Assembly: GCA_037903355.1 (NCBI GenBank)
Contig: JBAJFE010000029.1
Location: 62,001-126,000 of the forward strand
Origin: Trichuris trichiura
Taxonomy: Eukaryota; Nematoda; Enoplea; Trichinellida; Trichuridae
Length of the DNA stretch: 64,000 bases
Direction of reading: 5' to 3'
Shown: piece after piece, positions 1-64,000 of the stretch
Layout: the number at the start of each line of letters is the position of its first letter
How positions within the stretch are numbered: position 1 is the stretch's first letter
Notes under the pieces: model-generated
The model's database searches: none
Told to the model about the DNA's origin: nothing
What the model saw: the letters and a program-made list of their open reading frames with translations, nothing else
Translations under genes and position numbers: made by a program

Positions 1-3000
1 CACTAAATGCACCTTGAACCTGCGAATGCCGCCTCGAGATACTTGTTGACAATCGTACAGTTCGAGCCGTTTCAAAGCGCGACACTCGCGCAGAGAATCC
101 AAAGCTTGATCAGTTATCAACGGGCAATTGTCCAACTCCAACACGGTCAGGTTGTCCAAAGCGCCTAAGCTGAGAGCCAACGTTCTTATGCCCTCGTCGG
201 TAATCAATTCGCAATGCGACAAGCTCTATATAATGATGAATTGCCAAATAGTAAACAGAGCTGCTAATGCTTCGGAGAAGCCCCAAACTAACCAGTTCTA
301 TTAAGCTGCCGCATCCGGCGGAAAGATGAGCCAACGTCTGGTCAGTGATCTGCGTAATGGCAATTCTACATATGTCATCCGCTTGAATGCAACGACAAAA
401 TGCCTACCAATGAGCAGTCTTCCAAATCCATTCTTTCCAAATCATGGCAATTCTAGAACATGCCACGCTTTCTTAGCGATACATTCAAAAGTTTACTTTT
501 TCGAATTCGACCTATTTAAGGCAGCAACAGAATGCTCATCGACCCACCTGTTAGCTCTCGTACATGAAATATCAAACTCGGCGTGCTCACCTTTGCTAAA
601 GCGTGAAAACCACTGTCCGTTAGCAGTGAGCAACCGGAGACTTCCAAATCCCTGAAAAAAAGTCCCACCTGTAAAATAGAGAATTCATACTGGCAACACC
701 TGCTTGATCATTGAGCGTACTGTAATAAATGGATTAAGAAATTCAACTACAAATGCTTTCAACCATTTGGATGAATGCGCAAGCAGCACATGTTATCTAT
801 CTAAGGCGTACATGAGACTTTCGCTGCTGGAAATTATTTACATAATGTTTGCTTTAGTAAGACAGTTTTCAAAGCTATTATTTGCATAAAGCTCAACAAG
901 AAGCTACTTTCACTGGGAAATTATTTGCATAATGTTTATTTTAGTAAGACAGTTGTCAAGGCTATTATTTGCATAAAGCTCAACAAGAAGCTACTTTCAC
1001 TGGAAAATTATTTGCATAATGTTTGCTGTAGTAAGACAGTTTTCAAAGCTATTATTTGCATAAAGCTCAACAAGAAGCTACTTTCGCTGGGAAATCATTT
1101 GCATAATGTCTACTTTAGTAAGGTAGTTTTCAAACCTATTATTTGCATAAAGCTCAACAAGAAGCTACTTTCACTGGGAAATCATTTGCATAATGTCTAC
1201 TTTAGTAAGGTAGATTTCAAAGCTATTATTTGCATAAAGCTCAACAAGAAGCTACTTTCGCTGGGAAATCATTTGCATAATGTCTACTTTAGTAAGGTAG
1301 TTTCCAAAGCTATTATTTGCATAAAGCTCAACAAGAAGCTACTTTCGCTGGGAAATCATTTGCATAATGTCTACTTTAGTAAGGTAGTTTTCAAAGCGAT
1401 TATTTGCATAAAGCTCAACAAGAAGCTACTTTCACTGGGAAATCATTTGCATAATGTCTACTTTAGTAAGGTAGTTTTCTAAGCTATTATTTGCATAAAG
1501 CTCAACAAGAAGCTGTTATTTGCATAAATGGCTTTAAAAGATGACGTAATGACTATCGTTGACTATTATCAGGGAGATAAGCGTGCGAGAAGATAACAAA
1601 AATGCAGTGCATAAATAAAGTAGGTGCAATTGAGAGTTCGCATGAGCGAATTAGGGGCCAATTTTTAGAGAAGGCGAACAACCTACTTTAACAGTTGGCA
1701 ACCCATCGAAATAGCCTGAAGCGACCTATCGGTAATGCGAGAACACATTGACAAGCATAAATATTCCAGACGATGGCAGCCGGCTGCCACATATTGGATT
1801 CCTTGATCCGTAAGGTGCTAAAACAAAATGGAAACAAAGAAAACAGTTCGAAAAGCTACAGAAGGGGAATATAACCAATTTTTACCGAACAGCTTTGAAG
1901 ATTAAGCACCCGTAAGTCGCTGCAACTTTCTCCAACGTACTTCAAACCATCGTCGGTCAGCTAAAGGAGAAGAAAAAAAATTTCAGCGGCCATCCAATAA
2001 GAGAGAGTTAAAAGCTTTCTCTTACACCCGTGCATCCTTTACAAATAAGGGTTCTTAGACGCCTGCAATTCCGCGCGATAGCTGCCAAGCCATCGTCGGT
2101 GACGTGATTGCACCAGGAGATATTCAAGCACTCCAGATTGAGGCATCCGTCGCTACAAAAAAAAAGTTGCTTGATTTTAAAGCTCAAACAAGTCAGCCGG
2201 CTAAAAATACCTTATGAATTTCAGTCCCTTCTGAGTGACACCGGAAACGCAGTCCAAATTTAAAACTTGTATCCTTTTGCAATTGCTGCCCAGACTTTCG
2301 CAGGAGCTAACAGTGAGCACACGCATGATTTTCCATTTGAAAAGTGAAACCCGCTCCCCCGTTTACCGATCCGTTAGGCGTTTGCATTTTTCCAAATTTA
2401 ACTCTTCTATAAAACTGCATTTTCGAGCAAACGTCCTAAAAAGAATATAGACAATAGTAAGAGAACAAAGAAAAGCTTGTTTTACTCCAGAGCGCCATCC
2501 TGAACGCTTTCGCAACCTCGCAGACTGAGTTTTTTCAAAAAGCCACCGCATCTTTTGGCCAAGTTTTCCACAACGGACGCCTTAAATGGAAACGAGTTGA
2601 TTTGAAGGCAAAAGAGGAAGGCCCAACTTACCTTTATATCTTTTTGGAACTGGAATAGGTCTACATTTTGCCAGTTGCTGCCATCCAAGGCGAGCACATT
2701 CCACGTGCGGCAAACTTGGGCGCACCGACACAAACTTACAATGTCAAGGTAAGAAAATATTCTGAATACAACAACCGCAATGCGAGTATTGTTACCCTTC
2801 GACAAAGGGAAGAAGTACCTAAGCAGCAATTCTTCCGGCAGCTTTTTATTGATCAAACTGTCATCGCGGGAAATTGTTGCGTGAGCGTTCACCTACGAAA
2901 AAGGAAATTCCAATTAAGCTCGCTAGCCAATTTCTACGCTAAAAAATAATTGCCATAAATCGCGTATCAAAAGTCATTACTTCTCTTTTGCGATAATAAA

Positions 3001-6000
3001 GTAAAAATACCGCATTTCAAGTTGTCCGCTGCGCGACGGCATATATTTATTACGAGATGATTTGAATAAACAAATTTCCAGCGTCCATTCTTCTAAGCAT
3101 TGTAAGGACAAATGGTTGGGCTATAAAACTGGTCGACACAAAGCAGACGGAATGGCCTTCTTTGGATCGTTGATGATTCAAGTCACCATTACGCCGCGAT
3201 TTCTTACAAAGCGAAACGCGGCATACAAGGAAGGTTGTATTGAACGTATATGTTTGAATTCTGCCTTCCGATTCGACTAGGACGCGTAAAGCTCGTTAAG
3301 ACAAGCGGGAATGCCTTAAGACGAGTAACGCTGTTTTTAAGCTCTAACGAAGACAAACAAAATTTCCATATAAATAACTGCGAATCAAGTCATCGTCGCC
3401 GACGTTGCCCCGAACAATTTTTTTTTTGAAAATAAGAAAGCGCTTACATCATTGCATACAATTGTACATTTAGTTAAACGTAGAGAAGGTCGCTTCAACT
3501 TTATCATTTCGTTGCGAAGTCAACAGAAAGCGTAAAAGTTAAGCGGCAATGCCGATCCGATAACGCAATGGTGGGGGCGCCACTAGTCGTGTGATGATCC
3601 TCTTAGGTATACTTAGCAAAGTGAACCAAGAAAGATGGCTAGCTCACTTTAGGCGGCCACTTTGCCTGTATGAATGATATCGTCCACTAAAGATCAATAA
3701 AAAGAGCTTTCAAGAATTCTGATAACATTTTTCATGTCAGCTCGCGGCTGAGAAAAGATCGTCCAACGAATCAAAGCCGATTATGGGCCCGTAGATAACA
3801 ACAAGTGAATGCAAAGGCATCGGCTTTCCTCTGCACCGACAAACTGCGACTTCGCGAAATGAAAAGCACGAAAGAGTTTGATTGCCGAAGATACATTCTA
3901 TGCAAATGTGCTTCAAAGAGAACAACAAAATATGGGCACCTATAATTGGACTAATTAACCAACTTTTATTCGTCTGCATAGCGGAAAATGTCAGCTGTTA
4001 AAAGAGGGGAATTCAAGGTTACGAAAAGGAAAAATGACTTTAAAAAACATCGGACTAACCCAGTTGGCCAAAGCGCGCGAACGCTGTATGGAAAATTAAC
4101 AAAAAAAAGAAAAGAAAAGTAACCAATGGAAGTTGGAGTCGTGGTCAGTTTGCGGCAGCAAAGTTTGCACTTACTCGAATGGCCGCCTTGTCCAACATGC
4201 AAGTGTTAGCGGAAAATTAAAAAGAGCGCTGCCGCAGTCGCACACCTATCCTCCTCTTGGCAACTGAACGACGACGACGACGCATCAAACGTCAGACGAC
4301 CAAAGGGGTATTGCGGCAAAAAATGAATGGCCTTCCAAAGTCTAAACGGAAAAATAGCCAAAACCATTAAGCAATAAGGATTTGAGGAAAAGCCGCTGCC
4401 TACAATTAACAACCACCTCCTAATAAAGCGTGTTCATTAAACATGAGCTTTCGTAACTGTCGCCTTCAGGAATAAACTGCGCTGCTCATTGGATTTCCAA
4501 GGACGAAAAATGTCGATAATTTGTCTGAAAGTGACGACCATCTGGACAACAACAAGAAGATCAATTGAAACTAGACGTGAACTGCACACACGTCGACACC
4601 AATGGAACATGCGCCAGTCGTGCTTTATTAAAAATTTATTCGTTAAAAAAGTCACGTCGCCTAAAATGCTGCTGCTGCTGCTGCTTCCCAATTAGCCATT
4701 TTTCAAAAGCTACACTGCGTATGCATCGTCGTGTGCGTTGCCCATTCTTCGATTGAGCCGTTGGGCAAAAAACCTGCGCTCAATCAATGAAAATGCGGCC
4801 TTCGGGTAACACGCAAAAAAATGCCTATGCGCAAAGCCTTTCGCTCTTTGCAACGAACCACCAACAATGCCGAGAACGCGCGACTCTTCAACTTGCATTG
4901 CTAAGACATTTGTAACAAGAGGAAATGAACAACCATTTCGCCAAGCAATTCGCTTTGTTGGACGGCAAGTGCGTCCAGAGATAAACTAATTCAAAAATTC
5001 AATGCCCATTCCTCATTTAAAACATTTTTACAAAGTTTCCCGCGCTACATATGAACCAGACGAACAGCTTCAACGGATTTTCGCTCAGTTTGTTGTTAAG
5101 CTCATTAAAGATGACTGCCAATAAACTATCAATGCCATATATAAAAGCTGCCGCGAAAATTAAGAAAACAATGTTGAAACTGAACGAGTTGAAGAGAGAA
5201 GGTTCGTACAGGTGGCATCTTTTTACGAAAGGGAAAGTCGATAATTAAAGGCGCACATTGAAATAATGGTAGGTGTAACCCACCCGATAAATTCGTCGCT
5301 TTCCACCGGAGCAGACGTGACCCATCTTGTCGGAGATACGGTAAAACCAAGGTGACAACGACGAGCTAACAATACGCTGCGACAAGCCTGTCCTCCATTG
5401 TACATACACGTCCATCTGCGGACTATTCGGTGACCGCTGACAAGGCGTAAGCGCTCACAACCTCTGGACCAACTGTAATGAAGCTAAAGGCCATTTCTAA
5501 TCGACCGCCGAAGGTCAGCAAAGCCACTCTCTCTGTCAACCTTTGCAGAGCAGAAACAAACGGCACCATAGAATGGGCGACCGAGCAGCGCAAACAACCC
5601 TCTGCACCGGCAAGAGGTAAATGGAAACAGCGCTCGCGTACTGACCATGCGATCACGTTCAAAGACTTAGGAAACAGGATATCTACATCGGTCAACGCTG
5701 GAGGCGCCAACACAACGGCATAATGACATTATGATAATCGAGACCAGATGTTTTAGCGGACCTGTGACATTTCGACTCTTGACAAGTAATGACGCGTTCA
5801 ACGGAAAGGCAAAAGTTGAACAAAGCATAAAAGAAGTCCAAGGACAGCAACAGCTGAGGAAACTGGGCAAGACAAAACCGGTTTGCCCATCAAAGGGACC
5901 ATATACAAGCAATATCGCAGTCTACCACCCTTTCACGCAATGACAAAGCTTCTTGCGTTGACCATGTCTAGACTGGCCGCTAGATAGCGCAAAATGTTTA

Positions 6001-6443
6001 CCGCTCACATACGGAGACGGCTAATCTTCTATGGAAAGACGCGTGAAACAAAAACTTCACAAATTTTTCAAACTGACGGTGTATTTTAATTTTTTTTAAC
6101 GATGAAAATTTTTTGGAGAAAAAAATATTGGCACAGGATGGGTACTAATCTAAAATTGGCGCCCGTGATTTAACAGTTACAGTATGATAATGAAACTCAA
6201 GTTATTTTCAATGCCGACAGACTTGAAAAAACCCCGATGGCAAACAATTTACGTTTCGCGCGCGCGAAAAAGTGCGCAAGGCCATTGACCAACTGGAATT
6301 ATGCAATACGGGAGCAATAAATGAAACATTAAATTGCTTCAATTGCGATTGCGCCTATCGACGCAAAAGGGGAAACTTACCGCAGATTTTTGCTTTGAGC
6401 CGCCGGCTTGACTCATTTTTCGCTTTTTGCTAGCCACAGTCAT
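1..6443 (-). CDS. FBXL20: F-box/leucine-rich repeat protein, FBXL2/FBXL20 type (3' end beyond window)
   Basis: Substrate-recognition subunit of an SCF ubiquitin ligase: the F-box binds SKP1 and the LRRs bind the target. Thirteen coding exons read in phase: candidate first exon 6381-6443 (start ATG at 6443, perfect GTAAGT donor), then 2819-2892, 2632-2761, 2486-2580, 2367-2435, 2211-2306, 2026-2152, 1886-1960, 1687-1817, 591-651, 408-452, 293-349 and 1-225. The F-box carries INKKLPEELLLRIFSYLD and is followed by LRRs with the family rhythm, such as CHDLERMDLEDCSL and LELDNCPLITDQALDSL. The exon at 2892 opens with GTG just after an acceptor AG, so it is not the start; the 6443 exon is linked only by matching phase across a 3.5-kb intron and is the least certain part. 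FBXL20 and FBXL2 are very similar, so the exact orthologue is open. The C-terminus is off the left edge. Confidence 0.93.
830..1515. repeat. 87-bp tandem repeat (intronic satellite) with octamer motifs
   Basis: About 7.5 head-to-tail copies of an 87-bp unit lie in the FBXL intron between exons 591-651 and 1687-1817. Each unit has two copies of ATTTGCATAA (one in the CATTTGCATAATG context, one in TATTTGCATAAAG), about 16 perfect octamers in all. Because 87 is a multiple of three, the plus strand shows a 185-codon open frame with a 29-residue period; this is a by-product of the repeat and not a gene. Confidence 0.95.
2895..6380. other. Long putative first intron of the FBXL gene; no other gene seen
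   Basis: Only short, mutually overlapping open frames on both strands are present, with no recognised domain and no consistent exon chain. A GC-richer patch at about 5250-5950 gives overlapping open frames of 81-96 codons on opposite strands; none resembles a known protein. Confidence 0.5.
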
Positions 6444-8542
6444 CGCAAATTTATGAGCCCTTGTCGGGACTTCTTTGGCAGCCTAAGATGGAAGGACAAT
6501 TGTAATAGCCAAATCGAATCGGATAAATGGGCAACGTAGGGTCGTTAACGCGTCGTGCAATTGCGCAGAGGTGAAGTTGAGATATCTCTGTCCTTTTGGA
6601 AGAAGGATATAACGTCTTGACGGTTAGGAAATTGAAATCGATTAAGCGGCGGTACGCCGGCGGCAAAGCTGCAAAAGGCCAAACGCATTGCAACCCCAAG
6701 TGCAACATTTAGACTATACGGTGCAGGCTGCGAACGCATAGACGCAAGGGTCTGCAGCGAGACGGAAGAAAGCTTACTTGCAAGTCGATTGCAAAAAGAG
6801 TTGCACGTAAAAGCAGGGAAAACGAATCACAACGGCAACACCCGCAAACCTGTAACCATTCGACGTTTTCTTTCTACGTCTGAAAGTTGCAAAAAAGGAA
6901 AGCTCGTCCACGAAAAACGCACGCCAAAGTCAACAGCGCGTTTAAAAGCACGGAGCTTCGGGACGAGAATACAAAATCACGTGAATAACGTACAGCAATA
7001 GCCTGCGCATCGGTGTTACCAATGCTAGTCAATCAACAAACATTGAACGATTAAAATATTCATGAAATACGGTTTCTTGAGGCTGTTAAATTTGATTTTA
7101 AAAAATCAAGTTTCAAAACGCTCAGAAGATACTGAACTATTGTTACTTCGAATGGAAGTGCCATCGGATCACGGCTTCCTTAGGGCAAAAGCAAAACAAA
7201 ACGCTTTCCTCTGCTAGCGAAACGGAGTGTACAATAAACAAGCGAACCAAAGAGTTTGCAATTGATTTACTGAAAGCTGGATTGTTTGCACGCTGACGTT
7301 ATTTAATAGGGACAGTTAAACCCGCGCAGACATGGCATTTTAAGCCGAAGAAAACATAGGGAAATGTTCATATTACGAAAAAAAGGCGTGGAAGATTTAA
7401 AGTAATCACACATAGCAAATAAGGCGGCGCGGGACTGCATTTTAGAGGAGTAAACGTGTTTCCTTCGCCATACGCAGATTCATTGAGCAAAGAAGCTTGA
7501 ATAAACAAGAGAAGAATACTATAGGTGGGTGTATGAACTGCGTACTGAGATTTTAGAAGACTTAATCGCTATAGCTTGTTCAAAAACAAAAGAATTTTGA
7601 AATATTTTTCGCACTTGAGGCTTTGCCGCCAAAAGATAGGAATCGCGCAATTCTTCTGAACGAAGTTGTCCCACACTCTTATGACTACAGGCTTCGTAAA
7701 TGCTAAGGTCGTTTATTTCGCTTCTTCTTTGCTTAGGAAAATAAACATTTCACACAGGATAGCTTGCGAACACTTCTAATGATACATGAAAGGATACGCC
7801 TGGAAGAACCATTGCATTCCACTACGAAGAAATAGTGCATAAATTCTTTTTTAGCCGTCTAACCCTTCTAAGGAAACATGTTTCGGATTGTTCTACACAG
7901 AATGGCAACTGGCAAAATGCGCAAGAAGTCAGCGTTACTTGCAGCCAGTAATTTTAAACTGATTTTGAAAATTTCCTCAAGCATTCATGAATAAACATGT
8001 CGATTCTGACGCTTAAAAAGAAACGATACACCGAAGGCACTTAACGCCTTGCAGAGCAGCTGAATAATCATTATTTCTTCTGACATTTACGAATACGCTA
8101 AACTTTTTGTTTCTACAGTAAGGTGAGAGGATTTTTAAATTTTTCAAAATGATCGATAGGAACTAGTTTGTTTATTTGAATGGAACAACGAGTATGCTTT
8201 TAAAAAACTTCCAATACTGATTTATTTAAATAAATTGCCCACTTAGGATATTATCTGTAGGTTTTGCAGACCAGCGAACAATCTTTTTTCCACTGACGCG
8301 TCATCTTCCCTTAATCTTTTAAATTCCACCAATATTTTGTTAAGCAAAACTTATACTAACTGGAGAAATAGTATTAAACTTTAAATTTACTGCAACAGTT
8401 GACTGCATTTAGTGTTCACGAACAATCGTTTTAGTTCGAAAATTTTAGTTATCCGAATTGCCGTCACTTAAGTAGAAAATTTCTCGTCCCATTCGTACAT
8501 TTTTTAGGGACGACTCTTAAATAATCTGTCGGATCGACAAAA
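6444..8542. other. Intergenic; nothing identified
   Basis: AT-rich sequence upstream of the candidate FBXL start. The longest frame, at about 6789-7001, shows no recognisable features. Confidence 0.5.
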
Positions 8543-8836
8543 ATGCCGGACGTTCCGAAGGAGCAACAATTTGTAACAGGCAAGAATGCACAACTTTATT
8601 CAGACATTCAAAAAGCAATAGTTCGCACAAACCTTCCTCAAAAACATAAGCTAAAGAGGCGCGCGCATTTGCAATTCTTCAGAATCAATGCGCGCGGCAT
8701 CAACTTCAGTGGTGATATTCGAAAAACGCGAAAACCGCAAAAATTAACAAACGGTAAAAACAGTTCGTCATCGCATTACAAGCATGAATCTGTTTCTCCT
8801 GAAGCAATCGACGAAGACCAATTGGTGGAAATGTAG
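8543..8836 (+). CDS. Hypothetical 97-residue basic/acidic protein
   Basis: A single open frame with a genuine ATG preceded by GACAAAA, a favourable context. The product is strongly basic in its middle part (KHKLKRRAHLQFF, IRKTRKPQK), then Ser-rich, with an acidic C-terminal end (IDEDQLVEM). There is no signal peptide, membrane segment or recognised domain. It stands alone in the roughly 3.4 kb between the FBXL start and the 3' end of the S6 kinase gene. It could be a small real gene, an exon of a longer one, or a chance frame. Confidence 0.28.
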   Translation: MPDVPKEQQFVTGKNAQLYSDIQKAIVRTNLPQKHKLKRRAHLQFFRINARGINFSGDIRKTRKPQKLTNGKNSSSSHYKHESVSPEAIDEDQLVEM

Positions 8837-9861
8837 TCTAACGGTGAGCGTTGTGTCGAAGTAAACATTTACGCCGGGCAACGCGGACGAAAGCATGATT
8901 TCAAATTCTGCAAAATGTATCCCATTTGAGCTGCTAACAAATGCACCTCGTCTGTTAAACAAGCGAGCGACACAAAAGTGAATTTTGAGCATTAAAATTG
9001 CATCACTTAAAATGACACCCTGATCCGCTCACTTTTGACTCGGATGAATTCACTATGGTCGAACTTAAAATGCTACCTGACAATAGATGATAAATTCAAA
9101 AAAGTTACAGTACACGTTTACAGTACACAAATTAAGAAATTTGAGAACGGTGTCCGAATTTTTCGCTCTTCAACTGCATTCTGCACAGAAAGGTGAAGTT
9201 TATCCTATTCTGTACGATCCTTTAAGAAACGCCCCAATTCTCTAATTGCATGAACTGGTTCAAGAGCGATTTGTAAAAAACTAAATTCCGATGCATGCAA
9301 GCAGCCGCGTGCTCAACAATTGAAGCGCTATGCACTCGCGGGTCCAAACTACTTATTTCAGACTGAAATGGATCAATTATCGTGTAACCATGCATTTTTT
9401 TTATCAGCGTATGCTCGCAAATGGAATTCTAAGAATTTTGCTCCACTACGCGGAACAAAAATCTTCGCCCAGACATCCACGCCTACGCTACTTTTCCGCC
9501 CATTCGCACGTTTTACATCAACGGAGAAAGTTCAAACGGTCGACCCAAACTGCAGGCAGGTAAGTGTAAGTTTAAAAATTTAAATTAGTCAAGTAACAAA
9601 AGAATATATTTTACCAAAGCTATTCGTTGAAAAATGATGATTACCCGAAAACAAGTCAGTTCAAGGAACAGAAAATAACATTTGCTTAGGCTAAGGTAAA
9701 AATCAATAAGCTTTTTTGAAGTAATAATAATTCAAAAATTCAAAAAACGAACCTGAAAATCACCTACCGTCAGCGCACATTCACTAGTTTTTTTAACGTC
9801 GCGAAACGCCAATGTTTCTGAAACAAGAGGTTGGTTCAGTAATTTAAAAATACTTAAAACA
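8837..9861. other. Intergenic; one donor-like site, no resolved gene
   Basis: Two overlapping plus-strand open frames at 9320-9583 end near a good donor (GCAG followed by GTAAGTG at about 9563), but no matching acceptor or domain was found. Confidence 0.35.
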
Positions 9862-12659
<2,798 letters not shown>

Positions 12660-15599
12660 TGTACTTCGAGCTTCAATTGCTTTGACCATCAAGTTTATCC
12701 CAACGCGTCACATTCTAGCGTTCAATTACGCCACCGACTGCCCCTAAGCGTTCCGAAACTGTTCTGGAATGATGTCTATTACCGTAATGGACGAATAGAA
12801 TCTGCAGGTTACATACTATCACGCGCGGCACAGTTTCTTTTAATAAGAAAAGCGAGGTTTTCCTTCATTCCATAAGCGGCAAATGTATAAGTTAAAAAAT
12901 CTAATTGACTTTAAAAATGTTTTCTAATAATGAGGGCATGAAAAACCGTTTATTTTGTCTAATTCTGTTTCAAAGCGTCTAATTTAATAAACAGCAGTTG
13001 CGGAGAAGCAGATTTGTTTGTAGTAGAATAAAATGCCGAAAATTTTGAAAAAAAAATGACCACCAACGTAGGACCTCGTTTCACCCACTCCCGAGCAAAT
13101 ATTATACTCCTTTGTTTCACGGAGAAACCAATCGCTAGGCCGTTAAAAAGTGACGTGAACGACAGTGATATATTTTCATTATTATTAGCCTGCATTAGCT
13201 TTCACATTTTCAATTAATAAGCAAACATCACCTCTTTAATGAATGTGATCCCGCTTCATTTGTCTGGCAAACTTAGGCGTGGCAACTGCCAATAAAAAGT
13301 GCATTTCTAAGTCACGCTGATAATAAAAATTGTTTATTTAAAACGAAATATTAATTTTAAATCTCCACATGAATTATTACTTTTCAATCTAAAGGAAAGC
13401 GGCGGCCCCCGACGTACGCATATGCATTTTGCTTTGGCTATAAATGGTTTCGCGTTTTAGGATAGACGTTGGCTTTCAAAGCGAGTCTAGACATCATTAT
13501 GAACTATGTTTGCTTTACCGCTGTTAACGGCGGCGTAATCATTGATCAATCTTTTTTTGGAAAATGATGTAAAGTAATAGGGTTGCTTTTATTTTAGACA
13601 TAAACAGGACAAGTAGACAATTCAAATTTTAAATAAAATCTTTTGATAGGTTACCTTAATCCATTGTTACATGAAAATCATATTTTTGTCCGGTTTTTTG
13701 ACTAAAAGCCAATTCAAGAGCTGTTCGAAACGGTTTTTCTGCTTTGCCGAGCGTTAATCTCGGATATTCATAACAACTAGTGCAGTCCCTACTTACTGAT
13801 AGTTATTTTTTGTTGTGCTTTTGCCCGCCAATCAATTCAATAGCGCGACGAGGTCTTTTTTAAAAGGTAACGTACTGTAGGTACCCACTGACTACGGTTA
13901 TCATCAAAGACTGATCAGAGACGAAGCCAAGTAGAACGTTGTTTCTTTTTATATTTTCTCAAGGCAGGTTATTAGTCGAGCGTTGTTGTAGGCGTAATTC
14001 AAATACGCCTTCAGACGGGACCATTGCACCGTATGCTCGACATAATTGAACTTCAACTGCACGACCAAATGTTGCTTCATCAGTTTGCAGCAAACAAAAG
14101 ATATTTGTCTACATGTTTCAAAGGTATGAATGGTTAAATTCAACAAGAACTGATTTTATCTATTTAACGATTTCTACTCATTCAGCAACCCCTCTACGGG
14201 CTTTTCTAACCGCCTTTTATGTCTGTTACGTTAAACAGTTTCTTACGCATGCAAATGCAAAGTTGAAAACGATTAACGGAAGAAATAACCGGCCGCTCCG
14301 TACCGCTAAAAGCGTCCGTATTTTTAATGCTTTATTTTGCAAACCTGTTTGCCATTCGCGAATCCTAAATGCAAATCACGCCTGATACGGTGAATAGCGA
14401 ACACAAAAGTTCCATTTGACTTTAAAATTAAAAATCAGCCAACGCGTCAATCAAGAAAAAGTTCAATTCCAATATTGAAACAACCATTACGCCTCATGTC
14501 AAAGAAGGCAAACATTTCGCGCTGAATGACATTCGCGGAACGGGCAGACTTGACGCGTTAATGATTTCAGCTTTCGGCTGATCCGAACGCTGCGTAAATA
14601 TTTCTTGTAATCTGTTCTGTCAGACGGTTACAAAACTGAAATGTGAAATAGGAAAAGTTACGTTTGAACAAGCGCGGAGTGGGAGACTCGTCGACGACAT
14701 TTATTCCAAAGATTTGGCATTGATTGATTTCTGTCGTCAAGTTCTATTGACGTTTTCAACCATGAGATTGTGTACTCCATATGACGTCACGTCATTTTCA
14801 CTCGCTGTACGCTACATTCAAAATTGCAGGCAAAATAAACCACCTGCATCTTGCCCCATCAGTCATGACTGGACGCGCTACAAATAATTTTTAAAAATTT
14901 AACACTGCACCCAGAAGGTGAAGTTCTTTTTAAAAAAATTTTTTTTCTTAACAAAAATATGCGATTGGTGAAGCTGGTGCCAAAAAAGCCCTTTTAGACT
15001 CGTATTCTGTTGGCTGCGTTCGACATTCGCTAAGCGAAGAGTCAAAACCAGTGATAACATCGTTTTAACGTACCTGCGCATAAAATCGAATTCAAATCCT
15101 AACTGTACATAGCCTCAAACAAGCTTTTGGCTTCACCGTCTCAACCGGCAGACTATATATATAAATATATATATATAAGTAAAGTTAACAACGACTCGCA
15201 AACGGCTATCGAAATAGTCGACGAGAAAACGATCAAATAACCGCCGGGTGGAATGGACGATTCGAGGGAAAACCGCGCCAAAAATGAGTACACCGTTTCT
15301 AGGCAACAGATGAGGAAACAACGGCAAGGAAGGCGCTGTTCAGTCAAAAAAATGGGCACCGTCAGTTCGAGGGCGGATAAAAAAACACGCGGGTAAACGG
15401 CAAGCCGCACTGCTTATGGCAAGCATGTCGCTGTAATAAAAGTACTGATATTAGGCACACAACGGACCGGTAAAAAAAACAGAGGAAAAACTGAGTTGAG
15501 ACAAGAGTGAATTTTGAATACAAAATACGTGGTGCTTCTTACAGGCATTTGAAGTTGGATGAGGAACATATTCACCTACGCCTACGCGTATGCGTGACG
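12660..15599. other. Intergenic, about 2.9 kb, no gene identified
   Basis: AT-rich sequence between the S6K start and the CXXC gene stop. It has short frames only and an AT-dinucleotide run at about 15155-15178. Confidence 0.5.
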
Positions 15600-17066
15600 T
15601 CACAACTGCTGCAATACGACCGATTGATGATCGGCAGTTTGCATTACGGGATCGACCACAGCCGGCTGGCGCATATATCCACCGGCAGCTGCCATTGATG
15701 CTGAGTGATGATGATGATAATCGCCTGCTCCAACAGCGGAAAAGGCGCCAACAAAGCTTGGATGTCTCCTGAATGATTCCGTTGAAAATGCCTGCTTCCA
15801 AATGGGATCCCGCGCAAGACTACCGTAGGCAGGCAATGGCACTTCAGCGTAAGGTTTCAAAGGGACGTCCGAAGATGGATAGGCGCCAAAGTGAGACGAC
15901 TGATGATGATTTTGCATAGAGCCAAAGCAATAGGCGTCTGCATTGCACGCCGAAGGAACAGCGGACGAAGGGAATACCTGAGTCGAATGGGCTATTGGCG
16001 AGGAAATGTCGGAAAAGGCGGACAGAGCTGAGGCGAACGAACTGCCGCTTCCTATACCAACTTCGGAAGGCGGCTTTGGCATGAATACGGCTTGCTGCTG
16101 TACGCCATGTTGCTGCTGCTGTTGCTGCGGCTGCGCTGAGATGAAATAAGGAATCGGCAGAGCTGCTGCAGTCGGGGCGCAACAAAATCCATTGGCAGCC
16201 GGCGGTTCGGACGGACGATACGCGTTTGAAAAGTAAGGATAAAAAGAGGCACAGGAATTCGTAGCTCCTTTGGGGAAGAAACGTGTTGGCTGATGATAGT
16301 CGGACGCAAAGTTGTTTACCATTGAAGTGGCTGCATCTCGATGAAAACCGTCTGCTACATAACCGGCTGAATTGGTCAATGGGTTTATGGGAGAATGATG
16401 GGCAAAATGCGGTGGCGGCATGAAAGCTGACAACGGATGCCTCTGCGTCGTAGTGTCATGGCCAAGAGCATTGCCATTCATAATCGTTTGTTCCGATTGA
16501 CGTCGTTTCGAGTAGGATAGATGAGAAGCGTTCGAGTCGAGAGCGGAACTACGTGATTGTCGTTTCCTTGACGCGCACGTCTCCTGCTGCAACCTAATTT
16601 GATCGTTGCAAGTTTGTTTCTCAATGACGGAAGACGGATTAGGTTTGGGACAACATCCGTCGACGACAACGATGGCATCCTGCGACGAAGACGACGACGA
16701 TGACAAATGACTTGAAGTGGACGGGTGGTTAAGAGGCCGCGCATTGGCGCATTTCTTTTTAGTGCACAGAGCGCCAGGCAAAAAATGGCCAGCAAAGAAA
16801 CGTTGGTCAAGGCAAATAACACACACACCACAGTCGGGTAGTCGGCAGTCGGCGCAGAAACCGCATCCGGCTCGAGCGCGACTACTTGTGGCTTCTCGTT
16901 GCAGCTTACTTTCTAATACACGTATACAACGACGAGTAACGCACGACTGCTTTTTTACGCCGGGTCCTCCGAATTGAGGATTATCCTTACAGTAGGTACA
17001 CGTGCCGCAAGCCTTTGATGTACAACCCGTACACACACCGCATCGCTGCGTTCGACAGATGCTCAT
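15600..17066 (-). CDS. Protein with two tandem CXXC zinc fingers and a long disordered tail
   Basis: Likely nuclear, CpG-DNA-binding protein. The first in-frame ATG (17066) gives 488 residues in one exon; the frame is open upstream to about 17238 without another ATG, so an upstream exon is possible. Finger 1 (residues 9-47) has the canonical CGVCTGC / CGTCTYC spacing, a QFGG in place of the usual KFGG, then KKQSC and RRC. Finger 2 (residues 68-106) keeps all eight cysteines (CGFCADC, CGVCVIC, C, C) but lacks FGG and the KQ signature, so it may not read CpG. The remaining 380 residues are Ser-, Pro-, His- and Gln-rich, with a QPQQQQQQHGVQQQ tract and no recognised enzyme domain, so it is not DNMT1, KDM2, TET or MLL. 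Paired CXXC fingers recall MBD1, but no MBD domain is visible. Exact identity unknown. Confidence 0.85.
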   Translation of the reverse strand: MSICRTQRCGVCTGCTSKACGTCTYCKDNPQFGGPGVKKQSCVTRRCIRVLESKLQREATSSRARAGCGFCADCRLPDCGVCVICLDQRFFAGHFLPGALCTKKKCANARPLNHPSTSSHLSSSSSSSQDAIVVVDGCCPKPNPSSVIEKQTCNDQIRLQQETCASRKRQSRSSALDSNASHLSYSKRRQSEQTIMNGNALGHDTTTQRHPLSAFMPPPHFAHHSPINPLTNSAGYVADGFHRDAATSMVNNFASDYHQPTRFFPKGATNSCASFYPYFSNAYRPSEPPAANGFCCAPTAAALPIPYFISAQPQQQQQQHGVQQQAVFMPKPPSEVGIGSGSSFASALSAFSDISSPIAHSTQVFPSSAVPSACNADAYCFGSMQNHHQSSHFGAYPSSDVPLKPYAEVPLPAYGSLARDPIWKQAFSTESFRRHPSFVGAFSAVGAGDYHHHHSASMAAAGGYMRQPAVVDPVMQTADHQSVVLQQL

Positions 17067-17918
17067 TCCGCTGGCTCTACCTCGGGCGCCCAACGGACGC
17101 TGTAAAAAACCATCGTCGCAGTGGGCGGAGGACAAAAAATAGCGGCCTCGGCCGTTGGCGTTCCGGTTCGACGACGAGTCGCGCGAAACGACCCAAAATC
17201 GTCTCGCATCAACACTAGAACAAATCAGGGCTTTTCATTATCAATCGATCCACCGCTGTCAGCCCAAATCGATCCCCCAAACATCACCACTGGGCCCAAA
17301 GCATATTAAAGTGATAAAAACTTCAATATGCATAATACCATAATCAATTCGTACTTGAGTGCCATGCTACTACAGACGCCCTGTGGATATGTCACCTTGA
17401 CGAGCTAGTGGTTTGTTCCCTATTCGGTTGCTTGGTTTGAACCCTTTGACCCTTGTTATAAGCCTATTTCCTCTACGTTGCCAAGTCGGGCTTGCTCGAA
17501 CAAGTTCGACCGCGAGCATTGGCGACTTGTTTTCTTTTCGATCGATTTCCTACGCCGACTTTGTACAGCTTTGAAATGAACAAACTAGACGGGAAGGCAA
17601 GGAAAATTTTGGAAAAGCGCAAAGTATCAATTCTGTTTCAAAATGTATCGCCATTGAGTCGGCGCGCGCGAAGGCGAATCCCTCGCGTTTCCAATTGACG
17701 CAAACGCTTAAATCACTGGGCTACAGTAGCCATTTCACTTAGCAAACTCTAGTAACCTGAAAATCATTTAAAGCGATAAAGGATGGGAGTCAATAGTTGG
17801 CCTTTACGGATCATTGGCGCGCCTCCGCATGTTGACGCTAATGCCAACTTGAAAGAGGAGGCCAGAGGTCGTCTTTTGCCTAACAACTGTAGATTTCAAA
17901 TGATAGTTAATATTTTAA
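17067..17918. other. Upstream region of the CXXC gene; no other gene seen
   Basis: It includes the open but ATG-less extension of the CXXC frame to about 17238. Short plus-strand frames here are antisense to that extension. Confidence 0.4.
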
Positions 17919-18005
17919 AGAAATAAAACATTTTTTGGCTTCTTTTTGTACGGATTTTCTCTGTCCCGTTGAAAAAAAAATTTTTATTAATAAACTGTCC
18001 GTAGC

Positions 18006-18034
18006 TTTCGGGTCTGAACTTGACCCGTCATCAG
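18006..18034 (-). ncRNA. Hammerhead-ribozyme-like core of PLE-1
   Basis: Reads CTGATGA, then GGGTC / GACCC as a perfect 5-bp stem with a short loop, then GAAA. Hammerhead motifs are known in Penelope-like elements (established). Stems I and III and a cleavage site were not identified here, so activity is uncertain. Confidence 0.5.
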
Positions 18035-18172
18035 CGGTCTAAGGATTGACTTATGAATAAAGTGTACTAGTAACGTGCAAGGTGTATAGCTGTTTAAGGG
18101 CAAGTGTATTAAAGTGGGCCTTGTAGTTCTTTTCTCTTTGTCTGTCAGCACTTCGAGCGGGTGAATCCAATT

Positions 18173-19995
18173 TTAGTTGAGCGAGCAACAATTCGAGCGG
18201 GTTACAATATTCGTCCATATTTCATTTATTTCCGCTCCTTTATCTCGGTTGTAGGTTGTGTTGTTTCTAATATACAGAGCTTCCTTAATTTTTCGTAAGC
18301 GTGCATTCTTTTCATAACATAAAACTTTTGCGCCAAGGCTTAGATTGCAATGTGATGCGTGTTCCACAACAGCTGAGGCTAGTATTGCTTTCTCCGTGGT
18401 GATCCTTGGGTCTGATATTGGTCTTCCACGTTGTCTTGTGTGGTTGTTGCCGTTGCTGAGAATGTTTTTAGCGTTGTTATAAGTGGTTAACCCCTTTATG
18501 TGCTCATTGAATCTATGTTCGAGGGCGTTGCCCGTTTCCCCAATGTACACTCCTGAACAGGGACATTCGATTGCGTAGACTAATCCTGTCCTTTTGTTTT
18601 TTGGGATTTTCGTTTTGTCCTTCCGGAGAATTGTCCTGAGGTTGAGGAAGTCTTTGAAAAAGACTCGGAACCCTAACCGTTTTCCTAACTGGACAATCTT
18701 TTCTCCTAGTCCTGCCACATAGGGGATAACTAAGCGTATATCAAGCAAATTACTTAGTTGCCGTGATTCCTGGTTGCGCAGCTTTTGCTTGAATACTTGG
18801 TCAATAAAAGATTTCGGGTAGTCATTTTTGTAGAATGTTTTTCTAATGTAGTTGAATTCCGATCGGAGAAATTCTGGATCACATAAATTGATTGCTCTGT
18901 TAATCATTCCCGAGAGGATTCCGCGCATTACTGAGCGTGGATGGTGCGATGAGAAATTAAGATATTGGTCAGTGTGTGTTGGTTTTCTGTAAACTCTGGT
19001 TTTTAGTCCTTGATTAGTGCGAATAATCAGTGTGTCAAGGAAGGGGAGGGTTCGGTTTGATTCTTTCTCCATTGTAAAAACGATTTGATTGGGGCATACG
19101 CTGTTAAGAAATTCTAGAAACTGTTCTTCCTTTCCATTTTTGATAATTACGAAGATGTCATCTACGTATCTTTTGAATAGTCGTGGGGCTATTTGCCTAT
19201 CTACCGTTTTCAACATTTGCCTTTCAAAACTCTCCATGAATATTTCGGCCAGGATAGGAGATAGTGGGTTGCCCATAGGGACACCGTTAGATTGTTTGTA
19301 GAACTTATTATCAAACATGAAGTAATTGCTTTCTTGCATACAGAATGATACCAACTTGACAATGTGGAAAGGATTTAACTTGGTTCTGGTGAACAAATTT
19401 GTGTCTGTATTGAGGAGATTGTATAGTGTATCGAGAGTTTTCGAAATCGGAATGCTAGGGAATAAATCTTTTACATCGTAGCTAACTAAGATTTCGTCCG
19501 GTTCTAGATGGTATTCTCGTATTTCGTTGACGAAGGTGTTACTATTTTTGACGAAGGACGGTTCTTTGCCAGTTAGTGGTTTGATCACCTTTTTCAAATA
19601 TCGGCTGAGCTCACTTGTGGTGCTGTTAATTGTGGAAACTATTGGTCTTAGTGGGACCTCCGGTTTGTGCACTTTAGGCAGGCCGTAGAGCTGAGGGGGT
19701 CTGTAATTTGATGTGAACCTAAGATGCTTCGCTATCTTGATGATTTCTGGTTCCTTGGTTTCTGTGCCGTATGTGATGAGAAGGGAACGAAGATTCTTCC
19801 GTGACAATTCTGTAAGGTCATTGGGCAAAGGTGTATAACTGTCCGTGTTCAAGATAGTTATCATTTTTTTCGTTGTAGGTGGTTCTGTCGAGTAGGACAA
19901 TTCTATTGCCTTTATCTGCTTTAGTTATAATTCTATCAGGCTGCCTTTAAGTCGATTTAAGCAGTTGACCTCATATCGGCTTAAGTTTGGGGTGT
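18173..19995 (-). pseudogene. PLE-1 reverse transcriptase with GIY-YIG endonuclease, N-terminally broken
   Basis: Uninterrupted frame of about 575 codons from 19900 to 18173. The RT core has LYGLPKVHKP, SYDVKDLFPSIPI, NGVPMGNPLSPILAEIFME and the catalytic RYVDDIFVII. The C-terminal GIY-YIG nuclease has TGLVYAIECPCSGVYIGETG followed by HRFNEH and a downstream Cys/His linker. The conserved upstream segment ITKADKGNRIVLLDRTTYN is present at about 19870-19930 but in another frame: a run of seven A (minus strand, 19864-19870) has shifted it by one base relative to the main ORF. Further upstream the frame has stops. The apparent start near 19900 is a TTG and not a true initiator. Likely a dead 5'-truncated copy. 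Confidence 0.9.
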
Positions 19996-20452
19996 TGTTG
20001 AAGCGGTGATCTAGGATTAACGTAGATAAATCCCGCTTAATCTGCGTGGCTTAGACATAGAAAATCCGTACAAAAAGAAGCTAAAAAATGAAATTATTTG
20101 GTCCCGTGCGAAGACATTATATCTTCAGAAATAAAACATTTTTGAAAACATTCCACTTCGCTCTGACTGCTTCTTTACTAGCAAGCTAACCATACGCCCG
20201 AAAGTGACGGGCGCTACAAAACTGAATCAACTTTTCGGCTGCGAAGAATAAGAGGTTTTGCCGGCGACGACGGAATAGTCATGTCAAAAAATGTAATTTC
20301 GAAATACGCACGCGTGAAATTTAGTTTTTAATGTAACTACTAGCGTCGTTTGCGCAAACAAAAGCTCCGGATTTAATTCAAGATAATATAAACATGCAAA
20401 TCATTTTTGGTTACTGTATCATTCTTCTCTTTTGCAATTTCGGGAAGGTCGG

Positions 20453-22522
20453 ATGTCGTGTTTTATTCCACGTTTTACGTACGGTAAGTTGAATAACTTT
20501 TTAAAGTGTACATTCTGGTTTCTTAGTAAAGCGATTTTTTCAAGCATTTCGGTTTGGGCCTTTTTAAGGTCACCCTCAGAGCTGCCTAGGTTAATGCCCT
20601 GCTCGTAAGCCTTGCCATCAAATGCCTATTATTTCAAAGACTTTGTTTTAACTTTTTTTGTCTTCGTTCGTCTTAACATTTTTGTTACCGCAGAAACGGC
20701 TAGCTTTTTGGCTACATTTCATTTTCTCTATTTACTCCCCCGCTGTAATAAGCTGCATTTAGGAGAGAAGGAAGAACCTGTGTTTGTCTGCAATTCGTCT
20801 GAGTCGAAAAATGCGTTGGCCATTTTCGAATCGTCTTTGCAACGCTTGAAAGACGAATCGAACTTTGAGTTTGGGTAAGTGGTAGTCAAGCTCTATGTAC
20901 GCGAAGTCGTATCGTTTGTTCGAATGCCGCGTTACTGTAGCAAAACTGGCGAAGAATGTTGTATGAAAATATGAGCGTTTGTAAAGCAGGGTACAAATTT
21001 GATGTTTTTCTACGTTAAAATGACAGTTATAATAGGTTTACTAGCTTGACGTAGCTTACCGCGTGCAAGTACGGCAAACATCCCTTCAGTACAAAGGGTT
21101 TATTCCCTACTGTGAAAACAAAACTGCCAGAGTTGCCTAGTTTCACTGACAGCGCCAGCATTAGTTTTTTGTTGTTTAAAAAGTCGCTAGTACTGTACCG
21201 CCTAACAGCGAGTGTGTTGGGAGTAAGCAGTTGCTTAATGTAGCGTAGGGCATTTTAAATACTCTTTCGCATTGTGAGCTTATTTAATTTTAAAATTAAT
21301 AGTCTGTTTCCTTCGCTGCGGTGGGAGACGGTTGATTGAAGGAAAGATAATTTGCGAAATTTAGAACCTCTTTTATAACGCCAGTAGTCAAGTAGGAAGC
21401 GTTTTTTTATCGTTCGCTAAATGCTTAGCAATAACGCCTGATAAATATGCAATTAAAAAAAGCTTGAGTACCGTAATCACTCAAATATTTAAAAGGCATT
21501 CAAGTTCATTGCAAGTAACTTTTTTTTATTTTCAGGCAAGGTTCAAATGACCGTGAAGGCGAGAACGATGGGGCAGGCGGAGACCAAAATGAGTATGCAT
21601 TTTATTGTTCTAAAGCGAACTAAAAATTATTTGCCATATGTGGCTTTTCCCATGTTTGTCAAAGGTTGTTTGCCCCAATGACTTTTTCTTCAGTCGTTTG
21701 CATGTCAAGCGTGATCCAATGGTTGAATCACCAATGAAAATGTACCGAAAGCGCACGAAAGACCGTCAGAGGAGTAAGTTGCTTTTTCAACTACGTTTCT
21801 TTGTTCCGTTTCGCCATTTATGAATTGCTTTACTCACTCATTCAACTTTCTAAGCGAATGGGTTGCGTTCGAGTGATAGAAACGTTTAAAAAATATTTTT
21901 TGTGATAGATTTCGCCTTACGACGATAAAGTTTATTGACAAGTAGTTTGTATTTGTGTTTGAGCTGTATACTTTCAGAAGTCGTGTTTGAACTGTGTCAA
22001 AAATCGTTCGAACTGAAGAACATAAGTGGTCCATACTCTTTGTACAGACTTTGCCGTACTTGGGTACATGGAAGAGACGACTGTCGTCCTTATAATTCGC
22101 AAGAACAAAGGCAAGATGAAGAAGCGGGAGACCGATCTCCAACAGGACAAGACGGAGAGCCGGTAAAATGCTCCGTTCGGCGTTGGTATGGTTTGTTGGT
22201 CTGACACTGATTTTTCAAATTTTTGATTGAATCCACAAAACTTGCAACTTACACACTTCCACCACCCAGTCCAAAACGTGAGACTTCTCCTATCGTCCAG
22301 CAGAGGCCGAAACCTCCCGTTTTTGATGATTTGAAATCGGATAATGACGAGTCGCCCGAAAAAGATGCAGCCGATGCGGATATGATGTTGCGTGCCTATA
22401 TACCTTACTGGAAGCAAGTGAAGAGAAATGCTAACAGAGAAAGTCGTATGGCTTACAAGGAATATCACAAAAGCTTTGAAGCTCTGAAAACTATGTACAT
22501 TCCTTCGCAGGGCAAGAACTGA
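20453..22522 (+). CDS. LIN37: LIN37, subunit of the DREAM/MuvB complex
   Basis: LIN37 is a core MuvB subunit that helps repress cell-cycle genes in quiescent cells (established). Exons in phase: 20453-20483 (candidate start), 20763-20874, 21536-21592, 21694-21773, 21978-22162, and a last exon from about 22226 to 22522; about 254 residues against 246 in human. Family landmarks: an N-terminal helix SESKNALAIFESSLQRLK, the central SGPYSLYRLCRTWVHG matching the conserved PLYPICRAWMR region, YTLPPPSP matching YKLPPPTP, and a C-terminal helix ending MAYKEYHKSFEALKTMY. The first exon (MSCFIPRFTYG) is supported only by phase and splice sites. The acceptor of the last exon is odd: there is no AG between the donor at 22163 and the conserved YTLPPP codons. 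Confidence 0.88.
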
Positions 22523-23879
22523 TCGAATACTTCGTTTAAATATCATTTATATACTAATCGACACTTATAATCGCTTTCGCATGGGTTGCAGCTTAACATT
22601 GCTATAATATTTTCCGAGGCAAAAAGAGAGCCGTGAAGATGATGTTCGTCCAATAGTTTTACATGTGTCCTTTGTACCTTTTTTTCTCAATTAGTAAACA
22701 AAGTAAGTTGTTTTTTTTACATATGAGAAACAAATCGAAAGCTGCAAGACGTATTGCAACCTTGTAATTTGCATTTCTTCATGTAAGAAAGCTTTTGAAT
22801 GATTCGAAAGGCAGACCTAATGCAAGGCCTACAAGATGGATGTGCTTGTCAAATTAATGCTAGCAGATGTGTGCCTGCGAATATTTTAATGCTTATGTTA
22901 ACATGTTAACAGGAAAGGTTTTCTGGGTGCTTTGTTTTTGCGATGCGATTTGAAGGAAACAATTTAGAGATGGGCGGAAAGTCGTTCCAGTATGTATAGG
23001 CATTTATGACTTCCAAAGCTACTTTATTGTTATAGCATTAAGTGACGGTCTGCTGCTGCTGACTTTAAACTTAGTCTTTAACTAATATTACTGTAACGTT
23101 TCCTTATTTTGCTTTAGCAAAGTGACCTTATTGCTCCAGGAAACGTCCATAGCTTTTCGTATACTTTAAAATTCTTGAACTTCATTAACTGCCCATTTTG
23201 GCTATATAACGTGCTCTTTTATTTTATTGAAATAGCGCCTGATTTTTCTATACATTAATGGCTGATGGACGATTGCCTTTAACAGATTAACGTAAGTTAT
23301 CTAAACTATTTTTGAATTGAACTAACATGATTTCATTGAACCTGTTTGATACGTTACATTTTTTTGCGTACGACATCGAGTGTGTTCTCGCTTGCTGTAG
23401 GTGATGTCTCTTCTTCATTTTTAAAATGACATCTTGCGGATCATTTTGTTTTTTGCTTAGGCGGACACGTCTTATTTTTGAAAACGTACGCTAATGATAG
23501 AACACGTGAAATGCGCGTTTTTAAAAACAAACGTGTTAGTGCGTTCAGTCCGTATATTTGCTTTGTTCTTACGCAGCGTACGTCAAACGTTTCGCTGATA
23601 GAGCTATCGAAATGTGATAGTCAGGTTCACACAGTGAAATTGAAATGCTCAGGTACAAAGAATAATCAAGTTCGAAGATACAGTCTTCTGTCTTCATATT
23701 CGTTCTCTGACGATTGGATCGTCGACAAAGCCACTTTACAAAGTGCAACTATTTTATCCATTTCTGGGAAATACCATTTTCATATTTGCGATGTCAGAAT
23801 TTGTAAAGCCTAAAATATAAATGCACGGTAGTCACGCTGTATTTGCTGAAAGCAGAATACCTGGGAAACCCATGGTTTC
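22523..23879. other. Intergenic; nothing firm
   Basis: Contains an open frame at 23478-23813 that begins with TTG and shows no domain. No exon chain was found. Confidence 0.45.
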
Positions 23880-24560
23880 GGAATATTTACGTCATCTGTG
23901 GCTTATACGTGGCACACAATGCTTATAACTGGAATAGCTACGGCATAGATGTAGAATTTGTGATGTATATCAATGCATGAATGGAATATTCATCGAATAC
24001 ATGGCACCTACGTGCTTTAATTTGCAAATAGGCAAGGTATTTATGATATCCACCCTTTTCACGGTATACACGTATTCTCTATGTTGTATGTACTTGCAGG
24101 GGGGAATATTGTGTGCGTGTGTAGCATACAGACAGTGAACATTGCATACAGATAGGATATTTGTGGTATATATGGTTTACAGCCACTCGTATATGCTTGC
24201 CTACAGGTTATATGTATGCCATATATGTTATGCGCGCGGTATAAATTGTTTTTAAGTAGAGCATCTGTGATATAATGGGTCTCCAGACGCACGTGTAGTG
24301 ACTGTGGCGCACGCTGTTGCAAAGAGCGGATATTTACAACGCCTGCGGCAAACATGCGGTATCCATTGCTTGTAAAGAACGTGTTCTCAATATGCAGCGT
24401 CTCCAAAGTACAAATAGTGTATACCACGCGCATATATGCCACAGAGTTACTCTGCAGGCGGGAATATATGACATAGATACTACATAGTACAAATATCCTA
24501 TTACTTACCTTCTATGCATCAAGTATACTAGGTTTACGTCAAGCAAACTGTATACGTGAG
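23880..24560. repeat. Degenerate satellite-like region rich in GGAATATT / TATATGCC words
   Basis: Repeated diverged blocks of about 50 bp starting with GGAATATT- or GGATATTT-like words and containing ATATATGG, GGTATACA and GCATACA variants. No exact period could be fixed by eye. Confidence 0.4.
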
Positions 24561-24744
24561 TGCAGGCATGGCAACCGAACAAATAGCTTCTAGGCTAAGT
24601 TGAAATCAAGTTGGTTAGGTCAAGTTGAAGCCCCCTCAGAAAAGCTTCTGTTATGCACTATTAGAGGGTGTACATCTGCTAACAATGGGTTGGTTAAATT
24701 TTTTTGAAACTTAAACTACAAAGCCCGCAGTTCCATGTTTTCTT

Positions 24745-24990
24745 TTAGCAAAACTTTGGCGGGTTTTGTCGATTATGGAACCCGCAGTCATACTGTAACT
24801 CTGTCAGCCATCCTGCTTTACAATTACCAAAACCTAAACCTAAATGTAAGGCCTATTTTTTGGCTTAGACTCAAGTACGGACAAAACAGGGTGACGGCCG
24901 CGCTCGTCAGTAGAGGCACAACGGGATAAGGGCGTGTTTGCTAGAAAGGAAACTGCATTTTCTAGACTGTAGCGCGGTTACTTGACATGG
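24745..24990 (+). repeat. Dispersed repeat, copy 1
   Basis: Shares an ordered series of blocks with 28955-29200 in the same orientation: GTCATACTGTA, GGCTTAGA followed by a spaced AAAACAGGGTGA-like block, GCTAGAAAGGAA, CTGCATTT and GCGGTT. Roughly 70 percent similar by eye. No coding potential; possibly a SINE- or MITE-like element. Confidence 0.6.
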
Positions 24991-26745
24991 TCCTATTTTC
25001 TGCCTTTACATATTGTTTATTACAACGTCATAATGAACGTTAATGATTCCATACTTATACACTCGTCTAATTGCGTTGTTTTTATTAGCTTATTAGGTTT
25101 GTAATGAAAGGTACTCGCTGATCTGGTCCGGTGTCTTACCTACCCGTTTGCGCCGTTTACTCTTATATGTTTGATGATAGGGCTTAACATCTCTGATCTC
25201 CGCAAAAACTCGGCAAGCCTTGCTGCGTAGTACCGTATAAACCTGCATTTTTGCTGTCTTTGAGTAGTTACAGTACAACTGGTGGGCCGCTAAAAGAAAA
25301 AACACTGCCAACGTGTTACGTAAAGATTCGATCGTGCATTTTCAATTGACAAAATGAGCTCAGTGCCTACATCAACTGCTGATGTCTTTCATTACGACGA
25401 CAAAGAGCGTTGTATTTTAGAAGCAGCAGCATCCTACGAAATCAAAGTATAAACTACTTAGCAACGTAAGGCATTATGTGACTAAGTAAAAACCTTTTCA
25501 CGCGCTAACTGGTTTGCGTCTTTCAGTAGCATTGAAGATTGTTTACTTTCTACGCTTTCGCTGAGGTGGCGTAACCAGATAATCTTATTTCTCGTGTGCA
25601 GTCAAACAGTGTGCAATCACGAGCAAGCAGTTTGGAAATTGATGCCGTGAGATTCCCCTGAACAATCAGGCCTCCAAATTGCCTTAACGTACAGCCAAGC
25701 TCAGTGTTACATTACTGTAGGTGCCACTGGTGAGATGAGAGGCTTAATGAATTGAACTTCCTGCCCGTACTATCACCATGTCGATATTGTTCGTACAAAC
25801 TGTATGAAAAACTACACTGACATCTCAAAAAATGTTTCCGTATATTTTCCCTGCGCCAACTGAAGTTCGCAACCAGTTTATGTGCAGGAATAGACGAAAA
25901 CGTAAAATTTTAGCTTGCGTCACCCAAAAGACAACCATTTCTGCATAACCAATAGCAAGTGAGGGTTGTTAAGGTAACGCAAGCAAGTTTACGGCCTACG
26001 ATGTCAATGCTACGTCGGCTGAAGGTCAAGCCGGCGGTGTCAATCGAAAATTTATTCGACAAAAAAATAAACTTGAATTCTTTATCGTAGTTCATCCTGT
26101 TATTTTTGACCTTCGAAATTAGCGCTGTATCTACATTTGTTGAGCGAGGGGGTTACGTTAACTTTCTAAAATTGAAATGCGAACTGAACCTGCAAATTCG
26201 TAAAGCACCTCTGTAACAGTGACCCTTTTTTGCTTGGATTATTGTGCGCAACAAATTGGCTTAATAAGTGTGACTCCCTGCTTGCCCGAGTAGTGGTGCC
26301 GCATTAGTTTTTCAATTGTTTGAAGCGTTTCGGGCAGTCATTTTCTCTAGCTTGCATTAAAACGTTTGATTTGGTCAGTTTCCTTTTTGCCTTTTTTCCT
26401 GCATGTCGAACGAGTAGCAATACGGAAAGATAACATCATGGCAACTGGAGCTCGCGCCGACGATGGCTTACATGCCTTTTTGTATTTAGATAACGAAGCG
26501 ACGTAAAGTAGTAGTTTAAGCAAAACGTATTTGAAGAACGAATTATTTCACCTGCTCCGCCTGGAGCCTCAGCTGCAGTTAAAAAAGCGACCTTTTTGCT
26601 AGCCTCATTTTCCTTAAGGCAACAGACCGGCAATAGCTAAAGGTAGTATTCATTTCTAGCGCTAATAATGCTGTTATTTTAGGCTAAAGACTCGTTCTTT
26701 TTGCCCACTTTCTTCTCTCCGAAGAACAGCAACGCTCGGTGGAAA
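24991..26745. other. Intergenic upstream of UBE2G1; possible unresolved minus-strand exons
   Basis: On the minus strand a strong acceptor (TTTTTTCTTTTAG, ending near 25292) opens a frame to 25093 ending in KSKRRKRVGKTPDQISEYL, and a 61-codon ATG frame lies at 25910-26095. They could belong to one small gene, but no domain is recognised and linkage is not shown. Confidence 0.3.
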
Positions 26746-27554
26746 ATGAGCAGTTGTCCTCAGTCGGCGCTACTATTACGAAAGCAGCTTGCAGGTTGCT
26801 TTTTCGTTGTTTTTTCTTTCATTTTTAAATTTTCCTTCTTATCAGAGTTGAAGAAGAAGCCGGTTGACGGCTTTTCCGCCGGCCTGGTGAATGACGAAGA
26901 CGTTTACCGTTGGGAAGTGCTGGTGATAGGACCTCCCGATACTCCGTAGTACGTTGACAGTTTTCCTAATAACCATCGTTGCAAAATATTATTCTTCCAG
27001 CGAAGGTGGCTTTTTTAAAGCGCATCTTGATTTTCCGCAGGATTATCCTTTAAGACCACCGAAGATGAGGTTCATTACCGAGTTATGGCATCCTAACAGT
27101 AAGAATTTTTCTGTTTTTGCCTGCGCATCATATATGCAAAGTAGTTTGTTCGTTTCTTTGTCTGTACAGCCGCTTCGCCGAAGTTGACTATTCAAAAAAA
27201 AGACTTATTCAAATTTTATTCCAGTTGACAAGGAGGGAAATGTTTGCATATCAATTCTGCACGATCCTGGCGATGACAAATACGGATATGAAAAAGCTTC
27301 GGAACGCTGGCTACCCATTCATACAGTTGAAAGCATCCTTTTATCTGTAATATCTCTGCTAGCCGATCCGAATGACCAGTCTCCTGCCAATGTGGACGCG
27401 GCGGTAAGTACTTCCTATTTCAGTTATTCGATTGTTCGAAGACGACTTGCTGACATTACGATATATTCAGAAACAGTGGAGAGAGAACTATCAAGAATTC
27501 AAACGGCGTGTTGCTAAGTGTGTCCGAAAAAGTCAGGAAGCTGCGGCTGATTAG
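26746..27554 (+). CDS. UBE2G1: Ubiquitin-conjugating enzyme E2 G1
   Basis: E2 enzyme that accepts ubiquitin from E1 on its active-site Cys and builds Lys48-type chains with partner E3 ligases. Five exons in phase: 26746-26794, 26846-26945, 27001-27098, 27225-27403 and 27471-27554, giving 169 residues against 170 in human. Start [20 protein letters not shown] aligns with the family N-terminus. The core has [32 protein letters not shown], and the catalytic Cys90 in [12 protein letters not shown], followed by the acidic-loop insertion [20 protein letters not shown] typical of the G/UBC7 subclass. One residue is missing near DTP-EGG compared with human LYEGG, depending on the acceptor chosen at 27000. 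The nematode counterpart is ubc-7. Confidence 0.96.
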
Positions 27555-28954
27555 ATGTCCGTCGAAAAGGTCGCACGAATACATTTGGGAATGACGTTTG
27601 CCTTGAATAATCGTCGTTTCAAATTTTGTTCAGTTTTACTTGCTACCTTAAACTTTTTCTTTGCATTTCAATTATCAGCCGTGCAGTAAACGTCGCAAAG
27701 CGTAAGAGGATAATCGGTGTCGCCTACTCGAAGTCTTTGCGGCAGTTGTTGTTGCTTTGCAGGGCGACTTTTAAAACTTGACGCTGAGACGGCTTAACTG
27801 CATGCAATTCGATTTTTAAAATCTTCACGCTTCTCTATTCCGACGATAACTAATCGAAACTAACTAACTAATCTATTCTGATACGAAAAATTACTTAAAA
27901 TCTTAACTCTGATAAGTTTTAATGGTTAATAAATGAACGATGGGATTAATAAACATGAAATTTCATCATTCCTTTTTTAGGCATGACTCCCGATAAAGCA
28001 GACTAATTACAAAGCGGTGAAATTTTCTTCGGATGCTGATATTTCATTCCAAAAGAATGTGCTTGAAATGTTGCGTTGCAAACTCTTTTACGAACAAGTT
28101 TGCTCTCAGTGACTACAACTAGAGCTATTTAAGCTAACCGATGACTAACTGAGACAGTTGCGCTCATTTCTTATTTTTCCAACGCTCTTATTTGACAAAC
28201 TCCTTTGTCATAAGTAAACAGGTGATAAGAAATACCAAAAAACGGTATCCAAAAATAGCAACAGCAAAATGAATTAGCAGGTAACTTGTAGCTGCACATT
28301 CCATGCAACTGTACTTAATTCGAAGGCTTTCTTAATGGTGGCACGTGAAAAAATAAGTTAAGCCGTGGGCGGTAGAAGCTTTTCCGCTCCGAAATCTGTA
28401 AGGTGATACGAAAAGATGGCAGTTGTATTACTTATCCTAAATAGGAATGCGCAAAGCTTTTTTGTACATTTTCGTCGACATATTTCTTTTAGCTAGCCAA
28501 GATTTTGCCTCCTCTCTGTCCTTCTGCGTCAAAAAGATGGATAGAGGACACAAACCTGCACATCACATAGATTACGATACTAGACCCATCAGGCTCGACA
28601 GCAAAATAATTAATGATTGTGTTGCTCTCTGTGGGCTGCGTTATACTTGAATAAACGTCTCTCCCACGCTTATATTTAGTATTTATTTAAAAAATTCAAT
28701 AAACTATTTCGTCTTCAGGTATTTCGGCAAAGCAAAGGATAATATGACATTGATAAAATACATCAGTCATTAACGTCGCTGGGATACGTGACGTTGCATT
28801 CTTTGGTTTGAAAAACTGCCAGATTGCGTCACTTTTCAAACGTTATCATGCTGCTAACTGGACGAAAAGCTTTTATACAAAGATTCTTTTGCTAAACAGC
28901 AGCTGCTTCTTTACAATAAGTTTAAAGCTTGTTAATCGACTGTTAAAACAGGTA
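27555..28954. other. Intergenic; nothing firm
   Basis: A polyadenylation-like AATAAA near 27930 may belong to UBE2G1. The 67-codon frame at 28447-28650 has a hydrophobic start but no support. Confidence 0.45.
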
Positions 28955-29200
28955 TTTTTAGCACTCCTGGATTTTGTCTCCCAAGTGCCCACACCGTCAT
29001 ACTGTATGTTTGCCGGCTATCTTGTCCTGCCCTTATCTAAGCTTAAGCCTAAACATAAGGTCTGTTTCTTGGCTTAGATTTGGGTAAGGGCAAAAAAGGG
29101 TGATTGGCCTGCTCCCAAACAAAGACGCAACAAGTTAAGAGCATGCTTGCCAGAAAGGAACCTGCATTTCTCAAACGGTGGAGCGGTTGGCTGAGAGACA
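28955..29200 (+). repeat. Dispersed repeat, copy 2
   Basis: Diverged same-strand copy of the repeat at 24745-24990, including CACCGTCATACTGTA, TCTTGGCTTAGATT, GCCAGAAAGGAACCTGCATT and GGAGCGGTTGG. Confidence 0.6.
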
Positions 29201-29548
29201 AGATCCACACACCTAACTATTATGGCGATCTTATTTCAAATTAATAGAAGCTTAATGCACCTAGATTTTTGAGAAAACGAAATGCATCATATCGTTCAAC
29301 AGATGCGCACAAAGCGGCGTTGTTCTGCCACGAAACTCGCTTGCAATTAACTAGGTCGCAACAATAATAGAAAACTGGTATTCTTTCTCCGACTAACCTC
29401 AGTTGCAGTAGCAATATTCAGTACTTTACGATTTTAGCGTACAGTCAAACTGATCAAAACAGCTGACGTAAAAAAACAAAAAAATATTATAGTAAATGAG
29501 ACGTTCTTGAACACGGGGTATTTCTTAACGGGGCAATGGATTTTCATC

Positions 29549-30018
29549 ACTACTTCATACGGTATGTGTTCTTGCCCGTTGATGGGTTCTGAAATTAAAC
29601 CGAAGCAAATGCCCTACCAACGGATGGATGAGCAATTATAAAGCAAAAATACAGAACAAGTACTTAAACAGTTCGGAGCTTTCGGGACTAACCTTGTCCC
29701 GTCGTCAGCGATGGTGGTAATGGTACTTTTACTCCGATTTTAAGGTATTTATAGGTACTGAGGGGGCGCCCGTCGGTATGGAACAACATGCCGTTTTACT
29801 GATAACAGATGTCCATATCGAGCTGACCTCCACCCCTTTGTCACGGTTAATGGACATGTTATTGCGAATGAACAGGGACTCCTTAATTTGCCTAAGGCGA
29901 AAATGGACCTCACGGCAAATGATGGACGGGTGCAGGTCACGTGAACATTGAGAGGAATGCTCAGCAGCCGCGGAGGTGTTCTTCGCTTTTTCCATGGCTT
30001 GTAAAGGGGGCATGGTTC
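29549..30018 (-). repeat. Left inverted arm of PLE-2 (partner 32271-32740)
   Basis: Minus-strand copy of the 3' end of the PLE ORF plus UTR. It still reads open for the last 94 codons (PPLQAMEKAKNTSAAAEHSS onward) down to a stop at 29729. About ten residue differences from the right arm show that the arms are not identical. The hammerhead-like core is present in both. Confidence 0.92.
29680..29708 (-). ncRNA. Hammerhead-like core in the PLE-2 left arm
   Basis: CTGACGA, GGGAC / GTCCC perfect stem, GAAA. The stem sequence differs from PLE-1 (GGGTC / GACCC) but pairing is kept, as expected for a structured RNA. Confidence 0.5.
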
Positions 30019-30097
30019 CGTGTGTTCACCCGTGTTCAAGATCATTCAATGTGCCTACGGTGCACCTCCCAACCAAGCCGCTAAGCAGCTGGAACAG

Positions 30098-32560
30098 ATG
30101 TCAATTAAGATCACATTGACCAAAGGTAAACTAAACTTTCTCCTACAGTGCCGTGACGCTGGTCTCCTCCCTAATTCCTTTCGAATAAGCTGGAACCACT
30201 CTCAGCATCCTAGGGTTGAAAGAATTCTACGGTCAACGGGTTTCCTCTTGCTACGTTCGACCATCCGAGAACACCGCCAAACTCTGGCACACCTCAGAGT
30301 TCTATTACGAGATATCTCCTCTTCTCTCGAAGCGACATTAGATCGTCGCACTTTCTCCCTGCTACAATTCCATACTCAAGAGGCTTGCACGGGTAGCAGA
30401 ATTGAACAGGATAAAGTGTTATCGAGAAAGTTGGAGAACCTTTACTGTAGCCAATCCTGGACCTTTACACGTTCCAGCAGACACAGGACGACGGTGGACA
30501 CCGACCTGAACAAGGTCGTTGTAAACCTCAGTTCTACTAGCCTCACACCATTAGAAAGTAACGTCCTCTCCAAAGGTCTCAACTTCGTTCCTACCCCTAA
30601 GACGGTGCCTTTCCTTGACGTCATAGCGTCAACAGAAATGAGCCTAACTAGGACGGAACCAAGTAAGGCGGATGAGATTAAAGGCGTCATTTCGGTTTCA
30701 TTGTGGCATATGGACAGATTTGTAAAGCATAATCTCAATCGCGTTGAGAGGGACGTAGTTAATAAGCTAAAAAAGAGGGAAGATCTAATTGTCACCAAGG
30801 CTGATAAAGGCAATGTAGTGGTGCTTTTGGACAAGATGCATTACGTGGACAAAATGTTGTCGTTATTAAACAGCACCAGTTACACGCCCATTCAGTCAGA
30901 TCCAACTCCACAGGCTAGGCTAGAGCTGAGGAACATCCTACAGTCCGTCGCAGAACTATCCAAGGAAAATACCATCACCTCCATCCGAAAAAGGTTGTAC
31001 TTCAAGAGTAACACCGTTTGCCCTCAGCTATACGGCCTTCCAAAAGTCCACAAACCTGGGGTACCTTTGAGACCAGTTGTATGCGGTGTAAACAGCGTCA
31101 CATCGCAACTGTGTGTTTACCTCAAAGGTATCATCCAGCCGTTGACCGGAGGAAGGGACTCTCACGTAACCAACCACAAAGACTTCTGCGCTTCCCTGCG
31201 CTCATACCACGTTTCTGAATCAGACTTCCTGGTAAGTTACGACGTGAAGGATCTCTTCACCTCCATTCCTATTTCACACACCCTCAGCAGACCAGAAACC
31301 CTATTGAACAATGACAACAGCTTAAGTGAGAGAACTAAGCTGTTTCCTTGTCAAATAGCAAAGTTAGTTTCGTTCTGTATGTGTGAAGGGAACTACTTCA
31401 GGTTTCAAGAAAGCTTCTTCCGACAGAATGAGGGAGCACCAATGGGCAGTCCACTTTCTCCGGTCCTCGCAGAGTTGCTCATGGAGCACCTAGAGGAAAT
31501 TGCCTTCGAAAGTTTGGACAACCATTGCACTCCCCGTCTGTTCAAGCGCTATGTAGATGATATTTTTGCCATTGTTAAAAAAGGAGAGGAGGAAGCTCTT
31601 TTGAAACACCTGAACTCGATCTTCCCGGGAAACATTTCCTTTACAATTGAAAAGGAAATAGGCAGGAAACTTCCCTTTCTGGATGTGTTGGTTCACCGAA
31701 ATGCCACGTCTTTAAAAACAACAGTATATAGGAAACCAACGCATTCGGACAGATACCTGCATTTCTCCTCACACCACCCCATGTCAGTAAAGAGGGGCAT
31801 AGTGACAGGGATGGTGGACCGCGCCATCGCAATCTGTGATCCAGAATTCCTGCATTCTGAATTACACCACATTGCGACGACGTTGGAGAAAAATGGCTAT
31901 CCCAAAACCTTCGTCTCCTCCACCATAGCGCGAAGGTTAAAACCAACCGACTCCTCCTCAACTACTGAGAGGGATCGTCTTCCAGTCCTCACCATTCCCT
32001 ACTACGTCGGCCTGGGGGAACACTTGCAACGTCTGGGTCACCAGTATGGCTTCCGCATTTTCTTCAAGTCTTCCCCCAACCATCGTTCCTTAGTGCGGAA
32101 TGATAAGATCAAGGTCCCATTCGAACAGAGACCTGGCGTCGTTTATGTGATTAATTGTGATTGCAACGCCCTATTTGACAGATTTAAAGAACACATGAAT
32201 GCGCTCAAGAGTTACCGAGCCGCGGAAGATGAACTGAATGGAATATACAGGATACGTCGGGGACGCCCTAGAACCGTGCCCCCTTTACAAGCTATGGAAA
32301 AAACGAAGAACACCTCCGCGGTTGCTGAGCATTCCTCTCAATGTTCACGTGACCTGCACCTGTCCATCATTTGCCGCGAGAGCCATTTTCGCCTTAGGCA
32401 AATAAAGGATTCCCTGTTCATTCGCAATAACATGTCCATTAACCGTGACAGAGGGGTGGAGGTCAGCTCGATATGGACATCTGTTATCAGTAAAACGGGA
32501 TGTTGTTCCATACCGACTGACGCCCCCTCAGTACCTATAAATACCTTAACATCGGAGTAA
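30098..32560 (+). CDS. PLE-2 reverse transcriptase with degenerate GIY-YIG domain
   Basis: Polyprotein for retrotransposition. The frame is open from 30005; the first in-frame ATG (30098) gives 820 residues. The N-terminal Penelope region includes LESNVLSKGLNFVPTPK. RT motifs: VTKADKGNVVVLLDK, LYGLPKVHKPGVPLRPVV, SYDVKDLFTSIPI, EGAPMGSPLSPVLAELLME, catalytic RYVDDIFAIV and the thumb segment KLPFLDVLVHRN. The C-terminal nuclease keeps PGVVYVINCDC and DRFKEHM but lacks the nine residues between them that carry VYIGETG in PLE-1, so the second catalytic tyrosine motif is gone. The RT looks intact while the endonuclease is probably inactive. Confidence 0.93.
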   Translation: MSIKITLTKGKLNFLLQCRDAGLLPNSFRISWNHSQHPRVERILRSTGFLLLRSTIREHRQTLAHLRVLLRDISSSLEATLDRRTFSLLQFHTQEACTGSRIEQDKVLSRKLENLYCSQSWTFTRSSRHRTTVDTDLNKVVVNLSSTSLTPLESNVLSKGLNFVPTPKTVPFLDVIASTEMSLTRTEPSKADEIKGVISVSLWHMDRFVKHNLNRVERDVVNKLKKREDLIVTKADKGNVVVLLDKMHYVDKMLSLLNSTSYTPIQSDPTPQARLELRNILQSVAELSKENTITSIRKRLYFKSNTVCPQLYGLPKVHKPGVPLRPVVCGVNSVTSQLCVYLKGIIQPLTGGRDSHVTNHKDFCASLRSYHVSESDFLVSYDVKDLFTSIPISHTLSRPETLLNNDNSLSERTKLFPCQIAKLVSFCMCEGNYFRFQESFFRQNEGAPMGSPLSPVLAELLMEHLEEIAFESLDNHCTPRLFKRYVDDIFAIVKKGEEEALLKHLNSIFPGNISFTIEKEIGRKLPFLDVLVHRNATSLKTTVYRKPTHSDRYLHFSSHHPMSVKRGIVTGMVDRAIAICDPEFLHSELHHIATTLEKNGYPKTFVSSTIARRLKPTDSSSTTERDRLPVLTIPYYVGLGEHLQRLGHQYGFRIFFKSSPNHRSLVRNDKIKVPFEQRPGVVYVINCDCNALFDRFKEHMNALKSYRAAEDELNGIYRIRRGRPRTVPPLQAMEKTKNTSAVAEHSSQCSRDLHLSIICRESHFRLRQIKDSLFIRNNMSINRDRGVEVSSIWTSVISKTGCCSIPTDAPSVPINTLTSE

Positions 32561-32580
32561 AAGTACCATTACCACCATCG

Positions 32581-32609
32581 CTGACGACGGGACAAGGTTA
32601 ATCCCGAAA
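32581..32609 (+). ncRNA. Hammerhead-like core in the PLE-2 right arm
   Basis: CTGACGA, GGGAC / ATCCC (one mismatch compared with the left arm), GAAA, directly after the ORF stop. Confidence 0.45.
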
Positions 32610-32754
32610 GCTCCGAACTGTTTAAGTACTTGTTCTGTATTTTTCCTTAATAATTGCTCATCCATCCGTTGGTAGGGCGTTTGCTTCGGTTTAATTTCAA
32701 AACCCATCAACGGGCAAGAACACATACTGTATGAAGTAGTGGTAAATGAGACGT

Positions 32755-34210
32755 CATTTAATGGCTGATTGGCTTCTAAGCGGTTGTTATTTCAATCTTT
32801 GCTTATTCGACTTGTTATTAAACTCGCAAACTTGCTTTTCGTTGATTCGCAGGTATTCTCCCGTTCTGTATACGGTAGTTGCGGCTTACGGTAAGCTTGA
32901 GATGTTTGCTGGCTTTTTCTCTTTTAAAGCATCTAAATGATTTAATCATCACGCCACGCTTTTCTGAATAAATTATATCGATATTTTTTCGCAAGTGATT
33001 GTAAAGTCTCTATGATGGGTAATAAACTCTTTGAAACCTTCCGCTTTGAGCTTCCGTTACTTCAAGCTGTCACTTTTTTTTCAGAAGCGCTGACCGTCTC
33101 GGTGAATTACTCGGTTGTGTGGGTAGGTCAACTTGATTTTGTCCACTAAATTGAAAATAGTTCAAGTGATGCTTCGCCATGCTAATATGAACGTTAAGAG
33201 ATCCGAACGAGCTCTTAACGTGATAACAACACGTGTCTGATAACGTGGCCATATTTCTGCATATTCGTTTGTGTTTTTCAAGCTTGACTATGTATTCTTC
33301 AGACTAACAAGAATTATTGAAATTTCAATTGGAAAAAGGGCTGTCAGAGCTTTAGAAGTGATCCTGCGATTTCGAGCAAGCGCACTTCGCATGCGTACCA
33401 GCAATGCTTTCCGACTTCGAATGCTGATACAACAGAATTTGTTGTTGTCGTCGTTGTGATATTTTGCTTTTACACGTTGGGACTAATTCCCGCGCCAAGT
33501 CCTCTTCGTAGGCTTATCTTCTCCTGCGTCTTCACGCCCTATTGTTCACGTGGCCATCAATGACATTTCTGCTTTTCATGCGATTAAATGTCATATTCTC
33601 AAAGCATGAAAAATATCAGTTGGCTTATCAACTTTTAAACAAGTTGCAAAGTGCTGCAAAAAAGTGTAAACTTAAAAACGCAAAGCTTATTCGGAATTGT
33701 TTATTTTCTGCTCCTGTTTATGTTTTTGGACATGGTCGCCTTCCGAGCTGAACAAGTACCGATTCTAGCAATTATTACAATAACAAAAGCCATAAAAGTC
33801 TGCTTATTAAGGTAAGCTTAATATTCAAATTTGCTATGCGCTAAACGGCATAACGACTGCCCGTTGTAGTTAGCAAAGCCTACATCAGCGCAGAAGTTTT
33901 ACAATATAAACAATCGACTTACAGTTTACAGTTTGCAGCCAGTACAGCTCAGCTCATGCTGACATGCTTATGTACTGCGCTCTTTGGCTAAATTAAAATG
34001 CATTTATAGCCATTTCATTTAAATATTCGTAAGATTTATTGCAATGTTTAATTATTAGCACCCGGATAAAGCAAGTATCAGCGACTGTTTGAGCTCGAAA
34101 ATGCACGAGCTAATTACGTAAGCTCAAATGCATTATATTGTACTGCCACGCAGGTTCATTTTTTAGATTACTGTAAGTGACGATTATTGTTTTCACCCTG
34201 TTATAATTTG
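32755..34210. other. Intergenic; nothing identified
   Basis: Short AT-rich frames only. It precedes the ESS2 start. Confidence 0.5.
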
Positions 34211-35820
34211 ATGGCTGGGATGGAATGTTCGGTTGGCAGCAGCAGAGAGTTGGCAATAATAAGCCCTGCAGGCAGACAGCGAAAGAAGAGAAAGCCTGTT
34301 ATTTTGGAGGAGGACGACTACATAGATAAGTTGGGTAAAATTATTCAGCGGGACTTCTTTCCCGACTTGGAAAAGCTGCGCACGCAGAATGAATACCTTT
34401 CCGCGTTGGAACGAAATGACATGGTTAAAATTAGGCAGCTGCAAATGCGATTCAGCGCCAGAAGAACGGATCAAACTGTTCCTGGCGATTTTGCAAGTGC
34501 CGGTCGGTCTTTGCAACGAAACACGTTTACCTGGACTCCGCGCACTTTGAACGAAGGTGAAGGCCCCGCGAAGAATGGTAGATTTACACCACCCCCTGAT
34601 CAATTATCAGAAAGATCGAAGGCTGGAAAGCCATCGCTGAAAAGAAGCAAAAGTTTGTACTAACTTTGTTATTCAAGCTATCTGAAGCGCTTGCGTTTTT
34701 TTCAGGCTTGGAAAACCTTAGCTTGGACAGATACCTGCAGAGGTACACAAGTGAAGATAATGCGTCGTTCGAAGAAATCATCGAAGCCCAAGAGGCAGAA
34801 ATGAGAAGGAAAAAGGCATGGATGTTCGACGCCGAAGAGGCTCATGCGTCAAAGCATACCAAGTCGCTTGCACTTTGTGGTGCCGACGAGCAGTTAATGC
34901 TGCCACCTCCTTCGAGCGCGAAAAGTTTAGACAATTGGACCTACAAAGCTAAGAATGCGGTTATGTTCGTTCCTGACGGTGAGTCTGAGGGATATTCAAA
35001 AAATTTTCGCTTTCCACTTCCGCTTAGGATGTTTTACGATTGCTTACTTGTTAGGCGTTGACTGGACCCCGGAGGAAATGGAGAAACGTGCAAAAATGAG
35101 CGAAAGGGTTATATGTCATAAAAATACTCGCTTGGAGGAGAATCCTTTCCCAGCGGACGCAGAGTCAACGAAGCAATCTTTGCCGGCAGATTTTGTACCA
35201 CAAATGGGGTTCAAGAATCCTCTTCAGCAATTCAGCTACGTGGTTACACCCTCTCCTGTACCAGGTGAATAAAGCTTAGGCTTTACTTAAAACTATTTTA
35301 ATTTGTTTAGGCTTATGCGAGTCTCCGTTAATGACTTGGGGCGAGATCGAAGGTAGCCCTTTCCGGTTGGACGGTGGAGATGCGCAGGTTCGAAGAACGC
35401 CTGGGCCTAATTTCAAGGTTTTTAAAAATTCGCTTATACTTTCTCATATTGTATTTTAATAGTACTGATTTATTAAGATTCCGGAAGTTCCCCTGAGGGA
35501 TCAATTGGCAATGTCAATGACAGACGAAATATCGAAAAAGTATCGTCGTCAAAAGAAGGCAGCGAAGGAAACAGCCGCTTCGTTAACGTGTGTTTTTCTA
35601 GTAACTTTATAAGGAAGGGTATTATTTAATACGGATTTTAAGGCCTAAGTTTGCCAGCGTTCGTTCGTCAGAGCGATTGGCTTCAATGTCACCTGCAGCT
35701 CAGCGTTTGGCATCTTCCAAGTTGGGAATTCGAGTGGCATCGGAAAAACGCTTTGGCGCTGCATTTTCCCCGGCCAGGTTGGCGCCGTTATTTCAAACGC
35801 AAGCTTTCGGTATTGAATGA
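34211..35820 (+). CDS. ESS2: ESS2 (DGCR14/ES2) spliceosome-associated protein
   Basis: Nuclear protein that associates with the spliceosomal C complex (established for the family). Exons in phase: 34211-34652, 34706-34978, 35055-35264, 35311-35417, 35478-35587 and 35643-35820; 439 residues. Landmarks: EEDDYIDKLGKIIQRDFFPD near the N-terminus, matching the IQRDFFPDVEKL signature; YTSEDNASFEEIIE; WTYKAKNAVMFVPDG; HKNTRLEENPF; VVTPSPVPG; SPLMTWGEIEGSPFRL; RRTPGPNFKIPEVP; and the terminal SLTPKFASV. The start is the ATG at 34211; the frame is open a little further up but from a TTG. Convergent with the minus-strand gene that ends at 36033. Confidence 0.95.
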
Positions 35821-36032
35821 ACTTGATTTTCAGTCCCGCATTGTACAAAGGAACAACGCCAAAACCTGCAACGCTGACGCCATCGACTCCTTTGGAATCT
35901 TCTTCGTCGATTGTCTCGTCACGGATAGTAAGAAAGAAGACGGCAGAGTATTCTTGAATTTGCCAATTACACCGCAATCGTTTTCTTATCTTGAATCCTT
36001 ATCTCGCAACAGACGCAGTTCAAAAATTCAAC

Positions 36033-36580
36033 CTATAAAATGTTCTTTAGGAATTCGTATCCGACTTGTCGGCGGTAAAAATTTACATTTTGCTGGGCAG
36101 CTTTGGTATAAGGCAAAGTGAGAAGCCACGCGGCATTGGAAGCTGCTTTTTGAAATATTGTAGGGCATTTAAAATGGCATTCCGTAAATGGTAGGCACGT
36201 TCTACATGGAAAGCGATCAAACGACGGGCAGCATATTGACGCACAACATTTTTGGCAGTTGCCAAAATTCAAATATCCGCGAGCCTAAGCGTAGAGCAGA
36301 CGTGTTAGAAAGGTTCCGCGTTACACCGACTTGAAGAACTCACCAATATAAATTGCCTTGCAATCATTATAGCAATGATCAAAAGGAAATATGCAAATAA
36401 GCAAATTCCAAGAATTGCCGAAAGAGGCAGTCCTTCTTGGTCGCTTTCCACTTGTTTGCTTTCATCGCTTGTCGACATATTGCTATTGCTTGTTGTACGA
36501 GCTAAAATCAAAACGTTGTTTAGTTTCCATAGCAACGATTCGAGTTTTGATAGTAATACATCGAATTTGCTTTTGTACAT
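36033..36580 (-). CDS. Small Cys-rich single-pass membrane protein, unrecognised
   Basis: Two exons in phase: 36344-36580 and 36033-36284, with a GTGAGT donor and a CTTAG acceptor; 162 residues from the ATG at 36580. Residues about 1-30 could form an amphipathic helix or coiled coil; then an acidic Ser-rich linker (SDESKQVESDQEG), a membrane segment (LPLSAILGICLFAYFLLIIA), and straight after it a Cys cluster with spacing C-x2-CC-x3-CC-x8-C-x2-C-x5-C-x3-C in NCQKCCASICCPSFDRFPC and the following residues. The tail has LLTLPYTK and a basic YRRQ. No signal peptide. The cluster could be palmitoylated if cytosolic, or disulfide- or metal-linked. It starts about 160 bp from PIGX on the opposite strand, suggesting a shared promoter. 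No family recognised. Confidence 0.6.
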
Positions 36581-36737
36581 GTCTGCCACTTTCGGCTTGC
36601 AAGTTAAATGTCTACCGCAGGGCCAAAAGTAATTTTAACACCGTTGTTAATTTGTTGGAACTCTTTGGCTTCTCGTTGCGGATAAATCTACTTAGTCGTA
36701 CCTGCATTTAGTTTACTGTACTTAACAACCCAAACCG

Positions 36738-37466
36738 ATGCGGCCATGCATTCCAGCTTTATTATTGCTGTTGTCCAGCTTGCATTCCATCTTTGCCGTT
36801 TTGGACATAGTAAATGTTGAACAAAGTTTCAAAATATCGTCAAAAGGTTTTCATGGACAAGCTTTCAACTGGTTGCGACTTTCTTTCGAACATCGCATGG
36901 CCAATTGCACGTTGGCCTATAAGCATAGCATTCCCTCTGGGGCTTACGTGGACGCAGGCGAATTGCCCGCCTCTCTCCTTAGCCGAATCTGGTTTGCTGA
37001 GGAATTTGACGTTGAAGCACCTGAATGGCGGTCGTCAGAACAAACTATGGTCATCTACAGCGAGCGTCGCATTATGAATTCTTTTAAATTTGAAGAAAGC
37101 TGGAATTTTCCAGTTCGATTGCGCTATCAACATCCTGTACCAGGTGGTGGTCATGCAACTGTACGCTTTAGATCACCGGATGTCCTTTTGCATTGCTTGG
37201 ATTCTTGGTTGGATGCAAACCTGCCTGTCACTAAGGTTCCATGCTTTTCTAACGCTCTTATTTCATCCGAAAGCTGCGCATACATTGTAATAGAACCCGA
37301 AGAGAAGACGTGGGCCGACGCTGTTGTTCCGAGAGGGAATTCAAATTTGAAATTCATATCTGCTTTTGCTACTGTCGTTTTGTATAGTTTCACCACGTTT
37401 GCGTTGTTAAAACACTTGTTTCCTCTTGCAAAGAACCGCTTGGATAGTTGGACTAAACTAGACTAA
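36738..37466 (+). CDS. PIGX: PIG-X, subunit of GPI mannosyltransferase I
   Basis: ER membrane partner that stabilises PIG-M, the enzyme adding the first mannose to the GPI anchor. Single exon, 242 residues. N-terminal signal peptide (LLLLLSSLHSIFA, about residues 9-21), lumenal PIG-X/PBN1 domain with IPSGAYVDAGELPASL, FDVEAPEW, VRLRYQHPVPGGGHATVRF and DVLLHC, then one C-terminal membrane segment (about residues 205-228, ISAFATVVLYSFTTFALL). Motif order and the sole C-terminal transmembrane helix agree with human PIGX. No introns, unlike most neighbours. Divergent from the Cys-rich membrane protein gene. Confidence 0.9.
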   Translation: MRPCIPALLLLLSSLHSIFAVLDIVNVEQSFKISSKGFHGQAFNWLRLSFEHRMANCTLAYKHSIPSGAYVDAGELPASLLSRIWFAEEFDVEAPEWRSSEQTMVIYSERRIMNSFKFEESWNFPVRLRYQHPVPGGGHATVRFRSPDVLLHCLDSWLDANLPVTKVPCFSNALISSESCAYIVIEPEEKTWADAVVPRGNSNLKFISAFATVVLYSFTTFALLKHLFPLAKNRLDSWTKLD

Positions 37467-37488
37467 CCGATAAAGATAGAATTTATGG

Positions 37489-37773
37489 ATGAGTGCAATG
37501 CTATGCGGCGGTGGTGTTAAAGGGTTGCAGCCAATCATTTCTACATTCTTGGATTTGCATAACTTTCAGCAAAGAAATGACATTCTGTTTGCTGGTGTTA
37601 CTGTCTTGTTGCCCTTCACTTCGATCTGCTCAGCGAGCTATAACGCCTTGACTGGCTTTAAGTCAGCTGAAGAAGACTCCACAGAAATCGTACCATTCCT
37701 AATTTTTTTTAGGTATGTTCTTGATTATCAACTTCTTATGCATGTATGGTTAAGGTTTTTGCTTCTGACGTAA
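37489..37773 (+). CDS. Hypothetical hydrophobic protein or exon
   Basis: ATG frame of 94 codons just after PIGX. It contains hydrophobic stretches (ILFAGVTVLLPF, IVPFLIFFRYVL) and an acidic patch. A splice-like AGGTATGT occurs near 37710, so only the first part may be coding. No family recognised; it may be chance. The rest of 37774-38326 shows no gene. Confidence 0.2.
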   Translation: MSAMLCGGGVKGLQPIISTFLDLHNFQQRNDILFAGVTVLLPFTSICSASYNALTGFKSAEEDSTEIVPFLIFFRYVLDYQLLMHVWLRFLLLT

Positions 37774-38326
37774 AGAAATCGTAGATTTTCGTTAAAAGGA
37801 CGGAACTGTCCCGTAAGAGTTCATACTGTAGCGTCCTGTCTGATTTGGACACTATTAAGGGACGTTTTTTCGAAATGTTTTTTGTTTGCTACCGAAGACG
37901 AAACAAAACGCGCGACCTCACGCAATTTAATAGAGCTTTCTTCCAACCTGTCCACGTCACCTCTCTTTTTTTACCGTATTATGATTCGCAAGTCCCACTT
38001 TTAGGTCAGCGAGCTGAGCTATGCTAATAGGGCGCTTACCTTAGCTTCTACGGTACTAATTAGCCCCTAGTCGTCATTTTATTTGTTATTTTAAACAGAT
38101 CTGTAAAAAATCGTAGGCGCATTCGTTCAACCTTTATTAACATTTTACCATGCAGTACCGCAAATGTATTGTTACAAAAAATGGCATTCTAAGTACGGCG
38201 GCAAGTAAACATCTTAATTTGAGACGAAACCGCGTATGCATAGCAAACTTAAAAAATTTGTTTAAGCTTCTTATGCATACACGTTAGCGAGCAAAAGTTG
38301 AGGCAACCCAACAAGTGGGGCGTTTT

Positions 38327-38698
38327 TTATTCGTTGAAGTTAACTTTTAGTGTTTTCTTGCGGATCACGAATCCGCCACCAAACCAGTCCGGATCAAAAC
38401 GCTGCACACCTTCGGGAGCATTCATCCATTCAAAAGAGATTTCGTCGTTAGCCGTAGTGCTGGGATCGAACGTGAACGCTCTGCACGTTACTTGGAGAAT
38501 GAAATCTTTTTGCGGCGGAATCTGACCAACCCTTGGCGTAAATTTATATCTGGGCACGTTGTTGGCCTTGACGCGAAAGCCCAAAGGTTTCTGACCAGGG
38601 TTGACGATCCGCAAAGAGCAAACCTGGTCGACGGTACAAGGCGCATTGAACCAAAACTCTCTTGTAGGCTCTGTCTTTATGTCGGTTGGTACTGCCAT
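38327..38698 (-). CDS. Major sperm protein (MSP) domain protein
   Basis: A 123-residue single-exon protein made entirely of one MSP domain, the immunoglobulin-like fold used in nematode sperm motility filaments and, in relatives, as a VAP-type adaptor. Recognisable features: EFWFNAPCTVDQVCSLRIVN, PLGFRVKANNVPRYKFTPRV, the Pro-rich turn IPPQKDF, then the ISFEWMNAP and RKKTLKVNF ends that parallel ITVEWTNTP and the RKNLPI C-terminus of classical MSP. Length is close to the 127 residues of classical MSP. Divergence from classical MSP suggests an MSP-domain paralogue, not a filament-forming sperm MSP. Confidence 0.9.
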   Translation of the reverse strand: MAVPTDIKTEPTREFWFNAPCTVDQVCSLRIVNPGQKPLGFRVKANNVPRYKFTPRVGQIPPQKDFILQVTCRAFTFDPSTTANDEISFEWMNAPEGVQRFDPDWFGGGFVIRKKTLKVNFNE

Positions 38699-39788
38699 GT
38701 CCGTTCGAGCTCTTTTTTGAAATCAGCTATGCAACTGTAGCAAAGTGAGCAAAAGCTGACGCTGTTCTGGCGAAAAACGCAGCCGTGCGCTGCTGCTCCC
38801 TCGAATGCAGTAACAAAAATAACTGTTTGTAAGCGTACCAGCGCATAGAAACCGATTTTAAAGTAGCACATGCAATCCACTTTAAAATTTGGTCATAAAT
38901 GATGCTCAGGTTAGCAAAGCAGTTAAGGCCAAAGAAAGCAAATAGACGTACATTAGTGCCTTAACCAAAGTAACTGGCTTTTCTAGCTAATTACAAGACA
39001 GTAGTTGCCTCATAATATGCATTGGCTACTAGTCAAGCAGAGCGTCAACTTAGGGCTAATAGTATTTCGCTTGTATGCATTATGCATATTGTAACGTACC
39101 ATAAAGATGTACTCCACTAAAATTTTTGTACTGCCTAATATGTCGAATTTCTTCTCTCCAGATTGACGTAATAATAAAAACGAGAAATTGATTTGCGCTA
39201 CTCTAGTGCACATGCATTAGCAGCAGTTTCATCCTCTCAGCGGAATATGCAGGCTTCTCATAGAATGGAGTTAAGCAGAAAAATAAGCATTATAAAATTG
39301 AGCCTCAATTCTGAGAATTTCAAAAAGCTCTGCACTGCTCTGGGTTTGTTGAACATCCTGCTAAAAAAACATGAAATTATTAGATTTCGGGAACTAGAAA
39401 AAGGCGCATTAGCTTTTTTATTGTAATCTTGTTAAGAAACAAGCAGCGCTATGTTTTTCTCATTGTTAAAATGGGCAAGTTTCCTTGCGTGCAGAGAGAC
39501 GTTACGGAGACAGAAAATTTTGAAATGAGCAAAATATGTTTGCACGATATTTAAATTTTCTTGCCTCCCTGAAGCCCTTCTGGTCACGTTGCTTTGGTGT
39601 AGCAGTAAAGTTTTAATTTTAAATAGCCCGTTTAGTACACGTAGTTCAATTGGTACCTGCAATTACTTTAACTTGTTCATACTGCAGCGGGAAGGACGGT
39701 ATAATTTTGCTAGTTTGTCTTTCGGTTTTTTGTATTTTTTGCAATTATACTGGTTCTTTTCTAGCTTTCGATTGATTGAAATACTGCA
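38699..39788. other. Intergenic; nothing firm
   Basis: Short frames on both strands without features, between the MSP gene and RIDA, which diverge from here. Confidence 0.5.
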
Positions 39789-40634
39789 ATGGGTCCACCT
39801 GTAAAGAAGATCATATTTACTCCCGAGGCTCCAAAGCCATTGGGTCCGTACAGGTACGTGCGAATGAAGAGCCACTTTCCAAACGTTGATGCAAACAGCT
39901 CAAACTTTTTCGACTAGATTGCACCCTTGGAAGTTTAATATTCTTTGGTGCTTGCAGATAAACCTTGCTTGCTCCTCCTGTTTTGCTTAGCAAGCTTTTT
40001 GAATACCCAACAAACGTTTCGAAGCGCTTCATCCTCTTTGCCCCTTTTGTAAAGCCATATTCGGGTGTAATTGCCGGAGGGAAGGATTCTAAAATTTAAC
40101 TAGGGAAATTGTGACTGGGTATTTTTGCTATGTTAAATAATGGTTTTTTAGCCAAGGTGTTATGGTGGATGGAACTTTGTACATTAGTGGCCAACTTGGC
40201 ATAGATCCCGAAACGTCCAATTTTGTGGGAGGTGGAGCAGATGCACAGTGCCGCCAGGCGCTGAAAAACATTGGCGGGATACTAAAGGCAGCAGGTGGCA
40301 ATTTCGAACACGGTATCCCTTTTGGCTTTATTTAATCCTCCTCCGTAACAGCGACTTTATCTAGTCGTTAAAGCAACTGTATTCCTCGCCAATATGGCTG
40401 ACTGGACCGCAGTGAATAGTGTATACGCAGAATGTTAGTATTGTTTATTGATTTTTAAATATCCTCTTTATTGCTTTATCATTTTGTTCAGTCTTTCCGA
40501 AGAACTGTCCTGCTCGATCAGCTTTCCAAGTTGGCGCTTTGCCAAAGGTACTGGCATTGTAAACATATTTTAATTATACACCATTGGCATTTCAGAATGC
40601 GTTGGTAGAAATTGAGGCAATTGCTCATCTGTAA
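39789..40634 (+). CDS. RIDA: RidA, 2-iminobutanoate/2-iminopropanoate deaminase
   Basis: Hydrolyses reactive enamine/imine intermediates released by PLP enzymes such as threonine dehydratase; works as a trimer. Five exons in phase: 39789-39853, 40152-40312, 40365-40433, 40492-40547 and 40596-40634; 129 residues. Motifs: PKPLGPYSQGVMVDG, LYISGQLGIDP, CRQALKNIGGILKAAG, VVKATVFLANMADW, the substrate-binding Arg in CPARSAFQVGALPK, and the terminal ALVEIEAIAHL. All the usual RidA (YjgF/UK114) signature residues are present. It ends 250 bp from the 3' end of the PGM2 paralogue on the other strand. Confidence 0.95.
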
Positions 40635-40883
40635 GGCGCGGAAGATCGAGCACTAAAGGTGAGACCTCTTTGCCTTTGCTGAATATGACATAACTTTATA
40701 AAAGAGACTTCATTGTAAACTGCTTCTCAACTATCGATTTATGTAAATAATTTTTGAACTAACGGCTTTGCTTAAGCAGACTAAAGCTAACTTCGTCTTT
40801 TTAAATTCAACTGTCGGTTGTTTGAATTTTATTGTTGATTAAAGACAACCCAAAGATGTTCATAATGAATAGTTCAACATAAT

Positions 40884-43800
40884 TCATTTGACATCTGTCA
40901 TGACTAGCCTATTTTGATCCGGTTTTAAGAAATCTTTAATAACGAGTGCTTTCAGGTTTTCAAGTTGACGTCTTGCCGCTTGAACATCCCTAAAATGAAG
41001 GTGAGAAAACGTTGAAGCAATATTTTGACCAGTCCGATAGCTTAGTAGGAAAATAGATACGTACTTGCTTTTCTCCGGGGGTAGTACTATCTCAATGTTG
41101 CATTTTATTCTTTTTTCCGTCCCACCTTGGCGTATAGTAAAAGTACTTCCATCGGACAGCGTATACGTGATCACGTTATAAATAGGAGACCAAGGCGTTG
41201 CCTAGAAAATTTATAGATAGCATTTAATGCCATTCTAAAGGACTTGTTTATACGTTTTTCATCCCTGGCTCACCACTGTTATAGCCCGTCGACAGGTCGC
41301 GCATATGTCTGACCTTGAGCTCACCACGCGAAGCAGTAGACTAAGGATAGGCGTTATGTTCAAAAGAGCATTGCACAGCATATGGGCATTTACTCTTCCT
41401 AGCGCGCCTGCGCGTCTCAAGTCGCTGAAGATTTTAGCCAGATGAGCATTGTCTGAATAGGAGAAAAACGTAGTGCATCCCAAGTGTGCACCGTAGCTGA
41501 AGCATTTAACATATCAGTTTGAACAAAATTCAAAGTATTAAAAATTACGTCGCGTATATCTGTTCCAGTTGGTCACAAAAAGACATACTCTGCGTATAAA
41601 GGTAGGTAGAAAAGTCGGCAAAAATTGCGCAAGTTATTATCGCGTCGCTGTCCATTGCTATGCCTGGCATGTATCCAAGCGCTTCCTCCCACGCGAGCAA
41701 AACTGCTTTCTTTGATGCTCGCAAGTTGTTAGCGCGGTTTGCCAGCCACTTAAAACCGACTAGAGTTTCCTCACACTTGAAACCTTCCTTGGCTGCCATA
41801 GTGCGTGCGAATTTCGACGATCCTGCAGTATTCAGAATGTAAACTTCGTTGGCTATAAAAAGGCTACGATAAATAAAAGGGCCGCTTCGTACGCATAGCA
41901 AACTCACTTTCGGCTTTGGTTTTACCAGATTTCCAATTGGTCCAAAGCCACCAAGTGAGCAATGTACCAATTTCGTTGCCAGAAAATATATGCCAACGAC
42001 CACTAGAGAAATATCCGTTAGGCTTAGACTAAGCAACAACTAAAGTTGTCACTTGGGTTGCTTTTCAGCGAAGCAAAAGTGATCCGCTTCCGGGTCAGTG
42101 CAGAAAATTAAATTGCTGCCGTGCTTCTCAGCCGTTTGAATTGATAGCTTCTAAATGCCCAGAGCTGCTACCGCTGACCGTAGTCGCCTACCTACAAAAG
42201 CCTTTTGTCCTTCTTCAAGGTCGGGATATTCCAAAGTTGGAAAATCGGGATTAGCTTCAGCCTTAAATTGTTTTGCTTTATAATTCAGATCACTTAAGAC
42301 GCTGTCGTCGATACTTGTTCTTTTACGACCACTACGTTCCCTGGAGAAAAGCCAAATTCCTTCAAAACAGCCAAGACAAAGTTCAATCCAACTCCGTGCA
42401 GCGGCGAGTACGTTATCTTTTCCGTCGACAATAGATTCGCGTCGCTATTTTGGCAACTTTGTTATCGCGTAACTTTTAAAAAGCTCAGCTTTACTAATGG
42501 TAGCAATTGTCGAAAGATTCCATTTGATAGCGCATCGAGATGTCATCCAGCGGATCCACGCACAATTCGCGTCTTTCCAAAGCTGATACATCCCAGCTGT
42601 CCATCCAAGGGCTTAGATTGTTTTGCATATGCTTCATAATGTTTCTGTCGTGGGGTGTTGAAACTTCAACTCCGTTTCTCCAATATATCTGAAAGTAAAC
42701 AAACAAGTTCACTTAATTGAACATTTCAACCTGGCGACTACGACCTTGCATCCGTTGTAGGATTTTGAGTCGTGCGACCCGGTTATCATAATACCCGCAT
42801 CACAGTTGTAGCGAATCACAGTGTAGGACTAAAGAAAAATTATACTTGAACAATGAGGGGTGGCAAACAAACGCGTCTTACCATTATTGGAGAAGGAATG
42901 GCTTTGGAGAAAAAGAATACGCGAAATTTCTTTCGCAGGAATATATTCGCGGCGAGTTGAGCAAACCTGAAAATCAACTTACAGTTCGTTTGAATTTCAA
43001 AATATCGCACGCTGATCAAAAAAGGAACGTTTCGCTTTGTCGTACGCCCTCCAGTAGATAGTGAACTCTTCGTCTGGCGTCGCCTCGGTTCCGCATCCTG
43101 ACTTTGATTGGCCATTGTTGCTTGCTTCCAGTCTCAACTCATTTGTTTTAATTCAATTTTTTCGGCCCATCTCCATCGGTTCGCTATCCACCGAATGCCG
43201 CGCGACAACGTGAACACTTCGGCAACTTGTACGATTGCCGCCAAAACGAAGCGTTTGCAAAAAGATGCATATTCATAAGAACTTTCAAAACTCAAAGCAC
43301 GGTGCTGTCTCGTGCTCAGTTTTCTTAGCTTTGAATATGCAAAGTTTTTTGACGGAGTTTTAAAATATTTTTTAATTAGCATATAGGTAAAGCTCGGGAT
43401 GAGATGTACCTCAGGCTATTGCGCCTGCAATCGTAACCAACCGCTATACTTCGTCCTTCCGGGCACGGGTTTACAAGGAGCATATAGTCGCACATTCCTT
43501 GCGTAATTTGAATTACCACAAGCTCATTCATGCGATTGAATCCCGCGCCCATTGGCGCCTTTATGCCTATAGCAGTCAAAGTTAAACAGGCGCTTTATCA
43601 GAGACGAATAATTTACCAGAAATTCCGAAAGACACGTGAGTGGCCAAACGATCTGCAAGTTCGACGAATGCGCCCTCTTTAACAAGCTGCTCTATTTCTT
43701 GACGCGTCTGTTCGTTCTGCATCAGTAAAAATCGAAATGATTACCTTCTTACATAGCAGTGTTTTAAAAAATGGTTCGTTAATAGAATATTTAAGGAAAA

Positions 43801-44157
43801 ATATGCTTCGATGTAAAAATAGCCGCCAGATACCGTATATACCACTGCCAAAGATGGCGGCATAAGAAAAAACAGACTTTTTATTCCCATTACCATTTAA
43901 TTTTTTAGATTAAGAGATGCTTGACAAAAACGCTCTTTCCGCAATGCAATTGAACTTCATACTCGTAAAAAAATTTCAAAATTTGGCCGCTAACAATGTT
44001 TACCGGTACTGGCGTCTCTTGTAACGTTGTATTGATTTTTTTAAGTTCAAAAAATTGAACTGTAACGCTGTTTCGTAATTTGCAAGTTTGAAACTTACCT
44101 TGTCCCAATCTAGCCAAAGCGATATCTGCCTTTCTAGCTTGTCGTCTATGCCTTTAC
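40884..44157 (-). CDS. Phosphoglucomutase-2-like protein, copy A (altered catalytic loops)
   Basis: Downstream member of a tandem PGM2 pair. About 15 exons, roughly the same structure as copy B, all open and in phase; the first exon found (about 44106-44157) follows an acceptor, so the initiating ATG was not located. The fold and sugar-binding loop are kept ([37 protein letters not shown]), but active-site loops differ from the family: Ser loop TGSHDSK (usual TASHNPK) at 42763-42783; metal loop DPEADH (usual DPDADR) near 42076-42093; phosphate loop RQGGTEKR (copy B RGSGTEPK); and FGISG for FGTAG. Inference: an expressed pseudoenzyme or a protein with changed specificity, rather than a decayed pseudogene, because reading frames and splice sites are intact. 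Confidence 0.85.
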
Positions 44158-45536
44158 TAAAATGAGCAATCCGTTGCCAGACTCCTGCAATAACTTGTTG
44201 ACGTGCTTTTCAGCTAATCAAAAGCTTATACGCGTAAGCAACTATGAAGAAAAGGGAGCAGAACATGTGAGAATCTTAAAGGGCGTCATTAACAGAAAAC
44301 AGTTTTAGCCAACAACTATAGGGAGGCAAACAACCAAATCCTACCTTTGAGTACTTCCCAATTTTGCAGTATTGCTTTCTCCATTCAGACGTAGGGAGAA
44401 TACGAAGAAAAGGATTGTTACAAAGGAGCTTTAAGAGAGAATAACAGGGAATGAGTTGGAACCTGCTTGGTTGTACAGTACGTCAGTAAAAAACTATTAC
44501 TGAAGTTGATAGGTACTTGGCAGCTGTCCAAATTGAATGGAGTGTAAAAGTTTCTCATAAACCGAAGCGGATAAGCGTAGGGACTGCACGGATGAATAAA
44601 AATTCATTATACTCAAAGAGAAGTTGGTTGCGAGATACGCTTTAAAGTACAATTAACAAGTTGCAGGAAAGTAATCAAAACTCCTTAAAGGACTAACTTC
44701 AAAACGTCAAACTCTTTGCTTACGCAAAGAACAAACGACGCAGCGCTGCTTTGACAGAACGTTTAAAAGTAAGCAGCAAAAATCATATTGCCGCAAACTT
44801 AATTCGACCGCTTAGGTTGGATTACCTTTGAAAAAGAATTTACACAGATGCATGTCAGCGAGATAGGAATTGAAGCTTACTCCAATTGATCATTGGAATG
44901 TCGTCCAAACGTAGTAACGTTCAGTAACGTCAGCGAATAGGCGCGCTAACCAAAAAAGCAGCAATGGCTATGCTTTTTTAAACAAAAGTATTGCCAAAAA
45001 GTGGTCTCGCAAATTCTTGAATCATTCCAACGTCGGAGTCACCTTAAACTTTAAAATTCTCAAAGTGTTTAAAGAAAACTTTTATTTTGAAACCAATAGG
45101 TTTTCTTTTTCAACAGCCGACATGGTTGCCATTGTTTTTACCTTAGAGATAGAGCCGTTTTTTGTTTACAAAAATTCCCGAAGCTTTCTGAACACTGCTG
45201 ACGCCTACGCCTTCAACGTGTGTAACAAGTTTCCACGTGAACATAGGGTTTAAACAAGAGCTTCGCAGTTTAAGAAAATGAACTGCCAACTGACCTTACC
45301 CCAGAAAAAAGAATGAAGAAAAAAAAGTATTATTAACTACACGAATAGCAGAGATAAAAGCAAACAACTTGATTACTAATAATATGTCAACAAAGGCAGT
45401 GTGGCAACTCGAGAGAAAGTTTACTTTTGCAGTCCGAGGAAAAATGATAAAACTAGTCGCGAGCTGTATTCAGAAAGCGGGAACTTACGTTCAGCAAAAC
45501 TACCTGTCAGAAATTGTACTTTACGTAAAATTGTGT
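44158..45536. other. Spacer between the PGM2 paralogues
   Basis: No exon recognised. It should hold the promoter and any 5' leader exon of copy A. The 120-codon plus-strand frame at 45369-45731 is antisense to the last exons of copy B. Confidence 0.4.
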
Positions 45537-48500
45537 TCAACTGGTAGAGCGCATAATGAGACAATGCTTTTCCGGTTGGAAGAAGTCGCTTATGATCACT
45601 TTTTTCAAATCGTCCAATTGTCTTTTCGCTTCCACCTTATTTCTAACGTAAAGGAAAAAATAACGCTGCAATCAAATATCAATAGGGCATTCCTACAGGC
45701 ACATACTTGCTTTGACTTGGAGGCAGGATGATCTCAATATAGTATTTAACCTTCGGCTCCGTTCCGCTACCTCGTATGGTGAAAGTACTACCATTTTCCA
45801 ACGTGTATGTGATCATATGGTTGGAAGAACTCCAAGGCAAAACCTGAAACCGATTTGTCGAACGATCTTTATTTAAAAGTGCTCATTACAGGTTTGTTGT
45901 CAGGATAGCTATTGTCGTAGCCAACTCCAAGATCCCGAACGTACTTGACTTGGAATTCCCCGCATTTTGCGGCGTACTGAAAACAAAGCATACAAAGCAA
46001 TGGCTGAAGAAATGTTAAACTTACCCCCTTATTAGGGCCTGCTTTGCGAAGATCATCAAACAATGAGACCATGAAATTCGGATTCGGACATCTAAGGTAG
46101 GAGTTGTAGCAAAGGTGAAGACCATAGCTACAATAAAATAATTTACTTAAAATGAACAAATCTCAGTTGCTTTATCTTACTTTGCATAAATGTTTTCTAA
46201 CTGGTCGGTGAAAGTGATCTTTTTGTTGTTAAGAAAAGTAAAAAAATCAGCGAACACCGCGCATGTCACAACACCGTCTTTGTCCAAAGAGGCGCCCGGC
46301 ATATATCCAATCGATTCCTCCCAAGCCAACAGGACGACCTTTCCCTTACTGCGTAATTCGTATGCGCGATTTGCCAGCCATTTAAAACCGGTCAACGTCT
46401 CCTCATATTTGAATCCCTCCTTTTCCGCCATCGTTTTGGCAAACTTTGTCGAAACGGCACTATTGATGACGTAAAAATCTTCATCTGTAAACAAAGACCG
46501 TATCAACTTCTTCTCGTTGCAAAAAAATAATAAACAAATAGATTAACGTGCTTTGCAATTTGTTATTGATGCATTTCCGGTTTTGCCATAACCACCAAGT
46601 CAACAAAGTACCCATTTCGTTTCCTGAAAAAATGTACCACTGCCCGCTGAAATAAGCGGACAATAACACACAACAAAGCATTTGTAAGAGGTTATTACCT
46701 GGGCTGCTTTTCGGCTAGTTGAAATCGATCGGCGTCTGGATCAGTGCAAAAGACAATTTTACTGTTGTTCTCGTCTGCCGTCTTCATTGACAGCTTCTAC
46801 AGAAAATGTCAAGCTTAAGCGGCTATACAAAAATGATAAGCATAAAAAGACTCACAAGAACTTTCTCTCCTTCTTCCGGATTCGGGAATGGGGCAGTAGG
46901 AAAATCGGGATCCGGTTCTGCCTGCGTCAAGTAATCAGCGCTTTAAAAAAAGTTTCAACGCAATATGCTCACTTGCTCCTCTACTAATACTACATTCGCT
47001 GTATTAAAACCGAATTGCTTCAGCATTGGGAGCACGTAAGCAGTTCCCACTCCGTGGAATGCGGAGAACGTCAGTTTGGCAGCTGATGACTTATTGGCAT
47101 CTCTTCAATGCGGAAAGATCAAATACGCGCGGCAGACGCGCTAGTTTGCATACCGATGAAAGCAGAAGGTTGAGTTGTCCACTAAGTATTGGGCGCAAAC
47201 TTCCTTCAGCGGGTCAAGGCATAATGACGAAGTTTGCAAAATGGAAGTATCCCAACATTGTGGCCATGGAGTCAAGTTGCTCTCTATCTGTTTGAGCACA
47301 TTGACATCGTGAGGTGCTACCAGCTTCAACATTGCGAATTGACTTTAAAAAATTACTTATGGAACGCGTCAACATTTCTACCTGGGCTCCGTTGCCCCAG
47401 TACACTTTGTATCCATTGTCATCTTTGGGATTATGCGAGGCGGTAATCATAATCCCAGCGTCGCATTTGTAAAATGTAACAGCGTACGACTGAAGCAAAA
47501 AAAAGAAGCTAAGACTACGCATAATATAAAATATAACAAGCTGAGGCTACGAACTACTCAAGCAGAAACTACGGAATTGTTGAAACTGTCTTGCATGACC
47601 GTCGTCTGCACATGCACGTTGTATGAAAAGCCAAAGATGAGCATAAACCGATGGAAATACTTACAACCAAAGGAGTGGGTACGTATTTTGAGAAAAAATA
47701 AACTTTGACGCCTTTTCGCAAGAAAACGGTTCCGGCAAGTTCAGCAAACCTAAATACAAAACACTTTCAACGTAAGCTCGAACGCTTTTAATTAGCACGT
47801 TGTAGGAACACACTGCAGTTTCACGCAAGCAAACCTTTTTTCGACTTTCGAATTAAAGCAATTTGTTAAGGAGAAGAAGAAGAGCAGATGAATTCGCGTT
47901 GGGATGAAAAGCAAAGATAGCCGGTATACATAAAGAAATAAGAAAGTTTTTCCATGCAAAGTAAAAGCGCTTTTCAAGGAACAAGTTTCTTTTTAATCAC
48001 AAGATATTGCCGCGACCAGTTTGAAATGAAAACGGAAACCGCAAACTATAAAATGCTAAGAGTTTTCCCAAAGAAAAAAGAATATGCACAATGTACAACA
48101 GTCAATACATAAAGCCTGCCAGTTCCGCAGTTTATACTGATGAAGCTGGGAATATGTCAGCATACAAACTTGAAGAACAGACAAAATGCTTAACTACTTG
48201 CAACAATGCCAAAAAGTCTACAGAATAGGATCATCATTGGAATCGTGAACACCCACCACGACTTGAGCCTTCAATTGCTATGAGAGGAGCAACAAAAGCC
48301 TAAACTGTTAATGAATGAACTTCACGTTATGACAGCTATATGCTACGTATTAATGATGCCTTATATATATCATATATTATTCAACATGGAATCGTGGAAA
48401 AGGAGACTGTTCAAGCCTGATCGATAATTCTGAACTTTGCACTTTATAGTAAGCTGAGGGTTTCTGGTGGAAAATCAAAAACATGGAAGCTTGAAATAAT

Positions 48501-51500
48501 GCAACAAAATATGAATACAGGCACTGAATTTTGCGACACCATAACGTAGACGAAGATATGTTGAAAAAAAGTTTTCAATGCGACAATGGAATACGGTTCA
48601 ACAAGAGACAGACACTTCATATTGGGAAATGTATCCAATGCAAACGGGGTGACTGTTGACCCGAATTTTTAAAAAACCGATGGGCTGTTAGCTATTGGCT
48701 ATACGACAGCAAGAAAATGAATAAAGAAAATTTCAAAATAAACATTAACATATTTAACGACTGAAGGCTTAAAAAGGAATAATTTTCCAACTTGGAATAG
48801 AACCACATTCAATAAGAGAGGAAAAGCATCTATTGAAAATAAAAGAATTCAAAACTTTGACTGACAAATCGTCTCAGCCATAAAAAAATTGATAAATTGA
48901 ATTCTACTGTATTCATAACGTCAAAAATGACTACGAGAGTATAAAACGTGAAAAAAACACGAACTTCTTCAAAGCTACAAAAATTGTTGAAGACTCAATT
49001 TCAAAAATGGATGGATGAACTCGCAACCTCGGCTGACAGATGACGCCAAGCAAAAACAGTTGACGGAATAAGCGTAATAGGAACTGACAAATTAAAGCTG
49101 TACTTATATTTTCAAATTATGAAAGCATTAATCACCCCACATCATATTCGCTTGATTTACAGTTGAAAACGGGCCGAGACTGCGACCTGACAGCTCCCGT
49201 CTGAAAACTTTCATCGTTTTAACGGATTATACAATAAATATAATCCATATTATGAAAATACATTGTAGTTCTCTTGCCATCACAGCAATTTAAATAATTC
49301 GATCATATTCATGAAATGCTAGCCTGATGGATAACTCAGTCAAAAATGAAATAGCAAATAGCTTAGCCAGTCAAATTTAAAAAAATCAAAAATCACCTTT
49401 CATGGTGCCACTTGAAAATGATATACCGAGCGACTATTACAGTATGCTGCAACGATTGTCTCAATGCCAAAAATACGGATATGCAATTTTTTAAATTTCA
49501 TTTACGACGAGAAGCGGCAATTTTTTTGCTTATTAAATTGAACGCGGGCACGGTGTTCTTAATTAAGCAGCCATTCAAAATTAGAAACCGCTTCTATCGC
49601 TTCTTCGGCAATTCATCGATCTTCAATCACAATGTGTTCAATTAGCCTACAAGTTATAATTCACTGCAACTAAGTTTTTACAGACTTTGTCTGGCAGACC
49701 ATCAATCGTGTGAGCAATATTGAAAAACTGGAAGTGCTCGCTTAATTAGTCCCAAAGAAAGGAAAAATGCTCGCATCGATGACTACATCGATATATCAAT
49801 TCCGTCAGACGCAAAGGCGTTCTCGATTTTTGTAGTCAGATGGATAGCTTGCAAAAATTGAACTTGTCATATGGACGAATATGCTTGATCATAACACGAT
49901 TTAAGATTGTATTTGAATACGTACTATCTTTCGAGTTAGAGCTTTCTGTACGCTTCATTGAAATGATCAGCTCAGTCCTACGGACGAAATAGAGATGACT
50001 ATAACGCGCTCGGCTTAAGAAATCAAAAGTGTCATATTCGTTCAAAGAGACTAAGCCTTCCATTGTAGTGAAACCTCGCAACGATGTTAGAATCTTTAAG
50101 TCACATTCAGTTTTCGTACACCTATATTCAACAGAGTCAAAATAGGCCATAAGACAAGGCAGAGCAAAGTTGAAACTTCCGCGACAAGAAAGTAACGGAC
50201 AGACTTCTTTTGTTTAAAGATGAAGAATGGCAAAGATAAGCTGAGTTGCCAAAATAATACGTCAGCCTTTATGCAAAACGGCATTGCACATTGTTAAATG
50301 GATTATTTACAAGGCGAAAAACAACGCGGCACTTCATCACGTCGAAGCAGCGAGTAAGTGCAAATTTGGAAAGCAATCTGTCAATCAGCGACGCAAAATA
50401 ATTCATTCTGATGGCCGCAAATCACACGTTTTTGCGAATTACGCTTCGTCCATTTCGCGAAACAGCTGTCTCGCGTCATTTCAAGCGTTAAGAATTTCTC
50501 GTCGATACAAATAAGGTACAGCTACAGAACAGGTAAGACTGTAACATTGTTCGAACGCTTAGTCATAGATTGCAGCAGTTTCCAGCGAAAATCTTCGCCA
50601 TCGACTTTTATCAACCAATCTCGACAAAAAGAATTTGCTACAACAATGCAGGTCATCTATTCTGGAAAACAATAAGGTTAAGAAAAAATAAGAAACGCCA
50701 ACTTTGCTGAATTGATAACTAGATTACTTTCGTGCCACCAATATACGCCTGCGTGAAAAATAATTGTTGATAAATAAACATTTTAAATGAGAAGAACTTG
50801 TATACAAGGTCTTGTAAGGCATTTGAAGCGGGCAGCCAAAAAGTGCCTGCGATATAAACATATTATCTGTTGTTCGGATATGGAGGCGTAAGGTTCGTAA
50901 CGGGTTTGGTGGTTGAACAAGAAATGTACATGGATTTTTCCCGTTTCTATTTGCCCATAAAACGAGTCAAAAAGTGAAAAAACTTTAATGTCGTTCAAAG
51001 GCACTAAGTCTTGTTCATTATCTGTTGTTAGCCTTACGTCATTTGCCATTTCGCGACAGCTAAACAAAATTCGATAATGCGCCTTCAGAGCAGAGGGTTT
51101 GTATGGAGTTCATACCGCCTAAGCTGAAAAGTCCCGCTTATGGCCGGCCGAAAAATATTACCTGTATAGTGAGCGTTGACTTGCAGTAAACTGATCCATA
51201 GCTAAACAGTGGCGCCCATGTGCTCCTAACGGAAATTATTTTTTTGGCCTTTTAAGGACGGGCATACACACAATGCATGACTGCAGGGGTAGTGCAGCTA
51301 ATCCTCATCGTTAGGAAATTAATGTAAACCTCTTATTTCTATTTTTCAGCGTTTTTTGAAAAGACGTTTTTTAGGTCGTCTAGCAAAAATCGTTTTCCAT
51401 TCGAATAAGGAATACATAAACAGGAATTGCTATTTTCGGCGTGCCAAAAAACATCCTAATTGAGCTACGCTAGAAACCTACATTCAACAAAATAATTTCC

Positions 51501-53225
51501 TACAAAGCTCAAGTCAATGCGCATATTGGCGGGTTGCGGATATACTTCCCTTTTGGTGGGCTTATTGCAATATTTTTGAAAATTCGTTAGCAATAACATT
51601 CAGCCTGGGCAAATTGGGAACAAACGTCAGGAATACTAACGCATAGCACAGCGGAACACATGAAAACGTCTAAAATCTTCAAATCGATCATTTTTCCAAC
51701 CGATTTTTGGTATGGGCATGAAGACCGCAGTTGAATAGCTGTAAATTGCAGCTAACGGCGATAGTTACAATGTTAATCAAAATGTATCTCTCTGCAACGA
51801 TTTTCCGCTGTTTCGGGAAAAAGGATTACAAGTACCTCATCTGGAGACTCAAGAACCGAGTAGATTATGAAAGAAATGCCCAATTTTCGGGATAAGGATT
51901 TTCAACTCGTCGTAACAAGTGAACAAGATTAAAAAGTTATACGACCAACGAGGCCGAATGAAGGAACCCATCAAGCGCACAAATTCTGAAAGGAAACACA
52001 AGACAACAAAGTATCCGCCCACGATTTCACCTTATTGAGAACTTATTGCTGCTATTCTCTTCCTTTTGAATTTATTAGTTCATTTTAAAAGTAAACTTGA
52101 ATACCATCAATAATTTTTTCTGTGTTAAATATTTATTCAGGAATTTTTCATATATACTTGACAAGTAACGAAAATTTTCTGAACATATCAAAACAGATAA
52201 GACAAATTGCAAGCTTACACGTCTTCGATTATCCTATTAGTGCTACATAGGTTTCGCATATTGATAACTGTTCAGTATGAGCCATTTCTTGTTTTCCTCG
52301 ATGCTACCAAACAACCTTAGACTAATATCAAATAGGAAGCGCATTGTCTATGTGCGAACAAACGTACACGCGACTTGAAATCAACAGCCCCAATGCAACG
52401 GTCATTAATCAAAACATCATCTCGCACAAACAAGCTGAGATGTTAATGCGTTGTCACGAATCGGAAGGTTACTCTAATGGACTGCGACGCGTATAGAAAG
52501 CATTAAAGAAATTTAAATTTTGACAGGATTAAAATATTGGTATAGTCAGCCAATATACACAGCAAATGAAACTCGGAAGGCGTACCTGCGACTATTGTGC
52601 CGTACATCATAACCAATGACAATGCTCAGATTTTCGGGATTCGGTTTTAATGTTAGCAAGTAGGCGCACAGTCCTTGGGTTGACTGCAGGACTACCAGAT
52701 CATTCATCCTTTTGAATCCAGCACCCATAGTGCCTCGAAGCCCTTTAGATAAAACAAAAAGAATGCACAGAACATGAAAACTAAAAATAAAGTTTACCAG
52801 CTGTGCCAAAAGTGATTCTACCGATCATTCGAGCCCGCAATTCATCTTTTGCATTATCCTTAATCAGCTTTTCCACTTCTGCGCGGGTTTTTTCGTTCTG
52901 TTAAAAAGGCGACTTAGTTTTAACTTCAGAAAAAAATTAAAACATATTTGAACGTCTGCTAAATTAACTAAAACGTGCCCGTTATTTATTATCTTCTAGG
53001 GCAAATAAAGGGCCCGATAGGCGACCGTCTGTCATAAAGAAATTGACAACGTTTTTGCTGTATTTCGAGCTCAATAAGGATGACTGAGTTTTCAAAAACA
53101 AACCAGTAAATACAGCTCACAACAAGCAAAGCTCTTGTAGGCGTAGAAGAAGAAATAATGCATACCTTATCCCATTCCATCCATAAACGAATTTGCTCGT
53201 CCAAAGCAGCGTCTCCAACAGACAT
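45537..53225 (-). CDS. PGM2: Phosphoglucomutase-2 / phosphopentomutase, copy B (canonical)
   Basis: Interconverts ribose-1- and ribose-5-phosphate (and deoxyribose forms), linking nucleoside salvage to the pentose phosphate pathway. Exons include 53166-53225 (start [20 protein letters not shown]), 52798-52897, 52586-52742, then a 4.8-kb intron, 47665-47749, 47382-47489, 47154-47323 and about nine more down to the stop at 45537 (boundaries of the later ones approximate). Catalytic loops are intact: [16 protein letters not shown] with the phospho-Ser (47424-47444 codes TASHNPK), metal loop DPDADR (about 46718-46735), sugar loop AWEESIGYM, and phosphate loop RGSGTEPK. The alpha-phosphohexomutase domains occur in family order. 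Copy A is its tandem paralogue. Confidence 0.94.
47750..52585. other. 4.8-kb intron of PGM2 copy B
   Basis: Far longer than the other introns here. AT-rich. It holds two minus-strand open frames (49836-50150 and 50783-51067) that share a short motif ([10 protein letters not shown] versus [10 protein letters not shown]) and may be fragments of an unrecognised insertion. No domain identified. Confidence 0.45.
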
Positions 53226-54680
53226 GTTGTATATTCAATGGCACTAGGAAGATCAAAGGTATAAGCTACGAGTGAATTATAAACAACTTACAGAACGCAA
53301 TAAGACTGATGATAATCGGGTAGTGCAGCTGTTGGATTAAATTAGAGCATAAATCCCTCTCTGACGTAAAAGGAGAAAAAACACGGCTGAAAACATGCAT
53401 TCACAACGACGCATTTCTTTGAGAACAGTACCAAAGGTGCAAATCGCGAACTGGAAAGAAATAAACACACGCACAGCAGCAAGGCGTACGGCTAGATGTG
53501 CGTATGCATAATTGATTGATGAAATTTGCCCTAAGGCTTGAAGACGTACAATAAAAAACCAGTTTTTGAGAAAGCATGTTAAAAGACTTTCAGCGCAGTA
53601 AGCAGGTGCGAAAACGCCGAATAAGATTATTCATCTTCTTCTGCCAACCTAAAGCTGCTGCACGTAAGGAAGCGAATAATTGTAGCTGCAGCGAAATTTC
53701 CCTTAGCGAGACAACGTAAACGGGTTGGAAAAGTCAACAATATCAATGGGAGCTCACAATGAATTTGACAGTTCATTTGCAAACCGTCAACTCGGTCAAT
53801 GGGACTCGTGACAAAAACGCATGCACAATTTAGCTAAATTAAGACAGCAGCGCGATTGCCATCAATAAAATGAGGTACGAACGAAAAATCTCAAACATCA
53901 GCAGCTTACGATCATTTCATTGGACCAGAAATTGCTCACCTGAATAAATTGCAAACAAGAAACGTACGATTGTGATTAGCATGTTTGAATGAAAAGTGGC
54001 CATCGGAAATCATGCGAAGGTACACTTTTTCAGCTGAAATAACATTAACAAGCATAAACTGCGCGTCAGCCTCATAAACAAATGCTGCACTAAGCCGACA
54101 AGTTGTTTGCCGAAGAGGCTATATAACAGCATAAAATCCTGCTCGTTATCCCAGCATAGCGCATATAAATTTTTATGACTTACATATAGACAAAAGTAAC
54201 ATCTCTTTAGAAGAATTAAAATGGCCGCTGGCGCGTTTACTTCAATGTTAATTTTATTGATTCGGTTGTCTGCCCTTGTTACAATAAAACACCTTCCTTC
54301 CGTTTAGGACTGCCAGACTTCCGCGTTTGGCTTTTCTGCAAGCCTCCCCTTACTCATAGTGGACAAAACAAGCCGTTTTGCACTTTTTTGTAGCCAACGT
54401 ATCCCACTGTTTAGTTAAAGTTTTAAGTTTTAAAAAACTCGTCTGCTTGTAACATTTATGCTTCAAAAAATTCAACAGCCGATTTTTCATTACTGTTTTC
54501 TCCTTAAGGATGATAAGAATCGCAGTACCTCCTTCGTTACGTCGAACATGCGCATCTGTGTTACTGTATTTCTTACTGTATAGACGTTATTTTTATTCTT
54601 TCGGTTTTTTTTGTGATTTTTGTCCAGCAGTCTTTCCAGTTCACCTACGCCTATTGCGTGCCGATGCGGAACGTTTGAAA
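53226..54680. other. Divergent spacer between PGM2 copy B and TTC28
   Basis: No exon recognised. It should contain the promoters of both genes. A 5' extension or leader exon of TTC28 could lie in 54500-54680, where the frame upstream of the chosen ATG is open. Confidence 0.4.
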
Positions 54681-57600
54681 ATGTTGGAAACGAAAGTTGA
54701 GCGCGTAAGTTCGTCTTAATCGAGTGAAAATTTGCCAACCGGCTTCCCCTGTTCAGAAGGACAAAGAGAGTGGCGATTTCCCTGTTGACGACCGAGCAGC
54801 CGCATTCCAACACCTGGTTGACAGTGCTGCCGAAGCGTGCGCGAAGGGAAACTATGTGGAGGCGCTGGAATTTTACGATACGGCGTTGGAGTTGGACCCA
54901 AAGAATCACGTGCTTTTTTCCAACCGTTCGGCCATATTTTGCAAGCTGGCACGGTACGAGGAGGCGCTGGAAAGTGCGGAGCGAAGTTTGCACCTCAACC
55001 CAAAGTGGAGTCGAGTAGGCACTTTTGTATTAGCAGCCGCGGTCTAATACTTTAAGCAAATAACGCAGACTTTGCTGGTATGCGGCAGGTAGCTTAGTTT
55101 GAGCAGCTTGTTCATTTTCTTACAGCGAATTGTGTATTATAATAGGTTTTTTAAATTGCACATACCTTTGCTTGTGGGCTTGTTTTACTTGTATGCAATT
55201 TGTTTCTCCAATGCCATATTATTGCGAGCCACGTTATATGCACTTCAGGCATGATAGGAGTATTGAGATGGCACCGTATTGTTCACTTGCCCAGCACAGA
55301 CAAAAAAGGGTGAATTGAATCATTGGACCGACGTGCAGTCGTTGCGCAGAACTACAATACCTCCACACGCATAATAGGCAAAGTATGGATATTGTCGCAC
55401 CGCAGATTTTGTTCTCTGTTGCATATTTCGTTTGCACGTAGTATGTATTTTATCTTGTCCTGTTTAGTTTTGTCGTAACTGTTTTGTTCTTATATTTATT
55501 GATGATTTCACCAAACATGGATATATATATATATATATATATAAAACAGAGATGCTTGTATGGCTTTCATGGATAACCAAGCTAAATATGAAATTATAGC
55601 TAGATTGCTACATATCGACTCTCATGCTTACACGTAAGCGCTATAATTGTTTGTTTAAATCATACGAGTACGTTATGTGCAGTTTCGAGTGCTGCATGAC
55701 GTCACGACTTCATGACCTTTACCTTAATGCTTGCTGAGTAGGTTACGCGAGTATAGTGACACTCTAAACGTATATTGTGCACTTATCTGTTGGCATAGAA
55801 CTGAACGACCTTCCAAGAGTCCCAGGAGGCTTCGCCTATCAATAGAGTTATCATGTCAGTTATACTGTAAGCATAAAACAGCTGAAAGTGGATAATGCTG
55901 TAGTAAAATTTAAAAGTATGAAAATACTTTGAAAAGTTTCTCGTTCATTACAAAGCTTTTCAGTTCTGTAGTATACTTATACGGGAACCAGTTAAAGGCG
56001 TTTCGATGGCATGCTGAATTTCAATCTTAGATTGTAGAAAAACATTTGATGTTTGCATGAAAGCCAAGAATTGAAGATATAGATTATGCCTTTCTGTTGA
56101 AGGCTTTTTATCGTAAAGGAAATGCCTTGAAGTGTTCGGGTTCATGGCAGAAAGCTTTGGTTACTTTTTCGGCTGGTCTTGCGGCTGACCCCAGAAACAA
56201 GCAGCTTTTGACTGCAGCTGTTGAATGTGCCAGAAGCTGCCCCTTGCAAGGTGGGCAAGTGCAGCACCAAGCAGGCCTTGACTATTGCCTTTTTAAGAAA
56301 AGTTTTCCGGTGCTTATTCGAAGATGTCTACATTAGGTCTTGAGAAAAGTGCTTTTCTTGTCGTTTCCGCTATTGGACAGGAACTGCTCTCTTTCGGGGC
56401 CATAGACGAAGCAGTGAACGTGTTGGAATCGGCTTTACAAATAGATTCCACTTCGCTTACCCTTAAGCAGTCCGTGCTGAGCGCTCTGTCATCTGCCCAT
56501 TGGTCACTTGGAAATGAAAAGTTATCTTTGCAATATCTACAACAAGATCTGGCCATTGCCGAGACGCTTGGTATGTCCGCCGTCTCTTTTTAATCAGGCA
56601 GTGCAATTTTCAATTGAATACGTCATTATTTAACTTCGTTATGTCCAAGCTTCATTATTGTCTTGTAACTTAGACGATATCCGCGGAAAAATCCGCGCGC
56701 GTCGCAGCTTGGGATATCTCTGTCTCAAATTGTTGAGGCCTATAGAAGCGCTCGAGCATTTTCGCCTCCTTGTAGAACTTTTAATAGAGGTTAGTGCAAC
56801 GCTCAACGTGGTAACGTATGCGCGATTAGAGCTTTTTTAGGTTGAAGAAAAAAATGACGCTTGCGAGGTAATGTTTTTTGTCGGTCAGATTTATCAAAAA
56901 TCTGGCAACTTGAACTGCTCTCTTACCGTAATTCGCCAGTGTCTTGACTTGGCAAAACAGTGGGAATTGGCCAAAGTTTTCCAAACAAAAGTTGCCGTTT
57001 TTCTTGGAAACCTACATTTGACGATGGGCAACGAAGGCGAAGCAAGAAATGTCCTTGAAGAGGCCGTGAGAATTGCCGGAAAAAGCGGAGACGCAAAAGC
57101 GGAAACCGACGCGTTAGTCGCTCTTGGCGAAGCCTACTTGAACGGCAGCGCTGATGCTTTTCGCGCCAAAGAACTGTTCGTCAAAGCCTTAAGAACTTTG
57201 CAGAAGGTTGGGGACGTTGAAGCCCAATGCTCGGTGTGTTCTTCGCTTGTTATCTCTTTTTGGAAATTGGGCAACTTGAAGCATGCGGAGCATTGGGCCC
57301 GCCGGCAGTTGGAATTGTCCCTAAAAACCGATAATCAACTGCTGGAAGCTCGAGCTTGCGAAAGTTTGGCCTTTATTCTTTGTCAAATCGGTGAATATCA
57401 GAACGCCAGAAAGTTGTATCATAAGCAAGTGGAGCTGGCAAAAAGAATTGACGATTCGGACTCGCTGATTCGGGCTTTTCGAGCATTGGGTATATGCAGC
57501 ACAAAATTGAAGCTTTTCAACGAAGCTGTCGAATTTCACGGCGCCGAATTGCGTGAAGCCAAAAAATGTGGTAGCGACTCGAGCGAGTGCCTTGCTCGAG

Positions 57601-60600
57601 CCTCTCTGTGCCTTCCGCTTTTTGAAATTGGCAAAATCGGCGAAGCAGCGAACGAGGCTGAATTGAGTCTCGAATTGGCCGACAGTTTTTCTTATCAGAA
57701 AGTCAAAGGCGAATCCTATAAATGTTTGGCAGAATTTCACATTGCGCGAGGAAGTATCGGCAAAGCGATTGAACTATACGAAAAGCACCTTATGATAGCC
57801 CAAGAGTTGAACTACATTGAGGACGAAATGAATGCGTGTCAAAGCTTAGGCGAAGCTCATTTCAAAATTCTTCATTATCGAGAAGCGTTGCGTTACTTTG
57901 CTCAGTTTTTGGCCATTGCAAAAGAGCTACGTGATCACAAGTCAATAGCCGTTGCTTACTGTATGCTTGGCCGTTCTCAATTCCTCTTAGGTAAGCTTGA
58001 CGACGCGCTCGAATGCCATAGGTATTCTTTGGCAACTTCTCACGTCACTGGCAACGTTGAATGTAAAGCTGAAGCTCTCCTTTATGTTGCCGAAGTGCTA
58101 ACCGAAATGAGAAAGTCGGACACGGCTTTGAAAGTATCCGAAAAAGCTCTTAATATGGCAAAGCTGTTGCAGTCGCCCGTTTTGGAAAGCAAAGCTTATT
58201 CGCACATGAGCGCCGCTTTGCTGACCATGAGCAAAATGGAACGCTCAATGTCTTTCCTTTTGAAAGCTAAGTATTCCGCGGAACGATCGAAAGATCCAAC
58301 GGCAATTTGCGAAGTGCTTGGCAAAATGGGAGATTGCCATCGTCGTCAGGGAATGGTATCTCAGGCTGTTGTCAATTTTCAAAAGCAAGCGGAATTTGCG
58401 GGAAAGCATAATTTGTTTTTGGAAAAAGTTGAGGCACTTAGAAGCGCAGCGGAGACATCGCTGGAAGCGGAGCTTGTCGACGACGCGTTGCGCTATTACC
58501 AAGAAAGGTTGGATATCGTCAAGAAGTCAAGTACCGATCATCGGTTGGTGTTGTTGGAAAATTGCCTGTTTGATTTGGCGTCATGTTACGAGAAGAAGAA
58601 ACAATGGAAGCGCGCGGCATCAACATACAGAGAAATATTGGCTGTTCCACCATCGATAAAGTTGGAAAATGTTGGCTTGGCGCATTACGGCTTAGGATGG
58701 GCTTTGTTCAACTTGGGCAACTTTCCAAGCGCTTCCGAAGAGTTTGTCGCCTGTTTGGAATCTCTTGATGCTCACCAAACCGAATTTCGCATCCAGATAC
58801 TGAAACTGCTCGCTTATTGTGCCTACGGTAGCGGATTGCCGGACTTGTGCGCGTCTCATCTGAAAAATCGCCTTTCTCTGGCCAGAACTGCCGGCGTCGC
58901 TCATCACGAACTTTGCGCTTTGATTGATGTCGCTTACATGTCGGAAAACTTGTCCGATGCGTTGAATGTGGCCGACACGGCTTTGAAATTAGCGCGGGCT
59001 CAGCACTACGCCGACGCGCAGTTGAAAGCGCTTGAATATATGGTCTATTGCAAGGAAGCGGAATTGGATCTTGCTGGAGCGCGGTTAGTCGCAGCTGAAA
59101 TCAAGTTGTGCGCTCAAGAAAACAACTTGACCAAAGCAGAGATTGTTCACTTAATGGTGCTCGGTAAGTTTGTCGGAAACGACGAAATTTTTAAAACTAT
59201 AAGAAAATACCTTCCTTGCACCTGCATTCCGTACAGTATTCCTCTTAAAAAACGGGGCAACATTGTGCGCGTTTCTAGCTTACAGTAGTTTTCTTTGGTT
59301 AAGCTATTGTTTAAACTTGCCCGTGTTGTACAACTTTTCGTAGGATGGTAGCGACATTGCCTGGATAAATTTGTTACTCATTTTCAGGGCACCAAAAAAG
59401 GCTGTCAATTTTATAGCCTCGAAATAAGTTTTTAAATTCTTTTTTGTACAATTTCTACGGAACAGTTAGTGGAATTTTAATTTAAAAATTTTTTTTACGG
59501 TTCAACTTTCACGCAACGTTTAAAAAGTGCCTGTGTACCGTAAGCAAATTTTATGCTCAGGTTTTAGATTGCATTTTATCTTTCTAAATATTTGAAAATG
59601 TAACTTATTGTGACGGATGTATACGAATTCATTGTTTATATGAGGATAGCCAGTTTTAGCTTATGAAAAATTTTTATTTGACGTAACTGTCCGAAGTTAT
59701 TTTTTTCTCGTCTTCAGAGCCCAGGTTAATGATAAACCTCGATTTTAAAACGCGTTCTATAAGGCTAGCCAAGTGATAATTGTGCGTTTCTCAAACTGGG
59801 GATGCCAGGCATAGCGTAAACAGCTACGAGATCTATCAAGAGGTTCCTTAAACATATCCAGAAACGGTTATGCTAAGGTCTGAAGAGGTCTAGTCCTTTA
59901 AGCGTTCTATGAGAGAGTATCTGCCCGAATTTGACCAGAAGCTTAAATTTTGAGCTTACTAATGTGAACGCTTTATACCGGGACATACATTCCGTAAAAA
60001 ACAGTCTAACATGAAAACTTACAGTCCGGTACCAACAAGCTACATCTTCAACACTTTATACCTACCTTTTTCATGATGTACTGTGTATTAATATTTTAAT
60101 TTCGAAAATTTTTTGGTATTAGAATAATTCCTTTGCACGCATTGATCTGTACAGCTTGAAATACTAAAGCTTCAATCGTCATTTTCAAACGCAGGGAGTA
60201 GCTTAGAAAGAATGCATTACGTTCTTTAAGGTGTCTTGGATTTCGACCAGCATCACTTTGACTCAGCCTTGGTTATCTTGCAAGAAGCTTTAGACTTGGC
60301 TGTCGCCGTTTCAGACATACAGTTAGAAACGGAGATCCGCCTTTGGTTAGGCATTGTTCTTTGGGCAAGTGATAAGCTTGAGGTAATATATGAAGCTTGC
60401 TTTGCTTCGTAAGAGGAAGGGTCGTTGTTTTGCAGAAGGCAAGAATGATGCTTGAGTCAGCTTGGTCTCTTGCCATTAGCCATTGTCCATTGCTATCATC
60501 GGATGGCTTTCTTCGACACGACAGATGCAAAATCTCCTTGCAAGAAACCATTGGTGTTTTGTTGCTGGTCAGTAGCCGATTGAAGAAGAAAAGCTGATCC

Positions 60601-63600
60601 CACAATTTATCTTTGCTTAGGCATTGCTCGCTTAGGCATTGCTCGTATCGCCAATCTCGCAACTGAGTCTCTGCGTGTAGCCGAAATGTTAAGAAAATTA
60701 CGGCTGCAACTTGCATCGGAATCGCTTGGTTTTTCCGGCCACAGTTCATGCAACATAATCGAGATGAATGTCGGAGATGTTAGTCAGGGATGTCTTGCCT
60801 GCATGCAAATCGAAAATGTTCTTATTCTGTGGACAATAAAGCACGGTAAAAGCCGCTTCGGCTATTAATTGTATTTCCAACTTGGAAAGCTATTTTTGTT
60901 TTCAGGTTCCGTGTCCGTACTGTCGTTTCAAATGAAAAATTACGATTTAAATTCCATCGCCAATCTGCTACTCCCCGGCTGTAAGCTACTGACGTAAGTT
61001 CGCTTTTCAGCATGAATACTCCGCGCTTACGTTTTGCTTTCGTGGTCTATAGATTCCCAGGGCGAGAATTTCCTCGCTCGCACCTAGTGCCTGCCTACCA
61101 GTTGCAGCTACCTTACCACAATGCTGAACTGATCGCTTCGGCCCTTTTGGTCAGCTCTGTGAAATGTTTTGGCCTTGAACAAGCTAAGGTTCGACTGGAA
61201 AAGGCAATCGAGGCCGTTCTTCCCACTACCGGTTTCCTTTTGGTGGTTGGCTTCGAAGCAATGTTGGGTTTTCCCTTCGACGCAATTCTTCAATCAAAAG
61301 CTACCGCAAATGGGCTCGACGCGCCTACAGTATCTTATGATTTGCAAGTATCAGACGTCAGCAACAAAGACAATTTATACGCTCCTTGTACAAGTGCAGT
61401 TTTGTTCAACGCGGACCCGGCTGGTCCGGACAAAAGATTAGCCGACATCGCTCATACGTTGTCTGCCTCTTTAGTAGATATGAGTCAAATTGCAAAAGCT
61501 GACTTATTCAGAAAGTTAAAGTACAATAGAATTCTCCATTTAAAACTGACATGGTCATCAGCTAAAAAAGCGTTTCTGCTTCATTCGGAAGACGGTGGAA
61601 CTGAAAGTGCGCTTACGCTTGGTGAAATAGCGGAAAAAGGCATCTGCGCATCTTTGTTAACTGTTCACGCTCAATTCCGTATGGGCGACGACACCTCATT
61701 GCAATACAAAGCATTAACAATTGCAACGATGCTTAGAGCATTCGGGTGTTCCTCCGTGTTGCTCGTTGGCGAACCGGAATCGAATGATCCTTCCGTCAGC
61801 GAATTCTTTCAACAATTTTATGAACATTTTGTTGGCGGAGCTTCGTCGGTCGCTGCATTTTCGGCCGCTTCACGAACTAAGCAAAGAGATAACGCAGTTT
61901 ATTACATATTTGGTCGAGAGGTCTTTTTTGACAACAAAGCAACTCTTATTGGTGCAGCACTACGTCCGTTGTTAGCGACGCCGGACGATTGCCGCGAAAC
62001 ATTTCAAGTTGCCTTGCACCTTGTATGCCTACCTTTCGTTTAAGGAAGCGAGTTGATTGCCTAAAAATGTTACTTTAGATTGAAAAATCGCTGCAGCGTA
62101 TAATGACCGGAGAAGTGAAGGCTATGTTCACTAACGAAAGTTGTATACGAAACAAAGTCGGTGCGGAAGTTAGAGGTTGGCAAAACTTGCTAGAGGCAGT
62201 CGGATTTCGGCGCGAATTGCCGGCTGGAGACGATGCCGTCTGGTATTTTCCTCAGGGTGACCCCGACGGGTTAGTATTCCATGGAAGCTACGTGCTGCAA
62301 GCTCTACTTGGCAAGTGCATGCATGCTCTTGTCCGCTGAGCAACGTATTTCTCAATGTAAAACATTGCAGGACTACCCCAGACTGCTCTGATAGCGTTTT
62401 CCAAATTTTGTGAATCAACAGAACCCATTGACGAGATACTGGAGATGGTAGCGCGTGATTGTTTACAACTAGAAATAGATTGCTCTTTTTTTGTAGATGG
62501 AGACGTTAAACGAGAAACTAGAAGACGTCCCGCAGAGTGAAGTAACCGTCTCTCAATCCCTCTGGAAGCTGTCAGGCGTTCCTACTTTGTTCCGCGCATT
62601 GGGTGAGTTTTCGAAACTGTTTAATGCACCGTTAGCTAGGTTTGCCATGCGGCTTTGAGCTCTAGTTTAGAAAAGTTTTAAGCTGTAACTTACTTGCTTA
62701 TGTTTACTCTTTTTTATATTGTGTTTTTTTCAAGGGTTCAACGTGGTTCGTGAAAGCGATCTTGGCTGCGAGTTAAAAGCTGCACGCGTCAACCTAACGA
62801 AGAAGAAACTTTCAATGGCTTTTGTTGCGTTGAAGGCTATGTTCAATAGTAAGTTAGCCGATGTAACTGGTTTCTACAGTATTAGTCTATCCAATGCCTT
62901 GTCGAGAATATTGGCAACCTATAATTTTCATAGCTTGAAAAAACAGGCTAACATCTCATGCAAGTGTAAGTGCTCGTTTTCGCCCATAATTTCGCGACAG
63001 ACAGAATCTGGTCATAAGCGCCAGTCAGGATAGTAAGAATAAGTGTTTACACATTCAACGGGCTTTTAATCCATATGTGCTCATGAGACTGTGCATCCTT
63101 ACGAAAAGCATTATCAAAGCCTATAACTTATATTCAAACAAGTTTTTACAGTGTAAGACGGTCTGCACATTCTGTTTGTGTACTTTTATTATGTAGTACA
63201 TCAATAGGTAAATTCCATAATAAAATGACTGCTTAATGCTTGCATGTGTTGCCTTGTAGGTTTCATTACTTTTCCCGCTGTGAGAGCATTTAATTTCCAT
63301 GATCAATATTCACTAAGCCTATATGTAACAGAAGGCCTAATGCAATAGACTACGCACCATAAAATACAACCGTTTCAGAATAGACTTTTTTTGTACTTAA
63401 CATAGAGTGATTGGCGAAGCCTCTGCGTTATCTATAGTATGAGATGTTTTTGGAGGTGCGTATCGTCTATTTCGTTTTCTAGTTTCCATAGTCCATTTTC
63501 CATTGTTAATACTAGAAACAGTGCACCGTAAAATGTAGCTGTTCACTAATAGACTTCCGCATAATGCAATAGACGATATGATTAGAAATCGTTACTTAAT

Positions 63601-63924
63601 GAAGTTGTGGGACTTTCAAGAAGCATTTTGTCTCGGTGCGTATTTCATTACTTCTTTTTTGAACTAGTGAAGTCAATGAAGACTAATTTCTTCACCGTTA
63701 ACTAGCTTACGTCACTTTAGGAACGGCCTTGTTCCTGCTCTGACGCTGAAGGCAACACCATTTGTTACACAATAAAAAGTTTACGTTTCATTCGCTTCTC
63801 TTCGTGGAGCATAGACTGATTGTATTTCTCTTTAACAATCACGTGACATTTATCATTTTCAGGCGACGTTGACGAAAAGCTGAAGAAAGTTAATAACGTT
63901 TTTGGAGCATCTGAAAAGCCATGA
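54681..63924 (+). CDS. TTC28: TTC28 orthologue: TPR array with CHAT domain
   Basis: Large scaffold linked in vertebrates to mitosis and midbody function. Sixteen exons, all in phase: 54681-54704, 54757-55014, 56103-56250, 56337-56570, 56674-56789, 56841-59163 (2.3 kb), 60231-60382, 60436-60553, 60621-60845, 60906-60993, 61011-62022, 62079-62310, 62371-62447, 62497-62602, 62735-62848 and 63863-63924; 1762 residues. N-terminal classical TPRs (LFSNRSAIFCKLARYEEALESA, LNPKWSRAFYRKG), then about 20 TTC28-type TPRs, many in the large exon. The CHAT region is in 61011-62022 (FLLVVGFEAMLGFPFDAIL, FGCSSVLLVGE); the His and Cys of protease-type CHAT domains were not identified. After it come KVGAEVRGWQNLLEAVGFR and SQSLWKLSGVPTLFRALGFN, specific to TTC28. 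The vertebrate disordered tail (about 700 residues) is absent. The intron after 62310 uses a GC donor. The start is the first suitable ATG and could be extended. Confidence 0.93.
55015..56102. other. TTC28 intron
   Basis: About 1.1 kb, no nested gene seen. Contains an AT-dinucleotide run at 55521-55543. Confidence 0.6.
55521..55543. repeat. AT dinucleotide microsatellite
   Basis: Uninterrupted alternating AT tract of about 23 bases inside a TTC28 intron. Confidence 0.95.
59164..60230. other. TTC28 intron
   Basis: About 1.07 kb of AT-rich sequence; no gene seen. Confidence 0.6.
62849..63862. other. Last TTC28 intron
   Basis: About 1 kb, AT-rich, without recognisable coding sequence. Two diverged stretches at about 63330-63430 and 63525-63610 share words such as CACCATAAAATACAACCGTT and CACCGTAAAATGTAGCTGTT, hinting at a local duplication. 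Confidence 0.45.
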
Positions 63925-64000
63925 TTAGGTAACGATTGTACTATTGATGAAAGTGATGAACTGCTCTAAACTGCCGACAGTTCTATGTTCTAAGGCAGTA

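What the first reader, a model, noticed from the sequence alone, without database searches (positions are those of the whole stretch)
40884..44157. Tandem PGM2 paralogue that looks like a pseudoenzyme
Copy A keeps an intact multi-exon reading frame but has substitutions in several catalytic loops at once: TGSHDSK for [13 protein letters not shown] for DPDADR, RQGGTEKR for RGSGTEPK and FGISG for FGTAG. The sugar-binding EEALGYM is kept. Loss in the Ser loop, metal loop and phosphate loop together, with frame preserved, is the pattern of a non-catalytic paralogue with a new role (sugar-phosphate sensor or partner of copy B).
Basis: partly seen in the sequence, partly recalled or inferred. Interest (0 to 1): 0.75.

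Follow-up and report, generated by a model that had tools for sequence, protein, structure and literature searches.

The report
Conserved dead sugar-phosphate mutase in whipworm
Next to a normal sugar-phosphate enzyme gene, this whipworm carries a complete, long-conserved second copy whose active site has been taken apart, so it most likely does a job other than catalysis.

Summary
Confirmed and extended. Copy A is a complete 16-exon gene (44384-40884, minus strand, 623 aa; 15 of 15 introns GT-AG, no internal stop). Copy B (53225-45537, 601 aa) keeps the canonical loops. The genome looks like a whipworm close to Trichuris muris, which has both copies: B 86%, A 74.5% identical, A ungapped over 619 residues. 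T. muris A is stripped too (FGVSG, TASCDSK, DPSADH, QESSTEKK), so this is neither assembly slip nor recent decay. The copies probably arose after the Trichinella split and before the two whipworms parted. Neutral decay predicts 5-6 stops on this branch; there are none, and replacements are milder than neutral. Yet A's active-site loops have lost their protection (13 of 43 positions differ between species; B 0 of 43), while a domain-1 block is 44 of 45 identical. Best reading: a maintained pseudoenzyme, an independent PGM2 counterpart of vertebrate PGM5, probably acting through a protein surface. A sugar-phosphate sensor is disfavoured; partner of B is open. Expression, branch dN/dS and assays were unavailable. 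The genome also holds degenerate PGM1 copies, three intact-looking and three decaying.

The parts
44345..44384 (-). Copy A exon 1: ATG start; first part of the A-specific N-terminal extension
   Evidence: Found by matching the T. muris A start (P0007); donor GTAGGATT. No transcript evidence.
44099..44184 (-). Copy A exon 2: rest of the N-terminal extension and ISLWLDWDK
   Evidence: acceptor TTGCAG, donor GTAAGT
43617..43716 (-). Copy A exon 3; ends in loop 0 (FGISG; FGTAG in B)
   Evidence: loop 0 is FGVSG in T. muris A
43410..43566 (-). Copy A exon 4; holds the block of residues 79-123 (about 43558-43424) that is 44 of 45 identical between the two whipworm A proteins
   Evidence: permutation of the 40-residue maximum, p = 0.0084
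42882..42966 (-). Copy A exon 5
42745..42828 (-). Copy A exon 6; Ser loop TGSHDSK at 42783-42763 (T. muris TASCDSK, canonical TASHNPK)
42495..42688 (-). Copy A exon 7; boundary with exon 6 slid by 24 nt against B, summed length unchanged at 278 nt
42315..42444 (-). Copy A exon 8
42196..42261 (-). Copy A exon 9
42053..42150 (-). Copy A exon 10; metal loop DPEADH at 42096-42079 (T. muris DPSADH, canonical DPDADR)
41908..42002 (-). Copy A exon 11
41549..41852 (-). Copy A exon 12; sugar loop EEALGYM at 41688-41668, both Glu kept; Lys of GFKW kept
41394..41496 (-). Copy A exon 13
41254..41340 (-). Copy A exon 14
41065..41201 (-). Copy A exon 15; phosphate loop RQGGTEKR at 41132-41109 (T. muris QESSTEKK, canonical R(x)SGTEPK)
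40884..40989 (-). Copy A exon 16 with the stop codon
52586..53225 (-). Copy B exons 1-3 (53225-53166, 52897-52798, 52742-52586), N-terminal part with FGTAG
   Evidence: T. muris P0001 aligns over them
47750..52585 (-). Copy B intron 3, 4,836 bases
45537..47749 (-). Copy B exons 4-15 with canonical [28 protein letters not shown]
   Evidence: Intron 10 is read as GC-AG: the border was chosen by frame and by A's exon length, and the resulting junction agrees with the T. muris protein

Best explanation
Copy A is a maintained pseudoenzyme of the PGM2 (phosphopentomutase/phosphoglucomutase-2) subfamily. A tandem duplication in the whipworm line gave A and B; B stayed the enzyme. In A the loop-0 Thr, the Asn-Pro of the Ser loop, metal ligand Asp-B, the Arg after Asp-C and the phosphate-loop Pro are gone in both whipworm species, lost before or around their split, and the active site has gone on drifting separately in each since. 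The protein is still made to fold. It gained an N-terminal extension and a frozen domain-1 block, so the likeliest mode of action is binding of another protein (scaffold or regulator, as for vertebrate PGM5), not turnover or sensing of sugar phosphates. Shown: intact gene, orthologue in a second species, loss of active-site constraint, rejection of neutral decay, predicted mutase fold of the orthologue. Inferred: no mutase activity, expression, and action through a protein surface.
For: Gene intact: 16 exons, 15 of 15 introns GT-AG, ATG, one terminal stop. Orthologue P0007 in T. muris: 74.5% identical over 619 aligned positions without gaps. Loops in this species / T. muris / canonical consensus: FGISGIKA / FGVSGIRA / FGTAGLRA; TGSHDSK / TASCDSK / [13 protein letters not shown] / DPSADH / DPDADR; RQGGTEKR / QESSTEKK / RTSGTEPK. 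Both A proteins lose the Thr that aligns by motif with human PGM1 Thr19, whose change to Ala is reported to kill activity; T. muris A has Gln at the place of Arg503, where R503Q is reported as complete loss (PMC7761743, passages and section 4.1; alignment made with this worm's own PGM1). Neutral control: 200 simulated pairs at each of three kappa values gave means of 5.1-6.0 stops on the own branch; 1, 0 and 1 of 200 were stop-free; mean BLOSUM62 of replacements -0.56 to -0.46, highest single run -0.05; observed 0 stops and 0.14. Loop protection: A pair differs at 13 of 43 loop and 137 of 558 other positions; B pair 0 of 43 and 83 of 558, Fisher p 0.002. Residues 79-118 are 39 of 40 identical in the A pair, permutation p 0.0084. 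T. muris A model: pLDDT 87.1, pTM 0.86, with phosphomannomutases and phosphoglucomutases as top PDB matches; T. muris B 90.3 and 0.90. Tree: A with B 99/97, Trichinella outside, A stem 0.74 against B stem 0.16. Rarity: a screen of 236 rows (A, B and the 234 hits listed, of 7,993 and 814 found) flagged 8: A, P0007, the Meloidogyne protein P0131 (TVSQNPT, DADANR), P0138 with one substitution besides a gap, and 4 with gaps in a loop only.
Against: In this species A keeps Ser, His, Asp-A, Asp-C, a Glu for Asp-B, the Lys of GFKW and the first phosphate-loop Arg, so weak or altered activity is not excluded. Among canonical-invariant columns, change in A is not significantly enriched in the loops: 13 of 34 against 19 of 87, p 0.11; T. 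muris A 11 of 34 against 17 of 87, p 0.15. No T. muris DNA, so no dN/dS on the A branch; A-B dS is saturated. No expression data. The N-terminal extension differs at 11 of 24 positions and is modelled with low confidence. The domain-1 block was picked from the data as the best window. The fold was predicted for the orthologue only.
Confidence: 0.6

Rival explanations
1. A is still an enzyme, with shifted or weakened chemistry: for example a slow mutase, a phosphatase of sugar bisphosphates, or a synthase like PGM2L1, using Ser174 and a metal site with Glu in place of Asp-B.
For: Ser, Asp-A, Asp-C, the Lys of GFKW and both sugar-loop Glu are kept in both species. In the Cryptosporidium tandem PGM1 pair both copies are active (PMC8781159, abstract and outline). 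In a bacterial homologue, mutation of the TASH His was not fully fatal (PMC7761743 passages).
Against: The losses differ between the two species (Glu or Ser for Asp-B; His or Cys; Arg or Gln), so no new active site is being conserved; the loops have no special protection. Loop-0 Thr is lost in both.
Confidence: 0.2
2. A is a regulator of B, for example an inactive partner in an A-B dimer.
For: Tandem position in the same orientation; conserved domain-1 block and N-terminal extension. Some bacterial homologues dimerise, in some cases through an N-terminal extension on domain 1 (PMC7101342 passage).
Against: The same passage says there is no indication that mammalian PGM1 is other than a monomer. 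Nothing here ties A to B physically.
Confidence: 0.2
3. A is a decaying duplicate that has so far escaped stops.
For: A evolves faster than B (terminal branches 0.19 and 0.14 against 0.058 and 0.096), and conserved sites are relaxed.
Against: Neutral simulation rejected on stops and on the kind of replacements. Ungapped in two species. Decaying mutase copies in the same genome show stops or missing stretches and pairwise dN/dS of 0.50-1.16 at dS of 0.08-0.24.
Confidence: 0.1
4. Assembly or gene-model artefact.
For: One assembly only; exons were joined by hand, and several B borders were re-chosen after a first model broke frame.
Against: An independent T. muris record has the same A protein; the exons of A have the lengths of B's apart from one slid boundary and the N-terminus.
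Confidence: 0.02

Closest known systems
PGM5 (aciculin), vertebrates
   [quoted passage not shown] loop-0 Thr replaced in mammals, TASH His replaced in herring, phosphate loop different from PGM1; known to bind other proteins, with filamin C at its N-terminus (PMC7761743, passages and section 4.1).
   Different: PGM5 is a PGM1 relative confined to vertebrates (PMC5570346 passage); its metal loop is conserved but for one Gly to Ala, and it still binds substrate (PMC7761743). A derives from PGM2 in a nematode and has lost a metal ligand and phosphate-loop residues.
PGM2 / phosphopentomutase (copy B and orthologues)
   Same: Subfamily by tree and by exon lengths; 51% identical to B.
   Different: DPDADR, TASHNPK and SGTEPK, near-invariant in the canonical rows, are broken in A.
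PGM2L1 (glucose-1,6-bisphosphate synthase)
   Same: A PGM2-type paralogue with an altered Ser loop (TASHNRKE, PMC5570346 passage).
   Different: PGM2L1 keeps TASH and DPDADR and is an enzyme confined to vertebrates (same passages).
Parafusin, Paramecium
   Same: PGM relative described as a signalling scaffold without PGM activity (PMC7761743 passage); its structures are among the 50 matches listed for the T. muris A model.
   Different: Its resemblance here is that of the general fold; that it is closer to PGM1 than to PGM2 is recalled.
Cryptosporidium PGM1A/PGM1B tandem pair
   Same: Tandem duplicated phosphoglucomutase genes in a parasite.
   Different: Both are active enzymes (PMC8781159, abstract and outline).

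Membership tests
alpha-D-phosphohexomutase superfamily (fold) | Domains I, II and III recognisable by profile | tested here: met
   A hits PF02878, PF02879 and PF02880 above the curated cut-offs; PF00408 (domain IV) is not reported for A or P0007, and reaches 20.7 bits in P0001, under its cut-off of 23.1
alpha-D-phosphohexomutase superfamily (fold) | Mutase fold | tested here: met
   Tested on the T. muris orthologue only: pLDDT 87.1, pTM 0.86; phosphomannomutases and phosphoglucomutases head the PDB list.
PGM2 subfamily (ancestry) | Groups with PGM2 proteins, sister to copy B | tested here: met
   99/97 support with B in a 32-row tree; the alternative of B plus Trichinella without A: AU p = 0.028
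catalytic PGM2 enzyme | Catalytic Ser in TASHNP | tested here: inconclusive
   Ser kept in both; TGSHDS here, TASCDS in T. muris
catalytic PGM2 enzyme | Three metal-binding Asp (DPDADR) | tested here: not met
   Asp-B is Glu here and Ser in T. muris; the following Arg is His in both
catalytic PGM2 enzyme | Phosphate-binding loop R-x-S-G-T-E-P-K | tested here: not met
   RQGGTEKR and QESSTEKK
catalytic PGM2 enzyme | Mutase activity | not testable with these tools
   needs purified protein
pseudoenzyme | Coding frame and fold kept by selection while catalytic residues are lost | tested here: met
   and for the orthologue's fold; direct dN/dS on the A branch not possible
PGM5 / aciculin | Descent from PGM1 | tested here: not met
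   A is PGM2-type by tree (PGM1 not included) and 51% identical to B; this genome's PGM1 is a separate single-exon gene
PGM5 / aciculin | Binds cytoskeletal proteins (dystrophin, filamin C, Xin) | not testable with these tools
   no binding data
PGM2L1 | TASH and DPDADR kept, synthase activity | tested here: not met
   TGSH / TASC, DPEADH / DPSADH; activity not testable
decaying pseudogene | Stops, frameshifts, lost splice sites | tested here: not met
   none in A; inner stops in the PGM1-like copies L036 and L038, and no match for residues 225-541 in L036 and L037

The most novel reading that the evidence does not exclude
Whipworms keep a set of dead phosphohexomutases, made independently from PGM2 (copy A) and from PGM1 (intact-looking copies near C51:230k, C1:5219k and C1:1494k; all three lack the Lys of the GWKFF loop and two lack the catalytic Ser), recruited as binding proteins for a whipworm-specific structure or secretion process.
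Probability: 0.25. Interest if true: 0.75.

Novelty: new variant of a known kind. Interest (0 to 1): 0.52.

Why it matters
The dead phosphoglucomutase described in animals, PGM5, is a relative of PGM1 in vertebrates. A dead PGM2 in a nematode would be a second, independent case and could show what the mutase fold offers once catalysis is gone. It also warns that whipworm annotation should not count copy A as metabolic capacity. The frozen domain-1 block is a concrete place to look for a partner.

Tried and rejected
Enrichment of A's changes in the loops among canonical-invariant columns: not significant, so the argument rests on loop drift between species instead. dN/dS of A against B by NG86: dN 0.387, dS saturated; the YN00 run failed. 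Amphipathic helix in the N-terminal extension: no better than shuffles, 913 and 2009 of 5000 as high. A search with the C-terminal 377 residues of A found no hit above 50% identity besides P0007 in the 120 listed of 131; these hits were not screened by motif. Solved structures by sequence: only distant phosphohexomutases, best E 6.6e-14. Trace of shared intron sequence: of 14 intron pairs, four had few shuffles as high (7, 8, 10 and 16 of 200), none significant after 14 tests; of B's long intron 3 only the first 400 bases were compared. A first B model with other borders broke frame and was re-chosen by frame and by comparison with A. Paper searches: Trichuris with phosphoglucomutase, 6 papers listed, none on this gene by title and start of abstract; phosphoglucomutase with pseudoenzyme, 1 paper, on phosphoglycerate kinase; Trichuris muris with pseudoenzyme, 0; Trichuris with gene duplication and stichosome, 5, none on this gene by title. 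So no earlier report was found, in a library that lacks most subscription journals. A search for a phosphohexomutase dimer interface with domain 1 found no paper.

Full report
What is there. The window is part of contig C27 of a 72.7 Mb genome. On the minus strand lie two PGM2-type genes in tandem. Copy B (53225-45537) has 15 exons and 601 codons, copy A (44384-40884) 16 exons and 623 codons. Exons 2 to 15 of B and 3 to 16 of A have the same lengths one by one, except the pair 108+170 (B) against 84+194 (A), whose sums are equal. A caution: a first B model broke frame; several B borders were then re-chosen by frame and by comparison with A, so part of that agreement is by construction. The result reads as one frame that aligns with T. 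muris P0001 over 601 positions at 86.2%. All 15 introns of A are GT-AG; of B's 14, one is GC-AG, and its junction reads into the same protein as T. muris P0001.

Whose genome. The nearest protein to B is Trichuris muris P0001 (86%), the nearest to A is Trichuris muris P0007 (75%); Trichinella follows B at 58%. I take the host to be a whipworm other than T. muris; the genus is inferred from these proteins only. In the own genome, a search with B scored 22 candidates and gave 21 matches: 20 in these two genes and one in the PGM1 gene.

Is A alive? P0007 aligns to A over 619 residues without a gap. In simulation of neutral change up to the observed 25.5% difference, the own branch alone collected 5.1 to 6.0 stops on average, and 1, 0 and 1 of 200 runs (kappa 1, 2, 4) were stop-free; for both branches together 0 of 200 were stop-free each time. 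The observed replacements are conservative: mean BLOSUM62 0.14, 70% non-negative; neutral runs averaged -0.56 to -0.46, and the best single run -0.05. B's replacements are milder still (0.55). Of 14 paired introns of A and B, none shows similarity that survives correction for 14 tests, though three had 7 to 10 of 200 shuffles as high, while the exons align throughout. As a control, the same genome holds PGM1-like copies that do decay: L036 has one inner stop and L038 two; no match for residues 225-541 was found in L036 and L037; pairwise dN/dS among L035-L038 runs from 0.50 to 1.16 at dS 0.08-0.24 (NG86, six pairs). One further stop each in L035, L039 and L040 lies at the edge of an exon match, and I read it as intron.

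Is the active site gone? Against 114 canonical rows (B and its orthologue included), 121 columns are at least 97% invariant; A differs at 32, T. muris A at 28, B at 4, T. muris B at 3. Changed in both A proteins are the loop-0 Thr (Ile/Val), Asn-Pro of the Ser loop (Asp-Ser in both), Asp-B (Glu/Ser), the Arg after Asp-C (His in both) and the Pro of the phosphate loop (Lys in both). T. muris alone has His to Cys and the first phosphate-loop Arg to Gln; this species alone has Arg to Lys in loop 0 and Ser to Gly in the phosphate loop. Kept in both are the catalytic Ser, Asp-A, Asp-C, the Lys of GFKW and both sugar-loop Glu. By alignment with this worm's PGM1 the lost Thr sits at human Thr19 and the lost Arg of T. 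muris at Arg503; the human numbers are carried over by motif. For human PGM1, T19A is reported to kill activity and R503Q to abolish it (PMC7761743, passages read and section 4.1). TASH and the three Asp are described as kept in all five human paralogue groups (PMC5570346, passages).

A result against a simple story: A's changes at invariant columns are not significantly concentrated in the loops (13 of 34 against 19 of 87, p 0.11; T. muris 11 of 34 against 17 of 87, p 0.15). The clearer signal is the present rate. Between the two species, A differs at 13 of 43 loop positions and 137 of 558 others (p 0.46), B at 0 of 43 and 83 of 558 (p 0.002) (the six loops were named by me). So the active site has lost its privilege in A, and the rest is relaxed only about 1.65-fold.

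When. In a 32-row tree A and B are sisters (99/97) with Trichinella outside; A's stem is 0.74 against B's 0.16. Holding B with Trichinella to the exclusion of A is rejected weakly (AU p 0.028; the group was named after the tree was seen). The duplication therefore probably postdates the split from Trichinella and predates the split of the two whipworms, and most change fell on A's stem.

How it may work. Two features point away from the active site. Residues 79-123 are 44 of 45 identical between the A proteins, more than in the B pair (39 of 45), yet only 27 of 45 match B; the best 40-residue window has permutation p 0.0084, and the longest identical run (33) p 0.0055. In the T. muris model this block holds a long helix and a strand of domain I. 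A also has an N-terminal extension absent from B, present in T. muris A (13 of 24 identical), of low model confidence and no clear amphipathic pattern. Domain IV changes most (56 of 133, domain borders set roughly by me). I infer a binding surface in domain I. The precedent is PGM5, which binds filamin C through its N-terminus (PMC7761743 passage), and bacterial homologues that dimerise, some by an N-terminal extension (PMC7101342 passage). A sensor of sugar phosphates would need its ligand loops; their free drift speaks against it.

Rarity. A residue screen over 236 rows (A, B and the 234 proteins listed, a part of the 7,993 and 814 found) flagged 8: A, P0007, P0131 of Meloidogyne (His to Gln and Asp-C to Asn), P0138 with one substitution, and 4 rows whose flag comes from gaps. 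So stripped PGM2 proteins are rare but P0131 shows that A may not be the only line.

Structure. The best PDB matches are phosphomannomutases and phosphoglucomutases; PGM5 and parafusin are among the 50 matches listed.

What remains open: expression, activity, branch dN/dS, partner. The verdict is a new, independent case of a known kind of thing, a dead phosphohexomutase, with some chance that it belongs to a larger whipworm set.

Noticed in passing
L035 (C51:228000-237000), L039 (C1:5216500-5225500), L040 (C1:1490500-1499500): Multi-exon PGM1-like paralogues with no stop inside the exon matches apart from one each at an exon edge, but with broken active sites: Ser loop TASHSPGG, SAGRRLGG and ATRNQKEK; the Lys of GWKFF lost in all three; phosphate loop RLFDVSTT in L035, QISNYGND in L039. 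My note gave the L035 metal loop as DADGVS; that reads into an intron, and the loop may be DADG+DR across it. A canonical single-exon PGM1 sits at C5:404k (L001).
   Followed up: partly
L036, L037 (C51), L038 (C39): Decaying PGM1-like copies with inner stops (L036, L038) or stretches without a match (L036, L037) and dN/dS of 0.50-1.16; used here as a decay control.
   Followed up: partly
window 47750-52585: Intron 3 of copy B is 4,836 bases, while 23 of the 29 introns of the two genes are 45-75 bases; its content was not examined.
   Followed up: no
window 46551: Copy B intron 10 begins with GC instead of GT in my model; the junction gives the same protein as T. muris.
   Followed up: partly
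window 42744-42689 against 47489-47324: The exon 6/7 border of A is slid 24 nt against B, and A's intron start matches B's donor region at 14 of 15 bases; possibly a relic of the old donor, not significant after multiple tests.
   Followed up: partly
P0131 (Meloidogyne enterolobii): Another degenerate PGM2-like protein (TVSQNPT, DADANR) in a gene model joined to FLYWCH and filamin domains; may be a bad model.
   Followed up: partly
window 38327-38722 and about 39790-40320: Open frames that look like a major sperm protein domain and a RidA/UK114 protein; names are recalled from the translations, not searched.
   Followed up: no
PMC6556364: A table in a Trichinella spiralis selection paper lists phosphoglucomutase-2 with dN/dS 2.29 in one pairwise comparison; passages only were read, and such distant pairs may be saturated.
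   Followed up: no
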